From Campylobacter canadensis (lineage in GTDB: Bacteria > Campylobacterota > Campylobacteria > Campylobacterales > Campylobacteraceae), in assembly GCF_013177655.1 (NCBI RefSeq), contig NZ_CP035946.1, forward strand, positions 1,302,001 to 1,366,000: DNA of 64,000 nucleotides, given 5' to 3'. The position numbers and the translations under genes were made by a program. The notes beneath the pieces were generated by a model. It had not been told where the DNA came from. It worked only from the letters and a program-made list of their open reading frames with translations, and searched no databases. Below, in pieces: positions 1 to 64,000 of this stretch. Each line of letters begins with the position of its first letter. The stretch's first letter is position 1.

Positions 1-20
1 TTATAAAATAAGGAGAAAAA

Positions 21-224
21 ATGGCAACAATTATGGAAAAAGATGTTTTATTAGAATATGCAAGTTTTGGGTATTTGATTGATGATGAGACTGAAGAAGG
101 AGAACAAGATTTAAATAAAATGCACGAAATAAAAGAATATTTATATGATACAAATTACATAGATATAGATTACGAAAGCATCAAAGAAAAAATAAAAATT
201 TTAAGGCAAAAATATGAAAATTGA
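21..224 (+). CDS. Small acidic protein, candidate antitoxin partner of the zeta-type toxin
   Basis: This 67-residue, acidic, mostly helical protein has no motif I recognise. A good ribosome binding site (AAGGAG) lies just before the ATG. Its last codons overlap the start of the zeta-type toxin by 11 bases, so the two are translationally coupled. In zeta-family modules a small gene directly upstream of the toxin is normally the antitoxin, and the low charge, small size and overlap fit that role. The antitoxin function is inference from position only; the sequence does not resemble the classic epsilon antitoxin closely enough for me to assign it. The start of the window lies only 20 bases upstream, so its promoter is not seen. 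Confidence 0.6.
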   Translation: MATIMEKDVLLEYASFGYLIDDETEEGEQDLNKMHEIKEYLYDTNYIDIDYESIKEKIKILRQKYEN

Positions 225-957
225 TGAAAGAATATTTAATAAGATATGGAAAAAAGAATGTACCAAATTTAATGTAATATCTACAGATAATCCAAAAGCA
301 TTTGTTTTAGGTGGTCAGCCTGGTGCTGGTAAATCAAACTTAATAGAAACCGTAAGAAAAGAATTAAGTAAAAATGTTATCGTAATAAATGGAGATGATT
401 ATAGAAAATATCATCCAGATTATGCTAATTTACAAGCTACCTATGGCAAAGATTCTCCTAAACACACTGCCGAATTTGCAGGAATGATTACTGAAATGAT
501 TTTAGATAAAGCTATCAAAAATAAATTAAATGTAGTAATTGAAGGAACTTTTAGAACAGCTGCTACACCGATTAAAACACTAAAATTATTTAAAGATAAT
601 GGTTACAACACAAATGTATTAATTCAAACTTGCCATAAAGATATTAGTTGGAAATCTTGTCTTGAAAGATATGAAAAAATGTTAGCTATAAGTAAAGCTG
701 AAGCTAGATTTACAGATAAAGCTCATCACGATATAGTAGTTAATAATCTAGCAGAAAATATTAAAGAAGTTCAAAAATCAGGCTTAGTGGATAATATGAA
801 AATATATTCAAGAGTTTTAGACAAAAAAACTAATAAATTTAATCAAGTTGAAATCTATAATAGTGATTTAAAACCTAAAGTTAATATTGCAACCATTAAT
901 AAATATTTAGGTTTGCAAAGAAAACTAAATTTAGAAAATTCATACAATTTTAATTAG
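214..957 (+). CDS. Zeta toxin family protein
   Basis: This 247-residue protein carries a P-loop GGQPGAGKS at about residues 33-41, followed by a GDD(Y)R..HPDY segment at about 58-70. Both are arranged as in zeta toxins, which are UDP-N-acetylglucosamine kinases that block cell-wall synthesis. An EGT(F)R motif near residue 110 matches the second conserved block of the family. The start overlaps the preceding small gene, the proposed antitoxin. Downstream genes (TraM-like, ParA, ribbon-helix-helix) are plasmid or integrative-element functions, so the pair probably acts as a maintenance module for a mobile element. The family assignment is confident; the exact substrate is inferred from the family. 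Confidence 0.85.
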   Translation: MKIDERIFNKIWKKECTKFNVISTDNPKAFVLGGQPGAGKSNLIETVRKELSKNVIVINGDDYRKYHPDYANLQATYGKDSPKHTAEFAGMITEMILDKAIKNKLNVVIEGTFRTAATPIKTLKLFKDNGYNTNVLIQTCHKDISWKSCLERYEKMLAISKAEARFTDKAHHDIVVNNLAENIKEVQKSGLVDNMKIYSRVLDKKTNKFNQVEIYNSDLKPKVNIATINKYLGLQRKLNLENSYNFN

Positions 958-983
958 TTCATACATAGCAAAAAAGAGTAAAA

Positions 984-1364
984 ATGGATAAAAAGCAAAT
1001 TATAAATGAAATAGCAAAAAAACATCATCTAATATTAGATGAAAACGACCCTATTTTTGCAATTATTACAGCTAACGAAATTATGTTTGATGATTATATA
1101 AAGCAGCTTGAAAAAGCACAAATAAAAATCAAAGCTGATTTAGAAAGTTATAAACAAAGTTTAATAAGTGATATACAAGAAGAATATAAAAAATATCATC
1201 AAGTATTACAAGAACTAAAATTAAACCAAGTTACTAATTTAAAATCTAATCAACTCCAAAACGAAAAAAATATAGACTTTAATAAAAAGAATATATTTAC
1301 AGCCTTTATTATAGCTCAAATTATATTTTTACTTATTGGATTAATAATAGGCATATTACTATAA
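984..1364 (+). CDS. Conjugal transfer TraM-like membrane-anchored coiled-coil protein
   Basis: A 126-residue protein with an N-terminal segment of the form K..IINEIAKKH...DENDPIFAIITAN, a central charged coiled coil (about residues 40-95) and a single C-terminal membrane helix (about 106-126). This layout, with the DP-hydrophobic start, resembles the TraM family of IncP-type conjugation systems. The assignment rests on layout and the short N-terminal motif, so it is moderate. It follows the zeta toxin by 27 bases and precedes parA, which supports a plasmid or integrative-element origin. No other transfer genes are in the window, so it may be an orphan. Confidence 0.55.
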   Translation: MDKKQIINEIAKKHHLILDENDPIFAIITANEIMFDDYIKQLEKAQIKIKADLESYKQSLISDIQEEYKKYHQVLQELKLNQVTNLKSNQLQNEKNIDFNKKNIFTAFIIAQIIFLLIGLIIGILL

Positions 1365-1442
1365 TATAATTTTAATATATATTTTATATAATTTTAAGTT
1401 TATTTTTATACAATTTTGATTTTATTTTACAAAGGATAAAAG

Positions 1443-2123
1443 ATGGTAATTTCAATAATAAATGAAAAAGGTGGCAGTGGTAAAACAACATTAGCTGTTA
1501 ATTTAGCTGCTAAACTTGCTTTAGATGGTGATAGCGTTTTGTTAATTGATGCTGACCCGCAAAAATCAACTGAAGTATTTTCAAATATGAGAAGTCAAAA
1601 TAATCTTACACCAATATTTAGTAATGTATGTAAAACTGGTATAAGTTTAGGAGATGAAATAAAACTTATGAAAAATAAATTTGATTCAATTATTATTGAT
1701 ACTGGTGGTCGTGATAGTAAAGAAATGAGAAAAGCAATTTTAAATTCTAATATAGTTATTATTCCAACGCTGCCTAGTCAATACGATGTAAGTGTTTTAT
1801 ACCATATGTTTGAATTGATAATGGAAGCTAAAGAATTTAATCAAAACTTATTAGTTTTTGTAGTAACAAACAGGGTTTCTCCTAATCCATTTTTACAAAA
1901 AGATTTACAAAATCTACAAAATTATATAAAAGATTTAAAAGAAGAAAAAAATATTAATGATATATATTTACTTGATAGTGTAATTTATGAAAGACAAGCA
2001 TATAGAAAAGCTGTTGTTGAAGGCAAAAGTATAAACGAATTTGATAATTCTAAAGCAAGTGAAGATTTTGAGCAATTTTATCAAGAATTATTAGATAAAA
2101 CAAAAAAATTTATGAAAGGATAA
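1443..2123 (+). CDS. parA: ParA-family partition ATPase
   Basis: The 226-residue protein begins with the deviant Walker A motif KGGSGKTT at residues 9-16 and has [10 protein letters not shown] at about 33-42 and IIIDTGG at about 84-90, all diagnostic of ParA/Soj-type ATPases. It lacks an N-terminal HTH, as in small type Ib ParA proteins encoded by plasmids. It is followed after 4 bases by a small ribbon-helix-helix gene that would serve as the ParB-like DNA-binding partner. Such a pair segregates plasmids or integrated elements. The start has an upstream AAAGGA, and the AT-rich 78 bases before it probably hold the promoter. Confidence 0.92.
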
Positions 2124-2127
2124 AAAA

Positions 2128-2334
2128 ATGGGATTTAAAAAATTAAATGAAAATGATTTTGTAAATGCTGCTAGGGGAGAAACTTCTAGTATAGATATAA
2201 ATACAAAAAGAAAAAAAAGCATACTTATTCATTTAACAGAAGAAGAAGTAGCCGAGCTAACACAAGAAGCAGCTAGATTTAGAATGAGTAGAAGTGCTTA
2301 TATTAGATTTAAATTATTTGTAAAAGAAAAATAG
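2128..2334 (+). CDS. Ribbon-helix-helix protein, probable ParB-like partner of ParA
   Basis: A 68-residue protein whose C-terminal half reads as a ribbon-helix-helix fold: a short beta strand (KSILIHLTEEE), helix A (VAELTQEAARF) and helix B after a turn (MSRSAYIRFKL). RHH proteins of this size bind centromere sites as the partner of small ParA ATPases and often repress their own operon. It starts 4 bases after parA. A relaxosome MobC-like role is the alternative, because MobC proteins share this fold and the neighbourhood includes a TraM-like gene. Confidence 0.75.
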   Translation: MGFKKLNENDFVNAARGETSSIDINTKRKKSILIHLTEEEVAELTQEAARFRMSRSAYIRFKLFVKEK

Positions 2335-2753
2335 AATAAAAATTATTTCAATTAATTAAATTTAAAATAAAACATATTTACCTTTTTTAGTATATAATTA
2401 CAGTACTTGGAAAGAATAAAGGCTTCTAGCCTGAACCACATATAAAAGATATGTGGTTCTACTTTAGTATTATCTTAGTTGCTTTTTTAATAAATAAATA
2501 TTTATATTTTACAATTCTAGGAATTTTAAACCATACTTTTTTTTCACATTTCTTAAAAATTTACATATATCTTTTTTGTTATATTAAATATTGCCTATTG
2601 TATAGCATAAAAATCATTTTAAAAAAAAGATAACTTAATATTACAACCAATAAAAGAGAAAAATTTGTTAAGCTTTATTATAAAAAATATTTTACTTTAT
2701 TACATAAATTGCGTATTGCTTTATATATTTAAAATAAATAAAAATTTTATAAT
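2335..2753. other. Gene-poor AT-rich stretch with two adjacent hairpins
   Basis: No convincing gene lies here. Two hairpins sit back to back. One is a 4-bp stem GGCT/AGCC at 2421-2431; the other is a perfect 11-bp stem at 2433-2443 and 2449-2459 with a 5-base loop AAAAG. There is no run of T directly after the second stem, so a simple terminator is not shown. The element separates the mobile-element operon from the core genes and may be a small structured RNA, a partition site or an operator for the RHH protein. A 60-codon hydrophobic reading frame starts inside the second stem (2451-2633) but has no ribosome binding site. Confidence 0.4.
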
Positions 2754-2927
2754 CTATTCTTCGTTTTCTTCGTTTTGAATTATTATTTCTTCATCAAAGC
2801 TATAATTGCTTTCGCTTTTTAAAGCTGAAAACGGTGCAAATTGCGCTGCTCTATTTTCAATAGGCATTGGGTTAAATTTATTTGATTTAACATAAGTTAT
2901 ATTTATAATATCATCATAATTATGCAT
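2754..2927 (-). CDS. YolD-like small partner of the Y-family polymerase
   Basis: The protein is 57 residues from the ATG at 2927, chosen over the GTG at 2936 because AGGTGG lies 5 bases before the ATG. It contains the ENRAAQFAPFSAL segment typical of YolD-like proteins, small partners found beside UmuC/DinB-type polymerases in Firmicutes and some Campylobacter. It overlaps the end of the polymerase gene by 8 bases, so the two form one transcript. Its biochemical role is not established; it is presumed to modulate the translesion polymerase. Confidence 0.75.
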   Translation of the reverse strand: MHNYDDIINITYVKSNKFNPMPIENRAAQFAPFSALKSESNYSFDEEIIIQNEENEE

Positions 2928-4362
2928 TATGCCCACCTAGTTGGGAATTAATATTTAAATATTGTAACTCTTCATCTAAATTACTTGCTTTTATTATTGT
3001 ATTTTTTCCAAATTTGTTATTTAATTCTAACCTTAATTTTTGTATTTTTTCTTCTTTTTGTTGCTTTATGTTATCTTTATCATCAAGAACATCAAATAAG
3101 CTATCATTATAAATCATTTTGCTATCTTTTACATTGTTAAAAGTTAAATTAATTTGCCTAATAAATAATCTTGAATCAACTATAAGGTCAAAAAGTTCTA
3201 AAGTTTTATTCATAATAATATGAAAAGATGAAGTATGCTTATATAAATTTATACTTGAATGAGCATTTTTTAATATTTCTTTTTTTTGTATATTAAATTT
3301 TTTTACATTTGTATATTTATTATTTAAACTTTCTTTATCATATTTTATATCTAAAACAATTTGTTTAGTTTTTAAATCTTTTTCAACCAATTCAAGCACT
3401 AACATATCAAGCATTTCTTTTAAAACAAGCCTTGCTCTAAAAAAGCTAAATGGCTCGTATAAAACCTTAGCCATTGTTTTAGAGTTATTTTTGCTTTTAT
3501 AATTTTTAATATCTTGCATAGTGCAAGGCTCATAAGCCCAAGCGTGGTCAATTAAAAGCTCTGCATTAATACCAAAAACTTCATATAATTTTTCTTCATT
3601 TTTCAAAGAAAATCTAGCTAAATCTCCCATTGTTTTAATGCCTAATTTTTCTAACTTTAAAGCACAAGCTTTACCAACTCGCCAAAAATCACTTATAGGG
3701 CTATAATTCCAAAGCAATTTCTTATAATTTTCTTCATCAAGTATTGCAATATTATTATCTTTTTGCTTTTTTGCAAGGATATCCATAGCAACCTTTGCTA
3801 AATAAAGATTACTTCCTATTCCTGCACTAGCACTTATTTTTGTACTATGCAAAACATCTAAAATAATTTTTTTCACCAAGTCATAAGCGTTTAGTTTATA
3901 AAGTTTAATATAAGGGCTTAAATCAATAAAAACTTCATCAATTGAATAAATATGAATATCTTTTTTATCAATATATTTTAAATAGATATTATTTATTTCT
4001 GAACTATATTTAATATAAGTTGCCATTCTTGGCTTAGCAATAATATAAGTAAGCTCCAAAGAATAATCATTATCAAGCTCTGTTTTATCGTAAGATTTTG
4101 CAGTAAAAATACGATTTTTTGCCTTTAATTTTCTACTAACATTTATAGAATTTACCCTTGCAATAAGTTCAAATAAACGCAACCTACCAGAGATATTGTA
4201 AGAACGAAGAGCCGGACTTACTGCAAGGCAAATAGTATTTATACTTCTACTTTCATCTGCTACAACTAAATTAGTTTTAAGCGGGTCTAAACCTCTTAAA
4301 ACACATTCAACTGAAGCATAAAAAGATTTTAAATCAATAGCAGCATAAAGCTTATTGCTCAT
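2920..4362 (-). CDS. Y-family (UmuC/DinB-like) translesion DNA polymerase
   Basis: A 480-residue Y-family polymerase. The first metal-binding aspartate lies in AAIDLKSFYASVE (residues 8-20) and the second pair is in YSIDEVFIDL (about 139-148). A helix-hairpin-helix-like segment (KLGIKTMGDLARF) lies near residue 240, and a little-finger domain follows. These proteins copy past DNA lesions with low fidelity. The length and the paired YolD-like gene fit the UmuC-like subgroup rather than classical DinB. It starts 2 bases after the gmhA stop, so it may be transcribed with the heptose genes. No LexA-like box was evident. Confidence 0.88.
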   Translation of the reverse strand: MSNKLYAAIDLKSFYASVECVLRGLDPLKTNLVVADESRSINTICLAVSPALRSYNISGRLRLFELIARVNSINVSRKLKAKNRIFTAKSYDKTELDNDYSLELTYIIAKPRMATYIKYSSEINNIYLKYIDKKDIHIYSIDEVFIDLSPYIKLYKLNAYDLVKKIILDVLHSTKISASAGIGSNLYLAKVAMDILAKKQKDNNIAILDEENYKKLLWNYSPISDFWRVGKACALKLEKLGIKTMGDLARFSLKNEEKLYEVFGINAELLIDHAWAYEPCTMQDIKNYKSKNNSKTMAKVLYEPFSFFRARLVLKEMLDMLVLELVEKDLKTKQIVLDIKYDKESLNNKYTNVKKFNIQKKEILKNAHSSINLYKHTSSFHIIMNKTLELFDLIVDSRLFIRQINLTFNNVKDSKMIYNDSLFDVLDDKDNIKQQKEEKIQKLRLELNNKFGKNTIIKASNLDEELQYLNINSQLGGHNA

Positions 4363-4364
4363 TA

Positions 4365-4925
4365 TTATACTTTAAATTCCAAATCCAATAAATGACAAAT
4401 ACTATGAATAACAAAAATATGCACTTCTTGTATTCTTGGCGTATCAAGGCTTGGAGCTTTTATATTAAAATATTTATCATTTGTTGCTTTATTTGAGCTT
4501 AACATAATGTTTACACAAGCTAATTTCTCACCTTCTTTAAAAGCTTCTAATACATTTTTACTGCTGCCGCTTGTGCTAATTCCAAACAAAATATCGCCTT
4601 TTTTTGCAATAGCTTGCACTTGTCTTGAGAACACAAACTCGTATCCATAGTCATTTGCAATTGCTGTAAGTGCTGAAGTATCTGTGCTTAGTGCGATTGC
4701 GCTTAAGCCCTTTCTTTCAACCTTATATCTACCGCTAAGCTCTGCTGCAAAATGTTGTGCATCAGCAGCTGAACCACCGTTACCAAAAATTAATAATTTA
4801 TTATTATTTTTTAAAGCTTTACTTATAATTTCATAAGCTTTATAAATATCATTTAAAAATTCTTCATTAATTTTTGCGTATGTGTTTATGTGTGAGTTTA
4901 ACTCATCTTTTAAAATATTCAACAT
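4365..4925 (-). CDS. gmhA: Sedoheptulose 7-phosphate isomerase
   Basis: A 186-residue SIS-domain protein. It carries FGNGGSAADAQHFAAELSGR at about residues 47-66 and FGISTSGSSKNVLEAF at about 113-128, the phosphosugar-binding loops of GmhA. It catalyses the first step of ADP-heptose synthesis, sedoheptulose 7-phosphate to D-glycero-D-manno-heptose 7-phosphate, for lipooligosaccharide core. A zinc-ligand histidine region (EVHIFVIHSICH) is present near the C-terminus. It overlaps the 3' end of hldE by 7 bases, as expected for an ADP-heptose operon. Confidence 0.95.
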   Translation of the reverse strand: MLNILKDELNSHINTYAKINEEFLNDIYKAYEIISKALKNNNKLLIFGNGGSAADAQHFAAELSGRYKVERKGLSAIALSTDTSALTAIANDYGYEFVFSRQVQAIAKKGDILFGISTSGSSKNVLEAFKEGEKLACVNIMLSSNKATNDKYFNIKAPSLDTPRIQEVHIFVIHSICHLLDLEFKV

Positions 4926-6298
4926 TGTGTTTCCTTTATTTTATTTATAATATTTGTACTTGAATAGCCATCAACAAAATCAATCAAGCAAGTTTGTTTA
5001 GCAAAATTACTGCCTACAATTTCTTTGTCTTTATAATCAGCACCTTTTACTAAGATATCTGGCTTTAACTCTTTTATAATTTCTAGTGGAGTATCATCGC
5101 TAAAAACAATTACCGCATCAATAAATTCTAAAGCACAAAGCATAGCTAAACGAGTATTTATATCATTAATTGGTCTTGCTAAACCTTTTAATCTTTTAAT
5201 GCTCTCATCAGAATTTAGCCCAATTACCAATAAATCTCCTAATTGTTTAGCCTTTCTTAAATAACTTAAATGTCCTAAATGTAACAAGTCAAAGCAACCA
5301 TTTGTAAATACAATTTTTTTATTTTTATTTTTTTGCACAAATTCGCTTATATTTTTTACTTGCTTTTTATAAATATCATCTTCGCTAAATTCATTAATTT
5401 CATCAATACTAACAGCATATGAGCCTATTTTACTAACTACAATAGCTGCTGCTTTATTTGCAAGTTTAATTGCTTCATTTATATCTTTTTTTCTTGATAA
5501 AAAATAAGCTAAAGAGCTAATTACACTATCACCCGCTCCTGTAACATCAAAGACTTCTTTAGCTAAAGCAAGATGTCTTGTTAATGTATTGTTATTATAT
5601 AAAGCTATTCCATTTTTACCTAAGGTAATTAAAGGATATTTAATATTTAATTTTTCTTTCATTAATATTAATTTTTTACTTAAATTATCATCATCTTCAT
5701 CATCAAAAAGGCCTAAAAATTCTGTTGCTTCTTTATAATTTGGAGTTAAAATATCAATATCTTTAAATTTTAAAAAGTCTTTTTTAGGGTCTGCTAGGGT
5801 TAAAATATTTTTATTTTTTGCAAAGGAGATAATCTTTTTTACCAAATAAGGGCTTAAAACACCTTTATCATAATCACTAAAAACAATAGCGTCATAATTT
5901 TTATCTTCTATATTTTTAAACAAGCAATCAGCCATATCATCGCTTATTACCTCGCAGCTTTCAACATCAATTCTTACAATTTGTTGATTTTGTCCAAAAA
6001 TCCTAGTCTTTTTTGAACTTTTTTTATTTTTATCACTTATAATTTCATAATTAATCTCGTTTTCTTTAAGCATCTTTTTAATAAAATTAGCACACTCATC
6101 ATTACCTAAAACACTTAAAACATCAACATTTGCTCCAAGTTTTTTAATATTTAAAGCAACATTAGCACATCCACCTAAAGAAAGTTTATTGTATTTAGGA
6201 TTAATCACAGGTACAGGTGCTTCAGGGCTAATTCTAAGGCAATCACAAAATAAATATTCATCTAAAATTAAATCGCCTACTACTAAAATGTTAAGCAT
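4919..6298 (-). CDS. hldE: Bifunctional heptose 7-phosphate kinase / heptose 1-phosphate adenylyltransferase
   Basis: A 459-residue two-domain enzyme. Residues 1 to about 305 form a PfkB/ribokinase-like kinase with GGCANVALN near 42-50 and the catalytic GAGDSV near 257. Residues from about 330 form a nucleotidyltransferase with FTNGCFDLLHLGHLSYL. It phosphorylates heptose 7-phosphate at C1 and, after GmhB dephosphorylation, adenylylates it. It overlaps both the upstream ccoS-gmhB fusion and the downstream gmhA, so the three are translationally coupled. The epimerase gene hldD, which in C. jejuni lies between hldE and gmhB, is absent here. Confidence 0.95.
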   Translation of the reverse strand: MLNILVVGDLILDEYLFCDCLRISPEAPVPVINPKYNKLSLGGCANVALNIKKLGANVDVLSVLGNDECANFIKKMLKENEINYEIISDKNKKSSKKTRIFGQNQQIVRIDVESCEVISDDMADCLFKNIEDKNYDAIVFSDYDKGVLSPYLVKKIISFAKNKNILTLADPKKDFLKFKDIDILTPNYKEATEFLGLFDDEDDDNLSKKLILMKEKLNIKYPLITLGKNGIALYNNNTLTRHLALAKEVFDVTGAGDSVISSLAYFLSRKKDINEAIKLANKAAAIVVSKIGSYAVSIDEINEFSEDDIYKKQVKNISEFVQKNKNKKIVFTNGCFDLLHLGHLSYLRKAKQLGDLLVIGLNSDESIKRLKGLARPINDINTRLAMLCALEFIDAVIVFSDDTPLEIIKELKPDILVKGADYKDKEIVGSNFAKQTCLIDFVDGYSSTNIINKIKETQC

Positions 6299-6983
6299 TA
6301 AAATCCTTTATTATTTTATTAAAATCATCAATTATTTTACAATTTTTTTGCTCTAGTTTATCCTTTGTAAATAAATAAATATTTTCAATATTAGCTGCAA
6401 AAGCTGCTTGAACATCGCTTATTTTATCGCCTACAAAAACACAATTATTTTCATCAATATCATATTTTTTAATCGCATCAAGTATCATTTTTGGCTTTGG
6501 TTTTCTGCATTCACAGTTATCATCTGGAGTATGAGGGCAAACAAAGAATTCTTTAATTTCTATATTGTGTTTTTTAAATTCGTTTTGAATTCTTAAATGA
6601 AATTCTTGCATTTGTTCTTTAGTAAAATAACCACGCCCTATTCCGCTTTGATTGGTAATAACTATTATTAAATAAGCCTTATCATAAAAATATTTACATA
6701 AATCAAAAATCCCATCAACAAATTCAAGCCTTTCATAAACATAAGAAAAATCAACATTAATCACACCATCTCTATCTAAAAACAAAGCTCTTTTTTTAAG
6801 TGCTTGTTTTTTTCTATTTTCTAATGTAATTGCATCATTTAATGCTTCTTCGCTATCGTTTAAATTTAAAAAAGCATCTTTATCTAAAAACTGCTTATTT
6901 TTTAAACCCCAAATAAAAGCAAGTAGTGCTATAAATGCTAAAATTATTGAAACTGCTATCATTAAAAAAATCACAAAAGTCAT
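6291..6983 (-). CDS. gmhB: CcoS-GmhB fusion: cbb3 oxidase assembly segment joined to heptose bisphosphate phosphatase
   Basis: This single 230-residue frame joins two proteins that are normally separate. Residues 1 to about 62 match CcoS: one membrane helix (4-25), then FIWGLKNKQF and a DSEEALNDAI acidic tail. Residues 66-230 are GmhB: FLDRDGVIN (68-76) with the nucleophile aspartate, a VITNQSGIGRGYF block, and the zinc-binding CPH...CECRKPKPKM segment. The phosphatase would thus be tethered to the inner membrane facing the cytoplasm. The order ccoI, ccoS, gmhB is conserved in Campylobacter, and the fusion probably arose by loss of the short spacer and stop codon. The frame overlaps ccoI upstream and hldE downstream. 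Separate translation from an internal start is possible but no clear ATG precedes residue 66. Confidence 0.88.
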   Translation of the reverse strand: MTFVIFLMIAVSIILAFIALLAFIWGLKNKQFLDKDAFLNLNDSEEALNDAITLENRKKQALKKRALFLDRDGVINVDFSYVYERLEFVDGIFDLCKYFYDKAYLIIVITNQSGIGRGYFTKEQMQEFHLRIQNEFKKHNIEIKEFFVCPHTPDDNCECRKPKPKMILDAIKKYDIDENNCVFVGDKISDVQAAFAANIENIYLFTKDKLEQKNCKIIDDFNKIIKDFNA

Positions 6984-9301
6984 TTTACTTCCTTTGTTAA
7001 AAAATTATTTAATCTTTGTGCATTTAAAATTACACAAATTGAGCTAAAAGACATAAACAAGGCTGCTACTAAAGGATTAATATAACCATTAAAAGCAAGT
7101 GGTAAAGAAATTAAATTATAAAATAAAGAAATAAGTAGATTTGTTTTAATAGTAAAATATGTTCTTTTTGCTAATCGTATAGCGCTTTTAATTTTATTTA
7201 AATTATCATCTAGGATTATTATATCGCTTGTATTTTTAGCCAAATCACTTGCTTGTTTAAAAGATATTGAAACTAAGGCTTGTTTTAGAGCTAAAGCATC
7301 ATTTATCCCATCTCCTATCATTAAAATTTCTTTAGAATTTAAAGAAGTTAAAAAATCAATCTTATCAGTAGGTAAGCATTCTGCTTTATATTTTGTAATA
7401 TTTAAACTTTGTGCAGTTTTTTTACATTCTTGTTCTTTGTCGCCTGAAAGCATTATACATTCAATATTTTTACTCTTTAAAAAATTTATTAATTCTAAGG
7501 CTCCATCATTTATTTTATTTTCAAACACAAAATAAGCTAAAAGCTCTTTTTCATCAGCAAAAAAGACTTCAGTTTTATCAAAAGACTTTACATTCACACC
7601 ATTTTCTTTTAAAAATTTTGCACTTCCTAAAAAATATTTTTTATTATCTTTAATATAAATTACACCTTTACCATCTATTTGCGTATAATTTTCGTTACTT
7701 ATTATATGTTTTGTTAATTTTAAATTATCTTTTATGTTTAAAGCTAAAATATGATTGTTTAAACTCAAAAGCTCTTCTAAAATATCTTTTTTTGAATAAA
7801 TTTCATAAGAACTAAGCTTTAAATTAAAGCTGGTTAAAACTCCTGTTTTATCAAAAACCGCATATTTTATTTTACTTAAATTCTCAACATCATTAGCATT
7901 TTTAAACAAAATACAATGTTTTAAAGCTTGATTAATAGCACATAAATTACAAACAGGAGCGCTAAGCGCAAGTGCGCAAGGACAAGCTATTATTAAAACA
8001 CTAACACTTCTAATAATAGCTTCGTTTATGTTTTCAATATTAAATAAAAAACAAATAAAAGCTAAAAACAAAATAGCAAAACAAAAGTACGAACTTATTT
8101 TATCAGTAAGCTTTTGAAGATTAGATTTTTTTGTATTATTTAAAATATTTGCTATTTTTTGAATGTAACTATCTTTAAATTCACATTCAGTTTTTACATC
8201 ACAACTTCCGCTATAAACTACACTTGAGCTAATTATTTTTGAATTTAAACTAACACTTTTTAATTTCGCTTCTCCTGTTATTGCACTTGTATTTAGTTTT
8301 GCTTTACCGCCAACACATAGCCCATCAAATAATATTTTATCCCCAGTAAAAAACCTTAAAACATCGCCTTTTTTAATCTCATAAACACTACTTTTTACAA
8401 CTTCGTTATTTTTAATTAAATTAACCTCAGCATTTATTAAATCACTTAAAAAATCTACATTTTTTATTGCATTTTTCTTGGTTAAATTTTCTAAAAATTT
8501 TCCTGCATAAACAAAGCAAATAATCATAGCTACACTATCAAAATACAAATATTCAAGCCTTAAAAACATAGCACAAAGGCTATAAATATAAGCAAGCAAA
8601 GCTCCGCCAACTACTAAACAATCCATATTTAAACTTTTTAACTTTAAAGCATTTTTAGCACTATTAAACATAGGCAAGGCAGTATAAAATAATACAGGGG
8701 TGCATAAAATAAACTCAGCAAAATTAATAATATCCTTAATATCAGCATCCATACTAGAAAAATATCCAGCATATCTAGCAATGCTAAGCCACATTATATT
8801 CATAACGCAAACTACTGCTACTATTAATTTTGAATATGATTTTTGATGATTTTTGTAAGCTTTATTATAATCAGCGCTTAAGGGTAAAACTTTGTAGCCA
8901 AGTTTTGTAATTTGATTTAGAATTTCTTGAACACTTGTTTTATCATCTATGAACTCAACTTGCGCTCTTTTACTAAAATAATTAATATTAATACTAACAA
9001 TAGCCTCATTTTTAAGCAAAAATTTTTCTATTAACCAAACACAAGCAGAACAATGAATATTAGGGATATTAAAAGTAATTTGGCTTATATTATTTGCAAT
9101 TTTTTCTTTAAAAACTACACTTTCATCAACATTACTTATTTCTACCTTGCTTAAATTATTTGCATTTTTATAAAATTCATCTAAATTATTGCTTTTAATT
9201 ATTTCATAAACACTCTTGCAGCCATTACAACAAAAATATAAATTTCCTGCCTTAATTAACTGATTTTCTTGGTATTCTAGGGAACAATGAGCACATTTCA
9301 T
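6980..9301 (-). CDS. ccoI: Copper P1B-type ATPase for cbb3 oxidase assembly
   Basis: A 773-residue heavy-metal ATPase from the ATG at 9301. That start is preferred over one 13 codons upstream because AAGGA lies 8 bases ahead and the CAHC metal site then sits at the N-terminus. It has an N-terminal CxxC/CCNGC metal-binding region and an HMA-like domain with HCSAC (about 83-87). The membrane CPC motif falls near 441, the phosphorylated DKTG near 482 and GDGIND near 665. The CPC motif and adjacency to ccoS identify CcoI/FixI, which supplies copper to cbb3-type cytochrome oxidase. The usual DKTGTLT is DKTGVLT here. It is divergent from rho. Confidence 0.9.
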   Translation of the reverse strand: MKCAHCSLEYQENQLIKAGNLYFCCNGCKSVYEIIKSNNLDEFYKNANNLSKVEISNVDESVVFKEKIANNISQITFNIPNIHCSACVWLIEKFLLKNEAIVSININYFSKRAQVEFIDDKTSVQEILNQITKLGYKVLPLSADYNKAYKNHQKSYSKLIVAVVCVMNIMWLSIARYAGYFSSMDADIKDIINFAEFILCTPVLFYTALPMFNSAKNALKLKSLNMDCLVVGGALLAYIYSLCAMFLRLEYLYFDSVAMIICFVYAGKFLENLTKKNAIKNVDFLSDLINAEVNLIKNNEVVKSSVYEIKKGDVLRFFTGDKILFDGLCVGGKAKLNTSAITGEAKLKSVSLNSKIISSSVVYSGSCDVKTECEFKDSYIQKIANILNNTKKSNLQKLTDKISSYFCFAILFLAFICFLFNIENINEAIIRSVSVLIIACPCALALSAPVCNLCAINQALKHCILFKNANDVENLSKIKYAVFDKTGVLTSFNLKLSSYEIYSKKDILEELLSLNNHILALNIKDNLKLTKHIISNENYTQIDGKGVIYIKDNKKYFLGSAKFLKENGVNVKSFDKTEVFFADEKELLAYFVFENKINDGALELINFLKSKNIECIMLSGDKEQECKKTAQSLNITKYKAECLPTDKIDFLTSLNSKEILMIGDGINDALALKQALVSISFKQASDLAKNTSDIIILDDNLNKIKSAIRLAKRTYFTIKTNLLISLFYNLISLPLAFNGYINPLVAALFMSFSSICVILNAQRLNNFLTKEVK

Positions 9302-9312
9302 CTTTTTCCTTA

Positions 9313-9341
9313 TTGACAATTTTATTTTTAATTTATACAAT
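9313..9341 (+). promoter_or_regulatory. Sigma-70 promoter for rho
   Basis: A TTGACA hexamer at 9313-9318 is followed after exactly 17 bases by TACAAT at 9336-9341, about 35 bases before the rho start codon. This is an unusually complete consensus for Campylobacter, where the -35 box is often weak. It overlaps the 5' region of the divergent ccoI gene. The assignment is from sequence only. Confidence 0.65.
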
Positions 9342-9376
9342 AATTTTAAACACTTCTTACTTTTATAAGGAAATCA

Positions 9377-10729
9377 ATGGAAAAAGAATCAAATACAAGC
9401 GTGGAAAAATCTAATCATACCAACGAAAGAAATGAAAAAAGCGAAAAGAGAAATCAAAAAAAGCACATTCCCGTAGATGGTTACAAAATAGAAGAATTAA
9501 AGTTGCTTACACTAGATAAGCTAATTGAAATTGCAAATGAAGTTGAAATTGAAAACCCTAGAGAATTTCGCCGCCAAGAATTAATGTTTGAAATATTAAA
9601 AGCTCAAACAAAAAAAGGTGGGTTTATTCTTTTTACAGGTATTTTAGAGATAAACCAAGAAGGCTACGGATTTTTAAGAGCAATGGATGCAAACTTAAGC
9701 GACAGTGCAAACGATGCTTATGTTAGCAATTCTCAAATAAAAAAATTCGCTCTAAGAGTAGGCGATATCGTTACAGGACAGGTAAGAGAACCTAAAGAAC
9801 AAGAAAAATATTATGCTTTATTAAAAATTGAAGCGATTAATTATATGCCTTATACGGAAGCAAAACAGCGTGCTTTATTTGACAATTTAACACCTATTTT
9901 TCCTACGCAAAAATTAAAACTTGAATATGACCCTATGAAATTAACAGGCAGAGTGCTTGATTTATTTACACCTATTGGTAAAGGTCAGCGTGGGCTTATT
10001 GTTGCTCCACCACGCACAGGAAAAACCGAGCTTATGAAAGAACTAGCAACCGCTATTGCTAAAAATCACCCTGAGGCTAATTTGATTGTTTTATTAATTG
10101 ATGAAAGACCGGAAGAAGTAACAGATATGCAAAGATGTGTAAAAGGAGAAGTTTTTAGTTCAACATTTGACCAACCTGCACTAAATCATGTGCGTGTTGC
10201 TGAACTTGTGATTGAAAAGGCTAAGCGTTTGGTTGAAATGGGAAAAGATGTAATTATTTTACTTGATAGTATCACAAGACTTGCACGTGCTTATAATACT
10301 GCAACTCCTAGCAGCGGAAAGGTTTTAAGCGGTGGTGTTGACGCAAACGCTCTTCACAAACCAAAACGCTTTTTTGGTGCTGCAAGAAATATAGAAAACG
10401 GTGGAAGTTTAACCATAGTTGCAACTGCATTAATTGATACAGGCTCTAGAATGGATGATGTTATTTTTGAAGAATTTAAAGGTACAGGAAATAGCGAAAT
10501 AATCTTAGATAGAAATATTTCAGATAGAAGGATATACCCAGCTATTAATATTACAAAAAGCGGTACAAGAAAAGAAGAATTATTGCAAGGTCCAATAAAT
10601 TTACCTAAAATATGGGCAATTCGTTCAGCTATGAATTCTATGGAAGATGTTGAAGCTTTAAAATTCTTATATTCAAAAATGCTTAAAACTGCAAATAATG
10701 ATGAATTACTACAAGGATTAAACGAATAA
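9377..10729 (+). CDS. rho: Transcription termination factor Rho
   Basis: A 450-residue protein with a charged, low-complexity N-terminal extension (1-30) and an RNA-binding cold-shock-like domain (about 55-155). The ATPase core has the Walker A segment APPRTGKTE near 210, [14 protein letters not shown] near 245 and [11 protein letters not shown] near 295. Rho is a hexameric helicase that terminates transcription. AAGGAA lies ahead of the ATG. The gene stops at the first base of dnaX (TAATG overlap), so the two are co-transcribed, as in C. jejuni. Length and motifs are complete, and it is surely functional. Confidence 0.97.
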
Positions 10730-12450
10730 TGCAAGCAATTACATTAAAATATAGACCAAAAAGTTATGATGATTTAATCGGTCAAAGCACGGTTAGTAAA
10801 AGTTTAAAATTTGCTCTTGATAATCAGCAAATTGCTAATGCTTACTTGTTTTCTGGCTTAAGAGGAAGTGGAAAAACAAGCTCGGCTAGAATTTTAGCAA
10901 GATGTTTAAATTGCAAAGAAAAAATAAGCTCAAGCCCTTGTATGCACTGTGAAAATTGTTTAGCGCAAAACCCAAGCGATGTTTATGAGCTTGATGCTGC
11001 TTCTAATCGTGGGATTGAAAGTATTCAAGAATTAATTGAAAATACAAAATTTACCCCAATGCACTCAAGATTTAAAATTTTTATAATTGATGAAGTGCAT
11101 ATGCTTACTAAAGAAGCTTTTAATGCTTTGTTAAAAACCTTAGAAGAACCACCTTCTTATGTTAAATTTATTTTAGCAACAACAGACCCAAATAAAATTC
11201 CAGCTACGATTTTAAGTAGGGTTTTACATTTTAGATTTAAGGCTATTTCTAGCTCACAAATTACAAATAGAATGAAATTTATTCTTGATAATGAAAAAAT
11301 AAATTACGAAGAAGAAGCACTTTTTATAATAGCAAGAAGTGCTAATGGCTCTTTAAGAGATGCTTTAACTCTTTTAGAACAAGCAATTATTTATTCGCAA
11401 AATAATGTAAATACAATAAATGTAAGTACAATGCTTGGAATAATTGATACTAATATTATTAAAAACTTTTTTGCTGATATTTTAAGAGCTAATGATGATG
11501 GAATTTTTAAATTCTTAGAACTTGCAAAAGAATATGAAGTTAATATGATTTTAGATGAAATGAGTGCTTATTTAAAACAAGCATTTTTTAATAAGGATAG
11601 AAATTTCTCTTTACTTTTATATGAAAGATTTTTTGCTATTTTAAGCAAGGCTAGATATATGGCAAAAATTAGCGATGATGATGAATTTAATCTTTGCGTT
11701 ATGGCTTTTATGCTAAAGGAAGCTTGTTATTTAAAAGAAGTTGATGAAGAAATAGTAAAAATTCAAAAAGAAGAAAATAAAAATACTTTGTTTGATGATT
11801 TTGTAAGGCAAATTCAAAAAAGAGATTATAAATTAGGTTTAATTTTTACAAATAATACCACTTTTGTATCTCAAAATGAAAGTGAATTTGTAATTAAAGT
11901 TAATCCTAAAAATGAAGAAGAAAAAAACTATTTTAAACAATTATTTACAGTTGTAAAAGATATTTTTGCTAGTTTAGATAATAGCAAAAAGCTAGTAATT
12001 ACAAGCGATTACAATCAAAATAATACACAAAATAACAATAGTGATGATAAAGACCTTCAAGCTAAGAACAAAATAGCAAATATACAAGCAAATCTTAGCA
12101 TAAGTCCTAAAAACTACGAGCAAGAAGAAAAAGAACAAATGCCTGAAATGCAAAGCGATGATTTTTTAAGTGATGATTATGAGCTTGAATTAGACAATAT
12201 TGACGAGCTTATGATACCAGAAGAAGCTTTGATTAATTTAGATGATAATGTTATTGATATAATTTTATCAGCTGTAATTAGATTAGAAATAGAAAATAAT
12301 ACCCTTTTAGTGTATGTAAATCCGCCTTATGATGAAGTTGAACTAAATATACTAAGAGCTAATTTAATTAATGTAATTAAAAAAAGTATTATTACTTTAA
12401 AACTGCAAGATTTTAAGGTAATAAACATTCAAAACGAAAAAAAAAAGTAG
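10729..12450 (+). CDS. dnaX: DNA polymerase III tau/gamma subunit, with frame break before the true C-terminus
   Basis: A 573-residue clamp-loader ATPase with GLRGSGKTSSAR (about 43-54), a four-cysteine zinc module (about 61-78), IIDEVHML and the SRVLHFRF arginine-finger region. It loads the sliding clamp at the replication fork. The frame stops inside a tract of ten A at 12437-12446. In the -1 frame the coding sequence continues uninterrupted for 56 more codons (12447-12617) with normal composition and a charged helix ending in LEKEFGSLEIK. That is what a full DnaX tail would look like. Eleven A in the DNA, or one extra A added by slippage, would restore it. The gene is therefore either slippage-regulated or carries a read error. 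Its start overlaps rho. Confidence 0.93.
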   Translation: MQAITLKYRPKSYDDLIGQSTVSKSLKFALDNQQIANAYLFSGLRGSGKTSSARILARCLNCKEKISSSPCMHCENCLAQNPSDVYELDAASNRGIESIQELIENTKFTPMHSRFKIFIIDEVHMLTKEAFNALLKTLEEPPSYVKFILATTDPNKIPATILSRVLHFRFKAISSSQITNRMKFILDNEKINYEEEALFIIARSANGSLRDALTLLEQAIIYSQNNVNTINVSTMLGIIDTNIIKNFFADILRANDDGIFKFLELAKEYEVNMILDEMSAYLKQAFFNKDRNFSLLLYERFFAILSKARYMAKISDDDEFNLCVMAFMLKEACYLKEVDEEIVKIQKEENKNTLFDDFVRQIQKRDYKLGLIFTNNTTFVSQNESEFVIKVNPKNEEEKNYFKQLFTVVKDIFASLDNSKKLVITSDYNQNNTQNNNSDDKDLQAKNKIANIQANLSISPKNYEQEEKEQMPEMQSDDFLSDDYELELDNIDELMIPEEALINLDDNVIDIILSAVIRLEIENNTLLVYVNPPYDEVELNILRANLINVIKKSIITLKLQDFKVINIQNEKKK

Positions 12451-12617
12451 ATAATAGTGAAAAAATTGCTCAGTTTGCAAAAGAAGAAATTAAAATGCAA
12501 GATGAGCAACAAAATATTTTTCCAAAAATTGAAAATAATTTAAGTGAAGATGAAATAAAAATTAGGCAAAGATTAAGATTATTAGAAAAAGAATTTGGAA
12601 GTCTTGAAATAAAATAA
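12437..12617 (+). other. A10 slippery tract and out-of-frame dnaX C-terminal extension
   Basis: Ten consecutive A (12437-12446) are followed by 56 open codons in the -1 frame that end with TAA at 12615-12617, just before the tmRNA promoter. No ribosome binding site or start precedes them, so they are not a separate gene. DnaX is a known site of programmed events: ribosomal -1 frameshifting at A6G in E. coli and transcriptional slippage on an A9 tract in Thermus. By analogy this tract could yield two DnaX forms differing by about 56 residues. This is inference. Confidence 0.6.
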
Positions 12618-12622
12618 TTTTT

Positions 12623-12631
12623 TGATATAAT
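12623..12631 (+). promoter_or_regulatory. Extended -10 promoter of ssrA
   Basis: TGATATAAT at 12623-12631 is a perfect extended -10 element (TGnTATAAT) and lies 15 bases before the mature tmRNA 5' end. Transcription would begin near 12638. It sits immediately after the end of the dnaX extension. Confidence 0.7.
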
Positions 12632-12646
12632 CAAACTTTTTTTCTT

Positions 12647-12997
12647 GGGGCTGATTGGCATCGACAGGATTAAAAAGGAAATTGTTGCATACCGCATTGC
12701 TGCGTTAAAAGCAAAAATAAAATTAAACGCAAACAAAAATAAATTAGCTCCTGCTTACGCTTACGCTGCGTAAGTTCAGTTGAGCCTGATATCTGCTTAA
12801 GCTTGTACGGCGGAATATCGGTCATCTTTCAAGCTAGTTTTAAACCTTGGCTAAGTTTAAAGCGAATTTTTGCCTTTGCTTTATAAACTTTGTAAAAAGC
12901 GAGTTTATAAAAGCGAGATTAAAGCTTTTTACTAAGTATGTAGAGACAGTTTTTGGACTAATTTTGGACTGGAGTTCAAATCTCCACAGCTCCACCA
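12647..12997 (+). ncRNA. ssrA: Transfer-messenger RNA (tmRNA)
   Basis: The 5' end GGGGCTGATTGGCATCGACAG and the 3' end with a T-arm (GGAGTTCAAATCTCC) and CCA form the tRNA-like domain. The acceptor arms GGGGCTG and CAGCTCC pair with one G-T wobble. The tag reading frame starts at the GCA near 12729 and encodes ANKNKLAPAYAYAA followed by TAA, close to other Campylobacter tags. It rescues stalled ribosomes and marks the products for proteolysis. The CCA is encoded. The reading frame that crosses this gene (12847-13038) is spurious. Confidence 0.95.
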
Positions 12998-13032
12998 AGT
13001 ATTTACTATTATTAAATTATAATTATTTTTTT

Positions 13033-13119
13033 GCCTGAGTGGTGAAACTGGTAGACGCGCTAGACTCAAAATCTAGTAAGGGCAACCTTGTGTCGGTTCG
13101 AGTCCGACCTCAGGCACCA
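13033..13119 (+). tRNA. tRNA-Leu (anticodon CAA)
   Basis: The 87-base gene has a GCCTGAG/CTCAGGC acceptor stem and a CTAGA/TCTAG anticodon stem around the loop CTCAAAA, giving anticodon CAA for the UUG codon. A long variable arm (TAAGGGCAACCTTGT region) is typical of leucine tRNA, the T-arm is intact, and CCA is encoded. It follows the tmRNA by 35 bases. The defence genes begin right after it, and tRNA-Leu genes are common integration sites. I see no duplicated tRNA end to prove an attachment site. Confidence 0.95.
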
Positions 13120-13127
13120 CCTTAAAG

Positions 13128-14426
13128 TTATTTATTTTCTTCTTTGTTGTAAAAATCTTTAATTTTTTTATTGATTGTGTCTTTATTTTTTGTAATAGTT
13201 GAGTTTTCCTTACGCTCATTACCTTCGTTATGAAGATAACTTAACCAATTAAAACTACCATTTATTATAAAATCATTGTCACAAATTATAAATTTTTCAT
13301 GAGAATTGTCTTTGTAAGTCTTAAAATTTGCATAATTATTTTTTAATTCAATAAATACCTCTTCAGCTTTTTTATCAATTATTGCCTTATTATCACGCTT
13401 ACTTTTATTTTCTATTCCATATTTTATATGAATATTCACCTTTCTTGATAGGGCAGATTTAATATAATCTAAGTATTCATTTAAAACTTGAAATCTAATC
13501 CAAGGAGATTGTATGTATATATCATTTTTAGCATTTTCTAATATATATTTAAAATATTTTTTATGTGAGCATTCATCTATTATTTGCCCATCTTTAATAT
13601 CTAATGTAAAAGTATAATTTTCAAATCTATTAGAATTATCTTTCGTAGCTTGATTTTCCTTTACTTTAAAATCTTCTTTTTCTAATAATTTATCAAACAA
13701 TCTTGAAATACCTTCATCAGCAACAATATCCTCACTAGCTATATTTAATGCTACTATTTTCTTTTCATTAATACTATTTTTATAAAAACAACATAAATGT
13801 TTTTTATAAAACATTGATATTTTACTAAGGTCTTTAACACTATAAAGCTTTAAAGTTTCATTATTTTCAAAATTTTGTATATTTTCAAAAATGACTTGTT
13901 TTAATGTTTTATCATCTTTATAAATATTATTTAAACAATTATTATCAGGTCTTAATGTATTGTTACGCTTTAATTCAATTGCATCTTTATCAACCTTATG
14001 TTCTAATCTAATATCACTTTGAGAAAGCTCTATAATATCTGCACTAATTGCATCAAAAATTACACAAAACTCTTTTTCTACCATTTTAGTACTTTTAATA
14101 TTATTTAAATAGTCTTTTGCTTTTTTACTTAAGTTTAAGTTATTATCTAAATAAGCTTTAAATATAAGCTCTGATATTATGGTATTTAATACATCTTTAT
14201 CAAGACAAGTAATTTTTTCTATAGTGCTAATTTTACTTTTTGTAGTGTCTATTAATCTTAATATAAATACTTCTATTTGTGTTAATTGTTCGTCTTCTTT
14301 AAAAATACAATTTACTATACATTTATATACTGGATAAAACACATATTTAATATCATATAACTCGTAATTATTATCTTCTCCAAAATAAGTAAATTTATGT
14401 TGTATTAAGTTAAAATTAAGCTTCAT
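13128..14426 (-). CDS. PLD-superfamily nuclease, MkoB-like component of a Mokosh system
   Basis: A 432-residue protein. Its C-terminal third holds one phospholipase D active-site motif, HEKFIICDNDFIINGSFNW (about 385-403), with the expected H-x-K, D and GS-N residues. A conserved strand IYIQSPWIRF lies about 80 residues earlier. One HKD motif per chain implies a dimeric nuclease. The upstream gene is a COG1112-type SF1 helicase, overlapping by 11 bases, preceded by a kinase-like part. That trio matches the Mokosh type I anti-phage system (kinase plus helicase MkoA, PLD MkoB). The N-terminal two-thirds contains no domain I recognise. It appears intact, unlike its partner. Confidence 0.75.
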   Translation of the reverse strand: MKLNFNLIQHKFTYFGEDNNYELYDIKYVFYPVYKCIVNCIFKEDEQLTQIEVFILRLIDTTKSKISTIEKITCLDKDVLNTIISELIFKAYLDNNLNLSKKAKDYLNNIKSTKMVEKEFCVIFDAISADIIELSQSDIRLEHKVDKDAIELKRNNTLRPDNNCLNNIYKDDKTLKQVIFENIQNFENNETLKLYSVKDLSKISMFYKKHLCCFYKNSINEKKIVALNIASEDIVADEGISRLFDKLLEKEDFKVKENQATKDNSNRFENYTFTLDIKDGQIIDECSHKKYFKYILENAKNDIYIQSPWIRFQVLNEYLDYIKSALSRKVNIHIKYGIENKSKRDNKAIIDKKAEEVFIELKNNYANFKTYKDNSHEKFIICDNDFIINGSFNWLSYLHNEGNERKENSTITKNKDTINKKIKDFYNKEENK

Positions 14427-16479
14427 TTATTTCTCCTAAATTTCTAACTTCATATTCGCTTTTGTTTTTATATATATATTCAATTATTTCTTTAAATGGA
14501 TTAAAACCATTATTTGTACAAGATTTATATAAAAAATCAATATCACCAACTATTAAAAGTAATTTTTTTGCTCTTGATAAGGATACATTTAATCTTTTTT
14601 CATCAGCTATAAAATCAATTTTACTCTTTTTACCACCACCTGCTCTTACACAATCATAAAAAATAATATCTCTATCACTTCCTTGAAAACTATCAACCGT
14701 TCCTATATCAATTTGAATATCATCTTGTTTATATTTTTGAACAATATCTTTTAAATAATTATCTAAATAATATTTTTGGTCTTTATAGGGGGTTATAATT
14801 CCGATACTTAAGTTATTATTTTTACAATAATTTTGTAGAGTATTTAACTCTTGTTTAATAATCTTTGCATTACAACGATTAATCTTACCTGTTCCTTTTT
14901 GTTCATCAGCCCTATCTTTTAAATTACCTGTATTTAACCACACTAAATTTGCAATATAACAATCAATATTATGCTGTTTTAGCTCATTTATCTCATCTTT
15001 TGTTTTTAAGTCTCCTTCATAAAAAACATTGCTATATATATTGCAAATACTTTTATGCGCTCTGTAGTTATAAGTTAGCATATGTTTTAAGTTATTAAAT
15101 TTTGTATTAGAATTAAATAATTGCTCAAACAATGATGTAATAACTTCTTTTTTAGAATAACTTTCTAAATTATTAGCAATATCATCATCAATTATTGGTG
15201 CAAGTTGCTTATGGTCTCCTACAAATATAATCTTTTTTGCCTTAATACAAGGAACTAAAAGCTCACTTAAGGTAGCTCTTCCTGCTTCATCTACGATTAC
15301 TAAATCAAATACAATTTCTCTAAAATTATTCCATGATGAAATTCCTATAAGTGTTCCAAAAATTATTTTAATATTTTTAATAAAAAACATTTCCACATCT
15401 GTATTTTTAACACTTTTTGAAGTAATACTTTGTAATATTTCTTTAAATTCATCTTGATTTTTCTTAAATTCTTGTATTTCATTCTCTTGTAAATCTTTAA
15501 TATTTTTACTAACTATGGTGTTTATTATTTTATTTGGAGTATATTTTCTTGCAATTTCGCTCATTTTACTTTCATCGTTACCTATTCGCAAAATTTTTTG
15601 TTCTTCTTCACAAATTTTTTCTAACACATTATCTACTGCTTGATTACTTTGAGATGTAATTAGCATTTTATAACTTGGGTGCAACTTTAAATATTGTTTT
15701 ATTATTTCTACTATTGTTGTTGTTTTTCCAGTACCAGGAGGACCTTGAATTAGTAATATTTCACTTCCATCTTGCAAACTTAATGCTTTTTTCACTGCTA
15801 ATTGTTGATTTTCATCTAAATTTTTATTAAAAAATTCGTCTATTTTAATTAAATTATTTTCAGTAAAATTTAAATTAGGTTCGCATAATTTACTAGCTAA
15901 ATTATTAATATATACGTTACTTTTTTTAAGTTCATCAAGCGCTCTTTCTTTTTTCTTAAATACTATTTCTTCTGCTTGATAATCATAATTAATACTATAT
16001 TTAATTAAAATCTCATTCTTGTCATATTGCTTTAAATTTATTTTTGAATATTCATCTTCGATATTAACATAAAGTAATGATTTTGTACTTACAAACTTAT
16101 CAACCACGCCCTTTAATTCATCATCATCTTGTGTATAATTTAATTTCTTTATTATTACTTTATGATTTTGCTTAAAATGTCTATTTGCATTCTCAATTAC
16201 AAAACAAAGCTGATTATTTTTAGTATTACTAATGGTTCCTATTTGGCTTAATTTTTTACTTTGAATGTAATCATTTTCAGCCTTTAGTAAATCTTCTTCC
16301 ATCTTTATTGATTTTTCACTATAAAGTATTGCATTATCATCACTACTTGAGTGTTGTTTTATCTCTTTAAGTAGTTCATCTATACTTTTACAATCAAAAT
16401 TATTATTTTTATTATTTACTTCAAGTAAAAATTCTATATTATCTTTAAATAATCCATTTTTATAAATTTTATCTAGCAA
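14416..16479 (-). CDS. SF1 (UPF1-like) helicase, C-terminal part of a Mokosh MkoA-like gene
   Basis: The 687-residue frame has the SF1 helicase motifs: GPPGTGKTTT (about 246-255), VDEAGRA (about 394-400), GDHKQLAPI, TYNYRAH, a Q-SVGTVD-type GTVDSFQGSD block and a VSLSRAK terminal motif. It belongs to the COG1112/UPF1-like class used in Mokosh. No strong ribosome binding site precedes the first ATG. The reading frame extends upstream without a stop for about 30 codons (LRDYVFLCSEKKS region) to near 16570, and there it meets the kinase-like frame. I therefore read it as the 3' part of one long gene interrupted at about 16582. An independent helicase started at 16479 is possible. Confidence 0.82.
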   Translation of the reverse strand: MLDKIYKNGLFKDNIEFLLEVNNKNNNFDCKSIDELLKEIKQHSSSDDNAILYSEKSIKMEEDLLKAENDYIQSKKLSQIGTISNTKNNQLCFVIENANRHFKQNHKVIIKKLNYTQDDDELKGVVDKFVSTKSLLYVNIEDEYSKINLKQYDKNEILIKYSINYDYQAEEIVFKKKERALDELKKSNVYINNLASKLCEPNLNFTENNLIKIDEFFNKNLDENQQLAVKKALSLQDGSEILLIQGPPGTGKTTTIVEIIKQYLKLHPSYKMLITSQSNQAVDNVLEKICEEEQKILRIGNDESKMSEIARKYTPNKIINTIVSKNIKDLQENEIQEFKKNQDEFKEILQSITSKSVKNTDVEMFFIKNIKIIFGTLIGISSWNNFREIVFDLVIVDEAGRATLSELLVPCIKAKKIIFVGDHKQLAPIIDDDIANNLESYSKKEVITSLFEQLFNSNTKFNNLKHMLTYNYRAHKSICNIYSNVFYEGDLKTKDEINELKQHNIDCYIANLVWLNTGNLKDRADEQKGTGKINRCNAKIIKQELNTLQNYCKNNNLSIGIITPYKDQKYYLDNYLKDIVQKYKQDDIQIDIGTVDSFQGSDRDIIFYDCVRAGGGKKSKIDFIADEKRLNVSLSRAKKLLLIVGDIDFLYKSCTNNGFNPFKEIIEYIYKNKSEYEVRNLGEINEA

Positions 16480-16565
16480 AATTTCATTATCACAATGTAT
16501 AGCAAAACATTCAAAACGTCTTTTTGATTTTTTTTCACTACATAAAAATACATAATCTCTTAAAG

Positions 16566-17310
16566 CTATATATATATTGTCTTTTCATTGTTTTTATTAT
16601 TTTCTAATAAAAAATATGCGTTGTTAGCATTAATATATTTGTTTAATTCTAGTCTTAACTCAAACTCATTTTTTATGTTTTCAGTATCAATAAATTCTTT
16701 ATAATTTTTAATTGCTGATGGAAAAAGATTTATTTCGTATTTGGATATATTTTTTACTAAAGAATTTAAAAGATGCTCTTTAATTGAAATTAAATCATCA
16801 AAGTTATCCAAATTATCATTTTTAAAGGCAGGAAAATATCTTTTATAAATTGTTTTAAAAACTTCTATATTACTCTTACAATCTTTATCACCAAAAAAAA
16901 AATGAACATAAATAATCCAACAAAAGCTTGCCATTGCTATCAATAATTTTATCAGGCAAACAACCATTTAATCCTAGTTTTTCAAGCTCTATAAACAAAT
17001 CTAAAATTTTAAATAAATTTTCTTTTATATATGATGATATAGGCAAAAAACAACTAAAATAACTGCGTATATCTGTAGATGTTTCATAATCTTTTGTAAT
17101 AAAATAATATTTATTTTTATCTTCTATAAATTCACATTTCATTAAATTATCATATTGAATATTACATAATTTAGGAGCTAATTCACTTATATAAGTATTA
17201 TTTTCATCCTTATTTAAAATATATGCCTTAAATCTTTTTTTATTTTTTTCAAGCATTAAAATATTATCTTGTTTATCAACTATTTTATAAGTAAAAAAAT
17301 TATCATCCAT
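16566..17310 (-). pseudogene. Kinase-like N-terminal part of the MkoA-like gene, frameshifted twice
   Basis: Two frames form one protein. Residues 1-140 (17310-16888) read as a degenerate kinase with an ending LPDKII.SNGKLLLDYL resembling the catalytic loop and DFG-like strand. After a run of ten T (16893-16902 on the plus strand as A10) the frame is lost. With nine T it continues as LDYLCSFFFGDKDCKSN... for about 110 more residues. A second break near the A4/TA-repeat region at about 16570-16585 separates this from the helicase; one extra A gives NEKDNIYIALRDYVF and rejoins it. The intact gene would encode roughly 960 residues. The T10 could be a phase switch. The second break looks fixed or is a read error. 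Kinase residues are poorly conserved, so it may be a pseudokinase. Confidence 0.65.
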
Positions 17311-17404
17311 TAAAGTCCCTTAAGTCTTATTTTATAATCTGGTATATAAAAGAAAGTTGTAGTTTTATTGTAAAGCTAGTATAAAACCAGCTTTACAATA
17401 AAGA

Positions 17405-17536
17405 TTACTTTTTATTGTTTGGGTTTAATTGAGCGCCACGATTTCCGTGAACTTGAGAATGTGCTTTATTTTGTCCAGCACTACCTTTGTTTGCATTTGC
17501 TTGATTAGCTTTATGGTTTGCATTTGCTTTATCCAT
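17405..17536 (-). CDS. Small Asn/Lys/Gln-rich hydrophilic protein
   Basis: The 43-codon frame begins MDKANANHKANQANANK and ends GNRGAQLNPNNKK. The ATG at 17536 is preceded by a strong GGAG site. The composition is very rich in Asn, Ala, Lys and Gln with no hydrophobic stretch, so the protein is soluble and probably disordered. I recall similar short proteins in Campylobacter genomes without known function. It stands alone between the Mokosh-like genes and the CRISPR region. Its promoter carries a G9 tract directly upstream of the -10 box, which suggests on/off or graded expression. Confidence 0.7.
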   Translation of the reverse strand: MDKANANHKANQANANKGSAGQNKAHSQVHGNRGAQLNPNNKK

Positions 17537-17565
17537 CTTTTACTCCTTTCTTTATATTTCATATC

Positions 17566-17580
17566 ATTATACCCCCCCCC
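17566..17580 (-). promoter_or_regulatory. Promoter with a G9 tract abutting the -10 box
   Basis: On the minus strand nine G (17580-17572) run directly into TATAAT (17571-17566), about 30 bases before the start of the 43-residue protein. The tract lies in the spacer between -35 and -10, so changes in G number would alter spacing and promoter strength. Poly-G tracts of eight or more are typical hypermutable sites in Campylobacter. Sequence-based inference. Confidence 0.6.
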
Positions 17581-17952
17581 ACGGTTAATAAAGACACAGT
17601 ATTAATAAAAAAAATTAAATTTTTTTACAATATTAATCCTTATTCGTATTTGTTTTTTGTTACTAACTTTCAAAGCTATATATAAAAGTAATAAAATGTT
17701 AAAAACTCTTATCTAAGGTAAGTTGCCTAATTTTTTAATTATTTATAAATATAAAAATTAATAAATGTGCTAATAATATTAGAAACTAAAAAATAAGTGT
17801 GGTGATTTTGCTTATAACTTTTTATCATATTTATTACTTTTTATATTTTAATAGAAGGCATATTAAGCTTTTAAAAACTTTAAATAAATAATTCTTTTAA
17901 TAACATCATTTAAATAGCTTTAAGAAAATATTATATCCCAAATGTAACAGGA
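17581..17952. other. AT-rich spacer before CRISPR array 1
   Basis: This stretch of about 370 bases holds no gene I can support. It lies beyond the distal (leader-far) end of array 1, so it is not the leader. No inverted repeat or conserved motif stood out. Confidence 0.5.
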
Positions 17953-18271
17953 ACCTTAATCCCCTAAAGCGGGGCAATCTTCTTAAACAAGGGGAGTGGA
18001 TAATAAAGGACACACGCCGTGCGGTTTCAATCCCCTAAAGCGGGGCAATCTTCTTAAACAGCAATACCATGAAGAATTTAAGCCTGATTACAAGTTTCAA
18101 TCCCCTAAAGCGGGGCAATCTTCTTAAACAATGAGGTTAGTTTTAATATGAAAGCCTTATGGGTTTCAATCCCCTAAAGCGGGGCAATCTTCTTAAACTT
18201 CATCGCCACACAATACGCCGTTGAGGCAGGTAAAAGTTTCAATCCCCTAAAGCGGGGCAATCTTCTTAAAC
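17953..18271 (-). CRISPR. CRISPR array 1 (five repeats, four spacers)
   Basis: Repeats of 36 bases lie at 17953-17988, 18024-18059, 18094-18129, 18163-18198 and 18236-18271, with spacers of 35, 34, 33 and 37 bases. Read on the minus strand the repeat begins GTTTAAGAAGATTGCCCCGC and ends GGGGATTGAAAC, so transcription runs toward lower coordinates and crRNA carries the ATTGAAAC 5' handle usual for type I and III systems. The repeat at 17953 is degenerate at the ATTGAAAC end, marking the distal, oldest end. The leader is the inverted repeat starting at 18272. The repeat is the same as in array 2. Confidence 0.97.
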
Positions 18272-18749
18272 CCATTATTTTTAACAATGTTAAGTAAAAT
18301 AACTCATAAAAAAGATATTATAATTATTTTTAATTAATCTGTAAAATAATATTTTAAGATTTAATAAAAACAAATATTAGCAAATGCTAAGGAAATTAAA
18401 AAATATAAGCTTTAAATATCTATTTTGCTATTAAGAATTTTAATTTTTTAATCATTTGCTTGTTTTAAGATTATTTTAATATTAAAAAGTGTTATTTATT
18501 AATACTTTTATAAATACAAAAAGCAAAAAAGTAGCAAATGTAAATATTAAATTATAATAATTAGCAAAATTCACTTTGTTTTAGCTTAAATTCAGCATAA
18601 ATTAAGCTTAAAAGGTGGTAAATGCAAATATGTAAATCTTAAATATGTTAATATAAAAGTATTTTTTATTGTTTTAAAAAGTTGTAAAAGGGATAAAATG
18701 CAAGAAAATTATCAACAATCATTACAAAAATTACAAAAGCAAAAAAGCT
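18236..18749 (+). repeat. Left arm of a 514-bp inverted repeat (CRISPR repeat, leader, cas1 5' end)
   Basis: This segment and 20045-20558 are reverse complements with, by my count, four mismatches in 514 bases. The arm contains the leader-proximal repeat of array 1, the whole 426-base AT-rich leader/promoter region and the first 17 codons of cas1. Homology stops within codon 18 of cas1 (18749). The region therefore has two outward roles: leader for the array on one side and promoter for cas1 on the other. The ribosome binding site AAAAGGGAT lies before the cas1 ATG. Confidence 0.95.
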
Positions 18750-19699
18750 TAAAAGAAGTTTTACATATTAGCAAAGCTGGTCTTAGCTTGAGCAAAGAGC
18801 AAGAATTTTTTTGTGTAAAAAATAGCAAAGAAACTGTTAGTAAAATCCATGCAAATAAATTAAAATCTATAATTATTAATGTAAATATTACTTTAAATTC
18901 TGAAGTGCTATTTTTAGCTAAGAAGTATAAAATAGCTGTGCTTTTTGTAAATAAAGAGCTTGAAAGTATAAATATATATACAAGCTCAACAAGTTCTAAA
19001 ACTTTTTTAGCACAAGCAAAACTTAGCGATGAAAAAAGATTAAGCCTTGCTAAAAGTATAATAATTGCAAAATGCAAAAACCAGCTTAATTATATAAAAA
19101 GAATGAATAAATACCATAAAAAATACGATGAAAACATACTTAAAATGATGAAAATAATTATTAAACTTAAAAAAGCTAAAAATAATCAAGAAATTTTAGC
19201 TTATGAAGGCGGTGTGGCTTTATGGTATTATGAATGTTTGTGCGATAGATTTAATAAATATAACTTTAAAAAAAGATATAAAAAAGGTGCAAAAGATGTA
19301 GTAAATATGAGCTTAAACTATCTTTATGGCATACTTTATAATAAAATACTAAAACTTATTATTGATAATGGTTTAAGCCCTTATGTGGGATTATTACATG
19401 CTAATAATGATAAAAATATTAGTTTTGTATTTGATGTAATAGAAGAATATAGGACTTATGTGGTAGATTTTGTGGTGTTTGGGTGGTTTTCGTATAATCC
19501 TAACGTTAATGATAAAGACGAGCTTAGCAAGGAATTAAAAGAAAAATTATGTAAAAGATTTAACGCAAGATTACTTGATAAACTCTCTTATAAAAATCAA
19601 AAAATCAGCATAGAAAATATCATAACATTGCAAATTCAAGCACTTAAAAAAGCTATTTTAAACGATGATAAGTACAAAGGGTTTTGCCCAAGATTGTAA
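18698..19699 (+). CDS. cas1: CRISPR-associated integrase Cas1
   Basis: A 333-residue Cas1 with an N-terminal beta domain and a C-terminal helical catalytic domain. The metal ligands are visible: the glutamate in AYEGGVALWYYE (about 168), the histidine in GLLHANNDKNISF (about 232), and the acidic pair in FDVIEEYR (about 246-250). With Cas2 it inserts new spacers next to the leader. The start is ATG 18698, inside the inverted repeat. It converges on cas2: the stop at 19699 abuts the cas2 stop at 19700. The arrangement, with cas1 and cas2 on opposite strands, is unusual because they normally form one operon. Full length and motifs suggest activity. Confidence 0.95.
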   Translation: MQENYQQSLQKLQKQKSLKEVLHISKAGLSLSKEQEFFCVKNSKETVSKIHANKLKSIIINVNITLNSEVLFLAKKYKIAVLFVNKELESINIYTSSTSSKTFLAQAKLSDEKRLSLAKSIIIAKCKNQLNYIKRMNKYHKKYDENILKMMKIIIKLKKAKNNQEILAYEGGVALWYYECLCDRFNKYNFKKRYKKGAKDVVNMSLNYLYGILYNKILKLIIDNGLSPYVGLLHANNDKNISFVFDVIEEYRTYVVDFVVFGWFSYNPNVNDKDELSKELKEKLCKRFNARLLDKLSYKNQKISIENIITLQIQALKKAILNDDKYKGFCPRL

Positions 19700-19963
19700 C
19701 TAAATATAATTTGTACTAATTGGATTTGTGCCTATTGTTATGGTGTTTAAGTAAGTTTTTGTAGGTATTTTGTAGATTTTTATTGTGTCTGTTTTTGGGT
19801 TTATTAATAAATTTAATTTTATTATAAGCGAGTTTAGTTTGCACTCTTTTAAATCCAATTCAAATACACTTAAATTTACCTTTTCTCCTTGAGTAATAAG
19901 GGTATCGTGAATTATTTTTCTAGTTTTATTAGATGTAATATCATAACAAATAATATACGGCAT
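19700..19963 (-). CDS. cas2: CRISPR-associated protein Cas2
   Basis: An 87-residue Cas2 with the ferredoxin-like first strand and aspartate in IICYDITSNKTRKII, followed by FELDLKEC and the KIYKIP strand. It bridges the Cas1 dimers in the spacer-integration complex. AAAGGAG lies 5 bases before the ATG. It is on the minus strand, tail to tail with cas1. The only promoter-like region upstream is the right arm of the inverted repeat, a copy of the cas1 promoter region, so cas2 is probably transcribed from a duplicated cas1 promoter through a 21-codon cas1 remnant. Confidence 0.92.
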   Translation of the reverse strand: MPYIICYDITSNKTRKIIHDTLITQGEKVNLSVFELDLKECKLNSLIIKLNLLINPKTDTIKIYKIPTKTYLNTITIGTNPISTNYI

Positions 19964-20030
19964 ATAATCTCCTTTAACAAAAGGATTTTAATACTTTTTT
20001 GTCCGTGAATTGGAGATTGTATTAAAAAGT

Positions 20031-20096
20031 TTATATAAACAAATAGCTTTTTTGCTTTTGCAATTTTTGTAATGATTGTTGATAATTTTCTTGCAT
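20031..20096 (-). pseudogene. 5' remnant of cas1 (21 codons)
   Basis: Reading on the minus strand from ATG at 20096, the frame gives MQENYQQSLQKLQKQKS as in cas1 (one silent change), then diverges to YLFI and stops at 20031-20033. It is the end of the duplicated inverted-repeat arm. It may act only as a leader peptide on the cas2 transcript, 67 bases before cas2. It also provides the homology by which the cas1-cas2 segment could invert while keeping cas1 intact. Confidence 0.85.
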
Positions 20097-20558
20097 TTTA
20101 TCCCTTTTACAACTTTTTAAAACAATAAAAAATACTTTTATATTAACATATTTAAGATTTACATATTTGCATTTACCACCTTTTAAGCTTAATTTATGCT
20201 GAATTTAAGCTAAAACAAAGTGAATTTTGCTAATTATTATAATTTAATATTTACATTTGCTATTTTTTTGCTTTTTGTATTTATAAAAGTATTAATAAAT
20301 AACGCTTTTTAATATTAAAATAATCTTAAAACAAGCAAATGATTAAAAATTTAAAATTCTTAATAGCAAAATAGATATTTAAAGCTTATATTTTTTAATT
20401 TCCTTAGCATTTGCTAATATTTGTTTTTATTAAATCTTAAAATATTATTTTACAGATTAATTAAAAATAATTATAATATCTTTTTTATGAGTTATTTTAC
20501 TTAACATTGTTAAAAATAATGGGTTTAAGAAGATTGCCCCGCTTTAGGGGATTGAAAC
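20045..20558 (-). repeat. Right arm of the 514-bp inverted repeat
   Basis: Reverse complement of 18236-18749 with about four mismatches. It contains the cas1 5' remnant, the leader/promoter region and the first repeat of array 2 (20523-20558). The near identity of a non-coding AT-rich leader on both sides implies a recent duplication or continuing gene conversion. The unique segment between the arms, 18750-20044, holds most of cas1 and all of cas2. Confidence 0.95.
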
Positions 20559-20913
20559 GACAACTTAATATTTTTTAGCAGCTGATCTACCGTTTAAGAA
20601 GATAGCCCCGCTTTAGGGGATTGAAACATCAGAAGGCTTCATTTCATATCTATTATAACTTTTGTTTAAGAAGATAGCCCCGCTTTAGGGGATTGAAACT
20701 TTTTGTAGATGGTATCTACTCATAAATGCTTTTTTGTTTAAGAAGATTGCCCCGCTTTAGGGGATTGAAACATAAGCCTTGTTTTGCTTTAGCTATTTTT
20801 TTATTCGTTTAAGAAGATTGCCCCGCTTTAGGGGATTGAAACTGCAGTCTGCCATTGGCATTCCGCACTCGTCTAATGTTTAAGAAGATTGCCCCGCTTT
20901 AGGGGATTGAAAA
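20523..20913 (+). CRISPR. CRISPR array 2 (six repeats, five spacers)
   Basis: Repeats lie at 20523-20558, 20592-20627, 20664-20699, 20736-20771, 20807-20842 and 20878-20913; spacers are 33, 36, 36, 35 and 35 bases. The repeats at 20592 and 20664 carry GATAGCC instead of GATTGCC, so they share one variant. The last repeat ends in A instead of C, marking the distal end. Transcription is on the plus strand away from cas2, from the right-arm leader. All spacers differ from those of array 1, so both leaders have been used for acquisition. Confidence 0.97.
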
Positions 20914-21066
20914 CTTAGAATACTTTGGGATAAGATAAAAGATATTAAAAATCCTATGTCGCACTGTACTACTGAAAATATCAAATTTGATGTAAATAAA
21001 GAACTTCAAAGTTGCTTAGATGTGTATCAAAATTATATTATAAAAAATGATGTTTTAGCTAAGTAG
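20914..21066 (+). pseudogene. 3' fragment of a HEPN-type CRISPR effector gene
   Basis: An open frame of 50 codons follows the last repeat directly, with no start, and ends in TAG at 21064-21066. It reads LRILWDKIKDIKNPMSHC... and resembles the C-terminal HEPN region of the two CARF-HEPN proteins encoded nearby (LRHRMSHC and YRNDMSH), but the catalytic arginine of R-x4-H is lysine here. It lies on the opposite strand to those genes. It is best read as the cut-off end of a third, lost effector, with the array edge having replaced its 5' part. Confidence 0.6.
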
Positions 21067-21133
21067 TTTTAAGGCTTTTGCCCTAGCCTACTTAACTTTT
21101 TGTATTAAATAGTTATTATAAACTATATTATCT

Positions 21134-21505
21134 TTAAAACTCCCTAAATTTTATATGCTTAAAAATGCTTTGTTTTACACCGTTTTCATCTTTTAAAACC
21201 TCTCTTTTTGTGGTGGCATAAACGGGTTTTAATGATTTTGCTTTAGCATAATTTATAAGCTTAAAGCATAATCCAAAATCACCGCTAATAAGCAAAAAAT
21301 CACCTTTTTTAGTATTTTTATCAATGTATTCATAAAAATCCTTTGCGTATTCATCTAAGCTATCAAGGCTGGGCGGAACATTTGAAAACCTAGTTTGTAA
21401 ATCCTTTGGCAAGGCTTTAAATTCTGTTATATTTAAGCTAGTTTTTGCATCCTTTATTTGCTCATCACTTAGCTGATGTGAGAAAAATAAGTGCATTGAA
21501 TTCAT
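21134..21505 (-). CDS. csx20: CRISPR ring nuclease-type protein Csx20
   Basis: A 123-residue protein with the Csx20 pattern: MHLFFSHQLSDEQIKDAK at the start, LPKDLQTRFSNVPPSL in the middle, then GDFLLISGDFGLCFKLINYA and VYATTKREV near the end. Csx20 is a small type III accessory family predicted, and I believe more recently reported, to degrade cyclic oligoadenylate, which shuts off CARF effectors. It overlaps the upstream CARF-HEPN gene by 4 bases (ATGA) as the last gene of the operon. That position suits an off-switch made in step with the toxic effectors. Confidence 0.85.
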   Translation of the reverse strand: MNSMHLFFSHQLSDEQIKDAKTSLNITEFKALPKDLQTRFSNVPPSLDSLDEYAKDFYEYIDKNTKKGDFLLISGDFGLCFKLINYAKAKSLKPVYATTKREVLKDENGVKQSIFKHIKFREF

Positions 21506-22968
21506 TTTGTTTTTTCCTTTGCATCTAAAATTAACCTATCTTTTAACTCCTTGCTAAAGCTTAAATTATTACTAAATATCTCATCATAAAAGCTAAAAAA
21601 ACCTTCAATTCTTGTTTTATAATTATTTTCATAATCATCACTAAAGGCATCACAATGAGACATTCTATGTCTTAAATCCGCTATTTCACGAGCTAAATTT
21701 ATTAAAGAATTAAATAATTTTATATCATCTGGATACAAATCTTTATATTTTGTATATTTATGATTATTTTGATTAACATTTGGCTTAGTTTCTTCAAAGC
21801 TAAGTAAAAAATCTCTAATCACTTTATATTCTGAGTAACAATATTCGTTTTCAGTTCTGTTTAATTGCTGTTTGAACTCATTGAAAATATGTAAGTATAT
21901 AGATTCAAGTAAAAACTGAACGCAGTTTAAAAAATAGTCGTGTTTTTTATAAAGCACTGCTAATTCATAATAAAATGCTCTTTTAGGTTTGATTTTGCCA
22001 TTACCTGCTGATTTAATATTTACATTATTAAGTCCTTTTAACTCTTGCATTATTTCATCTATTAATGTTTGCAAATTAGCTAAGCTTTGAATTGGATTTC
22101 TATCGTAATAAAAAAGATTTTTTAGATTTTTGTTTATATCTTGAATTTGATTTTTAAAAAGTGCATTGCTAAAATTTTTTAAAGCTAGATAAAGTGGGTT
22201 ATCAAGATTATAATCAGGCACTTTTAAACATTGTTTGAATGTGCTTAAGACATTTGACATAACCATATTTTCAATATACTCATCAAGGCTTATAAATTCA
22301 TATTCTTGAAATGGAACTATCTCCTTTGCCACGATGAAATTTATTTTAAAATCTTTATTAATATTTGTTTGGATAAGCCCTGCAAAAATAGCTAAAATAG
22401 TATTGTCTCTAAAGCCGTGCGTAATATCTACTATGATTTTTTTATATTTATTTGAATTAAAATCACTTTTTAAATCATTTATTAAATCCCCTAAAAATTT
22501 AGAATATTCTTTCTGGTCAAACTCTTTTGGGGTTAATGCACCATAAATTGGCTTTTGCATTAGGATTGACTTTTCTGTACCATACAAAGTAAATTCAAAA
22601 TTATCATTATTAAATTCTTTAAGCAAACACTCCGTAGCACTCCACATATCAAGATCTTGTGTATCTTTTTCTACGCCAAAAACCTTGTAAAAATCCCTTG
22701 TTAGGATATATTTTGCTTGTTTTGGCGCTTTTATTTTATCTTGCGTAGAATCTTTTTCGCATTTTTGATTAAATTCTTTTAAATCTTTGTCTGTTTTTGT
22801 CATCCCTAAAAAACTAATAATTTTTATTTTACTTTTTTCTTGTGTTTGATTAATATTTGTGTTATTTTGTGTATTTTCATCTTGCATTATATTATCCTTA
22901 TCCTTTTTATTGTTAGCTTTTTTAATAATTTGAAGACCTTTTTTATTTAGCATTTTTACTTCACTCAC
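21502..22968 (-). CDS. CARF-HEPN ribonuclease (Csx1/TM1812 family) 2
   Basis: A 488-residue protein with a polar, low-complexity N-terminal extension (1-45). A CARF-type Rossmann domain follows, starting KIKIISFLGMTKTD and containing VDITHGFRDNTIL (about 181-193). The C-terminal HEPN domain carries RHRMSH (R-x4-H, about 432-437), the RNase active site. Such proteins are switched on by the cyclic oligoadenylate made by Cas10 and then cleave RNA. It is about 75 bases downstream of a related gene (23044-24375), with a hairpin between. The two are diverged paralogs and may sense different ring sizes. Confidence 0.88.
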   Translation of the reverse strand: MSEVKMLNKKGLQIIKKANNKKDKDNIMQDENTQNNTNINQTQEKSKIKIISFLGMTKTDKDLKEFNQKCEKDSTQDKIKAPKQAKYILTRDFYKVFGVEKDTQDLDMWSATECLLKEFNNDNFEFTLYGTEKSILMQKPIYGALTPKEFDQKEYSKFLGDLINDLKSDFNSNKYKKIIVDITHGFRDNTILAIFAGLIQTNINKDFKINFIVAKEIVPFQEYEFISLDEYIENMVMSNVLSTFKQCLKVPDYNLDNPLYLALKNFSNALFKNQIQDINKNLKNLFYYDRNPIQSLANLQTLIDEIMQELKGLNNVNIKSAGNGKIKPKRAFYYELAVLYKKHDYFLNCVQFLLESIYLHIFNEFKQQLNRTENEYCYSEYKVIRDFLLSFEETKPNVNQNNHKYTKYKDLYPDDIKLFNSLINLAREIADLRHRMSHCDAFSDDYENNYKTRIEGFFSFYDEIFSNNLSFSKELKDRLILDAKEKTK

Positions 22969-22981
22969 TTTTACACTTTTT

Positions 22982-23000
22982 GCAAGGCTTTTTGCCTTGC
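22982..23000 (-). other. Intergenic hairpin between the two CARF-HEPN genes
   Basis: A perfect 7-bp stem GCAAGGC/GCCTTGC with a 5-base loop lies in the 75-base gap between the effector genes. On the transcribed strand it is followed by A-rich sequence rather than a T run, so it is unlikely to be a standard terminator. It may set the ratio of the two effectors by mRNA processing or stability. Confidence 0.4.
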
Positions 23001-23043
23001 TGGATTTAGTTTAACTGCTTAGTTTTTATAAGAAAAAGCTACT

Positions 23044-24375
23044 TTATTCTTTTGGCTCGTAACTTAAATATTCTTTAATTATAGCTTTAATATCTGCTCT
23101 AATTAAAGCTAATTCTTCTATTTTTATTTTTTGAATTAGTATAAATATTTTCTTTAGTTCTTCTAAAATATCTACTTTTTTACCATTTTTGTCTTTCATA
23201 TTTGGACTTATGTGAGACATATCATTTCTATATTTTGCAACACTTTTTCTATACTCTAACAACTTAGAAAAAAGTGTTTTTTCTTGTTCGTTATATTTAT
23301 AATTTGCTAGTTTGTTTGCTAGTATTTTTTGCTTTTCATCTTTGCCTTTGTTTTCATCTTTTAAGCCATCTACACATACAAATAACATATTTTTTACTCT
23401 TTGAAGTTCAGCATAATCATAAGCAATATTTGGCATAAAATATTGCCATAATCTAATTTGAAAACCTTCTAGCATAAAACCAGCTGCATTTAAAGCATAA
23501 TTTTTTTTAAGATAAAGATTACATAAAATAAAATAATCTTTATAATCACTACCATCACTAAAATTATCAAATTCTTTCAATTCATTTAAAATATCTTCAA
23601 TCATAGGAAGTAATGCAAAAAATATATCATTTGGATTTTTGCTGATATTTTCTTTTTCAACAACAAGTTTTTTATAAGCTTTTTGAATTTCTTTTATATT
23701 ATTTTCAAAAACACTATCTGATAATTTTACTAATTCTTTATAAAAATTATGTTCTACATCAGATTTTATTATCTTTAAAGTATTTTTAAATGTATTTAAT
23801 ATAAAAGATAATTTCAAAACATCTGCATAGTTATTAAGAGATGTGATTGTATAAAACTTAACACCATCATTGTCTTTAAATTCTTTAGCAAAAATAAAAT
23901 TCATTTTATTATCTTTTTTATCTTCTCTTGAAAAACTATATTCAATAAGCCCAGCTAAAAGTCCAACAGAAGTAGTGTCTCTAAACCCGTGAGTTATATC
24001 AATTATAATATCTGTTCTTTCGTGGTTTTTTTCTATATCTTGGATTTTTTTAATAAGTTTATTTAATAATTCTTCATGCTTTTTTTCATCAAAAATAATA
24101 AGTTCATACTTATCTTTTTTAAAATCTTTTAAAATATCTAATTGATTATTTTTAGCTGCTTCTGTGCTAAAAAATACAAATTCAGCATTTTTGTTTTCAA
24201 AATTTTTAAGATAAATATCAGTCATATTCAAATATTTATCTGTTTTTATATCTAAAGATAATGCATTTTTTAAGTTTTCATCTAATTTATATTCGGTAGA
24301 CTCTGCATATTTACTTTTAAACCCAAATGATGAAAAAATAACCCTTTTTCTTTGATTAGTTACTCTTAATCCCAT
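23044..24375 (-). CDS. CARF-HEPN ribonuclease (Csx1/TM1812 family) 1
   Basis: A 443-residue relative of the gene at 21502-22968. The CARF domain begins KRVIFSSFGF and carries IDITHGFRDTTSVGLLAGLIEYSF (first residues at about 123); the HEPN domain has YRNDMSH (about 384-390) with R-x4-H intact. It is predicted to be an RNase activated by cyclic oligoadenylate. The start codon overlaps the stop of the upstream RAMP gene by one base (TAATG), so it is coupled to the interference operon. Low identity with its neighbour suggests an old duplication or separate acquisition. Confidence 0.88.
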   Translation of the reverse strand: MGLRVTNQRKRVIFSSFGFKSKYAESTEYKLDENLKNALSLDIKTDKYLNMTDIYLKNFENKNAEFVFFSTEAAKNNQLDILKDFKKDKYELIIFDEKKHEELLNKLIKKIQDIEKNHERTDIIIDITHGFRDTTSVGLLAGLIEYSFSREDKKDNKMNFIFAKEFKDNDGVKFYTITSLNNYADVLKLSFILNTFKNTLKIIKSDVEHNFYKELVKLSDSVFENNIKEIQKAYKKLVVEKENISKNPNDIFFALLPMIEDILNELKEFDNFSDGSDYKDYFILCNLYLKKNYALNAAGFMLEGFQIRLWQYFMPNIAYDYAELQRVKNMLFVCVDGLKDENKGKDEKQKILANKLANYKYNEQEKTLFSKLLEYRKSVAKYRNDMSHISPNMKDKNGKKVDILEELKKIFILIQKIKIEELALIRADIKAIIKEYLSYEPKE

Positions 24376-26486
24376 TATTTTCCTTTTGCTTTATTCTTAT
24401 CTTTCTTACTATTTAAACACTCATCATGCCTTGCTTCTAGCTGTTCACGAGTGCATAAGAAATGGTCTTTTAGCTCTCTTGGACTAGGCAAAATCAACTT
24501 TCTATCAAACTTAATATCAGTGTTTTTGCTATTTTTATCAAAATTAACAACCATATATTTAGTGTTTAAATCCCAATTAGGCAAGCTTGTATTTTTAAAA
24601 TCAAGCATAGCTTTAAGCTCTTTTATTCTTTCAAAATCATCATAAGATTTTATATCATTAAAGCCTTTTGAGTTTTCTTTAATGCTCTTTAAGGTTATAT
24701 CTTTAAAGTGTTTTACAAGTTCTTTAATCTTACTATCGCTAGAGTTATTTTCATATTTTTTAAAATAATCATTAGCAAATAAATCCGAGTATTTTTTATC
24801 TATATCAAAAAGCTTTAAAGTTGATTTTAGTTCAACACTACCAAAACCTAGCGGCTTTGCCCCGCCTAACTTATAAACGCTTTTATCATCTACATTTAAG
24901 CTATAAAGCAAAGCTCCTAATTCTTCTTTTTTAAGGTTTAAAAACCTTATTTTGCCAACAAACTCAACGCCACTTTTAACAGCCTTAAAGCTTTTTAAAA
25001 CATTTTTCATTGCTTTTTCATCTTTATTTGGGTCTAGCATAGCTTCTTTTAAATCATTGCTTAAATTTTTATGATGATACATCTTAAAGCCTTTAAGTTT
25101 AGCTTTTACATTAGCATCTCCATTGTAAGTTAGAATTTTACTAGGCTCATTATTAGCTAAATATAGGTTAAACGCTGTTGGTTTTGGTGCTAGAAGTGGT
25201 TCGGTTGTTTCTTCTTTTGTATAAATATTTTCATCTAAATAGGCTTTTAAGTCATCTTTATTTTGTAACTCTTCTTGGTTTTTAAGCTTTAAATCTTCAA
25301 AAAACACTCTAGTAGCAAACTCGCCTTCCTTGCCAAATACAAATTCAGTTAAATCATATTTATCATCTTTTTTATACACCCCATCAACACAATCAAGCGT
25401 TGTGTAAAAATACGGCACTCTAATAAACTTTGTATTTCCAAAAAACACATAATCATTACCATTTGTATCTTTTGCCTGTATATAAAAGCAAGGCACTCCA
25501 CACTCTTTAAACCTTTTTTCTTCTAATCTTTCAAAAAGATTTATAGTTGTTATATCTTCTTCGGACTTTGTTTTAGAAGAATAATTTTTTCTTTGTGAGC
25601 TAGTTTGTGCGTTCTCGTAATCTAGCTTATATGGCAAAACATCTCTTTGATAATCTAGCTTTATAGGGCTTTTATCTTCTTTATATTCTGCTATGTGATA
25701 ATAAGTTTTCTTGCTATTCATATACCCACTATAAACATCAAAATCAAATGCTTTTCCCATGATTTTATGAGCGTTATTTTTTAATTCTTTATCACTCTTA
25801 TCGTGTTTATATTCATAATTAGCTGGATAAATCACATAATCTCTAAAACCATTGCACTTAAGGTAGCCCATGTGTGCTTTTGATACTTTTTTCATTTCTG
25901 GTTTGCCATTTTTTATTATCTCATTGCCATTATTATCTTTTTTAGGCACCAACTTAGCAGCAACCTCATCATAAGCTATTCCTATAGGTGATTTTGCTCC
26001 ATCTGCAACATTTCTAAAATAAAACCTATGATTATTTATATTATTAAACTTAGAAAAACTAACAATCTCAAAAATATTTCTAACCATTCCTCTAAAGCTT
26101 GAGCCAGATACCTGTGGAATTTCATTTTTTACGCTAAAAAAACAAACCTTGCTAGGGTCTTTTTTGTCTTTAGTACTATCACCTACTATAAAAGGGGTTT
26201 TACTCTTAAGCGTAATTTCAATCTCTCCTGTAAAAAGCTTTTTATCAAAAACATCAAGCTTAACATCGCTATTATTTTTCTCATTATTTTCTTTTTTATT
26301 TTGTTCTTTATCTTGTTTTTTATACAAAGCCACTATTGGTTTATTATTTTCTCTAATATTTATAAAGTTAAACGGAGCTATTGCTACATTGTCTTTTTCA
26401 TAGTTTGGTTTTTCTATTTTTTGCTCAATACCACTTACATCCACCCCCGCTTTTTTAAATTCTTCTAAAAATATTCCGTTCATCAT
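24375..26486 (-). CDS. RAMP-superfamily protein, TIGR03986-like (type III)
   Basis: The protein is 703 residues from the ATG at 26486. That start overlaps the csx19 stop (ATGA) and is preceded by AAAGGAG; a start 29 codons upstream would lie inside csx19. A Cas7-like region has GSSFRGMVRNIFEI (about 115-128), and a late glycine-rich motif KLGGAKPLGFGSVEL lies near residue 570, as in RAMPs. The size and these motifs fit the TIGR03986 family found in type III-D-like loci. It probably forms part of the backbone that binds crRNA or target. The middle part is lysine-rich and variable. Confidence 0.8.
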   Translation of the reverse strand: MMNGIFLEEFKKAGVDVSGIEQKIEKPNYEKDNVAIAPFNFINIRENNKPIVALYKKQDKEQNKKENNEKNNSDVKLDVFDKKLFTGEIEITLKSKTPFIVGDSTKDKKDPSKVCFFSVKNEIPQVSGSSFRGMVRNIFEIVSFSKFNNINNHRFYFRNVADGAKSPIGIAYDEVAAKLVPKKDNNGNEIIKNGKPEMKKVSKAHMGYLKCNGFRDYVIYPANYEYKHDKSDKELKNNAHKIMGKAFDFDVYSGYMNSKKTYYHIAEYKEDKSPIKLDYQRDVLPYKLDYENAQTSSQRKNYSSKTKSEEDITTINLFERLEEKRFKECGVPCFYIQAKDTNGNDYVFFGNTKFIRVPYFYTTLDCVDGVYKKDDKYDLTEFVFGKEGEFATRVFFEDLKLKNQEELQNKDDLKAYLDENIYTKEETTEPLLAPKPTAFNLYLANNEPSKILTYNGDANVKAKLKGFKMYHHKNLSNDLKEAMLDPNKDEKAMKNVLKSFKAVKSGVEFVGKIRFLNLKKEELGALLYSLNVDDKSVYKLGGAKPLGFGSVELKSTLKLFDIDKKYSDLFANDYFKKYENNSSDSKIKELVKHFKDITLKSIKENSKGFNDIKSYDDFERIKELKAMLDFKNTSLPNWDLNTKYMVVNFDKNSKNTDIKFDRKLILPSPRELKDHFLCTREQLEARHDECLNSKKDKNKAKGK

Positions 26487-26920
26487 CTTATCTCCTTTAT
26501 TGCGTAATCCTTTATTGCATAGCCTTTTATGTAAGCTTGATGTGTTTTCTTGTGATAGCCTATGATGTCGCATTTTTCTATGATAATTTCGCCGTCTTTT
26601 TTATCAAGCGGCAAGTAAAACTTTCCGCCCCTACCATCATCTACCTTGCTCCAGCCGTTTTCACACTTAATAACCTTACCTAGCATTTTTGTAGTGCTGT
26701 TTATTTCATCACCTTTAAACTCATAAACCCTTGAGCCTTCTTTCCAATAATAAAGCTCTTTTACTCCATCAAATGCACGAAGTTCTAAAATACCATCTAA
26801 TGTGCTGATTTTTTTATCGTATGAGCAAACTTCTACCCCATCAAATATTCCAAAATAAATCTTATCCATTGTCCAAATAATTACTTTTGCATTCACAAAA
26901 TCTTTTAAAAGCTCTTTCAT
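26483..26920 (-). CDS. csx19: Type III-D associated protein Csx19
   Basis: A 145-residue protein with ILELRAFDGVKELYYWKEGSRV at about 43-64 and a D-rich, beta-strand-rich remainder, the pattern of the Csx19 (TIGR03984) family. Csx19 occurs in type III-D effector loci; its structural role in the complex is less well defined. It overlaps the upstream RAMP gene by 4 bases and the downstream RAMP gene by 4 bases. Confidence rests on the local motif plus context with Csx10. Confidence 0.72.
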   Translation of the reverse strand: MKELLKDFVNAKVIIWTMDKIYFGIFDGVEVCSYDKKISTLDGILELRAFDGVKELYYWKEGSRVYEFKGDEINSTTKMLGKVIKCENGWSKVDDGRGGKFYLPLDKKDGEIIIEKCDIIGYHKKTHQAYIKGYAIKDYAIKEIR

Positions 26921-28233
26921 TTTAGCAACTCCTTAGCTATCTCATTCATCTCTTTTGGCTCTAATTTTTTGCCATTTTCATAGGCAATAAACTTACCACT
27001 AAACACCCCACGACCAACATTTTTACCCCCACCAACAGCTAAAAATCCAGCACATAAATCTCTTGCCACAAATAACATTAAGGCTTTTTCTTTTTCGTAT
27101 CTTTTTAATTTTTCTTCATTTCTTGCTTTAATTTGTTCTTTTTCTTCATCTGTTAAATTTTCATTTTTTTCATCTTCTAATTTTTGTGAAAAAACCTCTA
27201 TAATTAGATTGATTTTGCCATCATAAATAGCCCTAGCATCAAACAATGCTCCATCAATGGTAGCCCCACTAAATCTATCTATTTTATTTCTTTGATGAAG
27301 TTTTGTAAGTGCTTTTTTCATTGTTTTGTAATCTCTTACAATCTCGCTTTCATTAACCCTAACTCTTGACTTTTTCGCTGCAACGCCATCTACATAGCCA
27401 AAAAGCTCATCTACAAACTTTTCACCTAGCTTATCACTAAAAGTGTTTGCTATCCTTAAAGCTTGGTGTCTAATAGCTCCTTTAAAGCTTGTCCCACTTG
27501 CTATACTTTTGCCATCTTCGCATAAACTCGCAATATCTGCTATCTCGCCATCATTATTTACACTACCTATCAAAAGTGAGTTTGTAATATCTAGCTCTAG
27601 TTTTATTTCAAATTTATTATTACTTTCTTTGGTCTCTACCTTACTTTCATAAAAAGACTTTCTTAAAAAGCTTTCATATCTACTAAACTCATCATTTTTG
27701 CTAAAATCAAACTCAATTTTAAAAAGCTCTTTCATAGCAAATTCCCCAAAGCCACTCATAGTTTTCATACCGACTAAAAGCTCTGAGTTTATAGCTTTTT
27801 CAAACTCTTGCAACTCGCTAGTAAAATCATCTTCATAAATATTTATAAGGCATTCAAAATCAAACTCAGCACCCTTAAAAACTACTTCATAATCAAACAA
27901 TGCTTTATTTTCTGCTATATTTGTTGTAGGATTAATTTTTACGCCATTTCTAATGCCAACTTGATAGTTACTTTTATCATTTAAATAACAATCGCTTAAA
28001 ATTACCAAGCTTTTATTATCGTTATCGCCTAAAAGTTTATTATTTTTAAGCTTAGCTTTTAGCACTCCTGCAAGACTTGTAGCACTAATATAAGGCTTAT
28101 TAGACTTATCTTTTAAACACAAGCTATCTATAAAATCGCCTTCTTTTGTGCCTATGCTAAATGCTGTTTGGTTTTCTAAAATACCTTTATAAAATATCTT
28201 TTTTCTTAATTTTTTATGCACTTCTTGGCTCAT
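26917..28233 (-). CDS. Double Cas7-like RAMP protein
   Basis: The 438-residue protein appears to contain two Cas7-like modules. The first has YISATSLAGVLKAKL (about 48-62) and the second SIASGTSFKGAIRHQALRI (about 235-253), each being the RAMP turn that starts a Cas7 fold. A glycine-rich AVGGGKNVGRGVFSG motif lies near 410. A region after the second motif (VDGVAAKKSRVRVNE) resembles the Cas7 catalytic loop area. Fused Cas7 subunits are typical of type III-D and III-E backbones. The gene overlaps its neighbours by 4 bases on each side. Confidence 0.82.
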   Translation of the reverse strand: MSQEVHKKLRKKIFYKGILENQTAFSIGTKEGDFIDSLCLKDKSNKPYISATSLAGVLKAKLKNNKLLGDNDNKSLVILSDCYLNDKSNYQVGIRNGVKINPTTNIAENKALFDYEVVFKGAEFDFECLINIYEDDFTSELQEFEKAINSELLVGMKTMSGFGEFAMKELFKIEFDFSKNDEFSRYESFLRKSFYESKVETKESNNKFEIKLELDITNSLLIGSVNNDGEIADIASLCEDGKSIASGTSFKGAIRHQALRIANTFSDKLGEKFVDELFGYVDGVAAKKSRVRVNESEIVRDYKTMKKALTKLHQRNKIDRFSGATIDGALFDARAIYDGKINLIIEVFSQKLEDEKNENLTDEEKEQIKARNEEKLKRYEKEKALMLFVARDLCAGFLAVGGGKNVGRGVFSGKFIAYENGKKLEPKEMNEIAKELLK

Positions 28234-29651
28234 TTCTCATCCTTTTTTAGCATTTTTCTTGCGTATTTTATCTTGCTAATTAGCACCTTTTTTGCTATCT
28301 CATTTTTTATATCATCAGTATAAAAGCTTTTATATTTTTCGTTTTCATGCTTTGCTATATCAAATTTATCTAGCCTTAGCCCTTTGTCTTGCATTTTTTT
28401 ATAAAAGGCACTATCTTTGTATTTATCTTCAAACTGTGTTTTAAAGTCTTTGTTAGTCTCAAAAGCACTAGCTATACTTTGCATTCTACTTAGCTCACTT
28501 GCACTAAATATTTCTCCATGCTTTTTATAGTTTTCATCTTGAATAACATAGTTTTTGTACTCATTACTTAAAAATACTCTTTGCTCTAAATCTTGTTTTA
28601 AGATATTTTTTAAAGCTGGTTCTATTATTTTAAGTTCATCGCTAGAAATTTCATTTGTTTGTTTAGTTTCTTGATCCTTTTCTAGTTTTAAATCATTAAA
28701 ACTTGCATAAGCTTTAAGCCGTCCAAAACCAAATTCTTGTTGCACTCCAACCATGCAAAACTCATCATTTAACTTCCCACTAACCTTAAACACACTTCCT
28801 ATGCTAAAGCCCATTACTTGCGGGGTTTTGCACTTGTAAGAATTGTTATAAAATTGTGCTTTTTCATATCTTGAAATAATAATTTCTTTTAATTCCAAAT
28901 CACATTCTTCAATATCTTTTAAAGCCGATTTTAAAGCATCAAAACTAGGTTCAAATCCGCCAATTTCGTTTCTTAATAATACCGGACTAATCGCTACTAG
29001 ATAAAATTCCCCGTTAAAATTAACTTCCTTATCGTTTGAACTTTCAAAGCTGATTTTTACCCTACCATACTGAGAGTTTGCACTCTTGCCAAGCCTTAAA
29101 ACCTTGCCATCAAGCTTACTAAAATCCTCATCATACATTAGCTTTATAGCAAATTTTTGCCCTTTTCTAAGTGCTGTATATGAAAAGATTTTGTTTTTAT
29201 ATTCCCCTTCGCTTTCGTATTTTTCAAGCTCTTTAAGACTCATATTTTCTTTATCAGCTAAGCTTACGTGGGTTTTGTTTATGGTGCTAATTTTTGCTTT
29301 ACTTAAAACGCCATTTTTTATACAAATATATCCGCCTATGCTTGATTTTTTATCTATGTTGAGATTTTTATTTTTCTTTAACTCTTCTTTTTCTTTTTCT
29401 TCATCAATTTCTGTGTAAATTTTTAAATCTTCTTGCACATATTTATTCTTTTTAAGGTTCATTGGTGCTGGATAAAAGATATTTTTACCATCATAAAAAT
29501 AAGCATTTTGAGGATTTTTATACTCCACTCCAAGCTTTTTAAACGCTCCTTTTATAGCACTTGCACTTAAATATCCTTTAGTATCTACGGTATTTTCATC
29601 GCCACTAAGGCTTGTAAATATCACATCATCAAGCAAGGTAAAAATCATCAT
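28230..29651 (-). CDS. csx10: Csx10 (Cas5-like RAMP, type III-D)
   Basis: A 473-residue RAMP with YLSASAIKGAFKKL (about 27-40), LVAISPVLLRNEIGGFEPS (about 218-236) and a late glycine motif GVQQEFGFGRLKAY near 305. The 'SPVLLRNE' block and overall size fit Csx10, the Cas5-like subunit that caps the crRNA 5' handle in type III-D. The rest of the C-terminus is helical and charged. It overlaps flanking genes by 4 bases on both sides, in a tight operon. Confidence 0.8.
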   Translation of the reverse strand: MMIFTLLDDVIFTSLSGDENTVDTKGYLSASAIKGAFKKLGVEYKNPQNAYFYDGKNIFYPAPMNLKKNKYVQEDLKIYTEIDEEKEKEELKKNKNLNIDKKSSIGGYICIKNGVLSKAKISTINKTHVSLADKENMSLKELEKYESEGEYKNKIFSYTALRKGQKFAIKLMYDEDFSKLDGKVLRLGKSANSQYGRVKISFESSNDKEVNFNGEFYLVAISPVLLRNEIGGFEPSFDALKSALKDIEECDLELKEIIISRYEKAQFYNNSYKCKTPQVMGFSIGSVFKVSGKLNDEFCMVGVQQEFGFGRLKAYASFNDLKLEKDQETKQTNEISSDELKIIEPALKNILKQDLEQRVFLSNEYKNYVIQDENYKKHGEIFSASELSRMQSIASAFETNKDFKTQFEDKYKDSAFYKKMQDKGLRLDKFDIAKHENEKYKSFYTDDIKNEIAKKVLISKIKYARKMLKKDEK

Positions 29652-30229
29652 TTTATCATTTTCATTAGGGCTTTTGCCATTTTTTGTTCGGTATTTTTAC
29701 CTTCTATTAGCTCACATTTTACCTTACCAAAGCCTCTTGTTCTTTTATGCCCAATGTAGCGAAGATTTAAGCAAATTAACTCTAAATCTTTTTGAAATTC
29801 TAAATTCCCTTCAATTTCGCTTTCAAAAACAAGCCCCTTATCATAAGCCCTAAAGCGTCTTAAACTTCCTGCTTTAGCTACTCCAAACTCATCTAAGCTT
29901 GTTTGATTTAAAATAACTGAAAAAGAATTTTTTATTATATCAGTTTTGAATTCGCTTGATAATTTTTCTAAAATTTCGCTATTTTCAAGCGTTGCGTCAC
30001 TTAGTTTTATAATACCTTCATTGTTTTCATCGCCAAAAAGCTTAAGCACATTTATATCTTGCCCCATAGAAATTAGCTCATTTGCACTATCTTTTAGCAT
30101 TCCTTTTATGCGTTTTGCACTAATATATGGCAAGCCGTATTTATTATAATCGCTATCTAAATCTATTAAAGCATCGCCGTTTCCATTTGTAATTATCGCA
30201 TTGCTTGAAAGTGTAATTCTTAATATCAT
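29648..30229 (-). CDS. Csm3-like Cas7 subunit
   Basis: A 193-residue single-domain RAMP with LPYISAKRIKGMLKDSA (about 33-49), the Cas7/Csm3 signature, and GHKRTRGFGKVKCEL (about 162-176) as the glycine-rich loop. An aspartate-rich stretch (GDALIDLDSDYN) precedes the signature and could hold the target-RNA cleaving aspartate of Csm3. It is the only short Cas7 in the operon and would form part of the backbone with the fused RAMPs. Overlaps of 4 bases link it to cas10 and csx10. Confidence 0.85.
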   Translation of the reverse strand: MILRITLSSNAIITNGNGDALIDLDSDYNKYGLPYISAKRIKGMLKDSANELISMGQDINVLKLFGDENNEGIIKLSDATLENSEILEKLSSEFKTDIIKNSFSVILNQTSLDEFGVAKAGSLRRFRAYDKGLVFESEIEGNLEFQKDLELICLNLRYIGHKRTRGFGKVKCELIEGKNTEQKMAKALMKMIK

Positions 30230-31725
30230 TGTCCGTCCTTTTGTGGGTAAAATGCACTTAGCTCTATCGCATCAAGTAGCATATTTTTGTGTTTTATCTC
30301 ATTGCCATCTAGCAAATCACTAGCATTAAACTCATCGTTTTCACAATAAATTTCAATGTATTGTGTAAGACTTCTTTCATCGTTATAAAATAACAAATCT
30401 CTAATCTTCATCATCTTAGACCTTGCCATTTTGTTTAAAATCTTAATAAGACTTAAAAGCTCATCAAAATCATAACCTTTGTATTTTTCGTTTTTGTTGT
30501 TGATGAAATACCCTTTGTGGTTTATAAATTCATTTTTACCAGTTGTTCTTTCGCTTGTGTAAGTATTTTCTAGGTAATTTAGCCCTGATTTTACTTGATT
30601 TGAAAGGATTAAAAAGGCTAGGCTTGATTTAGATTCATCTTCTTTTGCTAGTGCTTTTGCCTTGCTTGCTAGCTCTTCGCTAAGCTGATACGCCCTGCTA
30701 AAAGGCGTTTTAGCCTTGCATATTGCAATTCCAGCACTTGCATAAAGACTACCACCAAAAATTTCTTTTAGTTCATTGTTGAAGTTTTTATTTTTTTCTT
30801 CAAACGCATTTTCAAGCTCTTTTATAAAAATCTTACTAAGCCAAACTCCAAGCCTACCTTCGCTAACAAAGGTAAAATCATCTCCGTTTAAAATAATCGG
30901 TCTTATTGGTAGGTAATATTTATTTTCTTTTTTATCTTTAAAACTGTCTTTAGTGATTTTTACATCTTTAAACTCAAAACCACCATTATCTAAGTGATTT
31001 ACTAGCTTATCTATCATCTTTGCAAAAGCTTCTTGCATAATCAAATCAATTTTTTTAGAAAATTCTTTTGATTCTTCTTTATTTTTTAGCTTTCTAACCT
31101 TTTGTCCAAGTGCGTTAATATCACAATGCACCACGCTTATAAAGGCGTTGTTGTGGATATAAATTTTATCTAATTCGCTACTGAATTCATATCCTTTACC
31201 CTCTAAATACTTGTTAAATCTTTTAGATTTTTCTACCATTTTTCTTTTTATATCTGTAGCTTTACTTATTTTTCCTTCATTATCTACACCGATATTTGAG
31301 CTAGGACATAGTCTTTCAAAACCGATATTTAATGAATGCGTAAGTGGATAAAAGCTGTTTCTAATCTTATCTAGTTCATCTTTAGCATCAGCGATATCTT
31401 TTTGATACTCCCCACTCATTTTAAAAGGCAATAAATAAGGCACCAAGCTAGGATAAGTTTTAAGTAAATGTAGGCTGTATTTTTTTATGAATTCTTTTGC
31501 GATTTCAAGCTCATCAAAAAACAAATAAGCATTCCCACCGCCACTAAAACCATCTTTTATCTTGCTTGTATCAAAATCAAATTCCTTACAATTTTCCTTT
31601 ATTGTTTCAACATCAGTCGCTCTTGCTATTATCTCACTAGCTCCTACCATATCTTTTAACTTGTTTGAGCTAAAGATATATTCTTGCTTAGCAGCTATAT
31701 CAACCAAAACTAAAACTTCACTCAT
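30226..31725 (-). CDS. cas10: Cas10 large subunit without HD domain
   Basis: The 499-residue protein starts directly with a palm-like segment (VLVDIAAKQEYIFSSNKLKDMVGAS) and has no HD nuclease domain. The second palm carries LNGDDFTFV (about 277-285), so the usual GGDD cyclase motif is NGDD. The first-palm strand VVHCDINALGQKV lies near 200. Cas10 senses target RNA and makes cyclic oligoadenylate. The presence of two CARF-HEPN genes and a Csx20 argues that cyclase activity is retained despite the first-residue change. The short, HD-less form is common in type III-D. It overlaps cas6 by 8 bases. Confidence 0.88.
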   Translation of the reverse strand: MSEVLVLVDIAAKQEYIFSSNKLKDMVGASEIIARATDVETIKENCKEFDFDTSKIKDGFSGGGNAYLFFDELEIAKEFIKKYSLHLLKTYPSLVPYLLPFKMSGEYQKDIADAKDELDKIRNSFYPLTHSLNIGFERLCPSSNIGVDNEGKISKATDIKRKMVEKSKRFNKYLEGKGYEFSSELDKIYIHNNAFISVVHCDINALGQKVRKLKNKEESKEFSKKIDLIMQEAFAKMIDKLVNHLDNGGFEFKDVKITKDSFKDKKENKYYLPIRPIILNGDDFTFVSEGRLGVWLSKIFIKELENAFEEKNKNFNNELKEIFGGSLYASAGIAICKAKTPFSRAYQLSEELASKAKALAKEDESKSSLAFLILSNQVKSGLNYLENTYTSERTTGKNEFINHKGYFINNKNEKYKGYDFDELLSLIKILNKMARSKMMKIRDLLFYNDERSLTQYIEIYCENDEFNASDLLDGNEIKHKNMLLDAIELSAFYPQKDGQ

Positions 31726-32479
31726 TTTCCATCCTTTCTAAAATTATTTTCCCAAAGCCAAATGCTGTGTGTTTTCCAACACCAATCAAAGTGCTTAAAT
31801 CAAGAAGTTTAAAGCACTCTTCATCTAAATTATAAAAATTTATCTCTCCTATTTTTGCAAAAAAGTTCATCTTTTTGCCTTGATTGTTTGAGTATCTTAA
31901 CAAATTATAGTCATATAGTTTTTGACTGAATAAAAAATTATTATCAAAAAATACCCTTTCGCTAATTTTGTTCATTTCATTAACTCGGCGTTTAATTGAT
32001 ATAAAAAAGCTAAGTGGGTCAAAATTACTTTTTTTATCATTTATCATAAAAGGGCTTTTAAAAATAACTTTTACATTTTTGCAAACATTTTGTTCTACAA
32101 ATTCAAGGCTTTTTATATCTTTATTCAACACATTACCTTTATTATCCATAAAAGCTTCATCGTTTAAAAGTATCATTTCATAATCAAATTTTTGTCTATT
32201 TACACCAAGTCCAAAAGCTCTCATTTTCTCAATTGCTAAGGCAAAATAAGGAGTGAATTTAATATATTCATTAAAAAGATAAATGCTAAAATCATAAGTG
32301 TTAAAATCTACATCCAAACGATATTTTGTGTTCGTGTTATCTTTATTAAAAAATAAGGCAAAAACATTTTCATCAACGCTTTTTAACGCCCAACCTAGTG
32401 TTCCACGAATTGCAGAGCCATTAAATTCGTATTTTGTATTAATATTTATATTTTTTACGCTAAGTTTTACATATTTCAA
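31718..32479 (-). CDS. cas6: CRISPR pre-crRNA endoribonuclease Cas6
   Basis: A 253-residue RAMP with an N-terminal SAIRGTLGWAL block and the C-terminal glycine-rich loop STLIGVGKHTAFGFGKIIL (about 228-246), typical of the Cas6 family. It cuts the repeat transcripts to yield crRNA with the ATTGAAAC handle. It is the first gene of the interference operon, so it is co-expressed with the effector complex. The catalytic histidine is not obvious. The promoter should lie in the AT-rich 100 bases upstream. Confidence 0.8.
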   Translation of the reverse strand: MKYVKLSVKNININTKYEFNGSAIRGTLGWALKSVDENVFALFFNKDNTNTKYRLDVDFNTYDFSIYLFNEYIKFTPYFALAIEKMRAFGLGVNRQKFDYEMILLNDEAFMDNKGNVLNKDIKSLEFVEQNVCKNVKVIFKSPFMINDKKSNFDPLSFFISIKRRVNEMNKISERVFFDNNFLFSQKLYDYNLLRYSNNQGKKMNFFAKIGEINFYNLDEECFKLLDLSTLIGVGKHTAFGFGKIILERMENE

Positions 32480-32579
32480 AATATAACCTTTATTTATATA
32501 TTATTAGTTTTAATTAATAATATCAATTATTTATTGACATTGTTATAATATAAAATATTTTTATAAAAATAACTTATTT

Positions 32580-32777
32580 TTAATCATTGTTTTTTTTAAA
32601 TGAAGCAATTATTTTATCCTTGCTATAATTTTCATAAAATGCTCCAGCTAATATTAAAACAGTAAGTATAGAAGAAGCTATGCTAAAAGTAAAGCCATTA
32701 TTAACTATATCTAAAATGATACTTACACTCATTAAAAATACCAATGAAATCTCGGTTATATATTTAAATTTTTGCAT
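32580..32777 (-). CDS. Small two-helix membrane protein, paralog of 43849-44064
   Basis: A 65-residue protein with two membrane helices (about 9-25 and 31-50) and a charged C-terminal tail. It begins MQKFKYITEISLVFLMS and ends with YENYSKDKIIASFKK, matching the 71-residue protein at 43849-44064 (MQKSKYVLEI..., YESYKKDKIIAKLQK). One paralog sits just upstream of cas6 and the other just downstream of a HEPN protein. AAAGGAA precedes the start. I do not recognise the family. A membrane toxin, effector or accessory role linked to the HEPN/CRISPR genes is speculative. Confidence 0.7.
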   Translation of the reverse strand: MQKFKYITEISLVFLMSVSIILDIVNNGFTFSIASSILTVLILAGAFYENYSKDKIIASFKKNND

Positions 32778-33055
32778 TATTTTTCCTTTTATTGATAATA
32801 TTTTTAACTTATTAAAATACGATTTTATTATAAAAACTTAATATTAATTAATTTAATTTATAAAAATTTTCTATTAATATAAAGTTATAAAATTATTAAA
32901 ACATAGACTAAAAATACTAGCACACAAAAAATTATAAAATTAACTAAAAATCAAAGCATATTTATTAAATATTTTATAAAAATAACAATACAAAAATACT
33001 AACTTAGCATAACAACTAAATTAACATTAGTTACATTAATTAAGATTTTTATTTC

Positions 33056-33292
33056 TTATTCTTTTAATAATTCACAAATATCAATACCCAAAACCTTGCT
33101 TATATTATAAATATGCTCTAAATTAAAATGTTTTTTATTTTTATTATTTTCGCAATTTGAATAAAAAGCAATTGATTTTATACCTATACTTAAGGCTAAT
33201 TCTAATTGACTTATATTCTTTTTATTTCTATGTTTTTTAACATTGCTTGATACTAATTTGTAAAAATTCTCTATTTCTTCGGTATTTTTCAT
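33056..33292 (-). CDS. XRE-family HTH transcriptional regulator
   Basis: The 78-residue protein is essentially one helix-turn-helix domain: NVKKHRNKKNISQLELALSIGIKSIAFYSNCENN... with the Q-LA helix at about 29-36. It ends at ISKVLGIDICELLKE as in phage-type repressors. It is divergent from the lipoprotein gene, and palindromic boxes TATCCTATAGGATA lie in the gap, so it most likely represses itself and the lipoprotein gene. No toxin partner is evident. Confidence 0.85.
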   Translation of the reverse strand: MKNTEEIENFYKLVSSNVKKHRNKKNISQLELALSIGIKSIAFYSNCENNKNKKHFNLEHIYNISKVLGIDICELLKE

Positions 33293-33296
33293 ACAT

Positions 33297-33362
33297 TATC
33301 CTATAGGTAAAATAGGATAATTAAAACAATATGAAAATTTAAAATCTATATCCTATAGGATA
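33297..33362. promoter_or_regulatory. Palindromic operator pair for the HTH regulator
   Basis: Two related boxes lie between the divergent genes. TATCCTATAGG with a second half-site ATAGGATA covers 33297-33319, and a perfect 14-base palindrome TATCCTATAGGATA lies at 33349-33362. The first overlaps the region just before the regulator start and the second the likely promoter of the lipoprotein gene. The spacing fits cooperative binding by an XRE-family dimer. Confidence 0.7.
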
Positions 33363-33412
33363 AGTTAATTTATTTATGATAAATTTATCTTTATTTTTAA
33401 AAAGGAGAAATT

Positions 33413-33754
33413 ATGAAAAAAATATTTGTATTTTCATTAGTTGCACTAATTTTTAGTGCTTGTGCTGCTATTCAAGACTTTGGAAGCTATACCGAAGGTA
33501 CTGAAATTACCCAAGCTGAACTTGATAGTATTATGATAAATAAATCTAAAAAAAGTGATTTAGAAGAAAAGTTTGGAGCTCCTAGCAGAATTAGCTCTAC
33601 TAGTGAATGTGAAATGTGGCATTATGATTTTATTAGGATTAGACACATTGGTTCAAATGTAAATGAATCAAATATATTTTGCATTAATAAAAAAGGTATT
33701 GTAATTAAAAAATTAAAAGGTAAAACAAAAAGTAATAATCCTTTATTAAGATAA
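33413..33754 (+). CDS. SmpA/OmlA-like (BamE-like) small lipoprotein
   Basis: A 113-residue protein with a lipoprotein signal MKKIFVFSLVALIFSAC (lipobox FSAC, lipidated Cys17). The mature part follows the SmpA/OmlA pattern: a start ITQAELDSIMINKSKKSDLEEKFGAPSRISST, then W/Y strands (MWHYDFIRIRH). Such proteins are small outer-membrane lipoproteins, and in mobile regions they are often of phage or plasmid origin. Strong AAAGGAG precedes the start. It is divergent from an XRE repressor with operators between, so it is probably repressed by it. Confidence 0.75.
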   Translation: MKKIFVFSLVALIFSACAAIQDFGSYTEGTEITQAELDSIMINKSKKSDLEEKFGAPSRISSTSECEMWHYDFIRIRHIGSNVNESNIFCINKKGIVIKKLKGKTKSNNPLLR

Positions 33755-33878
33755 AGTTATAAAAGAATTTTTTAGTAAGATATTTGCAGAGCTTAATCCT
33801 AGTTATTATTTTAGGCATTTATTTTTTGGTATTGTAATATCTATCTTAATTTTCATAACTAGTAACCATAAATCTTTT

Positions 33879-34154
33879 ATGAAAGCTTTATGGTTAATTA
33901 TATGCTTGATTTTTATTTATTTATATTTAATATTTATTTATAAAAGTATTGCTGAATTCATAATGTCAGATAATATATTTTTCTTTAACTGTATTGTGTT
34001 TTTAGTAGCTAAATTTATCGCTATGATATTTTGTTATTTATTTGCCATTTTCATTGCCCCTGTCGAACTAGTATATTTACATTTTTATCACAGTAAAAAT
34101 TTTACATATTTTCAAATAAAGCTTTGTTTAAATATATTTGTCTTAATGCAGTGA
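33879..34154 (+). CDS. Multi-pass membrane protein, 5' end uncertain
   Basis: From the first ATG the protein is 91 residues with about three membrane helices. The same frame is open upstream to about 33763 and encodes KEFFSKIFAELNPSYYFRHLFFGIVISILIF..., another helix with good composition, but no ATG, GTG or TTG start with a ribosome site is visible there. The true gene may therefore be longer with a lost or unusual start. I do not recognise the family. It lies 10-120 bases after the lipoprotein gene on the same strand and may be co-transcribed. Confidence 0.5.
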   Translation: MKALWLIICLIFIYLYLIFIYKSIAEFIMSDNIFFFNCIVFLVAKFIAMIFCYLFAIFIAPVELVYLHFYHSKNFTYFQIKLCLNIFVLMQ

Positions 34155-34155
34155 T

Positions 34156-34500
34156 TTACAATACTGCAGGAAAAGTTACTCTATAAGCAAGTCCAGCAAT
34201 ATCCCAAGCAATATGACCTATTACAAGAGATAAGGTTCTAGCAATTGCTGCATTACCTGCCAATCTTAATCTATATCAAATAGTATTCTCCAAATAAAGT
34301 TAATTAATTTAAGTGTAAACACATAGAATTTAAAACCACCTAGCCTAAACACTGCGATATATTATTGCAAGTCCTTGTGTTTTTAATTATGTGTATTCTA
34401 TGCCAAATTCTTTTGCAAGTCCTTTTAGCTCATCGCTACTTAATTCACATAAAAATTTTAAGTCTTCATTATAATCTATAAGATACTTGCTCTCCTTAAA
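34156..34500 (-). pseudogene. Deletion remnant of a UPF0174 (YaaW-type) gene
   Basis: Two minus-strand pieces remain. About 34387-34500 encodes YLIDYNEDLKFLCELSSDELKGLAKEFG, the DUF3944-type N-terminus of the family. About 34156-34275 encodes LRLAGNAAIA...WDIAGLAYRVTFPAVL plus a stop, the typical C-terminus (compare AYRVTIPAVLQIA in E. coli YaaW). The middle is missing and the frames do not join. The family occurs in Helicobacter and Campylobacter; its function is unclear. Confidence 0.7.
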
Positions 34501-34505
34501 AAATA

Positions 34506-34823
34506 AACATTATTCTACCCCTCCTATAAAATTAAAAATATAAATTTTATATAATGTAAAAAAAGTTTTACTAAAAGGAATTTTAAAAAATTATAGCTCT
34601 ACTATGCTAAATATTTTGTAAGTGTATTTTAAGTCCACAGTAAAATTAATTCTAAAATACATAAAATAATTTTAAGCAATTAAATTTTAACTTTAATCTT
34701 AATAATTTTTAATTTTTGTTATATATTTATTATTTTAAACCATATTACATTTTATTTATATTGTAAAATAACAACAATTAAAAAAAATTTAATATAAAAT
34801 ATCGATACAATATAAGTAAAATA
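34506..34823. other. AT-rich stretch without a gene
   Basis: No open frame, RNA gene or repeat that I can support lies here. The bases nearest 34824 follow the stop of the decayed hsdR. I see no clear terminator. Confidence 0.45.
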
Positions 34824-37329
34824 TTAAAAGTTGATATTTTTATTAGCTAATTCCTTAGTCAAAATTTCAGCTTGAGCTAAAACACCATCAATCGCAAGCT
34901 GTTGCATATCAGGTGGATAAGCATATTTATTTAACACTATTTTTACAGCTACTCTTAATTTTGCTCTTACATTTTCTTTTAATCTAGTCTATGCTTACAT
35001 TGTTTTTAATGATTTGTAGTATCTTGCTAACGAGTGCTAAGAGCATTTCAAAGGCTAAATTTTTACGCTTCATATTCTTTAATTCTAGTAAAAACTTACT
35101 AGAAAGTATAGATATATCAGGCTTTTTTATACCACTAGCATCAAAAATATCCACCACTTTAGATGATACAATAGCCTTATTTATACTTGCTTTATCAAAG
35201 CTTGATTAAGCAAAATTTCATTCTCATTTTCTTTAGCAAACTTTAAAAACCTAGCCTTTATCGCATACATAAAAGCGATTTTATCCTTTATACTCAAGGC
35301 TTTTTCGTGCGGCATAGCTATCGTGTAGGCTTTATCAAGCGCTGCAAATTCTTTTATAAATCTGTTCTTACCATCTTTATTTGATAATATATGCTCTTTT
35401 ATATCAAGTATATATTCAAGTTTAGCCCCCGTATCAAGTTCAAAGTATTTTTCATAGTCATTTGGTAGCATCTGCTCTACAATCTCTAGCTTTTCTATCA
35501 TCACCTTTACTGCATCTTCTTGAGTAGTGATTATATCGCCCTTGCCACCACTTTCACTATAAAACGATAAAGCCTTTTTCAAATCACTTGCAATCCCAAG
35601 ATAATCCACCACAAGCCCACTAGGTTTATCCTTATAAACCCTATTTACCCTAGCTATAGCTTGCATTAGATTATGCCCTTTCATAGACTTGTCTATATAA
35701 AGAGTATGAAGCGATGGCACATCAAAGCCAGTTAGCCACATATCCACCACTATAATTAGTAGCTTTTGCTTTTTGGCTATCTTGGTTTTCAAGCTTTTCA
35801 TCTAATTCATCTACAAGTTTTTTTCCTTCTTCGCTTAGCTCTATTTTAGCAAGTCTGCTTTCATAATATATACTCACAGTAGCACCATCTTCAACAGCTC
35901 TTGATATATCATATATATCTATGTAGTTTCCAAAAACTGCAGGGGTGTTTATATCATGGCTTTCAATAGGCGTTCTTGTAAATCCTATATAAGTAGCATT
36001 TGGCAAAGCATCACGCAGATATTTTGCAAAACCATAAACTATCTTTTGCCCTAAAACATCGCCACTTTTAGACTTTTCTTCTACTACTTTTGCATCAAAG
36101 CCGTATTGGGTTCTGTGTGCTTCATCTGCAATTACGATGATATTATCTCTAAGCGATAAGCACTCAAATACATTATCATTTTCTGGACTAAATTTTTGAA
36201 TAGTAGTAAATACCACTCCACCACTAGCTACCTTTAAAAGCTCTTTTAAATGCTCTTTATCATTTGCTTGTTTTGGCTCTTGTCTTAGAAGGTTCTCACA
36301 ACTTGCAAAAGTACCAAAAAGCTGGTCATCTAGGTCATTTCTATCCGTGATAACCAAAATCGTAGGATTGTTTAAAGCCTTTATCGCTTTAGCACTATAA
36401 AACACCATAGACAAAGACTTCCCACTACCTTGCGTATGCCATACCACACCGCCTTTTTTATCCCCGTCTTTACTACTTGCTGTGATTGTCCTTGATATAG
36501 CTTTATTTACTGCGTAGTATTGATGATAGGCTGCGATTTTTTTGGTAGTTTTTATACTTAAAATACCATTTAAATCTCTTATTTGCTCTTTTTCAAAAAC
36601 TATGAAATTGCAAATGATATCTAGCAAGGTTTTTGGATTTAGCATACCATCTATTAGGGTTTTAATTTCTAAAGACTTGTTTGGAGCGTAGTTTACCCCA
36701 TCGCTACTTTTCCATGCCATAAACCTTGAAAAATCAGCTGAAATACTCCCCGCCCTAGCAAAATACCCATCACTTATCACGCAAAAAGCATTATATGTAA
36801 AAATACTTGGGATTGTTTGTTTATAAGTGTTTATTTGATTATAAGCTGAGTTTATCGTGGCGTTTTCATCGCTTGGGCTTTTTAGCTCCATTAAAACAAG
36901 CGGAATTCCATTTATATATAGCACTACATCGGGGATTTTGTTTTCTTTAGCTTCTGTGATGCTTAGCTGGTTTGTTACTATAAATTCATTGTTGCTTGCA
37001 TTATTAAAATCAATTAGATTTATGATATCGGCTCTACTTTCTCCGTCTTTTGTAGTGCTTATATTTACCCCATTTACAAGCTTATAATGAAAGTTTTCGT
37101 TACTATCTAAAAGGCTAAGATGATTTTTGCTTTTTAGCTCTTTATAAATCTCATTAGCCTTTGATAAATCAAGCTGTGGGTTTAGTTTGCAAAGTACATT
37201 TACAAGGCTAGTTTCTAGCAAGACTTCATCGGTGGCTCTTACAGGCTTTTCATAGCACCACCCAAATTCTTGTAGTGATGATATAACAAACTACTCCAAA
37301 TCAAACTCGCTAGTTTTTGCCTTGCTCAT
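34824..37329 (-). pseudogene. hsdR: Type I restriction endonuclease HsdR, multiply disrupted
   Basis: The intended start is ATG 37329 (MSKAKTSEFDLE), but codon 13 is TAG (37291-37293). The next 500 codons hold the HsdR nuclease region (PDVVLYINGIPLVLMELKSP) and the helicase start (HTQGSGKSLSMVFY, DEAHRTQYG). Near 35760 the frame changes, and about 150 residues normally found between [11 protein letters not shown] and [20 protein letters not shown] are missing. Two more frame changes occur near 35183 and 34985 before the true C-terminal tail (KYAYPPDMQQLAIDG) ends at 34824. The nonsense codon and deletion show real decay, not just read error. HsdR would cut unmodified DNA with HsdM and HsdS. 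Confidence 0.88.
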
Positions 37330-39621
37330 TTTTATTATCCTTTATTTCATTTGCTATCATTTCAATTTGCCCTGGAATTATTTTAGTTAAAGCATTTATA
37401 ACATCTACACAACAACGCTTTTTATCATCTTCTGTTATTGGTTTTTGGCTTACATATCCACCATGAGAGCCGTCATTTATAAAACTATACAAAATATTAT
37501 CAGCTTCCATAAGTCCTAATTTTTGCATAACATCATACAAATCATCCGTCGGATAAAAAAATCTTCCGACGGACTCTAAAACATTTCTAATAGAATTTGC
37601 TGTATGATATTTTGGTTTCTCTTGACCTGTATATATTTTATATATCTCTTTTAATTGTTCAATATATGGCAATATATATTTGTTTTCATTAATTTTTATT
37701 ATTTTTCCATTTTCTAAAATAAAATTATCTTTTGTGATTTTATTTCTTATCAACATATTATAAAAATCTACATTATGTGTTAATATCAAAAATCTAATCT
37801 TCTCAATATCTGAAATATAATTTTGCAAATCTCTTATTACACTAGAAACAGAATAAACATAATGATAATCCATGCTAGATATAGGGTCATCTATTATAAA
37901 AAACATTTTTTCATATTCATCGGCTTGGGAGATTTTCACATGGCTTTCTGCTATATAATGACAAAATGCTATTATACTTTTTTCTCCATCACTTAATACC
38001 TTAGTTGTCTTATTTTTAAGTTTATGTGCATTATTCAATGTTAAACAAAAATCGCTCTTACTAAAAGAATACTTACCTTGAAAAAATACATCCAATAACA
38101 TACTGAACGTTTTGATAAATTCTTCTTTTTTGCTTTTTTTAGCTTTTTCCTGCTTTGCTAATATATTTTTATTTAATTTTTTTAAGGAAATAATATTATT
38201 TTTATAATCTTCTATTTCTTCTTTTGCTATATTTTTAATTTCTAGCATTTTAGCTTGGCAAATCTTTATTTTTAATTCTTTTACATAATCCTTGCTATTA
38301 TTTTTTAAGCTATTTATACTAGCAATTAATTCATTGTTATATTGTGCAACTTCAATAGCTATATTAATATATTTTTTAATACTTTCTATATAGTCATTTA
38401 TATTAATCGCTTGTGTTATGTCTTTAGATTTATTGTCTAATGCTGAATAGATTGCATTAATCCCATTTTTTAATAATTCAAACTCTTCAGTCTCAATATT
38501 TTCTAAATTACCTAATTCTTTTTGTTTAAATAAAGCCTTTAACATGTTATAGCTAGCTTGAATATTTTTCGATTTTTCAATATCACTTTTGATTTGATTA
38601 GAAAAATTATCTAAATTACTTCTACTGCGTTCAATAAACTTTAAAAGTTTTGTTTCTTCTGCATCTAAAAATTCATTATATTTATTTATTAAATCTCTAG
38701 CCTTATCATCTAATTTTTGCTCACAAAAAGGACAATTAGAATTATCTTCTTTAATATTATTCACACCTAATTCTATAAAATCCTTTTTGCTTTTCATTTT
38801 TTCTAAAAAATCTTCAGCGAAATCAGACTTTGAATACTCTTTTTCTAATTTAGTTTGTATTTCACTAAGAAAACTAACATCATCAATACCAACACAATCT
38901 ATATTTTCAATATCTTTATATTCTTCAATATCGCTTGATATATTTTTATATTCGTTAGCTAGACTAAAAAAATTTAAGCTATTATCAAATCCTTGCTCTA
39001 TATCTTCAACAATATTATCAAATGTAATGTTTTTATATTCTTTTAAGAGAGGACTTATTTTTAAGTCAGTTAATTCTTTTAACCCTTCTTGAATTTTATC
39101 ACTTATTTTTTTCTTTAATTCTTTTTCTTTGTCTTCTAATTTTATTTTTTAGCTTTATCATCATTTAAATCTATATTCTCTTTCCCTATAATATATCCAT
39201 CTATATTACCATTTACTTCATATTGCCTAGATTGTATATTCTCCAAAATATAATCACTATTAAAAACATGAAATATATACCATATTTTTTGATTAAAACG
39301 TGGAAATTTATCCCTTGTAAGTTCTATATCTAAGTCAAACTGATCTTGATTTTTTAAATTTTTAATTTGTAGTTGAATTTTAGCATTGTTACTATCAAAA
39401 GAAACAATGTCATTAACTTTATCAATCATACTATTTTGTTCGGCTGTATTTTGCATTTCTGCTAAACGAAAAGCCCTGCTTATAAATGTTTTACCGCTAC
39501 CATTCATTGCATATAAAGCAATTCTTAAAGAATTTACACCTTCCTTAAAATTTAATAATTGATGCTTTCCAATATTTTTTAAAGTTAAAGAAAAATCTAT
39601 TATTTTATCACCCTTTGCCAT
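37310..39621 (-). pseudogene. RloC-like anticodon nuclease with one frameshift
   Basis: The N-terminal frame (39621-39142) has an ABC-type Walker A ALYAMNGSGKTFISRAF. After a run of six A (39145-39150) the frame is lost. One added A gives KAKKIKLEDKEKELKKK and joins the downstream frame, producing about 770 residues. That frame has a coiled coil with CPFC (zinc-hook-like, about residue 297), FFIIDDPISSMD (Walker B/signature), and a C-terminal RNVLE...GSHGG segment matching the R-x3-E...H triad of PrrC/RloC anticodon nucleases. These toxins cut tRNA in response to DNA damage or restriction subversion and are encoded inside type I loci, as here. Only one frameshift is present, unlike the flanking hsd genes. 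Confidence 0.8.
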
Positions 39622-39631
39622 CTCTCCTCCT

Positions 39632-40743
39632 TTAGTTGTTTATTTTTATTTCTCCATTTAGAAGTTTTAGTATAAGTATATCACACATATTTTCTAGGGT
39701 TTGGATTTGTTCTAAATTTTTATCTATTTTATCAAAGATTTTTTTTGCAGTAATATCAAATTTTTCAAGCAATAAATCATCTGCCAATAAAATTTCTATC
39801 TCTCCCAAATCTGATTGTCTTATTAATGGTTGAGTGCTACCAAAATCTAAATTTTCATGGCTGCTTGTTTTTAAAACAAAATACATAAAATAAAAATTAG
39901 AACTAGGTTTGATAATTAAGGTATTATCTAATAACCAAACTTTTTTAGCTGAATTAATTATAAAAACTTTCCCCAATATCCCAACTCTACCTGTATATAA
40001 CAATGGTTCATTATATAAATATTTATTAGTAAAACCTATTACCCATTTGCTCACAATATAGGATTTTCACCATTATCTTGCATATCTAATCTTTTTAGTG
40101 ATTTTCCACTCGTTATACTTACCAATTCTTTAATTTTAACATTTTGCCAAGATGGGTTTGGGTTTTCTATGAAATAGTATCTAAAAAGAGTTTTGGAGAG
40201 TTCTTCTAGGGTTTTGTTTTGCTCGTGTAGTAGTTCTATCTTGTCATCAATACTACTTAAGATAGCAGCGATTTACCTTTGCTCTTTTAATGGCGGTAAT
40301 AAAATTTCAATTGTTTCAAAATCTGATTTGTTTAATATAGGAACTGCAGTTCCATCCAATCCATAAACTCTTAAGGTATCATACATTGACACTAACAAAT
40401 AATATACAAAATCAGCATCAGCTATTTTTTCATGAAGAATTATTGAATTTATCTGTTGATTTGTAATAGATGGACTTTTATTTACAGCAACTTTTCCCAT
40501 ATCAGAACCTATACAAGTAACCATTATTGACTTTGGCGGCAATATCTTATTTTTTAATCTCTCAATACCAATATTTGATAGTTTTCTTATGCTTGAACTA
40601 GCTATTTTACGATAATCTTTATAATCAGTCGGAATAATAAAACACATATTATTTCCCCAATCTTCTGGGTTCTTAGCTGATGGAATTTTCCCTGTAATTA
40701 CGCTTCCTATATCCCCAAGCTTACATTTTTTCCAATTATTCAT
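39632..40743 (-). pseudogene. hsdS: Type I specificity subunit HsdS, disrupted
   Basis: The first recognition domain reads normally from ATG 40743 (MNNWKKCKLGDIGSVITGKI) to LPPLKEQR, where TAA (40273-40275) replaces a sense codon. The same frame continues with IAAILSSIDDKIELLHEQN, the central helix. In the second domain another stop (TGA, 40051-40053) and a frame change occur just before IGFTNKYLYNEPLLYTGRVG. The tail (ENMCDILILKLLNGEI) is in the shifted frame. The gene sits between rloC-like and hsdM. At least three lesions make it non-functional. Confidence 0.85.
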
Positions 40744-40804
40744 ATCTTAATCCTTTGGAATTTATTTGCGTAAAAAATCCAAAAAATACACGAAATGAAT
40801 TCAA

Positions 40805-40832
40805 GAATTTAAATTCGGAATTTCCTTTGTTT
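40805..40832 (+). repeat. Dispersed GAATTTAAA-type repeat, copy A
   Basis: This copy contains the palindrome GAATTTAAATTC followed by GGAATTTCCTTTGTTT. Two similar copies lie at 43185-43219 and 46280-46308. It sits in the short gap between hsdS and hsdM. All three copies are at gene or module edges. Confidence 0.5.
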
Positions 40833-40875
40833 AAGCTTAGTTTAAAAGATAATGACGAAAGCACAACACAAAACA

Positions 40876-42026
40876 TCATTTAATCTTCTCTAAGTTTTTT
40901 AAGATAGTTTCGCTTAGCTCTTGCTCTGTTTTGATTTGGGATTTTAACTTGGTTAAAAGCTCGTTAAATATAGTATCAAAATCAAACTCATCATCACTAT
41001 CAGCAAGCCCCACATAACGCCCTGGAGTAAGCACATAAGAAAGCTCTCTTATCTCATCTATGCTAGCACTTTTACAAAAGCCTTTTATGTCTTCATAGTC
41101 GGTGCCGTTTTTCCAAGCTTTATAAGTGTTTGCGATTTGGTTTATGTCGTCTTTGTTTAGGGTTTTGTTGCGTCTATTTATCATAGTTCCTAAATCTCTT
41201 GCGTCTATAAAAAGCGGCTTTTAAGTCTTTATGAGCGTCGTTTAAAAATGAGCCTTCGTTGTTCCATATCACTTGTGAGCTTTCAATTTTTCTTATGGCT
41301 AGGTTCATTTTGGCGAGTTTGTAGGTGGTCTGATTTGACTCTTGACCATAGATTGAGATATCATCTAGTCTGCCTTGGCGAGATTTTACAAACTCTTCGC
41401 TTTGAACAAACATACCGCCACTCCCGCAGCAAGGGTCAAACACTCTGCCCTTGTATGACTCAAGCATAGCTACTAGGAGCTCTACGACGCATTTTGGAGT
41501 GTAGAATTGTCCGCCTTGTTTGCCTTCAGCTAGGGCAAATTCACCTAAAAAATACTCAAATACATGACCTAAAACATCGGCACTTTTACCAGTATCAAAG
41601 GCGATATTTCCTATAAAATCTATAAGTTCGCCTAGGCATTTACTATCTAAGTTATCTTTGGCATAGACTTTTGGCAAAACTCCTTTTAGAGTATCGTTGT
41701 GTTTTTCTATCTCGTCCATTGCTTCATCTAGCATTTTGCCTATTTTGGGATTTTTGGCGTTATCTCTTATGTAGTTGTAGCGAGATTTTTCTGGAACGAA
41801 GAAGATATTGTCAGCTAGGTATTCGTCTGCATCTTCTGGGTCGGCTCCTTCGGATTGCTCTTTGAGCAATTCTTCGTATTTTTGCATGAAGCTATCGCTA
41901 ATGTAGCGTAAAAATATAAGTCCTAAAACTATGTGTTTATACTCTGCTACGTCGATATTTTTGCGTAATTTATCAGCACTTTTCCATAACGCATCTTCTA
42001 GTTTTATTTCTTTTTTTCTTTGCCAT
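40876..42026 (-). pseudogene. hsdM: Type I modification subunit HsdM, frameshift and internal deletion
   Basis: From ATG 42026 the frame is lost in a run of seven A (T7 at 42011-42017 on the plus strand); six A would give MAKKKEIKLEDALWKSADKLR. The main frame holds GHVFEYFLGEFALAEGKQGGQFYTP and the SAM-binding FDPCCGSGGMFV. After AHKDLKA the NPPF catalytic segment and about 150 residues are deleted. The gene resumes out of frame at LFIDARDLGTMINRRNKTLN and runs to 40876. Loss of NPPF abolishes methylation. Confidence 0.88.
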
Positions 42027-42057
42027 TTTTGTCCTTAAGTGGTTTTTCTTAGTGTAG

Positions 42058-42099
42058 CAAAAAAAGCCTTATATTTGCCTAGCTTTCGCTAGGCTTGAA
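42058..42099 (-). terminator. Putative terminator of the membrane gene
   Basis: Downstream of the stop at 42110, minus-strand reading gives AAGCCTAGC GAAA GCTAGGC (42094-42077 stem, GNRA-type loop) and then AAGGCTTTTTTT. The outer AAGCCT can also pair with AGGCTT, which places the T7 run directly after the stem. Two alternative stems are possible, so confidence is moderate. Confidence 0.5.
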
Positions 42100-42109
42100 G
42101 TGGTGTAAA

Positions 42110-43016
42110 TCATTTAGTAGTTTTAAAAGGGATGTTAAATTTTTCTAAAATATCTACTTGCTTTGTATCAAAAATTAATCTTATTTTATTCTTATCATCT
42201 AAGTCGTATTCTAAAAATGTTTTTTTACCTATACTTGATAAAATTTTAATATCATTAAATCTTAAATTTCCCTTTGCTGTCTTACAAATTTTTAATTTTT
42301 TAGTATTGCTTTCTTCCATTTTATTATTTTCATAACAAGACTTATCATTGATATCTATTCCGCGCTCTTTAAGATAGTCAATCACATTATCATTCACATA
42401 CACCATCACATCTGCTTTATAATTTCCAATCCCTGCTCTTTTTTCTATATTTAAATTTGTAAAAATAAAATATAAAACCAAACAAACCAAATAAAATATT
42501 CTAAAGTATTTTATACAAGATGGTTTAAAGGTAAAAACAATAATTGAAAATAAATAAAAAAATGTAATCTGATATATATAATCTAACTGTTCATCTAAAA
42601 AATCATCATTCTCTAAAAATAACAACGATACAAGAAGAAATAAAAAATGAATAGAACAAAAAATAACAATAAAAGCAACATTAGATATCGTATCAATTAT
42701 TTTATTTTTTTTTCTTTATTTTAGTATTAAAAAATATACATAATGATTCATAGCAAAAATAAGGAATAGTAGCTATTATCAAAATATAAAATAAATTATG
42801 AAACCCAAAAGCTAAAAATTCATTTAAACCAAAATCGGGATATTCATTAAGTTCAAATATAAAATATTTAACATATAAAATAGCTGAGCCTAAAAACCAA
42901 ATCACAAGAATTGCACTACTAATATTGCTTAAAGTTTTACATATATTTATAATTTCATCTAAGACAATTGAAAAATTACCTTGCTTTGATGTTTTATTGA
43001 TTGAATTTTCTTTCAT
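42110..43016 (-). pseudogene. Four-helix membrane protein split by an A9 tract
   Basis: Two frames that have looked like separate genes form one. The first (43016-42702, 104 residues) has two membrane helices and ends TKIKKKK just after nine A (T9 at 42705-42713 on the plus strand). With eight A it runs on without a break as KIKKKNKIIDTISNVAFIVIFCSIHFLFLL... into the second frame, adding two more helices and a soluble C-terminal domain to 42110. The joined protein would have about 300 residues. No family recognised. The intact frame either side of a long homopolymer fits phase variation, in the OFF state. Confidence 0.6.
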
Positions 43017-43403
43017 ATTTTCTCCTTAGTAAAATAATATTTAGTTAATAAAAAGTTTTGCTAAATAACTAACAAACAATGTATATTATAAAAACAATAA
43101 TCCATCAAACTGATTTTTATCTTTACGGTTTGTATGAAAGTATTTTATGTTCTTGTGGCTTTACTTATAAAATAACTCAAAAAATCAAGAATTTAAAATC
43201 GGAATTTCGTTTGTTCAAAATTTTTAGCATAAATACAATATTAATTCAGCACCCATTTAAACAAACAAAATTTATATCAGCAATTATAGCTTGATTTTGA
43301 GTGATAATATAGTTTGATTTTTCTTCTTTTAAATTACCAAATAAACTCATATCTCCTCCTTTGTTTTAATAAACATTATCAAAAATTTATAATAAAAAAT
43401 AAA
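43017..43403. other. Intergenic stretch with dispersed repeat copy B
   Basis: About 390 bases without a supportable gene. It holds copy B of the dispersed repeat at 43185-43219 (TCAAGAATTTAAAATCGG then AATTTCGTTTG). An open frame on the plus strand (43079-43294) crosses the repeat but has no ribosome site and ordinary AT-rich composition. Confidence 0.45.
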
Positions 43404-43826
43404 TTAATCCGCCACATAAAAACCTTTTTCAGTATAGATTTGAAGAAATTTTTTAACATCTTTATCATTATAGGATTCTTTAAAATCATTTAAAATTTTA
43501 ATCATTTCTTCTAATACCTTTGCATCATCTTCTTGCCCCACATATGGAAGATAAAGCTTATCCTTGCACCACATATAATGTTTAACTTCAAAAATTCTTT
43601 TTAACATCATTAACTCATAATGGGTATCCCAGTGCCTCCACTGCCAAACAACCTTAAAAAATCTAAACAAATTCTTTATCCCATACCTAAAATCATGGTA
43701 ATTATTTCTAACAAAATCTACAGGTTTTTCATATAAATAAAAACTCACTTTTTCTTTAAAACTTAGTGGTTTGTTTAACTCTTCAAAAAACTCCTCTGCT
43801 GTGTAAGTTCTCTCATTTGTTTTCAT
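43404..43826 (-). CDS. Hypothetical 140-residue protein
   Basis: I do not recognise this protein. It has an acidic N-terminal segment (TAEEFFEELNKP), a basic aromatic middle (FRYGIKNLFRFFKVVWQWRHWDTHYEL) that could be an amphipathic helix pair, and an acidic C-terminus. AAAGGAA precedes the start. It follows the small membrane protein gene (43849-44064) by 22 bases and the HEPN gene before that, all on one strand, so the three are likely one transcript. It may be an accessory factor of that cluster. Confidence 0.6.
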   Translation of the reverse strand: MKTNERTYTAEEFFEELNKPLSFKEKVSFYLYEKPVDFVRNNYHDFRYGIKNLFRFFKVVWQWRHWDTHYELMMLKRIFEVKHYMWCKDKLYLPYVGQEDDAKVLEEMIKILNDFKESYNDKDVKKFLQIYTEKGFYVAD

Positions 43827-43848
43827 AATTTTTCCTTTTATTGCAGTT

Positions 43849-44064
43849 TTAAATTGTTTTTATTTCCGATTTAGAATTCTTTTGTAATTTTGCTATGATC
43901 TTATCTTTTTTATAGCTTTCATAAAAGGTAGTGCTTAGTAAAATTACTGTAATAAGCGTAAGATACTCCACTTCAGCAAAGCCATTTAAAATAAGCTCTA
44001 ACACAAAATAAAAACTCATAAACACTACCACTAAAATTTCTAAAACATACTTTGATTTTTGCAT
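43849..44064 (-). CDS. Small two-helix membrane protein, paralog of 32580-32777
   Basis: A 71-residue protein with two membrane helices (about 8-25 and 33-48) and a lysine-rich cytoplasmic tail. It shares the start MQK.KY..EI, the mid-protein ILNGF turn and the tail YE.Y.KDKIIA with the protein upstream of cas6. It lies 11 bases downstream of the HEPN protein gene on the same strand. The repeated pairing of this membrane protein with HEPN/CRISPR genes suggests a shared role, but none is established. Confidence 0.68.
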   Translation of the reverse strand: MQKSKYVLEILVVVFMSFYFVLELILNGFAEVEYLTLITVILLSTTFYESYKKDKIIAKLQKNSKSEIKTI

Positions 44065-44075
44065 AATAATCCTTT

Positions 44076-45307
44076 CTAATTTGCTTGTAATTTTTGCATA
44101 ATTTTCTTTGCAATTTGTTTTTTAAAAGGCTCAAGTTTTGTTAGAGCCGATGGGTTAAAAATCTGCTCTATATTTTGAATAATAACTTTAAGCTCTTTAA
44201 TTAATATTTGGTTATCTTTTTTGTTTTCTAAATGCACAAAATTATTTCTAATACTTGCAACCTTACATCTTAATTTAAAAATAATTTTTAAATATTTTTT
44301 AATGTATTCGCTTAAATTTTCATCTTTAAAAATCTCATTCCAAAAAAATCCAAATTTATTTTCTCTTACAAGATGAACGCCAAAATCTCCTACAAAATAC
44401 CTATAAATACCCACATCTATGCCATCTTTTAAAGCTAGTGCCGAATTTATATAGTATTCTTTGTCACAAAAAAGCTTTGCTAAAATTAAATAATTATTAA
44501 AAGTAGATAAACTTTTATCATTTTCAATATTTATTTTTATCTCATTTATTCTAAAAAGTCTAAAAATACCTAATATTTCTTGTCTAAAAGGATAAAAAAT
44601 ACTATCTTTTTCTAAATTTTCTATATTTAGCTTTATTTTTTCATATAAAGTAAAAATTTCTTTATATTTTGCAAATTGTAAAACTCTAGCTAATTCTCTA
44701 AGTTGCATATATAAAGGCTCATTTGTAGATAAATATGGCATTTTAAGAGTGCTTGAAAACTCTCTTAAAACAAATGCCACATTACTAAAACTACTTTCAA
44801 ATAAGCCATTAATTTTATATACATTTATTTCTGATTTATCCTTTTTAAACTCTAAAAAATCAATATCATAAAGTTTAGAAAGATTTAAAAATTCTATCGT
44901 TTTAGATGTGTTTTGATTATTTAAAACAAATAAATATTTTTTATTAACATCTAGTCTTTGAACAATTTGCGGGATAATATCTTTGTTGTTATCTATTAAA
45001 AATAAATCTTGATTTTTTGTTTTTCTAAATTGCTTATAAGTGCTATTAGAATAAAAATATTAAATTTTATATTTTTATAATATTTTTTTATAAAATCTCT
45101 TTCATTTAGATATTTTTGAGATTTATTTTCGTATGTGTATTTGCTACTATTTAATTTCATTTTTGCGTCAAGTGATATTAAAATACATTCATGATATTTA
45201 TTTTCTTGCTTTATTTTTGTTTCCTTTTTAATCTTTGCAAGGATTTTTGCTTGTTCTTTTTTACTTGGCAAAAATGGCTTTAAATCATTTAATATCTCTA
45301 ACATCAC
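44076..45307 (-). pseudogene. HEPN-domain putative ribonuclease with one frameshift
   Basis: The N-terminal frame runs 45307-44996. The C-terminal frame is open from about 45020 to 44076. One extra A in an A6 run near 45015 joins them as LEKQKNQDLFLIDNNKD, giving about 410 residues. Residues 180-410 are helical and include SIRNNFVHLENKKDN, an R-x4-H HEPN ribonuclease motif. The N-terminal half has alternating strands and helices (YLFVLNNQNTSKTIEFLNLSKL) that could be a degenerate CARF or other sensor domain, but no DxTHGxR motif is present. It is divergent from a WYL regulator, which in defence loci often represses the adjacent effector. Confidence 0.6.
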
Positions 45308-45419
45308 TAACCTTTATTTTTGAATAATTATAATAATTTTTATTTTAAAAAGCAAATTTTAATAATTTTATGATATAAATAGAAAAATTATTATAAATAT
45401 TTCTTTTTAGGATAGCAAA

Positions 45420-46292
45420 ATGAAGGTTGATTATAAAGATTTAATGCTGATTGATTTAATTTTTGAAAAAATTTCATCTAAAGATGAGCTTGCAAAAGCT
45501 TTAAATGTAAGCACAAAAACCATTGAAAATAGAGCAAAAAATCTAAGTGAAATTATAAAATATAGTAAAAAACTTGAAGGTTATATTTTCACTGACTTGC
45601 TCCCAAAATACATAAGCCCCAAAGTTGTTTTTAAGCATATATTTGCTGAGCTTGAAAATGCAAAGCTTGAAAGCGAGTTTAAAGGGCTTTTTGATGAATA
45701 TTTTTGCTCACAAGAAAAGCTAATTGATACTTCAAAACTATCAAACCTAAACCAAAAAATCATTATGCTAAATCATGCAATTAACCATAATATTTTACTA
45801 AGTTGCGAGTATAAAAACGAGCGAAAAATCATTCAAGCAAACCAGCTAAAAGTATCTAATTCTAAACGCTATCTTTATATAACTTATGATAAGAAAAATG
45901 GCGAAAACGCAGGAGAGCATAGAACCTTTGCTCTTAATTCTATGAAAGATATAAAGGCTTTAGAATATGTAAAAAATGGCAATTTTAAAAACACAAAAGT
46001 AGGAAATGCTTTTGGTTATGCTGAAGATAAAAAAAGCGTGATTTTATACCTTAAAAATGAAGCGGCTAGTTTTTTTAAAAGAGAAAATCCAAAAAGCCAT
46101 AATTTTAGCTTTTTAAGCGAAGATGATAATGGAATAGAAATTGAGTTTTTTTACTCACCAAACTCGGTTGAGCTTGAAAGCTTTATCGCTTCTTGGCTAC
46201 CATTAATTAGCATCAAAAACGACGATGAACTAGCCAAAAAAATCTATGAAAACATACAAAACAACCTAAACGAACTAGGGAATTTAAAATAG
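45420..46292 (+). CDS. HTH-WYL domain transcriptional regulator
   Basis: A 290-residue protein with an N-terminal winged HTH (SKDELAKALNVSTKTIENRAKNL, about 19-41). The WYL domain has ILLSCEYKNERK, the SKRYLYITYD strand in place of the WYL signature, and HRTFALNSMKDIKALE. A C-terminal extension carries EIEFFYSPNSVELESFIASWLP. WYL proteins are ligand-sensing regulators frequent in phage-defence islands. It is divergent from the HEPN gene with a 112-base gap holding an extended -10 (TGATATAAAT near 45371). It probably controls that gene. The stop codon lies inside copy C of the dispersed repeat. Confidence 0.88.
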   Translation: MKVDYKDLMLIDLIFEKISSKDELAKALNVSTKTIENRAKNLSEIIKYSKKLEGYIFTDLLPKYISPKVVFKHIFAELENAKLESEFKGLFDEYFCSQEKLIDTSKLSNLNQKIIMLNHAINHNILLSCEYKNERKIIQANQLKVSNSKRYLYITYDKKNGENAGEHRTFALNSMKDIKALEYVKNGNFKNTKVGNAFGYAEDKKSVILYLKNEAASFFKRENPKSHNFSFLSEDDNGIEIEFFYSPNSVELESFIASWLPLISIKNDDELAKKIYENIQNNLNELGNLK

Positions 46293-46308
46293 GAATTTCG
46301 TTTGTTTA
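46280..46308 (+). repeat. Dispersed GAATTTAAA-type repeat, copy C
   Basis: GAATTTAAAATAGGAATTTC followed by GTTTGTTTA. The copy supplies the last codons and stop of the WYL gene and touches the stop of the convergent LlaJI-like gene (46306), so it lies exactly at the junction of two modules. It matches copy B at all but a few bases. Confidence 0.5.
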
Positions 46309-47568
46309 TGACTTTAAATATCTTTCAAATGCTTCTTGGTCGTAAAGATATAAAAAATGTATTTTTTTACCTTCAAATATCTCAAATTCTACAAAGCCTT
46401 CGTTTTCGTTATTTTTAGTATCGCTTGGAAACACAAAGATATTTTTAATGACTTTATGTGTTTTCTCATAAGATAGCTGATAGCAAAACTGCTTTATTAC
46501 ATCTCCTACTCCAGGATTTTTATATATTGTTTTACCATCAAGCTTTATACTATAATATTTAGCATCGTATATTTCTATGGTATTTTCATCTTTATTTTCA
46601 ATAACAATATCAGGCTCTAAAGTATCTTTTTCGCACATTATGTCATTTATATGCCATTTTGGTTTTTGCTCAATCGGTTTTTTATCACCGTCAAAATACA
46701 CTTTACAAACATCTTCCCACACCATATGAAAGCTAGAAGTTCCAACAAACGAAACAAAATCACCGCCCATGCCATAATCGCTATTTGATAAGTATTTTTT
46801 CATCATCCTTAAGGTATTTTGTTTATGAGTTATAAACTGCCTAGACAATTCCTGTTCAATCTGCTTAATAATATAGCCTGTGTCACCAAAGCAACTAAGC
46901 TTTTCATCACTAAGTCTTATATGATTTAATTCTACCAAGGCTAAAACTCCCTCTAACCTATCGCAAATTTCACTCAATATAGTAGCGTGCAATCTTGTAA
47001 AATAATTTCTTTCATTAATCTTTTTATTAACATTAAAAGTATCTAAATAAATAGGAATATTATTGAAAAAATATACTGATGTATTGCTCGTAGTTTTATC
47101 CCAATGGATTTCATTGTCTCCGTTTAACTCAAAAAATTGTTTTTTTTGCTCATATAAACCATATGTTGCATAATCTTTAATAAAACTAATCGCAAAAGAA
47201 AGTAAATTAAAGTTAAAACACTCATCAAAGCTACCTAAATTTTGAATATGTTTTTTGTGTTCATATTTTTTAATAACTTGTACTAGCTTTTTTAGCATAC
47301 TACGATTATTATCATTTTGATAGCTTTGCAAATATTTTGGATATACAGCAAAACATATATTATCTACCATAACAACACCTACATAGGTAAACACATAGAT
47401 ATTTTTATGGCTAAATTGTTGTAGTTGATTTTGCGAAACACGCTTTACTATACCTAAGGCTAAAAGATTTTTAATAATTTCACTTAGTTTATCCTTTGAC
47501 ACACTAAACAAACTAAGCAAATCATCAAATGAATATATCTTTAACTCTTGTAAATTAATTATCTTCAT
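46306..47568 (-). CDS. LlaJI-type restriction endonuclease subunit (R2-like)
   Basis: A 420-residue protein. It has an N-terminal winged-helix-like segment (about 12-45) and a YVGVVMVDNICFAVYPKYL strand block. The C-terminal nuclease-like segment PDIVIENKDENTIEIYDAKYYS (first residues at about 325) fits the PD-(D/E)xK fold of the LlaJI/McrC-like family. It pairs with the McrB-like motor encoded upstream, overlapping by 14 bases. In LlaJI-type systems the two form a nucleotide-driven restriction complex that cuts DNA lacking the cognate methylation. Confidence 0.82.
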   Translation of the reverse strand: MKIINLQELKIYSFDDLLSLFSVSKDKLSEIIKNLLALGIVKRVSQNQLQQFSHKNIYVFTYVGVVMVDNICFAVYPKYLQSYQNDNNRSMLKKLVQVIKKYEHKKHIQNLGSFDECFNFNLLSFAISFIKDYATYGLYEQKKQFFELNGDNEIHWDKTTSNTSVYFFNNIPIYLDTFNVNKKINERNYFTRLHATILSEICDRLEGVLALVELNHIRLSDEKLSCFGDTGYIIKQIEQELSRQFITHKQNTLRMMKKYLSNSDYGMGGDFVSFVGTSSFHMVWEDVCKVYFDGDKKPIEQKPKWHINDIMCEKDTLEPDIVIENKDENTIEIYDAKYYSIKLDGKTIYKNPGVGDVIKQFCYQLSYEKTHKVIKNIFVFPSDTKNNENEGFVEFEIFEGKKIHFLYLYDQEAFERYLKS

Positions 47569-49366
47569 TATCAGCTTTAATCAATTCTTCTTTTAAATCT
47601 AGTTTAAAAAGCCCTAAAACATTTTTATCAAATTTATTACACACATCAGAATAAGACTTAGTTTCATTAAACACCGTATTTCTACAAGTTTTTACAACAT
47701 CTTCATATAAATACATCAAAACTTTATATTTGATGATTTTGGTGCGTTCATTTATATCTTCCATCTCTAAAACTGATTTTGATACAAAATAAGGTCCTAA
47801 AAGCTTATCTTCTGGAATTTCTAATTCTAAAAGTTTTTCGTTCAATGCTATTCTAAAATCATTCCAACTTATCTTATACCCATCTCTTGATTTAAAACAA
47901 TACTTTTTAAATTCTTCATCATTAGCTGATGAGTTTATATCCATATATTCAAAGTTCCATCTACGTTTAAATGCAGTATCTAACGGCATTACACCTTGAT
48001 CTGCACTATTCATAGTAGCCCAGATATAAAAATTGCTAGGAAATGATATTTTTTCATATTCATTCCCAAATTGTCTTTTAATATCATCAGAACACTCATC
48101 AAGTTCAAACTTTAAAAATTCTTGCATTTCTTTAGAAGTTGCTACTGAATATTCACTACGACCATTTTTATCTCTATCTAATAATTGAAACATATCTCCA
48201 AATACAGCCGCCACATCAGCTCTATTTATCTCTTCTATAATTAAAAGGTAATTTTCACTTGGATTTTTAAACGCTCTTAAAAGCACTCTAAGCAAGACAC
48301 CTTCTACATATTTATAAGTAATACTTTCTTGAATATTGCCATCTTCATCTTTTTTCATACTGCCATCTTTTAGCTTTAAAATCTTAGGGAAAGGCTTATA
48401 GGAACCTACAAAATGGCTATAAAAATAATTTGTATGAAATGTAACTCTTTCGTAATTATCACTAAAACACTCTTTTGCCTCTTTATTTAAAAGATAGCTT
48501 TTCCCAGTTCCCGGTGCTCCAAAAAATATTCTTTGGTGTGGTTTTGGTATTGGAGTGTATGTCAAGATACTTAACATTAAATAACTATTTTCATATTCTT
48601 TTATTCTTTGCCTAATATAATTTAAATAGCCATCTTTTATTTTTATCTTATTATCCTTAACTTCTAATGTTTCCAACTGCTCTATAATCAAATTAAATCT
48701 ACTCTCAAGCTTTTTATTAACTTTCAAACCTTTATAAATTAGAGAGTATTTTGCATAATTTTCCCTAAACATCATAATTAAAATCAAGCTATCTAAGTAC
48801 TTTTCATATATTGTTTGAGTGAAAACAAAATTATCGTATTCTTCTTTGCTAATTTCATATTCTTCTGTTACATCACCAATACTCAATAAAAGTTTATATA
48901 AAAACATAATCGGAAACAATCTAAAATCTTTTCTAATACCATTATATTCTTCATCTAAATTGGAGCTGATAAATATTTTTTCAATTTGAGTTTTAATAAT
49001 ATCACTATATAACTCTGTATTTTCAAACTCACCTTTTGTTAGATTTTGAATTTTATAAAAAATATCAGTTGGATTTGTGTTTTTATATTGATTTCCATGC
49101 GTTAATAAACCAAAATATTGTGCAATTTTCAAAGCTCTATGATTTGTTGAAAGTTTTAATTTGGTCTTTAAATTATTTATATTTTCTATCTCTTCTGTAA
49201 AATTATCTTCTAATGTTTTACCATTATCTATATCTTTAATTTTATTGAGAATATAAACATAATAACACTGTTTCCAAAAAGTTGTATCTTGTCTTACTAT
49301 ATACCAACACTCATCTTTTTTCAATTCATCTAATCTATCTTTAAAACCATCAAGTGTTATATTCAT
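47555..49366 (-). CDS. McrB-like AAA+ restriction motor (LlaJI R1-like)
   Basis: A 603-residue protein with a helical N-terminal recognition region (1 to about 270). The AAA+ domain holds FFGAPGTGKSYLL (about 277), LLIIEEINRADVAAVFGDMF (about 370), and the McrB signature WATMNSADQGVMPLDTAFKRRW (about 445), where MNxxD reads MNSAD. McrB-type rings use GTP or ATP to drive translocation and activate the McrC-like nuclease. It overlaps the upstream methyltransferase by 17 bases and the nuclease gene by 14. Intact. Confidence 0.87.
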   Translation of the reverse strand: MNITLDGFKDRLDELKKDECWYIVRQDTTFWKQCYYVYILNKIKDIDNGKTLEDNFTEEIENINNLKTKLKLSTNHRALKIAQYFGLLTHGNQYKNTNPTDIFYKIQNLTKGEFENTELYSDIIKTQIEKIFISSNLDEEYNGIRKDFRLFPIMFLYKLLLSIGDVTEEYEISKEEYDNFVFTQTIYEKYLDSLILIMMFRENYAKYSLIYKGLKVNKKLESRFNLIIEQLETLEVKDNKIKIKDGYLNYIRQRIKEYENSYLMLSILTYTPIPKPHQRIFFGAPGTGKSYLLNKEAKECFSDNYERVTFHTNYFYSHFVGSYKPFPKILKLKDGSMKKDEDGNIQESITYKYVEGVLLRVLLRAFKNPSENYLLIIEEINRADVAAVFGDMFQLLDRDKNGRSEYSVATSKEMQEFLKFELDECSDDIKRQFGNEYEKISFPSNFYIWATMNSADQGVMPLDTAFKRRWNFEYMDINSSANDEEFKKYCFKSRDGYKISWNDFRIALNEKLLELEIPEDKLLGPYFVSKSVLEMEDINERTKIIKYKVLMYLYEDVVKTCRNTVFNETKSYSDVCNKFDKNVLGLFKLDLKEELIKADNEDN

Positions 49367-50444
49367 TTAAAATCCTTTTAGTTAAATTTGCAAAAAAATA
49401 AGCAACTTTAATAGGAACCGCATTTCCTATTTGTTTCATAATCGATGTTCTTGAACCACTAAAAACAAAATCATCGGGAAAGCTTTGAATTCTTGCTGCT
49501 TCTCTTGGAGTTATCGTCCTATCATATATAGGATGTATAAATCTACCACCGCTTGGTGTATCAAACCTTGTTGTAATGGTATTGGAAATACCATTAAAAC
49601 TCATTCTTCCATAAGAACCACTATGTATTGAATTTATATCTTCTTGCAAAGAAGTATAATTTTCATTGGGTTTTATTCGTTTTATTCTTTCTAGTGCTTT
49701 TTTAGAGTGATTAGTTTGTGTGTGGTTTTTTAAAACACCTTTGCTATTACCATGCAAATACTCTTGGTATGCAGTTTTTGGGTATGAAATTAAATTATCA
49801 CCAATGCAATTTGGCATACCAAACAATGCATCTTTTATCATTACATTGTCAAAAAAAGTAGGAATTTTTTTTAATATATTAGCTTTTGTATTTTTAATTT
49901 CTTTGTCTATATCAATCTTGTTGTCTAATACACCAATAATTATAACTCTTTCTCTATTTTGCGGAACTCCAAAATCTTTTGCGTTAACAAGTAGCGGATA
50001 AATATGATAGATTTTATAATTTTGCGTAATATTTATTTTTCTTTCAATTTCTTTAATTATTTCACCTTTATTAGAGCTTAAAATACCTTTTACATTCTCC
50101 ATAATAAATACTTTAGGATTTATTATATTCACTATATTTATATAATGCCTAAAAAGATAATTTCTCTCGTCATCAATAAAACCTTTTCTTATACGAGCTC
50201 CAGCCATTGAAAATCCTTGACAAGGAGGTCCTCCAATAATCACATCGGCTTCATTTTTTTGAAAATAATCATAATTGTCTACTTTAGAAATATCTTCGTT
50301 AATCATCAAAGTTTGCGGGTGATTAGCCATATACGATTTGGCTATAGTTTTATCAAATTCTACAGCTTTTATGATGTTAAATCCACTTTGCTTAAAGCCT
50401 AAAGAAAATCCACCACAACCTGAAAATAAATCAACAACATTCAT
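49350..50444 (-). CDS. DNA cytosine-5 methyltransferase
   Basis: A 364-residue C5-methyltransferase with all main motifs in order: DLFSGCGGFSLGF (5-17), GGPPCQGFSMAG with the catalytic Cys (about 70), ENVKG (about 117), QNRERVIIIG (about 160), and the C-terminal ITPREAARIQSFPDDF and QIGNAVP (about 345). The variable target-recognition region lies around 190-290. It protects host DNA from the LlaJI-like nuclease encoded downstream and overlaps both neighbours. Its recognition site cannot be read from sequence. Confidence 0.93.
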   Translation of the reverse strand: MNVVDLFSGCGGFSLGFKQSGFNIIKAVEFDKTIAKSYMANHPQTLMINEDISKVDNYDYFQKNEADVIIGGPPCQGFSMAGARIRKGFIDDERNYLFRHYINIVNIINPKVFIMENVKGILSSNKGEIIKEIERKINITQNYKIYHIYPLLVNAKDFGVPQNRERVIIIGVLDNKIDIDKEIKNTKANILKKIPTFFDNVMIKDALFGMPNCIGDNLISYPKTAYQEYLHGNSKGVLKNHTQTNHSKKALERIKRIKPNENYTSLQEDINSIHSGSYGRMSFNGISNTITTRFDTPSGGRFIHPIYDRTITPREAARIQSFPDDFVFSGSRTSIMKQIGNAVPIKVAYFFANLTKRILNEYNT

Positions 50445-52072
50445 ATTTTTTCACCCTTTCTATATCTTTCAGCAAATTTAATAACATAGTTTATCTCTTC
50501 ATGGCTCAAGCCATACAATCTACATAGATAATTATCTATTTCATCTATCTCAGCTTTACACAATCTATGCTTATACTCATAGTCTGTTTGACGACTTCCT
50601 ATATATTTTTTTGTCTTTTCAAGCTTTTTGGATAATTTATCATACAAATAACAAAATATTTCATTTTCTTTATCATCTATATCTACAAATGAAAAATACT
50701 TTAAATCTTTTTGTGTAATATGCCAACAATCAGAAACAACATTCCAAAACCAAAAAAATAAAGATGAGTTTAATATACAATATAAATAATACAAATGTTT
50801 ATTATAAACAACAAACTCTTTATACTCTTTGCTTTTTTGTGGAGTTAAAAAGCATTTAATCCAAAAAGTAGCTCTCATATTTAAAAAAATGCTAACAACT
50901 TCATCTCCTTTAAACGATGTAAATAAATTGTCAGCATTTTTTAATTGTTCTAATAAATTGTTTTTATTATAAGCAAAAACTTTATTAAATATTGTTTTAG
51001 AGACACCATCGCCTATTTTTGGGATAAAATCACTAAACAAATAACTATTTTCTATTTTAACATCATCAAATAAATTTACCCTTTCGTTTGCATACCAATA
51101 TAAATAATTAGATGTTTTTATATTACAATTTTCTATGCTCAAGTCATTTTTTTTAATCGCAACTAAAACGTTTAGCTTTTGATGCACACTAGTAAATAAC
51201 GAATCAGGCCTATCTGCAAAACTAAAGATAATTTGCTCTTTTGTATTTTGATATACATATTTTCTTATATCCATCATTCTTGGCGTACTAACATAAGAAA
51301 TAGGTATAACTAAAGCTAAAATACCATTTGATTTTAAAATTTTCAAGCTATTTTCAACTATATTTGCATACATGTTTCCATATTTTGCATCGTAAGTAAA
51401 ATTTTTAGAATTTTCTACATACGGTGGATTTCCAATAACATAATCATACTGAACTTTCAATTTATCAAAATCTACAACAAAATCATAATGTGTAAAATTA
51501 GCATTTATTATTTTAGCCATATCTTCTAATTTTTTTGTACATTTAGCATACTTTAAATATGTGAAAAACACTCTTAATTTTGAAACTATGATAGATTTTT
51601 CATTAATATCATTGCCGTAAATATTTTTAAAAATATCATCAATATTAGTTTTAGGATGCCTTTTAATATATTCTTTAATATATTCTAAAATAAATTCGGA
51701 ATTTCCGCATGTTGGGTCAATAATTTTTGGATTTTTTTTACAACCAAAATAAAACATTTGTCTAATCATAAATTGGCAAACATCATTAGGCGTGTAATAT
51801 CTTCCATATTTTTTTCTTTTTTCATCTACTTCATAAAGATTAGCAGATTCTTCTATAAACTCATCTATTTCCAAAAATACAATTGATGGTTGTATTTTAA
51901 AATCAGGATAAATCAAATAAATAGACCGTAAAATATCTTCTAAACAACCTGAACTCTGAATTTTTATTAAATTAATCACATTAGTAAGTTTCACATTAAG
52001 AATATCCACAGCATGACCTAAGTTTAAGTATAAAGTATTATTATATACTTTTAACTTTAATATTGCAATCAA
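50441..52072 (-). CDS. Eco57I-like N6-adenine DNA methyltransferase
   Basis: A 543-residue methyltransferase with motif I IIDPTCGNSEFILEYI (about 118), a FTHYDF strand and the catalytic NPPYVENSKNF (about 214), as in Eco57I-like gamma-class enzymes. The C-terminus is a TaqI-type recognition region. It is the first gene of the LlaJI-like operon, overlapping the m5C methyltransferase by 4 bases. Classical LlaJI has two cytosine methyltransferases, so one adenine plus one cytosine enzyme is a variation. If the target is asymmetric each enzyme may modify one strand. Confidence 0.85.
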   Translation of the reverse strand: MIAILKLKVYNNTLYLNLGHAVDILNVKLTNVINLIKIQSSGCLEDILRSIYLIYPDFKIQPSIVFLEIDEFIEESANLYEVDEKRKKYGRYYTPNDVCQFMIRQMFYFGCKKNPKIIDPTCGNSEFILEYIKEYIKRHPKTNIDDIFKNIYGNDINEKSIIVSKLRVFFTYLKYAKCTKKLEDMAKIINANFTHYDFVVDFDKLKVQYDYVIGNPPYVENSKNFTYDAKYGNMYANIVENSLKILKSNGILALVIPISYVSTPRMMDIRKYVYQNTKEQIIFSFADRPDSLFTSVHQKLNVLVAIKKNDLSIENCNIKTSNYLYWYANERVNLFDDVKIENSYLFSDFIPKIGDGVSKTIFNKVFAYNKNNLLEQLKNADNLFTSFKGDEVVSIFLNMRATFWIKCFLTPQKSKEYKEFVVYNKHLYYLYCILNSSLFFWFWNVVSDCWHITQKDLKYFSFVDIDDKENEIFCYLYDKLSKKLEKTKKYIGSRQTDYEYKHRLCKAEIDEIDNYLCRLYGLSHEEINYVIKFAERYRKGEKI

Positions 52073-52436
52073 AAAAGCTGTCTGTTTTTACACTCTTAAA
52101 AGTTTGACTGTAAAATTATAGTTTATTAAATTAGTTTTTTACCTCTAAAAGCTTTATATAAAGTATTTATTTTTATATTTTATATCTTTATTTATCCATA
52201 AAACTCAAAAAATCAAATTTGGCTTTGGAATTTATTTTTGCATTTTAAAACCTAACTATGATTTTGTTTGCAATCTGAATAAAAATTCTTTTATTTAAAA
52301 ATTTCTAAAATAAATTCTAAATTTCTTATTGTTAAATCAAATAAAATAAAAAAACAAAGTTATTAACTATTTAAAACTAGATAAATAAAAAAGTTTATGT
52401 TATTATGTAGCTATTTATTTTACTTATAGGTAACAC
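52073..52436. other. Intergenic region between the LlaJI-like and Hachiman operons
   Basis: These 360 bases separate divergent operons and must hold both promoters. TATTAT lies at 52399-52404, about 35 bases before hamA. The motif CTTTGGAATTTATTT near 52223 also occurs near 40752, beside repeat copy A. No gene or structured RNA evident. Confidence 0.45.
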
Positions 52437-53378
52437 ATGAAAATATTTAAAGAAAATGAAGAATTTGTAAATGATTTGACTCATATAAAACAAATGCAAC
52501 TAACGGCTGCTAATGATATTGGGACTATTGATTTTTTTATGTTGCCGATAATAAATAAGGATTTTCATTATAATTGCTTAATAAACAATTTAATGAAAAT
52601 ACTTCACCTACATTCATTAACTGGTGAAGAATTAGACAAATATAATAGTCCAATAATTATCAGTCAAAAAGCAAGAGAAAGATATGTATCTTTTAGAAAA
52701 AATTCAAACAATAAAAATAAACAAAATGATTTAAAAGATGGTGAACTAGGAGAGTTAATTTTATTTGCTCTATTAGAAGGACATTTGAAAGCACCAAAGA
52801 TACTAACAAAAATGAGCTTAAAAACTTCAGGTGGAACATATGTTCACGGTAGCGATGGTGTGCATTTATATAAAAAAGGAGATAGGTATCAATTGATTTT
52901 TGATGAATCAAAATTATATCAAAATATACGTAGTGCTATTAAAAATGCTTTCGATTCAATACATCAATTTAAAAATGAAATCGACAGCTATGGTAATCAC
53001 AAAGCTGGGATAAATTATGAAAAGTCTTTATTATCAAATAATCTAGAAAAACATGTTTTTAGCGAAGAAAAAAAAGAAATTATAGAACAATTAATAATCC
53101 CATGCGAATTCCAAAAAAACATATCAATAGATGATGCTTTTTCTATTTTCATAGGTTATGAAATAAATATAGAACAAGAACAAACAAAATATAGCGATAG
53201 TGAATTCGAGCTTAAAATAAAAGAAAAAATAAAAAAAGATATAGATAATCTAGAAAAACTATTTAACGATCATATTAAAAAACTAAACTTATACATGCAT
53301 AGTTTTTATATTTATTTAATACCTTTTACAAAATTAGAAGAAAATAGATCAAAAATCATCAATAGGATACTATCATGA
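52437..53378 (+). CDS. hamA: Hachiman nuclease HamA (DUF1837)
   Basis: A 313-residue protein with the DUF1837 core: DGELGELILFALLEGHLKAP (about 101-120), KMSLKTSGGTYVHGSDGVHL (about 123-142) and LIFDESKLY (about 152-160). The acidic residues in GSDGVH and DESK form a PD-(D/E)xK-like site. In Hachiman, HamA is the effector nuclease held in check by HamB and released on DNA damage or phage infection. The stop overlaps the start of hamB by 4 bases (ATGA). Its frame is intact. Confidence 0.9.
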   Translation: MKIFKENEEFVNDLTHIKQMQLTAANDIGTIDFFMLPIINKDFHYNCLINNLMKILHLHSLTGEELDKYNSPIIISQKARERYVSFRKNSNNKNKQNDLKDGELGELILFALLEGHLKAPKILTKMSLKTSGGTYVHGSDGVHLYKKGDRYQLIFDESKLYQNIRSAIKNAFDSIHQFKNEIDSYGNHKAGINYEKSLLSNNLEKHVFSEEKKEIIEQLIIPCEFQKNISIDDAFSIFIGYEINIEQEQTKYSDSEFELKIKEKIKKDIDNLEKLFNDHIKKLNLYMHSFYIYLIPFTKLEENRSKIINRILS

Positions 53379-54973
53379 CAAGTTTAATAGAAGATATCGC
53401 CAATAAAGTTTATAACAACCCTTACCTAAAATCATTGTTGTGTATACTAGAAAAAGACTATGTAAATAACTTAAGCCAAATAGATAAAAAATGGTCTTTA
53501 AACAATAAACAATATAAAGATTTAATAAGATTTATAGATATTTTATCTAGATCTAAAACACCAAAGAATAAAAATTTAACTATAAAAATAATCAGTTTAT
53601 TGATTGATTTTCCAATAATCAATGATGATTTTTTTAAACTACTTATTGTAAACAGCTTTGTAAAACTAGGAAATTTTCCATCATTACAAATTTTAGATAA
53701 TTTTCAAGATTGTTTTTATTTTAGAGAATTAAGAGAAGACTACAATATTAAAAACATAACCAACCAATCGCCATTAAAACATATATTTACAGATAGTCAA
53801 AAACAATTATTTGATGAATTAATAAAATCGAATCATTATAGTTTTTCTAGCAACACTTCTTTCGGAAAAACTTTTGTATTGACGGCTTTTATTAAATATA
53901 TTATAGAAAATAAGAAAAATGAAAATAATGAAGACAATATAGCTCTAATGGTTCCAACCAAAGCACTAATTCATCAATTATTCAAAAGTATAAATGAAAT
54001 TTTAAAAGATTTTCCAAATAATTACAAAGCAATAATATCACCTAAAATTCCGAAATATTTCTTAAATAATAAAAATAATTATATTTTTATATTTACACCA
54101 GAAAGACTAATATCATTTTTTGCAGAAAACAATAACCCACCAATAAAATATCTTTTTGTTGATGAAGCACATAAACTATTAAGCAATAATGACACAAGGT
54201 CGGTTTTAATATATCATGCGATTACAATGGCAAATTCAAAAGATATTAAAATTTATTTTTCATCTCCAAATATTCACAACGCTGATATTTTTTTAAAAAT
54301 TATAAATAAAAATCAAAATTTTAATAAGTATATTGAAGAATCTCCTGTAACTCAAAATAAATTCTTTATAGACACCACAACAAATGATAGTTATATGCTT
54401 TCTGATTTTCAAGAAAATATAAAAATTGATAATTTACATTTTAAACACGGCAGCAACCCCATTCAAAATCTTTATGACTTAATAAACTTCATATCTTTTA
54501 AAAATTCACAAAGTATTGTGTATTGTAATACCCCAAGAAATGCCATGGAATATTCTACAAAATATGCAGAATTATTAAGCAATATAAAAAACGAAGAAAT
54601 TCAAGAAACCATAACATTTATAGAAAGAAATATACATAAATCATACTTTTTAATCCAATGTTTAAAAAAAGGTATAGCATATTATTTTGGTAATATGCCA
54701 GAAGAGTTAAAAATTCAAATTGAATATCTATATAACAAAGGGGTTATAAATTTATTATTTTGTACTTCAACGCTATTGGAAGGTGTAAATTTACCCGTCA
54801 AAAATATCTTTATTTTAAATGAAAAAATAGGTAGAAGAAGATTTCAAAAAATTGATTTTTGGAACCTAGCTGGTAGAGCTGGTAGACTAGGCAAAGAATT
54901 AAGTGGTAATATATTTTGTGTAAGACTAGATAAAAAATATTGGGGGGGGGGAAAAATGCTAAAGAACTATTAA
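53375..54973 (+). CDS. hamB: Hachiman helicase HamB, N-terminal frame
   Basis: The 532-residue frame has SF2 helicase motifs: SSNTSFGKTFVLTAF (about 158), a MVPTKALIHQL motif, VDEAHKLL (about 263), SIVYCNTPRNA, a CTSTLLEGVNLP motif and NLAGRAGRLGKE (about 490). After KKYW the frame enters a run of ten G (54942-54951) and stops 7 codons later at 54973. The normal HamB C-terminal region continues in another frame. The gene is thus in an OFF or truncated state. G8 or G11 would restore the reading frame. Poly-G tracts of this length vary at high frequency in Campylobacter. Confidence 0.9.
   Translation: MTSLIEDIANKVYNNPYLKSLLCILEKDYVNNLSQIDKKWSLNNKQYKDLIRFIDILSRSKTPKNKNLTIKIISLLIDFPIINDDFFKLLIVNSFVKLGNFPSLQILDNFQDCFYFRELREDYNIKNITNQSPLKHIFTDSQKQLFDELIKSNHYSFSSNTSFGKTFVLTAFIKYIIENKKNENNEDNIALMVPTKALIHQLFKSINEILKDFPNNYKAIISPKIPKYFLNNKNNYIFIFTPERLISFFAENNNPPIKYLFVDEAHKLLSNNDTRSVLIYHAITMANSKDIKIYFSSPNIHNADIFLKIINKNQNFNKYIEESPVTQNKFFIDTTTNDSYMLSDFQENIKIDNLHFKHGSNPIQNLYDLINFISFKNSQSIVYCNTPRNAMEYSTKYAELLSNIKNEEIQETITFIERNIHKSYFLIQCLKKGIAYYFGNMPEELKIQIEYLYNKGVINLLFCTSTLLEGVNLPVKNIFILNEKIGRRRFQKIDFWNLAGRAGRLGKELSGNIFCVRLDKKYWGGGKMLKNY
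54942..54951 (+). repeat. G10 contingency tract in hamB
   Basis: Ten consecutive G in an AT-rich gene, between codons for KKYW and the helicase C-terminal region. Intact reading needs 2+3n G, i.e. eight or eleven. Confidence 0.9.
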
Positions 54974-55908
54974 ACAAAAACATAGAAAAACAAGATTTTG
55001 AACTCTTTTCAAGCAAGAAGAAATTATATAATAATCTAGGCAAAATCTTAAACAATGAAAAAATTAATTTAAAACCAAATAAATTGAAACGCTTAAATGC
55101 ATATGCTAATGTAATGTTTTATCATGAAACAATGAGTATCGATTCTCTTTTAAAAAATAATTTTATAAATACAAATCAAAATAATAAAGATAAGTTGCAA
55201 GAGTATAAAAATAATTATACAACCATAAAAGATATTGTTGCAAAAAACATAAATATAGATATACAAACACAAATAAAAATATTTAATAACAATTTAACAC
55301 CTATGCCAAATGAAATTAGTCATAAAGCATGTTTGGAATTACTAAAGATTATTCATACAAAATATAATTTAAAAAACATAACCGAACCCCAATTATCTTA
55401 TTATGCATTAATGATGTATAAATGGATAGATTCTCAATCATTACATGAAATTATCAATAGTTCCATTACATACTATGAATATAACAACAAACCAATAAAA
55501 ATAGAATATAATAAAGATGAAAACTTTAATAAAAATAATCCATTACATGTAAATATTCTTATTGAAAATATCATCAATTGTATAGAAAAAACTATAAAAT
55601 TTGATCTGAAAAACTACATATCAAACTACCAAGAATTTTTAACTTTTAAAGGCTACCAAATTAATTTAGATTGGGCATCATTTATTGAATATGGTAGTAG
55701 TAATAAAACCTTAATAGAACTTCAAGAACTTGGTTTTAGTAGAAATATTGCAAATTTTTTAAAAAAATATCATTTAGATAAATTCTTAAACACAAATGAT
55801 GTTATAGATGATTTTAATGAAATAGATTTAAAAAATTCAATTGATAAAAAACAACACAAAAATGAATACAATGAGATTGCAGATTTTTTAAACTGGGAAA
55901 AAATATAA
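54949..55908 (+). CDS. HamB C-terminal part, out of frame downstream of G10
   Basis: After the G tract the frame GGKNAKELLNKNIEKQDFELF runs open for about 315 codons to 55908. It is helical, lysine and asparagine rich, and has no ribosome binding site; a TTG at 54940 is the only possible start and is part of the tract. The segment fits the C-terminal regulatory region of HamB, which contacts HamA. Joined with the first frame it gives about 840 residues, near the usual HamB size. Confidence 0.8.
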   Translation, partial: GKNAKELLNKNIEKQDFELFSSKKKLYNNLGKILNNEKINLKPNKLKRLNAYANVMFYHETMSIDSLLKNNFINTNQNNKDKLQEYKNNYTTIKDIVAKNINIDIQTQIKIFNNNLTPMPNEISHKACLELLKIIHTKYNLKNITEPQLSYYALMMYKWIDSQSLHEIINSSITYYEYNNKPIKIEYNKDENFNKNNPLHVNILIENIINCIEKTIKFDLKNYISNYQEFLTFKGYQINLDWASFIEYGSSNKTLIELQELGFSRNIANFLKKYHLDKFLNTNDVIDDFNEIDLKNSIDKKQHKNEYNEIADFLNWEKI

Positions 55909-55980
55909 AATTTATATAACTTAGTTATGTTAAAATTAATTCACATAGCTATAATTAGAATTTTACCCTAATGTTTCCAC

Positions 55981-56181
55981 TTAAAAGTTCGATAAGGAGG
56001 TGAGGTTTACACCTAAGCTTTTTTTGTTTTTAAATTCACTAAATTCTACCTTCTGACCTGCGTTTGGCAATATTTCACTCTTCCATTCTGTTATATTAAA
56101 ATAATAATCTTTATTTGTATCTGCCGAAAAAATAAAACCATAACCATCGTTTGAATTATAAAATTTAATAGTTCCTTTCAT
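55981..56181 (-). CDS. Cold-shock domain protein (CspA-like)
   Basis: The 66-residue protein from ATG 56181 was chosen over a start 9 codons upstream because AAAGGA lies just ahead. It has the cold-shock pattern MKGTIKFYNSNDGYGFIF...YFNITEW: RNP1 is GYGFIF, and the RNP2 position reads YYFNITEW rather than VFVHFSA, so it is divergent. Such proteins bind single-stranded RNA or DNA. It stands alone between hamB and the plsC remnant. The divergence from classical CspA suggests a specialised or horizontally acquired copy. Confidence 0.78.
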   Translation of the reverse strand: MKGTIKFYNSNDGYGFIFSADTNKDYYFNITEWKSEILPNAGQKVEFSEFKNKKSLGVNLTSLSNF

Positions 56182-56235
56182 AAATTGTCCTTTTATTGAT
56201 ATCTTCATAAAGCCATAGCATTATATTTGATTTAT

Positions 56236-56929
56236 CTAAAAACAATCTTCATTTTGTTTTAGTATCTTATTAAGTTCTTTTTGCATAGCAATTCTTGTAT
56301 TTTCAAGCCAATTTTCATCATCTAAATTAGCAATATCAAAAAACTTAATGATTATTTTTTGATTTCTTTTTATATGCAAGGTTGTGCTATGCATTTTTAG
56401 CACCTACTATTAAAATGGGTTGAACTTTTAAATTTAGCTTTTTTGCTAAAATCTCAGCCCCTCTTTTAAAAGGCTTTATAATTTTAATGTCCCCGCCTCT
56501 AGTTTTATCAGGAAATATTGATAAAATTCTATTTTCTTTTACCCTTTGTTCTGCTTCTTTTACAACCCTTACGAGAAAATCCCTTGCTAAATCTCTATCA
56601 ATCAAAATCATTTTGGCTTTTTCATCACTTCAAAAACATATCTCCTATTTCTTTTTTACCAATCCATGATATATCTTTTTTGCTTATCGCCTCAAGTAAA
56701 ATAATATCTAATAAGCTTTGATGATTCATTATAAACATTTGGGCGTTTTCATTGATTTCGCCCCTTATTTCTACTTTTGCACCGAGTAAAAAAGTATAAA
56801 TCTAGCCCACAAAATCCTAATTTTATGAATTTTATTAGGAAAAATATAAAACAAACAAATAACAATACTAACGCTAAAAACAAAAATAAATATAAATAAA
56901 TAAAGCCATAATTTATTTAGTATTTTCAT
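56236..56929 (-). pseudogene. Acyltransferase PlsC-like, disrupted
   Basis: Four frame pieces reconstruct a 1-acyl-glycerol-3-phosphate acyltransferase. There is an N-terminal membrane helix from ATG 56929 (MKILNKLWLYLFIFIF), then FIMNHQSLLDIILLEA with the catalytic NHxxxxD, then ILSIFPDKTRGG...FKRGAEILA (the usual FPEGTR is FPDKTR), and the tail MHSTTLHIKRNQK...ILKQNEDCF. Frame changes lie near 56795 and 56630, and a stop separates the last two pieces near 56387. A functional copy is presumably elsewhere in the genome. Confidence 0.78.
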
Positions 56930-57054
56930 ATAAATCCCGCAAAATATCATATTTAATGCTTTTAGCTTTAATTATACCTAAAATAAACTATTGTTTTCTA
57001 GGCTTTTTGATTAGCCGTTATTTTATCTTTAACACACTTTACAATGTAATTTTC

Positions 57055-58035
57055 TTAAAATTTAATTAAAACTTTGCCTTTTTTGTTATTATTTTTTAGG
57101 CTTTTTAAAGCCTTGTTTATATCATCTAGGATAAAAATCTCGCCTACTGATGGATGGTATTTGATTTTTTCTAGCATAGAAGATATTTGCTTAAGCTCTT
57201 CGCCGTTTTTATTAACGAACATAAAGTAATACTCGCAGCCTACTTTTTTAGCTGCATTATTTAACTTTAAGCCCGCAAAATAAAACAAAATCTGCTTTAA
57301 TTTTGAAAGATTAAAACTTTTAGCAAATTTCATATCTGGCATAGCCTTTAAAGATACTAATTTTCCGCCTTTATTTAGTATTTTAAACTGCTTAAAAGTT
57401 TCATCGCCACCAATGCTATCTATTACAAAATCTACTTTAATTTTTGTATAATCATCATTTTTTGTAAAATACTCACAAACTCCTAATTCTAAAGCCATTT
57501 GTTTAAAATTCTCATTTCCATTAGCGTATATTTTAAAACCCATTTGCTTCGCAAGTGCTAAGGCAATCATACCAAAACTCCCACTAGCCCCAGAAATAAA
57601 AATAGAATTACCACTTTTAGCATTTATTAATTTAATAGCTTGTAAAAAAGTAAGCGCTGCTAATGGTATACAAGCTGCTTCAGCATCACTTAAGTAAGTA
57701 GGAACTTTTGCTATATGTGTATGATTAATTGATATAAATTCAGCAAAGGCACCGATTTTATCAATACTAAGCCTTGCAAAAACCCTATCTCCTACTTTAA
57801 AATCTTTTACATTTTTGCCTATGCTAGTTATAAATCCCACCATTTCATTTCCTAAAATTTGTGGCAATTTATAAGGGCTTATTAGATTTATTGTGCCATC
57901 TTTTATAAGATTATCTAGCGGATTAACAGCTGCATAACTTATTTTTACTAAAACTTCATCATCTGTTATCTTTGGAATATCAATTTCTTTTATTTCTAAA
58001 TCGCTTTTAAAATTATTTAAAACCGCTGCCTTCAT
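57055..58035 (-). CDS. MDR-family NAD(P)-dependent alcohol dehydrogenase / quinone oxidoreductase
   Basis: A 326-residue medium-chain reductase without structural zinc cysteines, closest to the quinone-oxidoreductase branch. It has a GroES-like N-terminal domain with GNEMVGFITSIGKNVKDFKVGDRVFA (about 68-93) and a Rossmann motif SIFISGASGSFGMIALALAK (about 143-162). The GASGSFG loop binds NAD(P)H. The C-terminal VGEIFILDDINKALKSLKNNNKKGKVLIKF is typical. It lies 65 bases after the methyltransferase gene on the same strand. Substrate unknown. Confidence 0.85.
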   Translation of the reverse strand: MKAAVLNNFKSDLEIKEIDIPKITDDEVLVKISYAAVNPLDNLIKDGTINLISPYKLPQILGNEMVGFITSIGKNVKDFKVGDRVFARLSIDKIGAFAEFISINHTHIAKVPTYLSDAEAACIPLAALTFLQAIKLINAKSGNSIFISGASGSFGMIALALAKQMGFKIYANGNENFKQMALELGVCEYFTKNDDYTKIKVDFVIDSIGGDETFKQFKILNKGGKLVSLKAMPDMKFAKSFNLSKLKQILFYFAGLKLNNAAKKVGCEYYFMFVNKNGEELKQISSMLEKIKYHPSVGEIFILDDINKALKSLKNNNKKGKVLIKF

Positions 58036-58100
58036 ACTTTTCCTTGTTTTATTTATTAAAATAATTAAAACTTTTTGCAGTTAATATTTAATTAATAATT

Positions 58101-58940
58101 TTAATTATCAATTTTTACCCCCACAAGCGAAGAAAAATTTCTTAAAAAACTTTGCGGCAATAATCCAAAAAATACCCCAGCTAGACCATATCTAAAAGAG
58201 TATTTTTTCATATACACAGTCTCATTTAAAGGCTTTACTTTTACTATATCGCTAAGCAAAGATATAAAATCATCAAGCCCATTTATACCACTTTTAAAAT
58301 CAATTTTAAGCTCGGACATAGTTTTATGTTTTACTTGCTTGTTAGCTATTTTCGTGCCTACTAAATCAGCATAAATATAAACATCTTTTAACAAGCTAAA
58401 ATTCTTTATAATTTGCTTAATCTCGCTTTTTTTAAAATACATCAAAAGCCCTTCTAAAATTACTATAAAATTAGCATTTTTGTGCTTTTGTTTTATATCT
58501 TTTATCCAAGTATCATCAAAAACATCTCCAACTAAGCTAAAATTTTTATCATTATCGCTAAAAAATTGCTTACGAATTTTTATAACTTCAGGTAAATCAG
58601 CATTATAAAACACAATATTTTTATCTTTTAATTCGTCTTTTAACCTTTCATATCTACTATCAAGCCCACAAGCAGCATTTATTACTACAAGCTCACTAAA
58701 TTGATAGCAAAGCTCACGCACTTTATCATCAAAATATTTAGCTCTAAAAAGGCAACCAATATTAGAAAATCTATCTTTTTCATAAATTTCATACTTTCCT
58801 TCAATGTTTGAAACTAAAAATTCTGCTTTTGGGTCGTTTAAAATAGCATTTTTTCCTTCTTTTGCTCTTTTGCTTTCTTTGGCTTTGTAATAAAGCGGGA
58901 TTAAAAGTGTGCTTGAAATTTCATCGTTTATTTTTAGCAT
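58101..58940 (-). CDS. LCMT-type class I SAM-dependent methyltransferase
   Basis: A 279-residue protein of the leucine carboxyl methyltransferase-like family (PF04072 type): ISSTLLIPLYYKAKES at the start, VINAACGLDSRYERL (SAM motif I, about 87), FYNADLPEVIKIRKQF (motif II), and FIVILEGLLMYF (about 154). Bacterial members often modify small molecules such as polyketides, and substrates are usually unknown. It is the first gene before the oxidoreductase, with AGGAGG before the ATG. The 230-base AT-rich gap upstream separates it from the second hsd locus. Confidence 0.85.
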   Translation of the reverse strand: MLKINDEISSTLLIPLYYKAKESKRAKEGKNAILNDPKAEFLVSNIEGKYEIYEKDRFSNIGCLFRAKYFDDKVRELCYQFSELVVINAACGLDSRYERLKDELKDKNIVFYNADLPEVIKIRKQFFSDNDKNFSLVGDVFDDTWIKDIKQKHKNANFIVILEGLLMYFKKSEIKQIIKNFSLLKDVYIYADLVGTKIANKQVKHKTMSELKIDFKSGINGLDDFISLLSDIVKVKPLNETVYMKKYSFRYGLAGVFFGLLPQSFLRNFSSLVGVKIDN

Positions 58941-59170
58941 AAGTCCTCCTTTTTTTAGTCTAAAATTATAATATATTTGATATTAATTATCAAATATATT
59001 TTATTTAAATATTGTATATTTGAATATAAAATTTATTATCAATAAGTAATTTTTATTATCAAAATATAAAAAAGAAAAATAAAGTAAATACTTTATCACA
59101 ATATAAACAAATAATATTGTATTTTTAGTATTCTTTTGTCATAATAACTCATTCAAGTATAAGGATTTTC

Positions 59171-61072
59171 ATGAATTTAGAAGCGCATAATGATATGATA
59201 AATTTTATTTGGAAAGTAGCCGATGATTTAAGAGACCACTATGTAAAAGGCAAATATAGAGATGTGATACTTCCGATGACAGTTATTCGCTGACTTGATT
59301 TAGTCTTAGCACCTACAAAACAAAAGGTTTTAGATACTTACAACGCTTACAAAGACAAGCTAGACAATCCAAACTCTATATTAACAAGCGAAAAATTTGG
59401 CAGTGGATATAGCTTTTACAACCACTCAAATTTCACCCTAGAAAGCCTACTAAACGACCCAAGCAATATAAGAATTAATTTTGAAAACTACCTAGACGGC
59501 TTTAGCCCAAATGTAAAAGATATCATCGCTAAGTTTAAGTTCAAAAACGAGCTAGAAACACTAGATGAAGCAAACCTTTTATATCAAATCGTAGAAAAGT
59601 TTTGCTCTAAAAAGATAAATTTTAGCATTCATCCTACCTACAACGACAAAGGAGAGTTATTAGAAGGGCTTAGCAACCTTGGAATGGGATATGTTTTTGA
59701 AGAACTTATCCGTAAGTTTAACGAAGAAAACAACGAAGAAGCAGGAGAGCACTTCACCCCAAGAGAGATTATCCGTCTTATGACTTGCTTAGTTTTTTTG
59801 CCTGTCAAAGATGAGATAAAAGAAGGAGATTTCATCATCTATGATAATGCCTGTGGAAGCGGTGGAATGCTAACAGAATCCAAAGAATTCGTAACCGACC
59901 CAAATGGCAAAATCAAATCAGAAGCCAACTTCTACCTATACGGACAAGAGCTAAACCCCGAAACCTACGCAATATGCACAGCCGATATGCTAATAAAAGG
60001 CGAAAATCCGGAAAACATCAAATTTGGCTCTACTCTTAGCAACGACCAAGTAAATGTAAAATGTGATTTCATGCTAACTAACCCACCTTATGGTAAAAAT
60101 TGGGACAAAGACCAAAAAGACCTAAATGTAGAAAAAATCAAAAGCAAAAGCGTATGTGATGACCCTAGATTTAGCATAGGTATCACTAGTAAAAGCGATG
60201 GACAGATGATGTTTTTGCTAAATATGATTAGCAAAATGAGGCATGATACAAAGTTGGGCAGCCGAATTGCTAGCGTTCATAATGGTAGCCCATTATTCAA
60301 CTCAGACGGCGGTCAAGTAGCCATAAGAAGCCATATTATAAAAAATGATTTACTAGAAGCCATAATCGCACTTCCTACAAATATGTTTTATAACACAGCC
60401 ATACCTACTTTTATATGGATTCTTACAAACAAAAAACCAGAGCATAAAAAAGGCAAAGTGTGGCTAATGAACGCTACAAATTATTATCAAAAAATGAAAA
60501 AATCCCTAGGCTCAAAATCAAACGAAATGACAAACGAGCATATAGAAAAAATCACCGAGCAGTTTTTAGACAATGCTAGCAATGATGATTGTATCATCTT
60601 AAATAACGATGATTTGGGCTATGTAAAAGTAGTAGTTGAACAAGTAAAAACGCTAAATGAACTACAAAATAACGAAAGCTTTAACAAACTAAAAGATAAA
60701 GAAACAATTATCTCTAAACTAAAAGAACTTGAACAAAGTCCAAAAGATTTTAAAAACTCTTTAGAATTTGCAAAGTTTTTAGGCGTAAAGCTAAGTAAAT
60801 CAGAGCTAAAACTCCTAATAAATAGCGACAAAAACACCAACACAGAAAAAATCCCACTCACTAGTGATATAAACGAATACTATGAAAAAGAAATAAAACC
60901 ATTTATACCAAACTCTTGGGTGGATTTAAAAAGTAAGCAAATAGGCTATGAAATACTATTTAACAAGTATTTTTACACCTACGAAAAACCAAGAGAATTA
61001 GATGAGATAAAACACGAATTAAGCTCACTTGAAAACGAACTAAAAGACCTTTTAGGCGAGATTTTATCATGA
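59171..61072 (+). pseudogene. hsdM: Type I modification subunit HsdM (second locus), one nonsense codon
   Basis: From ATG 59171 (MNLEAHNDMINFIWKVADDL) the frame is open to 61072 except for TGA at 59291-59293 (codon 41), where the family has arginine (VIRRLD); one C-to-T change of CGA explains it. The rest is complete: [32 protein letters not shown]-type region split at [22 protein letters not shown] (SAM motif), and TNPPYGKNWD (catalytic NPPY). The full product would be 633 residues. Restart at the internal ATG 59684 would lose 171 residues. It overlaps hsdS by 4 bases. A single clean nonsense suggests a recent loss or a base-call error. Confidence 0.85.
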
Positions 61073-62376
61073 TAGCATATAAAGAAAGTGGCATAAAATG
61101 GCTAGGTAAAATCCCCGCTCATTGGGAAGTAGCAAGAGTTAAGGATATATTTTATTTATTTAAAGATATTAGCTACATAGAAAATCCTACTGTTTTAAGT
61201 CTTACAAGAGATGGTGTAAAAGTTAGAGATATGAGTAATTTAAAAGGACAATTTGCTGAAAATTACAACAACTACAATAAGGTAAAAGTTGGAGATTTGC
61301 TTTTAAATGTAATGGATTTATATAGTGGAGCAAATTGTAATGTTTCGCAAGTTGATGGAGTGATAAGTCCTGCGTATGCAAATTTAAGACAACATAAAGA
61401 ATGTTACCCTAAATATTTTGATTATTATTTTAAAATGCAGTATATAAGTAAAGCATTTCAGGCTGCAGGTAAGGGTGTATCGTATGAGCATAGATGGACT
61501 TTAACATCTGAAGTATTATTAAATTATCCAATTCCTTTACCACCATTAGAAGAGCAAAAGAAAATCGCTGATTTTTTAGATGAGAAGTGCAAAAAAATAG
61601 ATGATTTTGTAACTAAACAAGCGAAATTTATAGAACTTTTAAAAGAACAAAAACAAGTTTTGATAAACCAAGCTACCACAAAAGGCTTAGATAAATCCAC
61701 CGAACTAAAAGACAGCCATATCCCCCACTTAGGCAAAATCCCCACCCATTGGGAAGTTGTAAGGCTTAAGAATATAGCTAAGTTTAACAGGGGTTTGAAT
61801 ATAACTAAAGAAAATTTAAAAGATGATGGTGTTTATTGTATTAGTTATGGAGAAATACATTCAAAATATCCATTTATAGTTAATCCAAAAAATCATAAAT
61901 TAAAATGTGTAGAAAATGAATACTTAAATACTAATATAAATTCAATGTTGTATAAAGGTGATTTTATTTTTGCTGATACTTCTGAAGATATTGAAGGGTC
62001 TGGAAATTTTACGCTTTATGATGGAGAAGATGAAGCGTTTGCGGGTTATCATACAATTATCGTAAGAGTGGATAAAAATATTTTTTATCCAAAATTTTTA
62101 GCATATGAATTTGATAGTAAAACTTATAGAAATAAAATTCAAAGTTTGGTATCAGGTGTAAAAGTTTTTAGTATTACACAAGCTATTTTAAGAGAAACAG
62201 AAGTGTGGATACCACCACTAGAAGAGCAAAAGAAAATCGCAAAATATTTAGATGATAAGTGCGAGAAGATAGACAAAGCGATAAACAATATAACAAAACA
62301 AATAAGCCTTATTCAAGAATACAAAACAAGCCTAATAGACACCACCACCAAAGGCATGCTAAAGGAGTTAAAATGA
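61069..62376 (+). CDS. hsdS: Type I specificity subunit HsdS (second locus)
   Basis: A 435-residue HsdS with two target-recognition domains arranged as a repeat. Each half begins with LGKIPxHWEVxRxKxI (about 13-28 and 221-236) and ends with PPLEEQKKIAxxLDxKCxKID (about 160 and 383), the conserved spacer helices. These repeats allow domain swapping and changed specificity. It directs HsdM and HsdR to a bipartite site. The stop overlaps the next start (ATGA at 62373-62376). The gene is intact, unlike hsdM before it. Confidence 0.93.
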   Translation: MIAYKESGIKWLGKIPAHWEVARVKDIFYLFKDISYIENPTVLSLTRDGVKVRDMSNLKGQFAENYNNYNKVKVGDLLLNVMDLYSGANCNVSQVDGVISPAYANLRQHKECYPKYFDYYFKMQYISKAFQAAGKGVSYEHRWTLTSEVLLNYPIPLPPLEEQKKIADFLDEKCKKIDDFVTKQAKFIELLKEQKQVLINQATTKGLDKSTELKDSHIPHLGKIPTHWEVVRLKNIAKFNRGLNITKENLKDDGVYCISYGEIHSKYPFIVNPKNHKLKCVENEYLNTNINSMLYKGDFIFADTSEDIEGSGNFTLYDGEDEAFAGYHTIIVRVDKNIFYPKFLAYEFDSKTYRNKIQSLVSGVKVFSITQAILRETEVWIPPLEEQKKIAKYLDDKCEKIDKAINNITKQISLIQEYKTSLIDTTTKGMLKELK

Positions 62377-64000
62377 GTGATAATAAACTCAAGCTTATAC
62401 AAGATATAGAACTAGATAATTTAAACGATGAAAATGATTTTTTAGAAACTAAAAAGTATTCAAAGACTTTACAAGAAATCATAAAAACCACTCATACGTC
62501 TTGCACGATAGGACTTTTTGGAGAATGGGGCAGTGGTAAATCATCTATCATAAGAGATGTTATAAATAAGCTTGATTACAATAAAAGCAAACAGCATTAC
62601 AAAGATACAAACGAAAAAATAAGATTTGTTGTCTATGACGCTTGGAAATATTCAAAAGATTCTTTTAGAAGAACCTTTTTGCTAGAAATGGCAAAAGAAT
62701 TGAAATTTCAAGAGCAAGATTATTTTGATATGTTTTATGCAAATCAAAGTGATGAGAAAATAAAGCGTTCGTTGGAGGTTGCAAATGCTTTTGTTGAGCT
62801 TGTAAAAGCTATTGGTGGTGGCATTCCTAATCCTATAAATGTGATTGAAAAAACAAAGATAACTACACAAAAGCCGTTTATATTTGCTCCAGAACAATTT
62901 GAAAATTTATTTGATGAAATGCTTGAAAAATCTTTGGGTGTAAAAAGCATTTTTGCAAGAGCTGTTGATTATTTTAAAAAAGATGGTTATGAAGCTGAAA
63001 TTAATAAACTTGTGATAGTTATAGATAATCTTGATAGATGTAATGCTGATACGGTTTGCGAAATGCTAAGTGATATAAAAGGCTTTTTAAATAAAGATAA
63101 AGTAGTTTTCATAGTGCCTTTAGATGATAAAATGCTTAAAAAACATTTAGAAAAAATCAACGGTTATGAAGATAGTGAAAGCAGTGAGTATCTAAGGAAG
63201 ATTTTTGATTGTGTATTATCACTTAAAAAAACTCAAGAATTTGATATGTATGAAGTTTTAGATAAATTACTTAAAAATCACAAAATAGAATATAACCCAA
63301 ATACAATGGGTGTTATTTCAGAAGAATACGCAAGTAATCCAAGAAGGATTATAAAGTTTATAAATAATTTTGAGATAGAAAAAGAGTTATTATATAAAAG
63401 GGGTGTGGATAAAGAGCTTATCAAAACTAATGAAACATTAATAGCATTTTTGCTTATTCTTAAAGAAGAACAATATAACCTTTATCAAAAAATATTAGAA
63501 AATATATCAAATATACATACGATAGGAGATAAAAATAATAAATTAGTCAAGAATGAAGCTAAAGAAGTAAAAGTTGAAAGCACCGAACCCAAAGAAGAAA
63601 TTGAAAGTGTTGAAAATATTTATATCAAAAAGTTTTTGGAACATACCAAAGTTATATGGAGTAAGGCTGATTTGAATGTGGTTGATAAAGTGGTTTGCAA
63701 TCTAAACACCGAAGATAAGCTCCCATATGAAATTCGTGAAAAATTAGAAAAGAATGAATTTGGCAAAATTAAACAAGAAGAATATGCAGAAGCATCAAAG
63801 CATTTGGTTTTTAGTTTTAATAAATGGTGTGAAAGAGGGGTATATGAAACTAAGGCTTTAAGCTTTTTTAAACAACTTATAAAAGCTAATGCTTATAAAA
63901 TGCTTAGTAAAAATAATTTTGATGATATTTACAACAAAAGTGAATATGCTTTAAAAGAATTGTTGGAATATCTAGAAGATGAAGAAGATATTAAAAATGC
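62373..64000 (+). CDS. KAP-family P-loop ATPase (partial, runs off the window)
   Basis: At least 542 codons are open to the window end. The protein has CTIGLFGEWGSGKSSII (Walker A, about 45-61), the KAP pattern FVVYDAWKYSKDSFRRTFLLEM (about 88) and LVIVIDNLDRCNADTVCEML (Walker B with DNLDRC, about 211). KAP ATPases occur in phage-defence and membrane-linked complexes. It sits inside a type I restriction locus after hsdS, where Campylobacter loci often carry extra genes (the rlo genes) before hsdR. The AAAGGAG before its ATG lies within hsdS. Confidence 0.88.
   Translation, partial: MSDNKLKLIQDIELDNLNDENDFLETKKYSKTLQEIIKTTHTSCTIGLFGEWGSGKSSIIRDVINKLDYNKSKQHYKDTNEKIRFVVYDAWKYSKDSFRRTFLLEMAKELKFQEQDYFDMFYANQSDEKIKRSLEVANAFVELVKAIGGGIPNPINVIEKTKITTQKPFIFAPEQFENLFDEMLEKSLGVKSIFARAVDYFKKDGYEAEINKLVIVIDNLDRCNADTVCEMLSDIKGFLNKDKVVFIVPLDDKMLKKHLEKINGYEDSESSEYLRKIFDCVLSLKKTQEFDMYEVLDKLLKNHKIEYNPNTMGVISEEYASNPRRIIKFINNFEIEKELLYKRGVDKELIKTNETLIAFLLILKEEQYNLYQKILENISNIHTIGDKNNKLVKNEAKEVKVESTEPKEEIESVENIYIKKFLEHTKVIWSKADLNVVDKVVCNLNTEDKLPYEIREKLEKNEFGKIKQEEYAEASKHLVFSFNKWCERGVYETKALSFFKQLIKANAYKMLSKNNFDDIYNKSEYALKELLEYLEDEEDIKN

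Follow-up and report, generated by a model that had tools for sequence, protein, structure and literature searches.

A G9 tract between the promoter elements of a conserved small gene in Campylobacter canadensis as a candidate slippage-controlled spacer

The window analyzed here comprises 64,000 nucleotides of the Campylobacter canadensis genome and carries, on its minus strand, a gene of 43 codons at positions 17405 to 17536, with the ATG at 17536 and the stop codon ending at 17405. Read from the sequence, the minus strand runs in the order ...TTTATTAACCGT-GGGGGGGGG-TATAAT-GATATGAAATATAAAGAAAGGAGTAAAAG-ATG, in which the -10 box is an exact consensus hexamer (17566 to 17571, minus strand) directly abutted by nine G (17572 to 17580, minus strand), precisely as the preliminary description had stated. 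This promoter core lies 35 nt upstream of the start codon, and a good Shine-Dalgarno sequence, AAGGAG (17543 to 17548, minus strand), is located 6 nt upstream of it. Beyond the tract, on the side away from TATAAT, lies a TTAA box (17585 to 17588, minus strand) at -8 from the tract, matching the TTWA box common to poly-G promoters of the genus. Just 3' of the stop codon, a 17-bp hairpin (17364 to 17402, minus strand; -21.6 kcal/mol, z = -7.5) with a weak U tail is a possible terminator. Since the Shine-Dalgarno sequence and ATG are close to the promoter and a strong hairpin follows the stop codon, the small gene looks like a self-contained single-gene unit of ~200 nt. Nine consecutive G go beyond chance expectation because the window has a G+C content of only 26.5%; it contains just two runs of nine or more G, and about 58 were counted in the whole genome. 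The second run of the window (G10, 54942 to 54951, plus strand) lies within long reading frames or where they begin and is probably a coding phase-variable tract.

The tract had been assigned to a -35/-10 spacer, which is correct insofar as this slippable homopolymer (eight or more residues) lies between two core elements, the upstream TTAA box and the TATAAT box. However, no E. coli-type -35 box is present at this promoter, which is why it was missing from the listing of a sigma70 scan with the standard -35/-10 arrangement. For C. jejuni, sigma70 promoters have been described as having a periodic T-rich pattern without a clear -35 box (PMC3656092), and an alternative description gives a loose TTTAAG-type -35 (PMC3824568). 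The small-gene promoter agrees with the Campylobacter sigma70 type in its exact TATAAT and its TTAA box in register, with one of the two usual upstream boxes absent. The absent element is the upper box, TTWAG near -19, which is found in most sibling promoters; its absence counts against a switch function.

The genes next to the small gene belong to defence systems. A CRISPR repeat array and cas1 adjoin it (17955 to 18275 and 18698 to 19963), with cas2 likely in the same locus, and a Mokosh-like pair is located at 13128 to 17319 on the minus strand (MkoA helicase part, E 4e-152; MkoB-like protein, E 2e-50). The first gene of this pair is broken into three frames, with the breaks falling exactly at a T10 run (16893 to 16902) and an (AT)5 repeat (about 16568 to 16577); the pair may have decayed, or it may be phase variable and at present off. 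A link between the small gene and these neighbors was considered and dropped, as relatives of the gene are located elsewhere, some beside a nitroreductase-like gene and others between rpmA and obgE, and the hairpin separates the small gene from its next neighbor.

The encoded protein (MDKANANHKANQANANKGSAGQNKAHSQVHGNRGAQLNPNNKK) has an 81% identical counterpart at a different location in another species of the genus (genome G001, locus L010). The two genes differ by 13 synonymous and 8 non-synonymous codons, and the differences are distributed over the three codon positions as 6/2/17. With an 81% identical protein elsewhere in the genus and this third-position excess, the 43-aa frame is, on comparative grounds, a real coding sequence. 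Its family, characterized by an invariant core of N-x-NKG-x-x-G-x-N and GNRG-x-Q, was found in 26 of 397 Campylobacterota genomes from 14 genera, and the window protein carries the N-x-NKG and GNRG-x-Q core within the 42 to 52 aa range of the family. Records from a plasmid collection added members from Vibrio, Klebsiella, Treponema, Arcobacter, and Neisseria, the scans of named genomes and of viral contigs returned one distant relative each, and a phage collection held no relative. Searches of Pfam, NCBIfam, PHROGs, and PADLOC gave no match above the family cut-offs, and a single-sequence fold predicted two helices at low confidence (pTM 0.31). The preliminary description gave the protein no function, which still stands; however, the protein is not an orphan but a member of a conserved, widely scattered and undescribed family.

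The settings of the relatives are diverse. On a Klebsiella plasmid, the family gene lies between blaGES-24 and blaOXA-921, an arrangement that looks like an integron cassette. A HicA toxin gene adjoins the family gene in four loci (L137, L140, L144, and L155), and this adjacency may be taken as a lead to the function of the small protein. In several Helicobacter-like loci, the neighbors are an XRE regulator and a DUF4156 lipoprotein. A palindrome, ACTCTATTATAATAGAGT, covers the -10 box of the Helicobacter-like homologues L138, L146, L148, and L154, most of which are adjoined by the XRE regulator, and this combination suggests operator control. Based on the integron-like, HicA-adjoining, and XRE-adjoining settings, the small gene appears as a mobile-looking gene scattered over Campylobacterota and beyond.

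The promoter arrangement itself recurs in the genus. Seven or more G directly touching TATAAT occur at 22 sites in four genus genomes (4 to 6 sites in each) compared to a single site for the reversed control, and at 130 sites against 23 in 153 genomes of the host's taxonomic family, where they are found in 5 of 12 genera. The G9-TATAAT arrangement is thus far beyond chance. When the hexamer was relaxed to four or more matches, ten sites of the own genome were followed by a start codon 35 to 74 nt downstream, nine of them at 35 to 47 nt. Among the genes downstream of these sites are those for a GntP permease, a URO-D family protein, a protein with a bacterial PH domain, a PAP2 phosphatase-like protein, a PEP-mutase-like enzyme, and, behind promoters with G8 and G9, a related pair of proteins with signal-like N-termini. 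Throughout the genus, the layout consists of a TTWA box, 4 nt, G8 to G11, TATAAT, and then a Shine-Dalgarno sequence and ATG, with a second box, TTWAG, near -19 that resembles the loose TTTAAG-type -35 described earlier (PMC3824568). A model built without the small-gene promoter placed it at the 99.1th percentile, and at the 99.8th among GC-matched sequences. A dozen or more further genes of the genus are under promoters of this design. Two further arrangements were observed. In L121 (about 720 to 800), a run of C10 precedes AAT-TATAAT and has TTTAAG boxes on its upstream side, which gives a similar layout with C replacing G. In G001 (L010, about 1670 to 1760), the promoter of the small gene is accompanied, at a distance of about 80 bp, by a second poly-G run of divergent orientation, with TTTAAG and TTAAG boxes at the corresponding places.

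In 14 of 19 non-redundant genus promoters, the TTWA box begins exactly at -8 from the tract (binomial P about 3e-16 at a background of 4% per position; the background was taken from the whole window, which makes this P too extreme for intergenic DNA rich in A and T). All six checked members with 8, 10, or 11 G (L045, L056, L058, L064, L065, and L115) have the box at -8. It is held there whatever the tract length, and therefore the number of G alone sets the distance between box and -10, which amounts to 16, 17, 18, and 19 nt for G8, G9, G10, and G11, respectively. That a change in G number alters the spacing, as had been proposed, is borne out to this extent: both here and in the siblings, the box is tied to the 5' end of the tract and the -10 to its 3' end. 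In ordinary promoters of the own genome, the box is most frequent at -16 and -15 (10 and 9 occurrences versus a mean of 3.2), where the reference consists of 39 predicted rather than mapped promoters, since exact TATAAT yielded only 10 and near matches were added.

Differences in tract length were found at other loci. Seven repeat pairs in the own genome, identical over 60 nt to either side of the tract, have a different number of G (for example, 8 vs 9, 10 vs 11, 9 vs 10, and 10 vs 8), from which it follows that such tracts slip in this genome, although assembly error may account for the length differences in these repeats. Orthologous promoters also vary across species, with 9/9/8 G for the GntP permease, 10/9/9 for the PH-domain protein, and 9/10 for a 136-aa protein. 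A second strain of the source species for comparison of the small-gene tract was not found in the named-genome and viral-contig scans. Separately, a repeat cluster with about twenty poly-G tracts lies at about 316000 to 370000 of the own genome (L104 to L110), where the GT-rich strands have no long reading frames and the tracts differ in length between identical flanks.

Taken together, we consider it probable (roughly 70%) that the small gene is transcribed from a sigma70 promoter with a slippable poly-G spacer, whose length would raise or lower transcription; both the start site and the effect on expression are deduced from the layout. RNA polymerase would need TATAAT together with an upstream TTWA box that is correctly spaced from it and on the proper face, and most of this spacing is taken up by the tract. 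If replication slippage added or removed a G at the small-gene tract, the box would shift with respect to the -10, and the single-gene unit would be transcribed more or less strongly. With the box at -16 for G8, -17 for G9, and -18 for G10, and at -16/-15 in ordinary promoters, shorter tracts are predicted to be stronger: G7 to G8 would give the stronger promoter, G9 an intermediate one, and G10 or more a weak one. Slippage of the G run thus probably tunes or switches expression of the small gene.

The gene has repeatedly been found with such a tract. Within the host's taxonomic family, it occurs in 4 of 153 genomes with five copies, including a decayed paralogue in the own genome, and four of these five have G8 to G10 next to a -10-like sequence (G9 in the window, G10 in G001, G10 in G126, and G8 in the decayed paralogue). 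The fifth copy (L152, genome G129) has no tract, which counts against the switch, and in the homologues examined outside the family no poly-G was seen upstream of the gene. In G126 and G129, the gene occupies the same place, between rpmA and obgE; with a tract in one and none in the other, the gene has kept its position under a changed promoter type. Shared descent may account for the tract in both orthologues of the window's genus. The preliminary description also counted the gene among those whose variation is useful, a presumed benefit that becomes likelier given the tract on four of five copies. A further point against the switch is that the G001 and G126 homologues have three extra bases (AGG, AGA) between tract and TATAAT, by which the distance from box to -10 exceeds the supposed optimum.

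This tolerance of three extra bases would fit an unlikely alternative, in which the tract is a passive spacer: the promoter works and the run slips at times, but expression barely changes and the perfect -10 alone decides, in keeping with the main reliance of Campylobacter promoters on the -10 (PMC3656092, PMC3824568). However, the constant -8 position of the box in promoters of unrelated genes suggests that spacing matters, and upstream A/T changes coincide with the loss of some C. jejuni promoters (PMC3656092). We regard it as still less probable that the tract acts otherwise than by spacing, through a regulator reading the G run or through DNA structure, so that many genes would be controlled together. 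While the occurrence of the tract in many promoters of otherwise unlike genes speaks for this, the tract precedes the expected start and therefore lies outside the mRNA, an intramolecular quadruplex cannot arise from a single G run, and only T-boxes were seen as a motif common to the promoters. Finally, a frame switch of a plus-strand reading frame (17429 to 17605, 58 codons), inside which the tract lies as C9, is highly improbable in view of its TTG start, the early stop closing the corresponding frame in the orthologous DNA of G001, and the third-position excess of the minus-strand gene.

Promoter tracts of Campylobacter are usually left aside, as their effect cannot be read from sequence, and a 2026 study of C. 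jejuni omitted intergenic tracts because their effects were expected to be context-dependent and quantitative (PMC13317227). The fixed layout and measurable distance of the poly-G spacer promoters permit a prediction of the "on" tract lengths and provide a list of genes to test. If true, stochastic switching in these bacteria would reach beyond surface structures to transporters, enzymes, and a mobile small-protein gene. A broader proposal, which we put forward tentatively and at somewhat less than even odds, is that a stereotyped class of promoters (TTWAG-N6-TTWA-N4-G8..11-TATAAT) independently tunes many metabolic and envelope genes of the genus, and that a mobile one-gene small-protein unit, which other Campylobacterota apparently keep under operator control, has repeatedly come under a stochastic promoter of this type.

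By analogy, the small-gene promoter is best read as transcriptional phase variation of the porA/TP0126 kind; the mechanism itself is already known from these systems, and new here is the unusual kind of gene under it. In Neisseria meningitidis, porA (poly-G) and fetA/opc (poly-C) likewise have an unstable homopolymer between promoter core elements, whose length sets transcription (PMC2791445, PMC7864442). However, the Neisseria promoters have a -35 box beyond the tract and serve surface-protein genes, whereas the present promoter has a TTWA box, serves a small hydrophilic protein, and is known from sequence alone. In Treponema pallidum, TP0126, tprE/G/J, and tprL have a promoter G tract of 7 to 11, mostly 9, as here, and for the tpr genes fewer G means higher activity (PMC7864442). 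These are putative surface-protein genes of another phylum with mapped starts and reporters, in contrast to our sequence-based case. Closest in bacterial clade and tract type are the catalogue of intergenic poly-G tracts in Campylobacter (PhasomeIt, PMC6321876) and the promoter tracts of Helicobacter canadensis (PMC2823697). Campylobacter tract lengths peak at 9 to 10 (PMC6321876), and about three quarters of the catalogued Campylobacter tracts lie inside genes. The lists give the tract and the nearest gene, and in the portions of these sources considered neither the fixed layout of box, tract, and TATAAT nor the small-protein gene is described.
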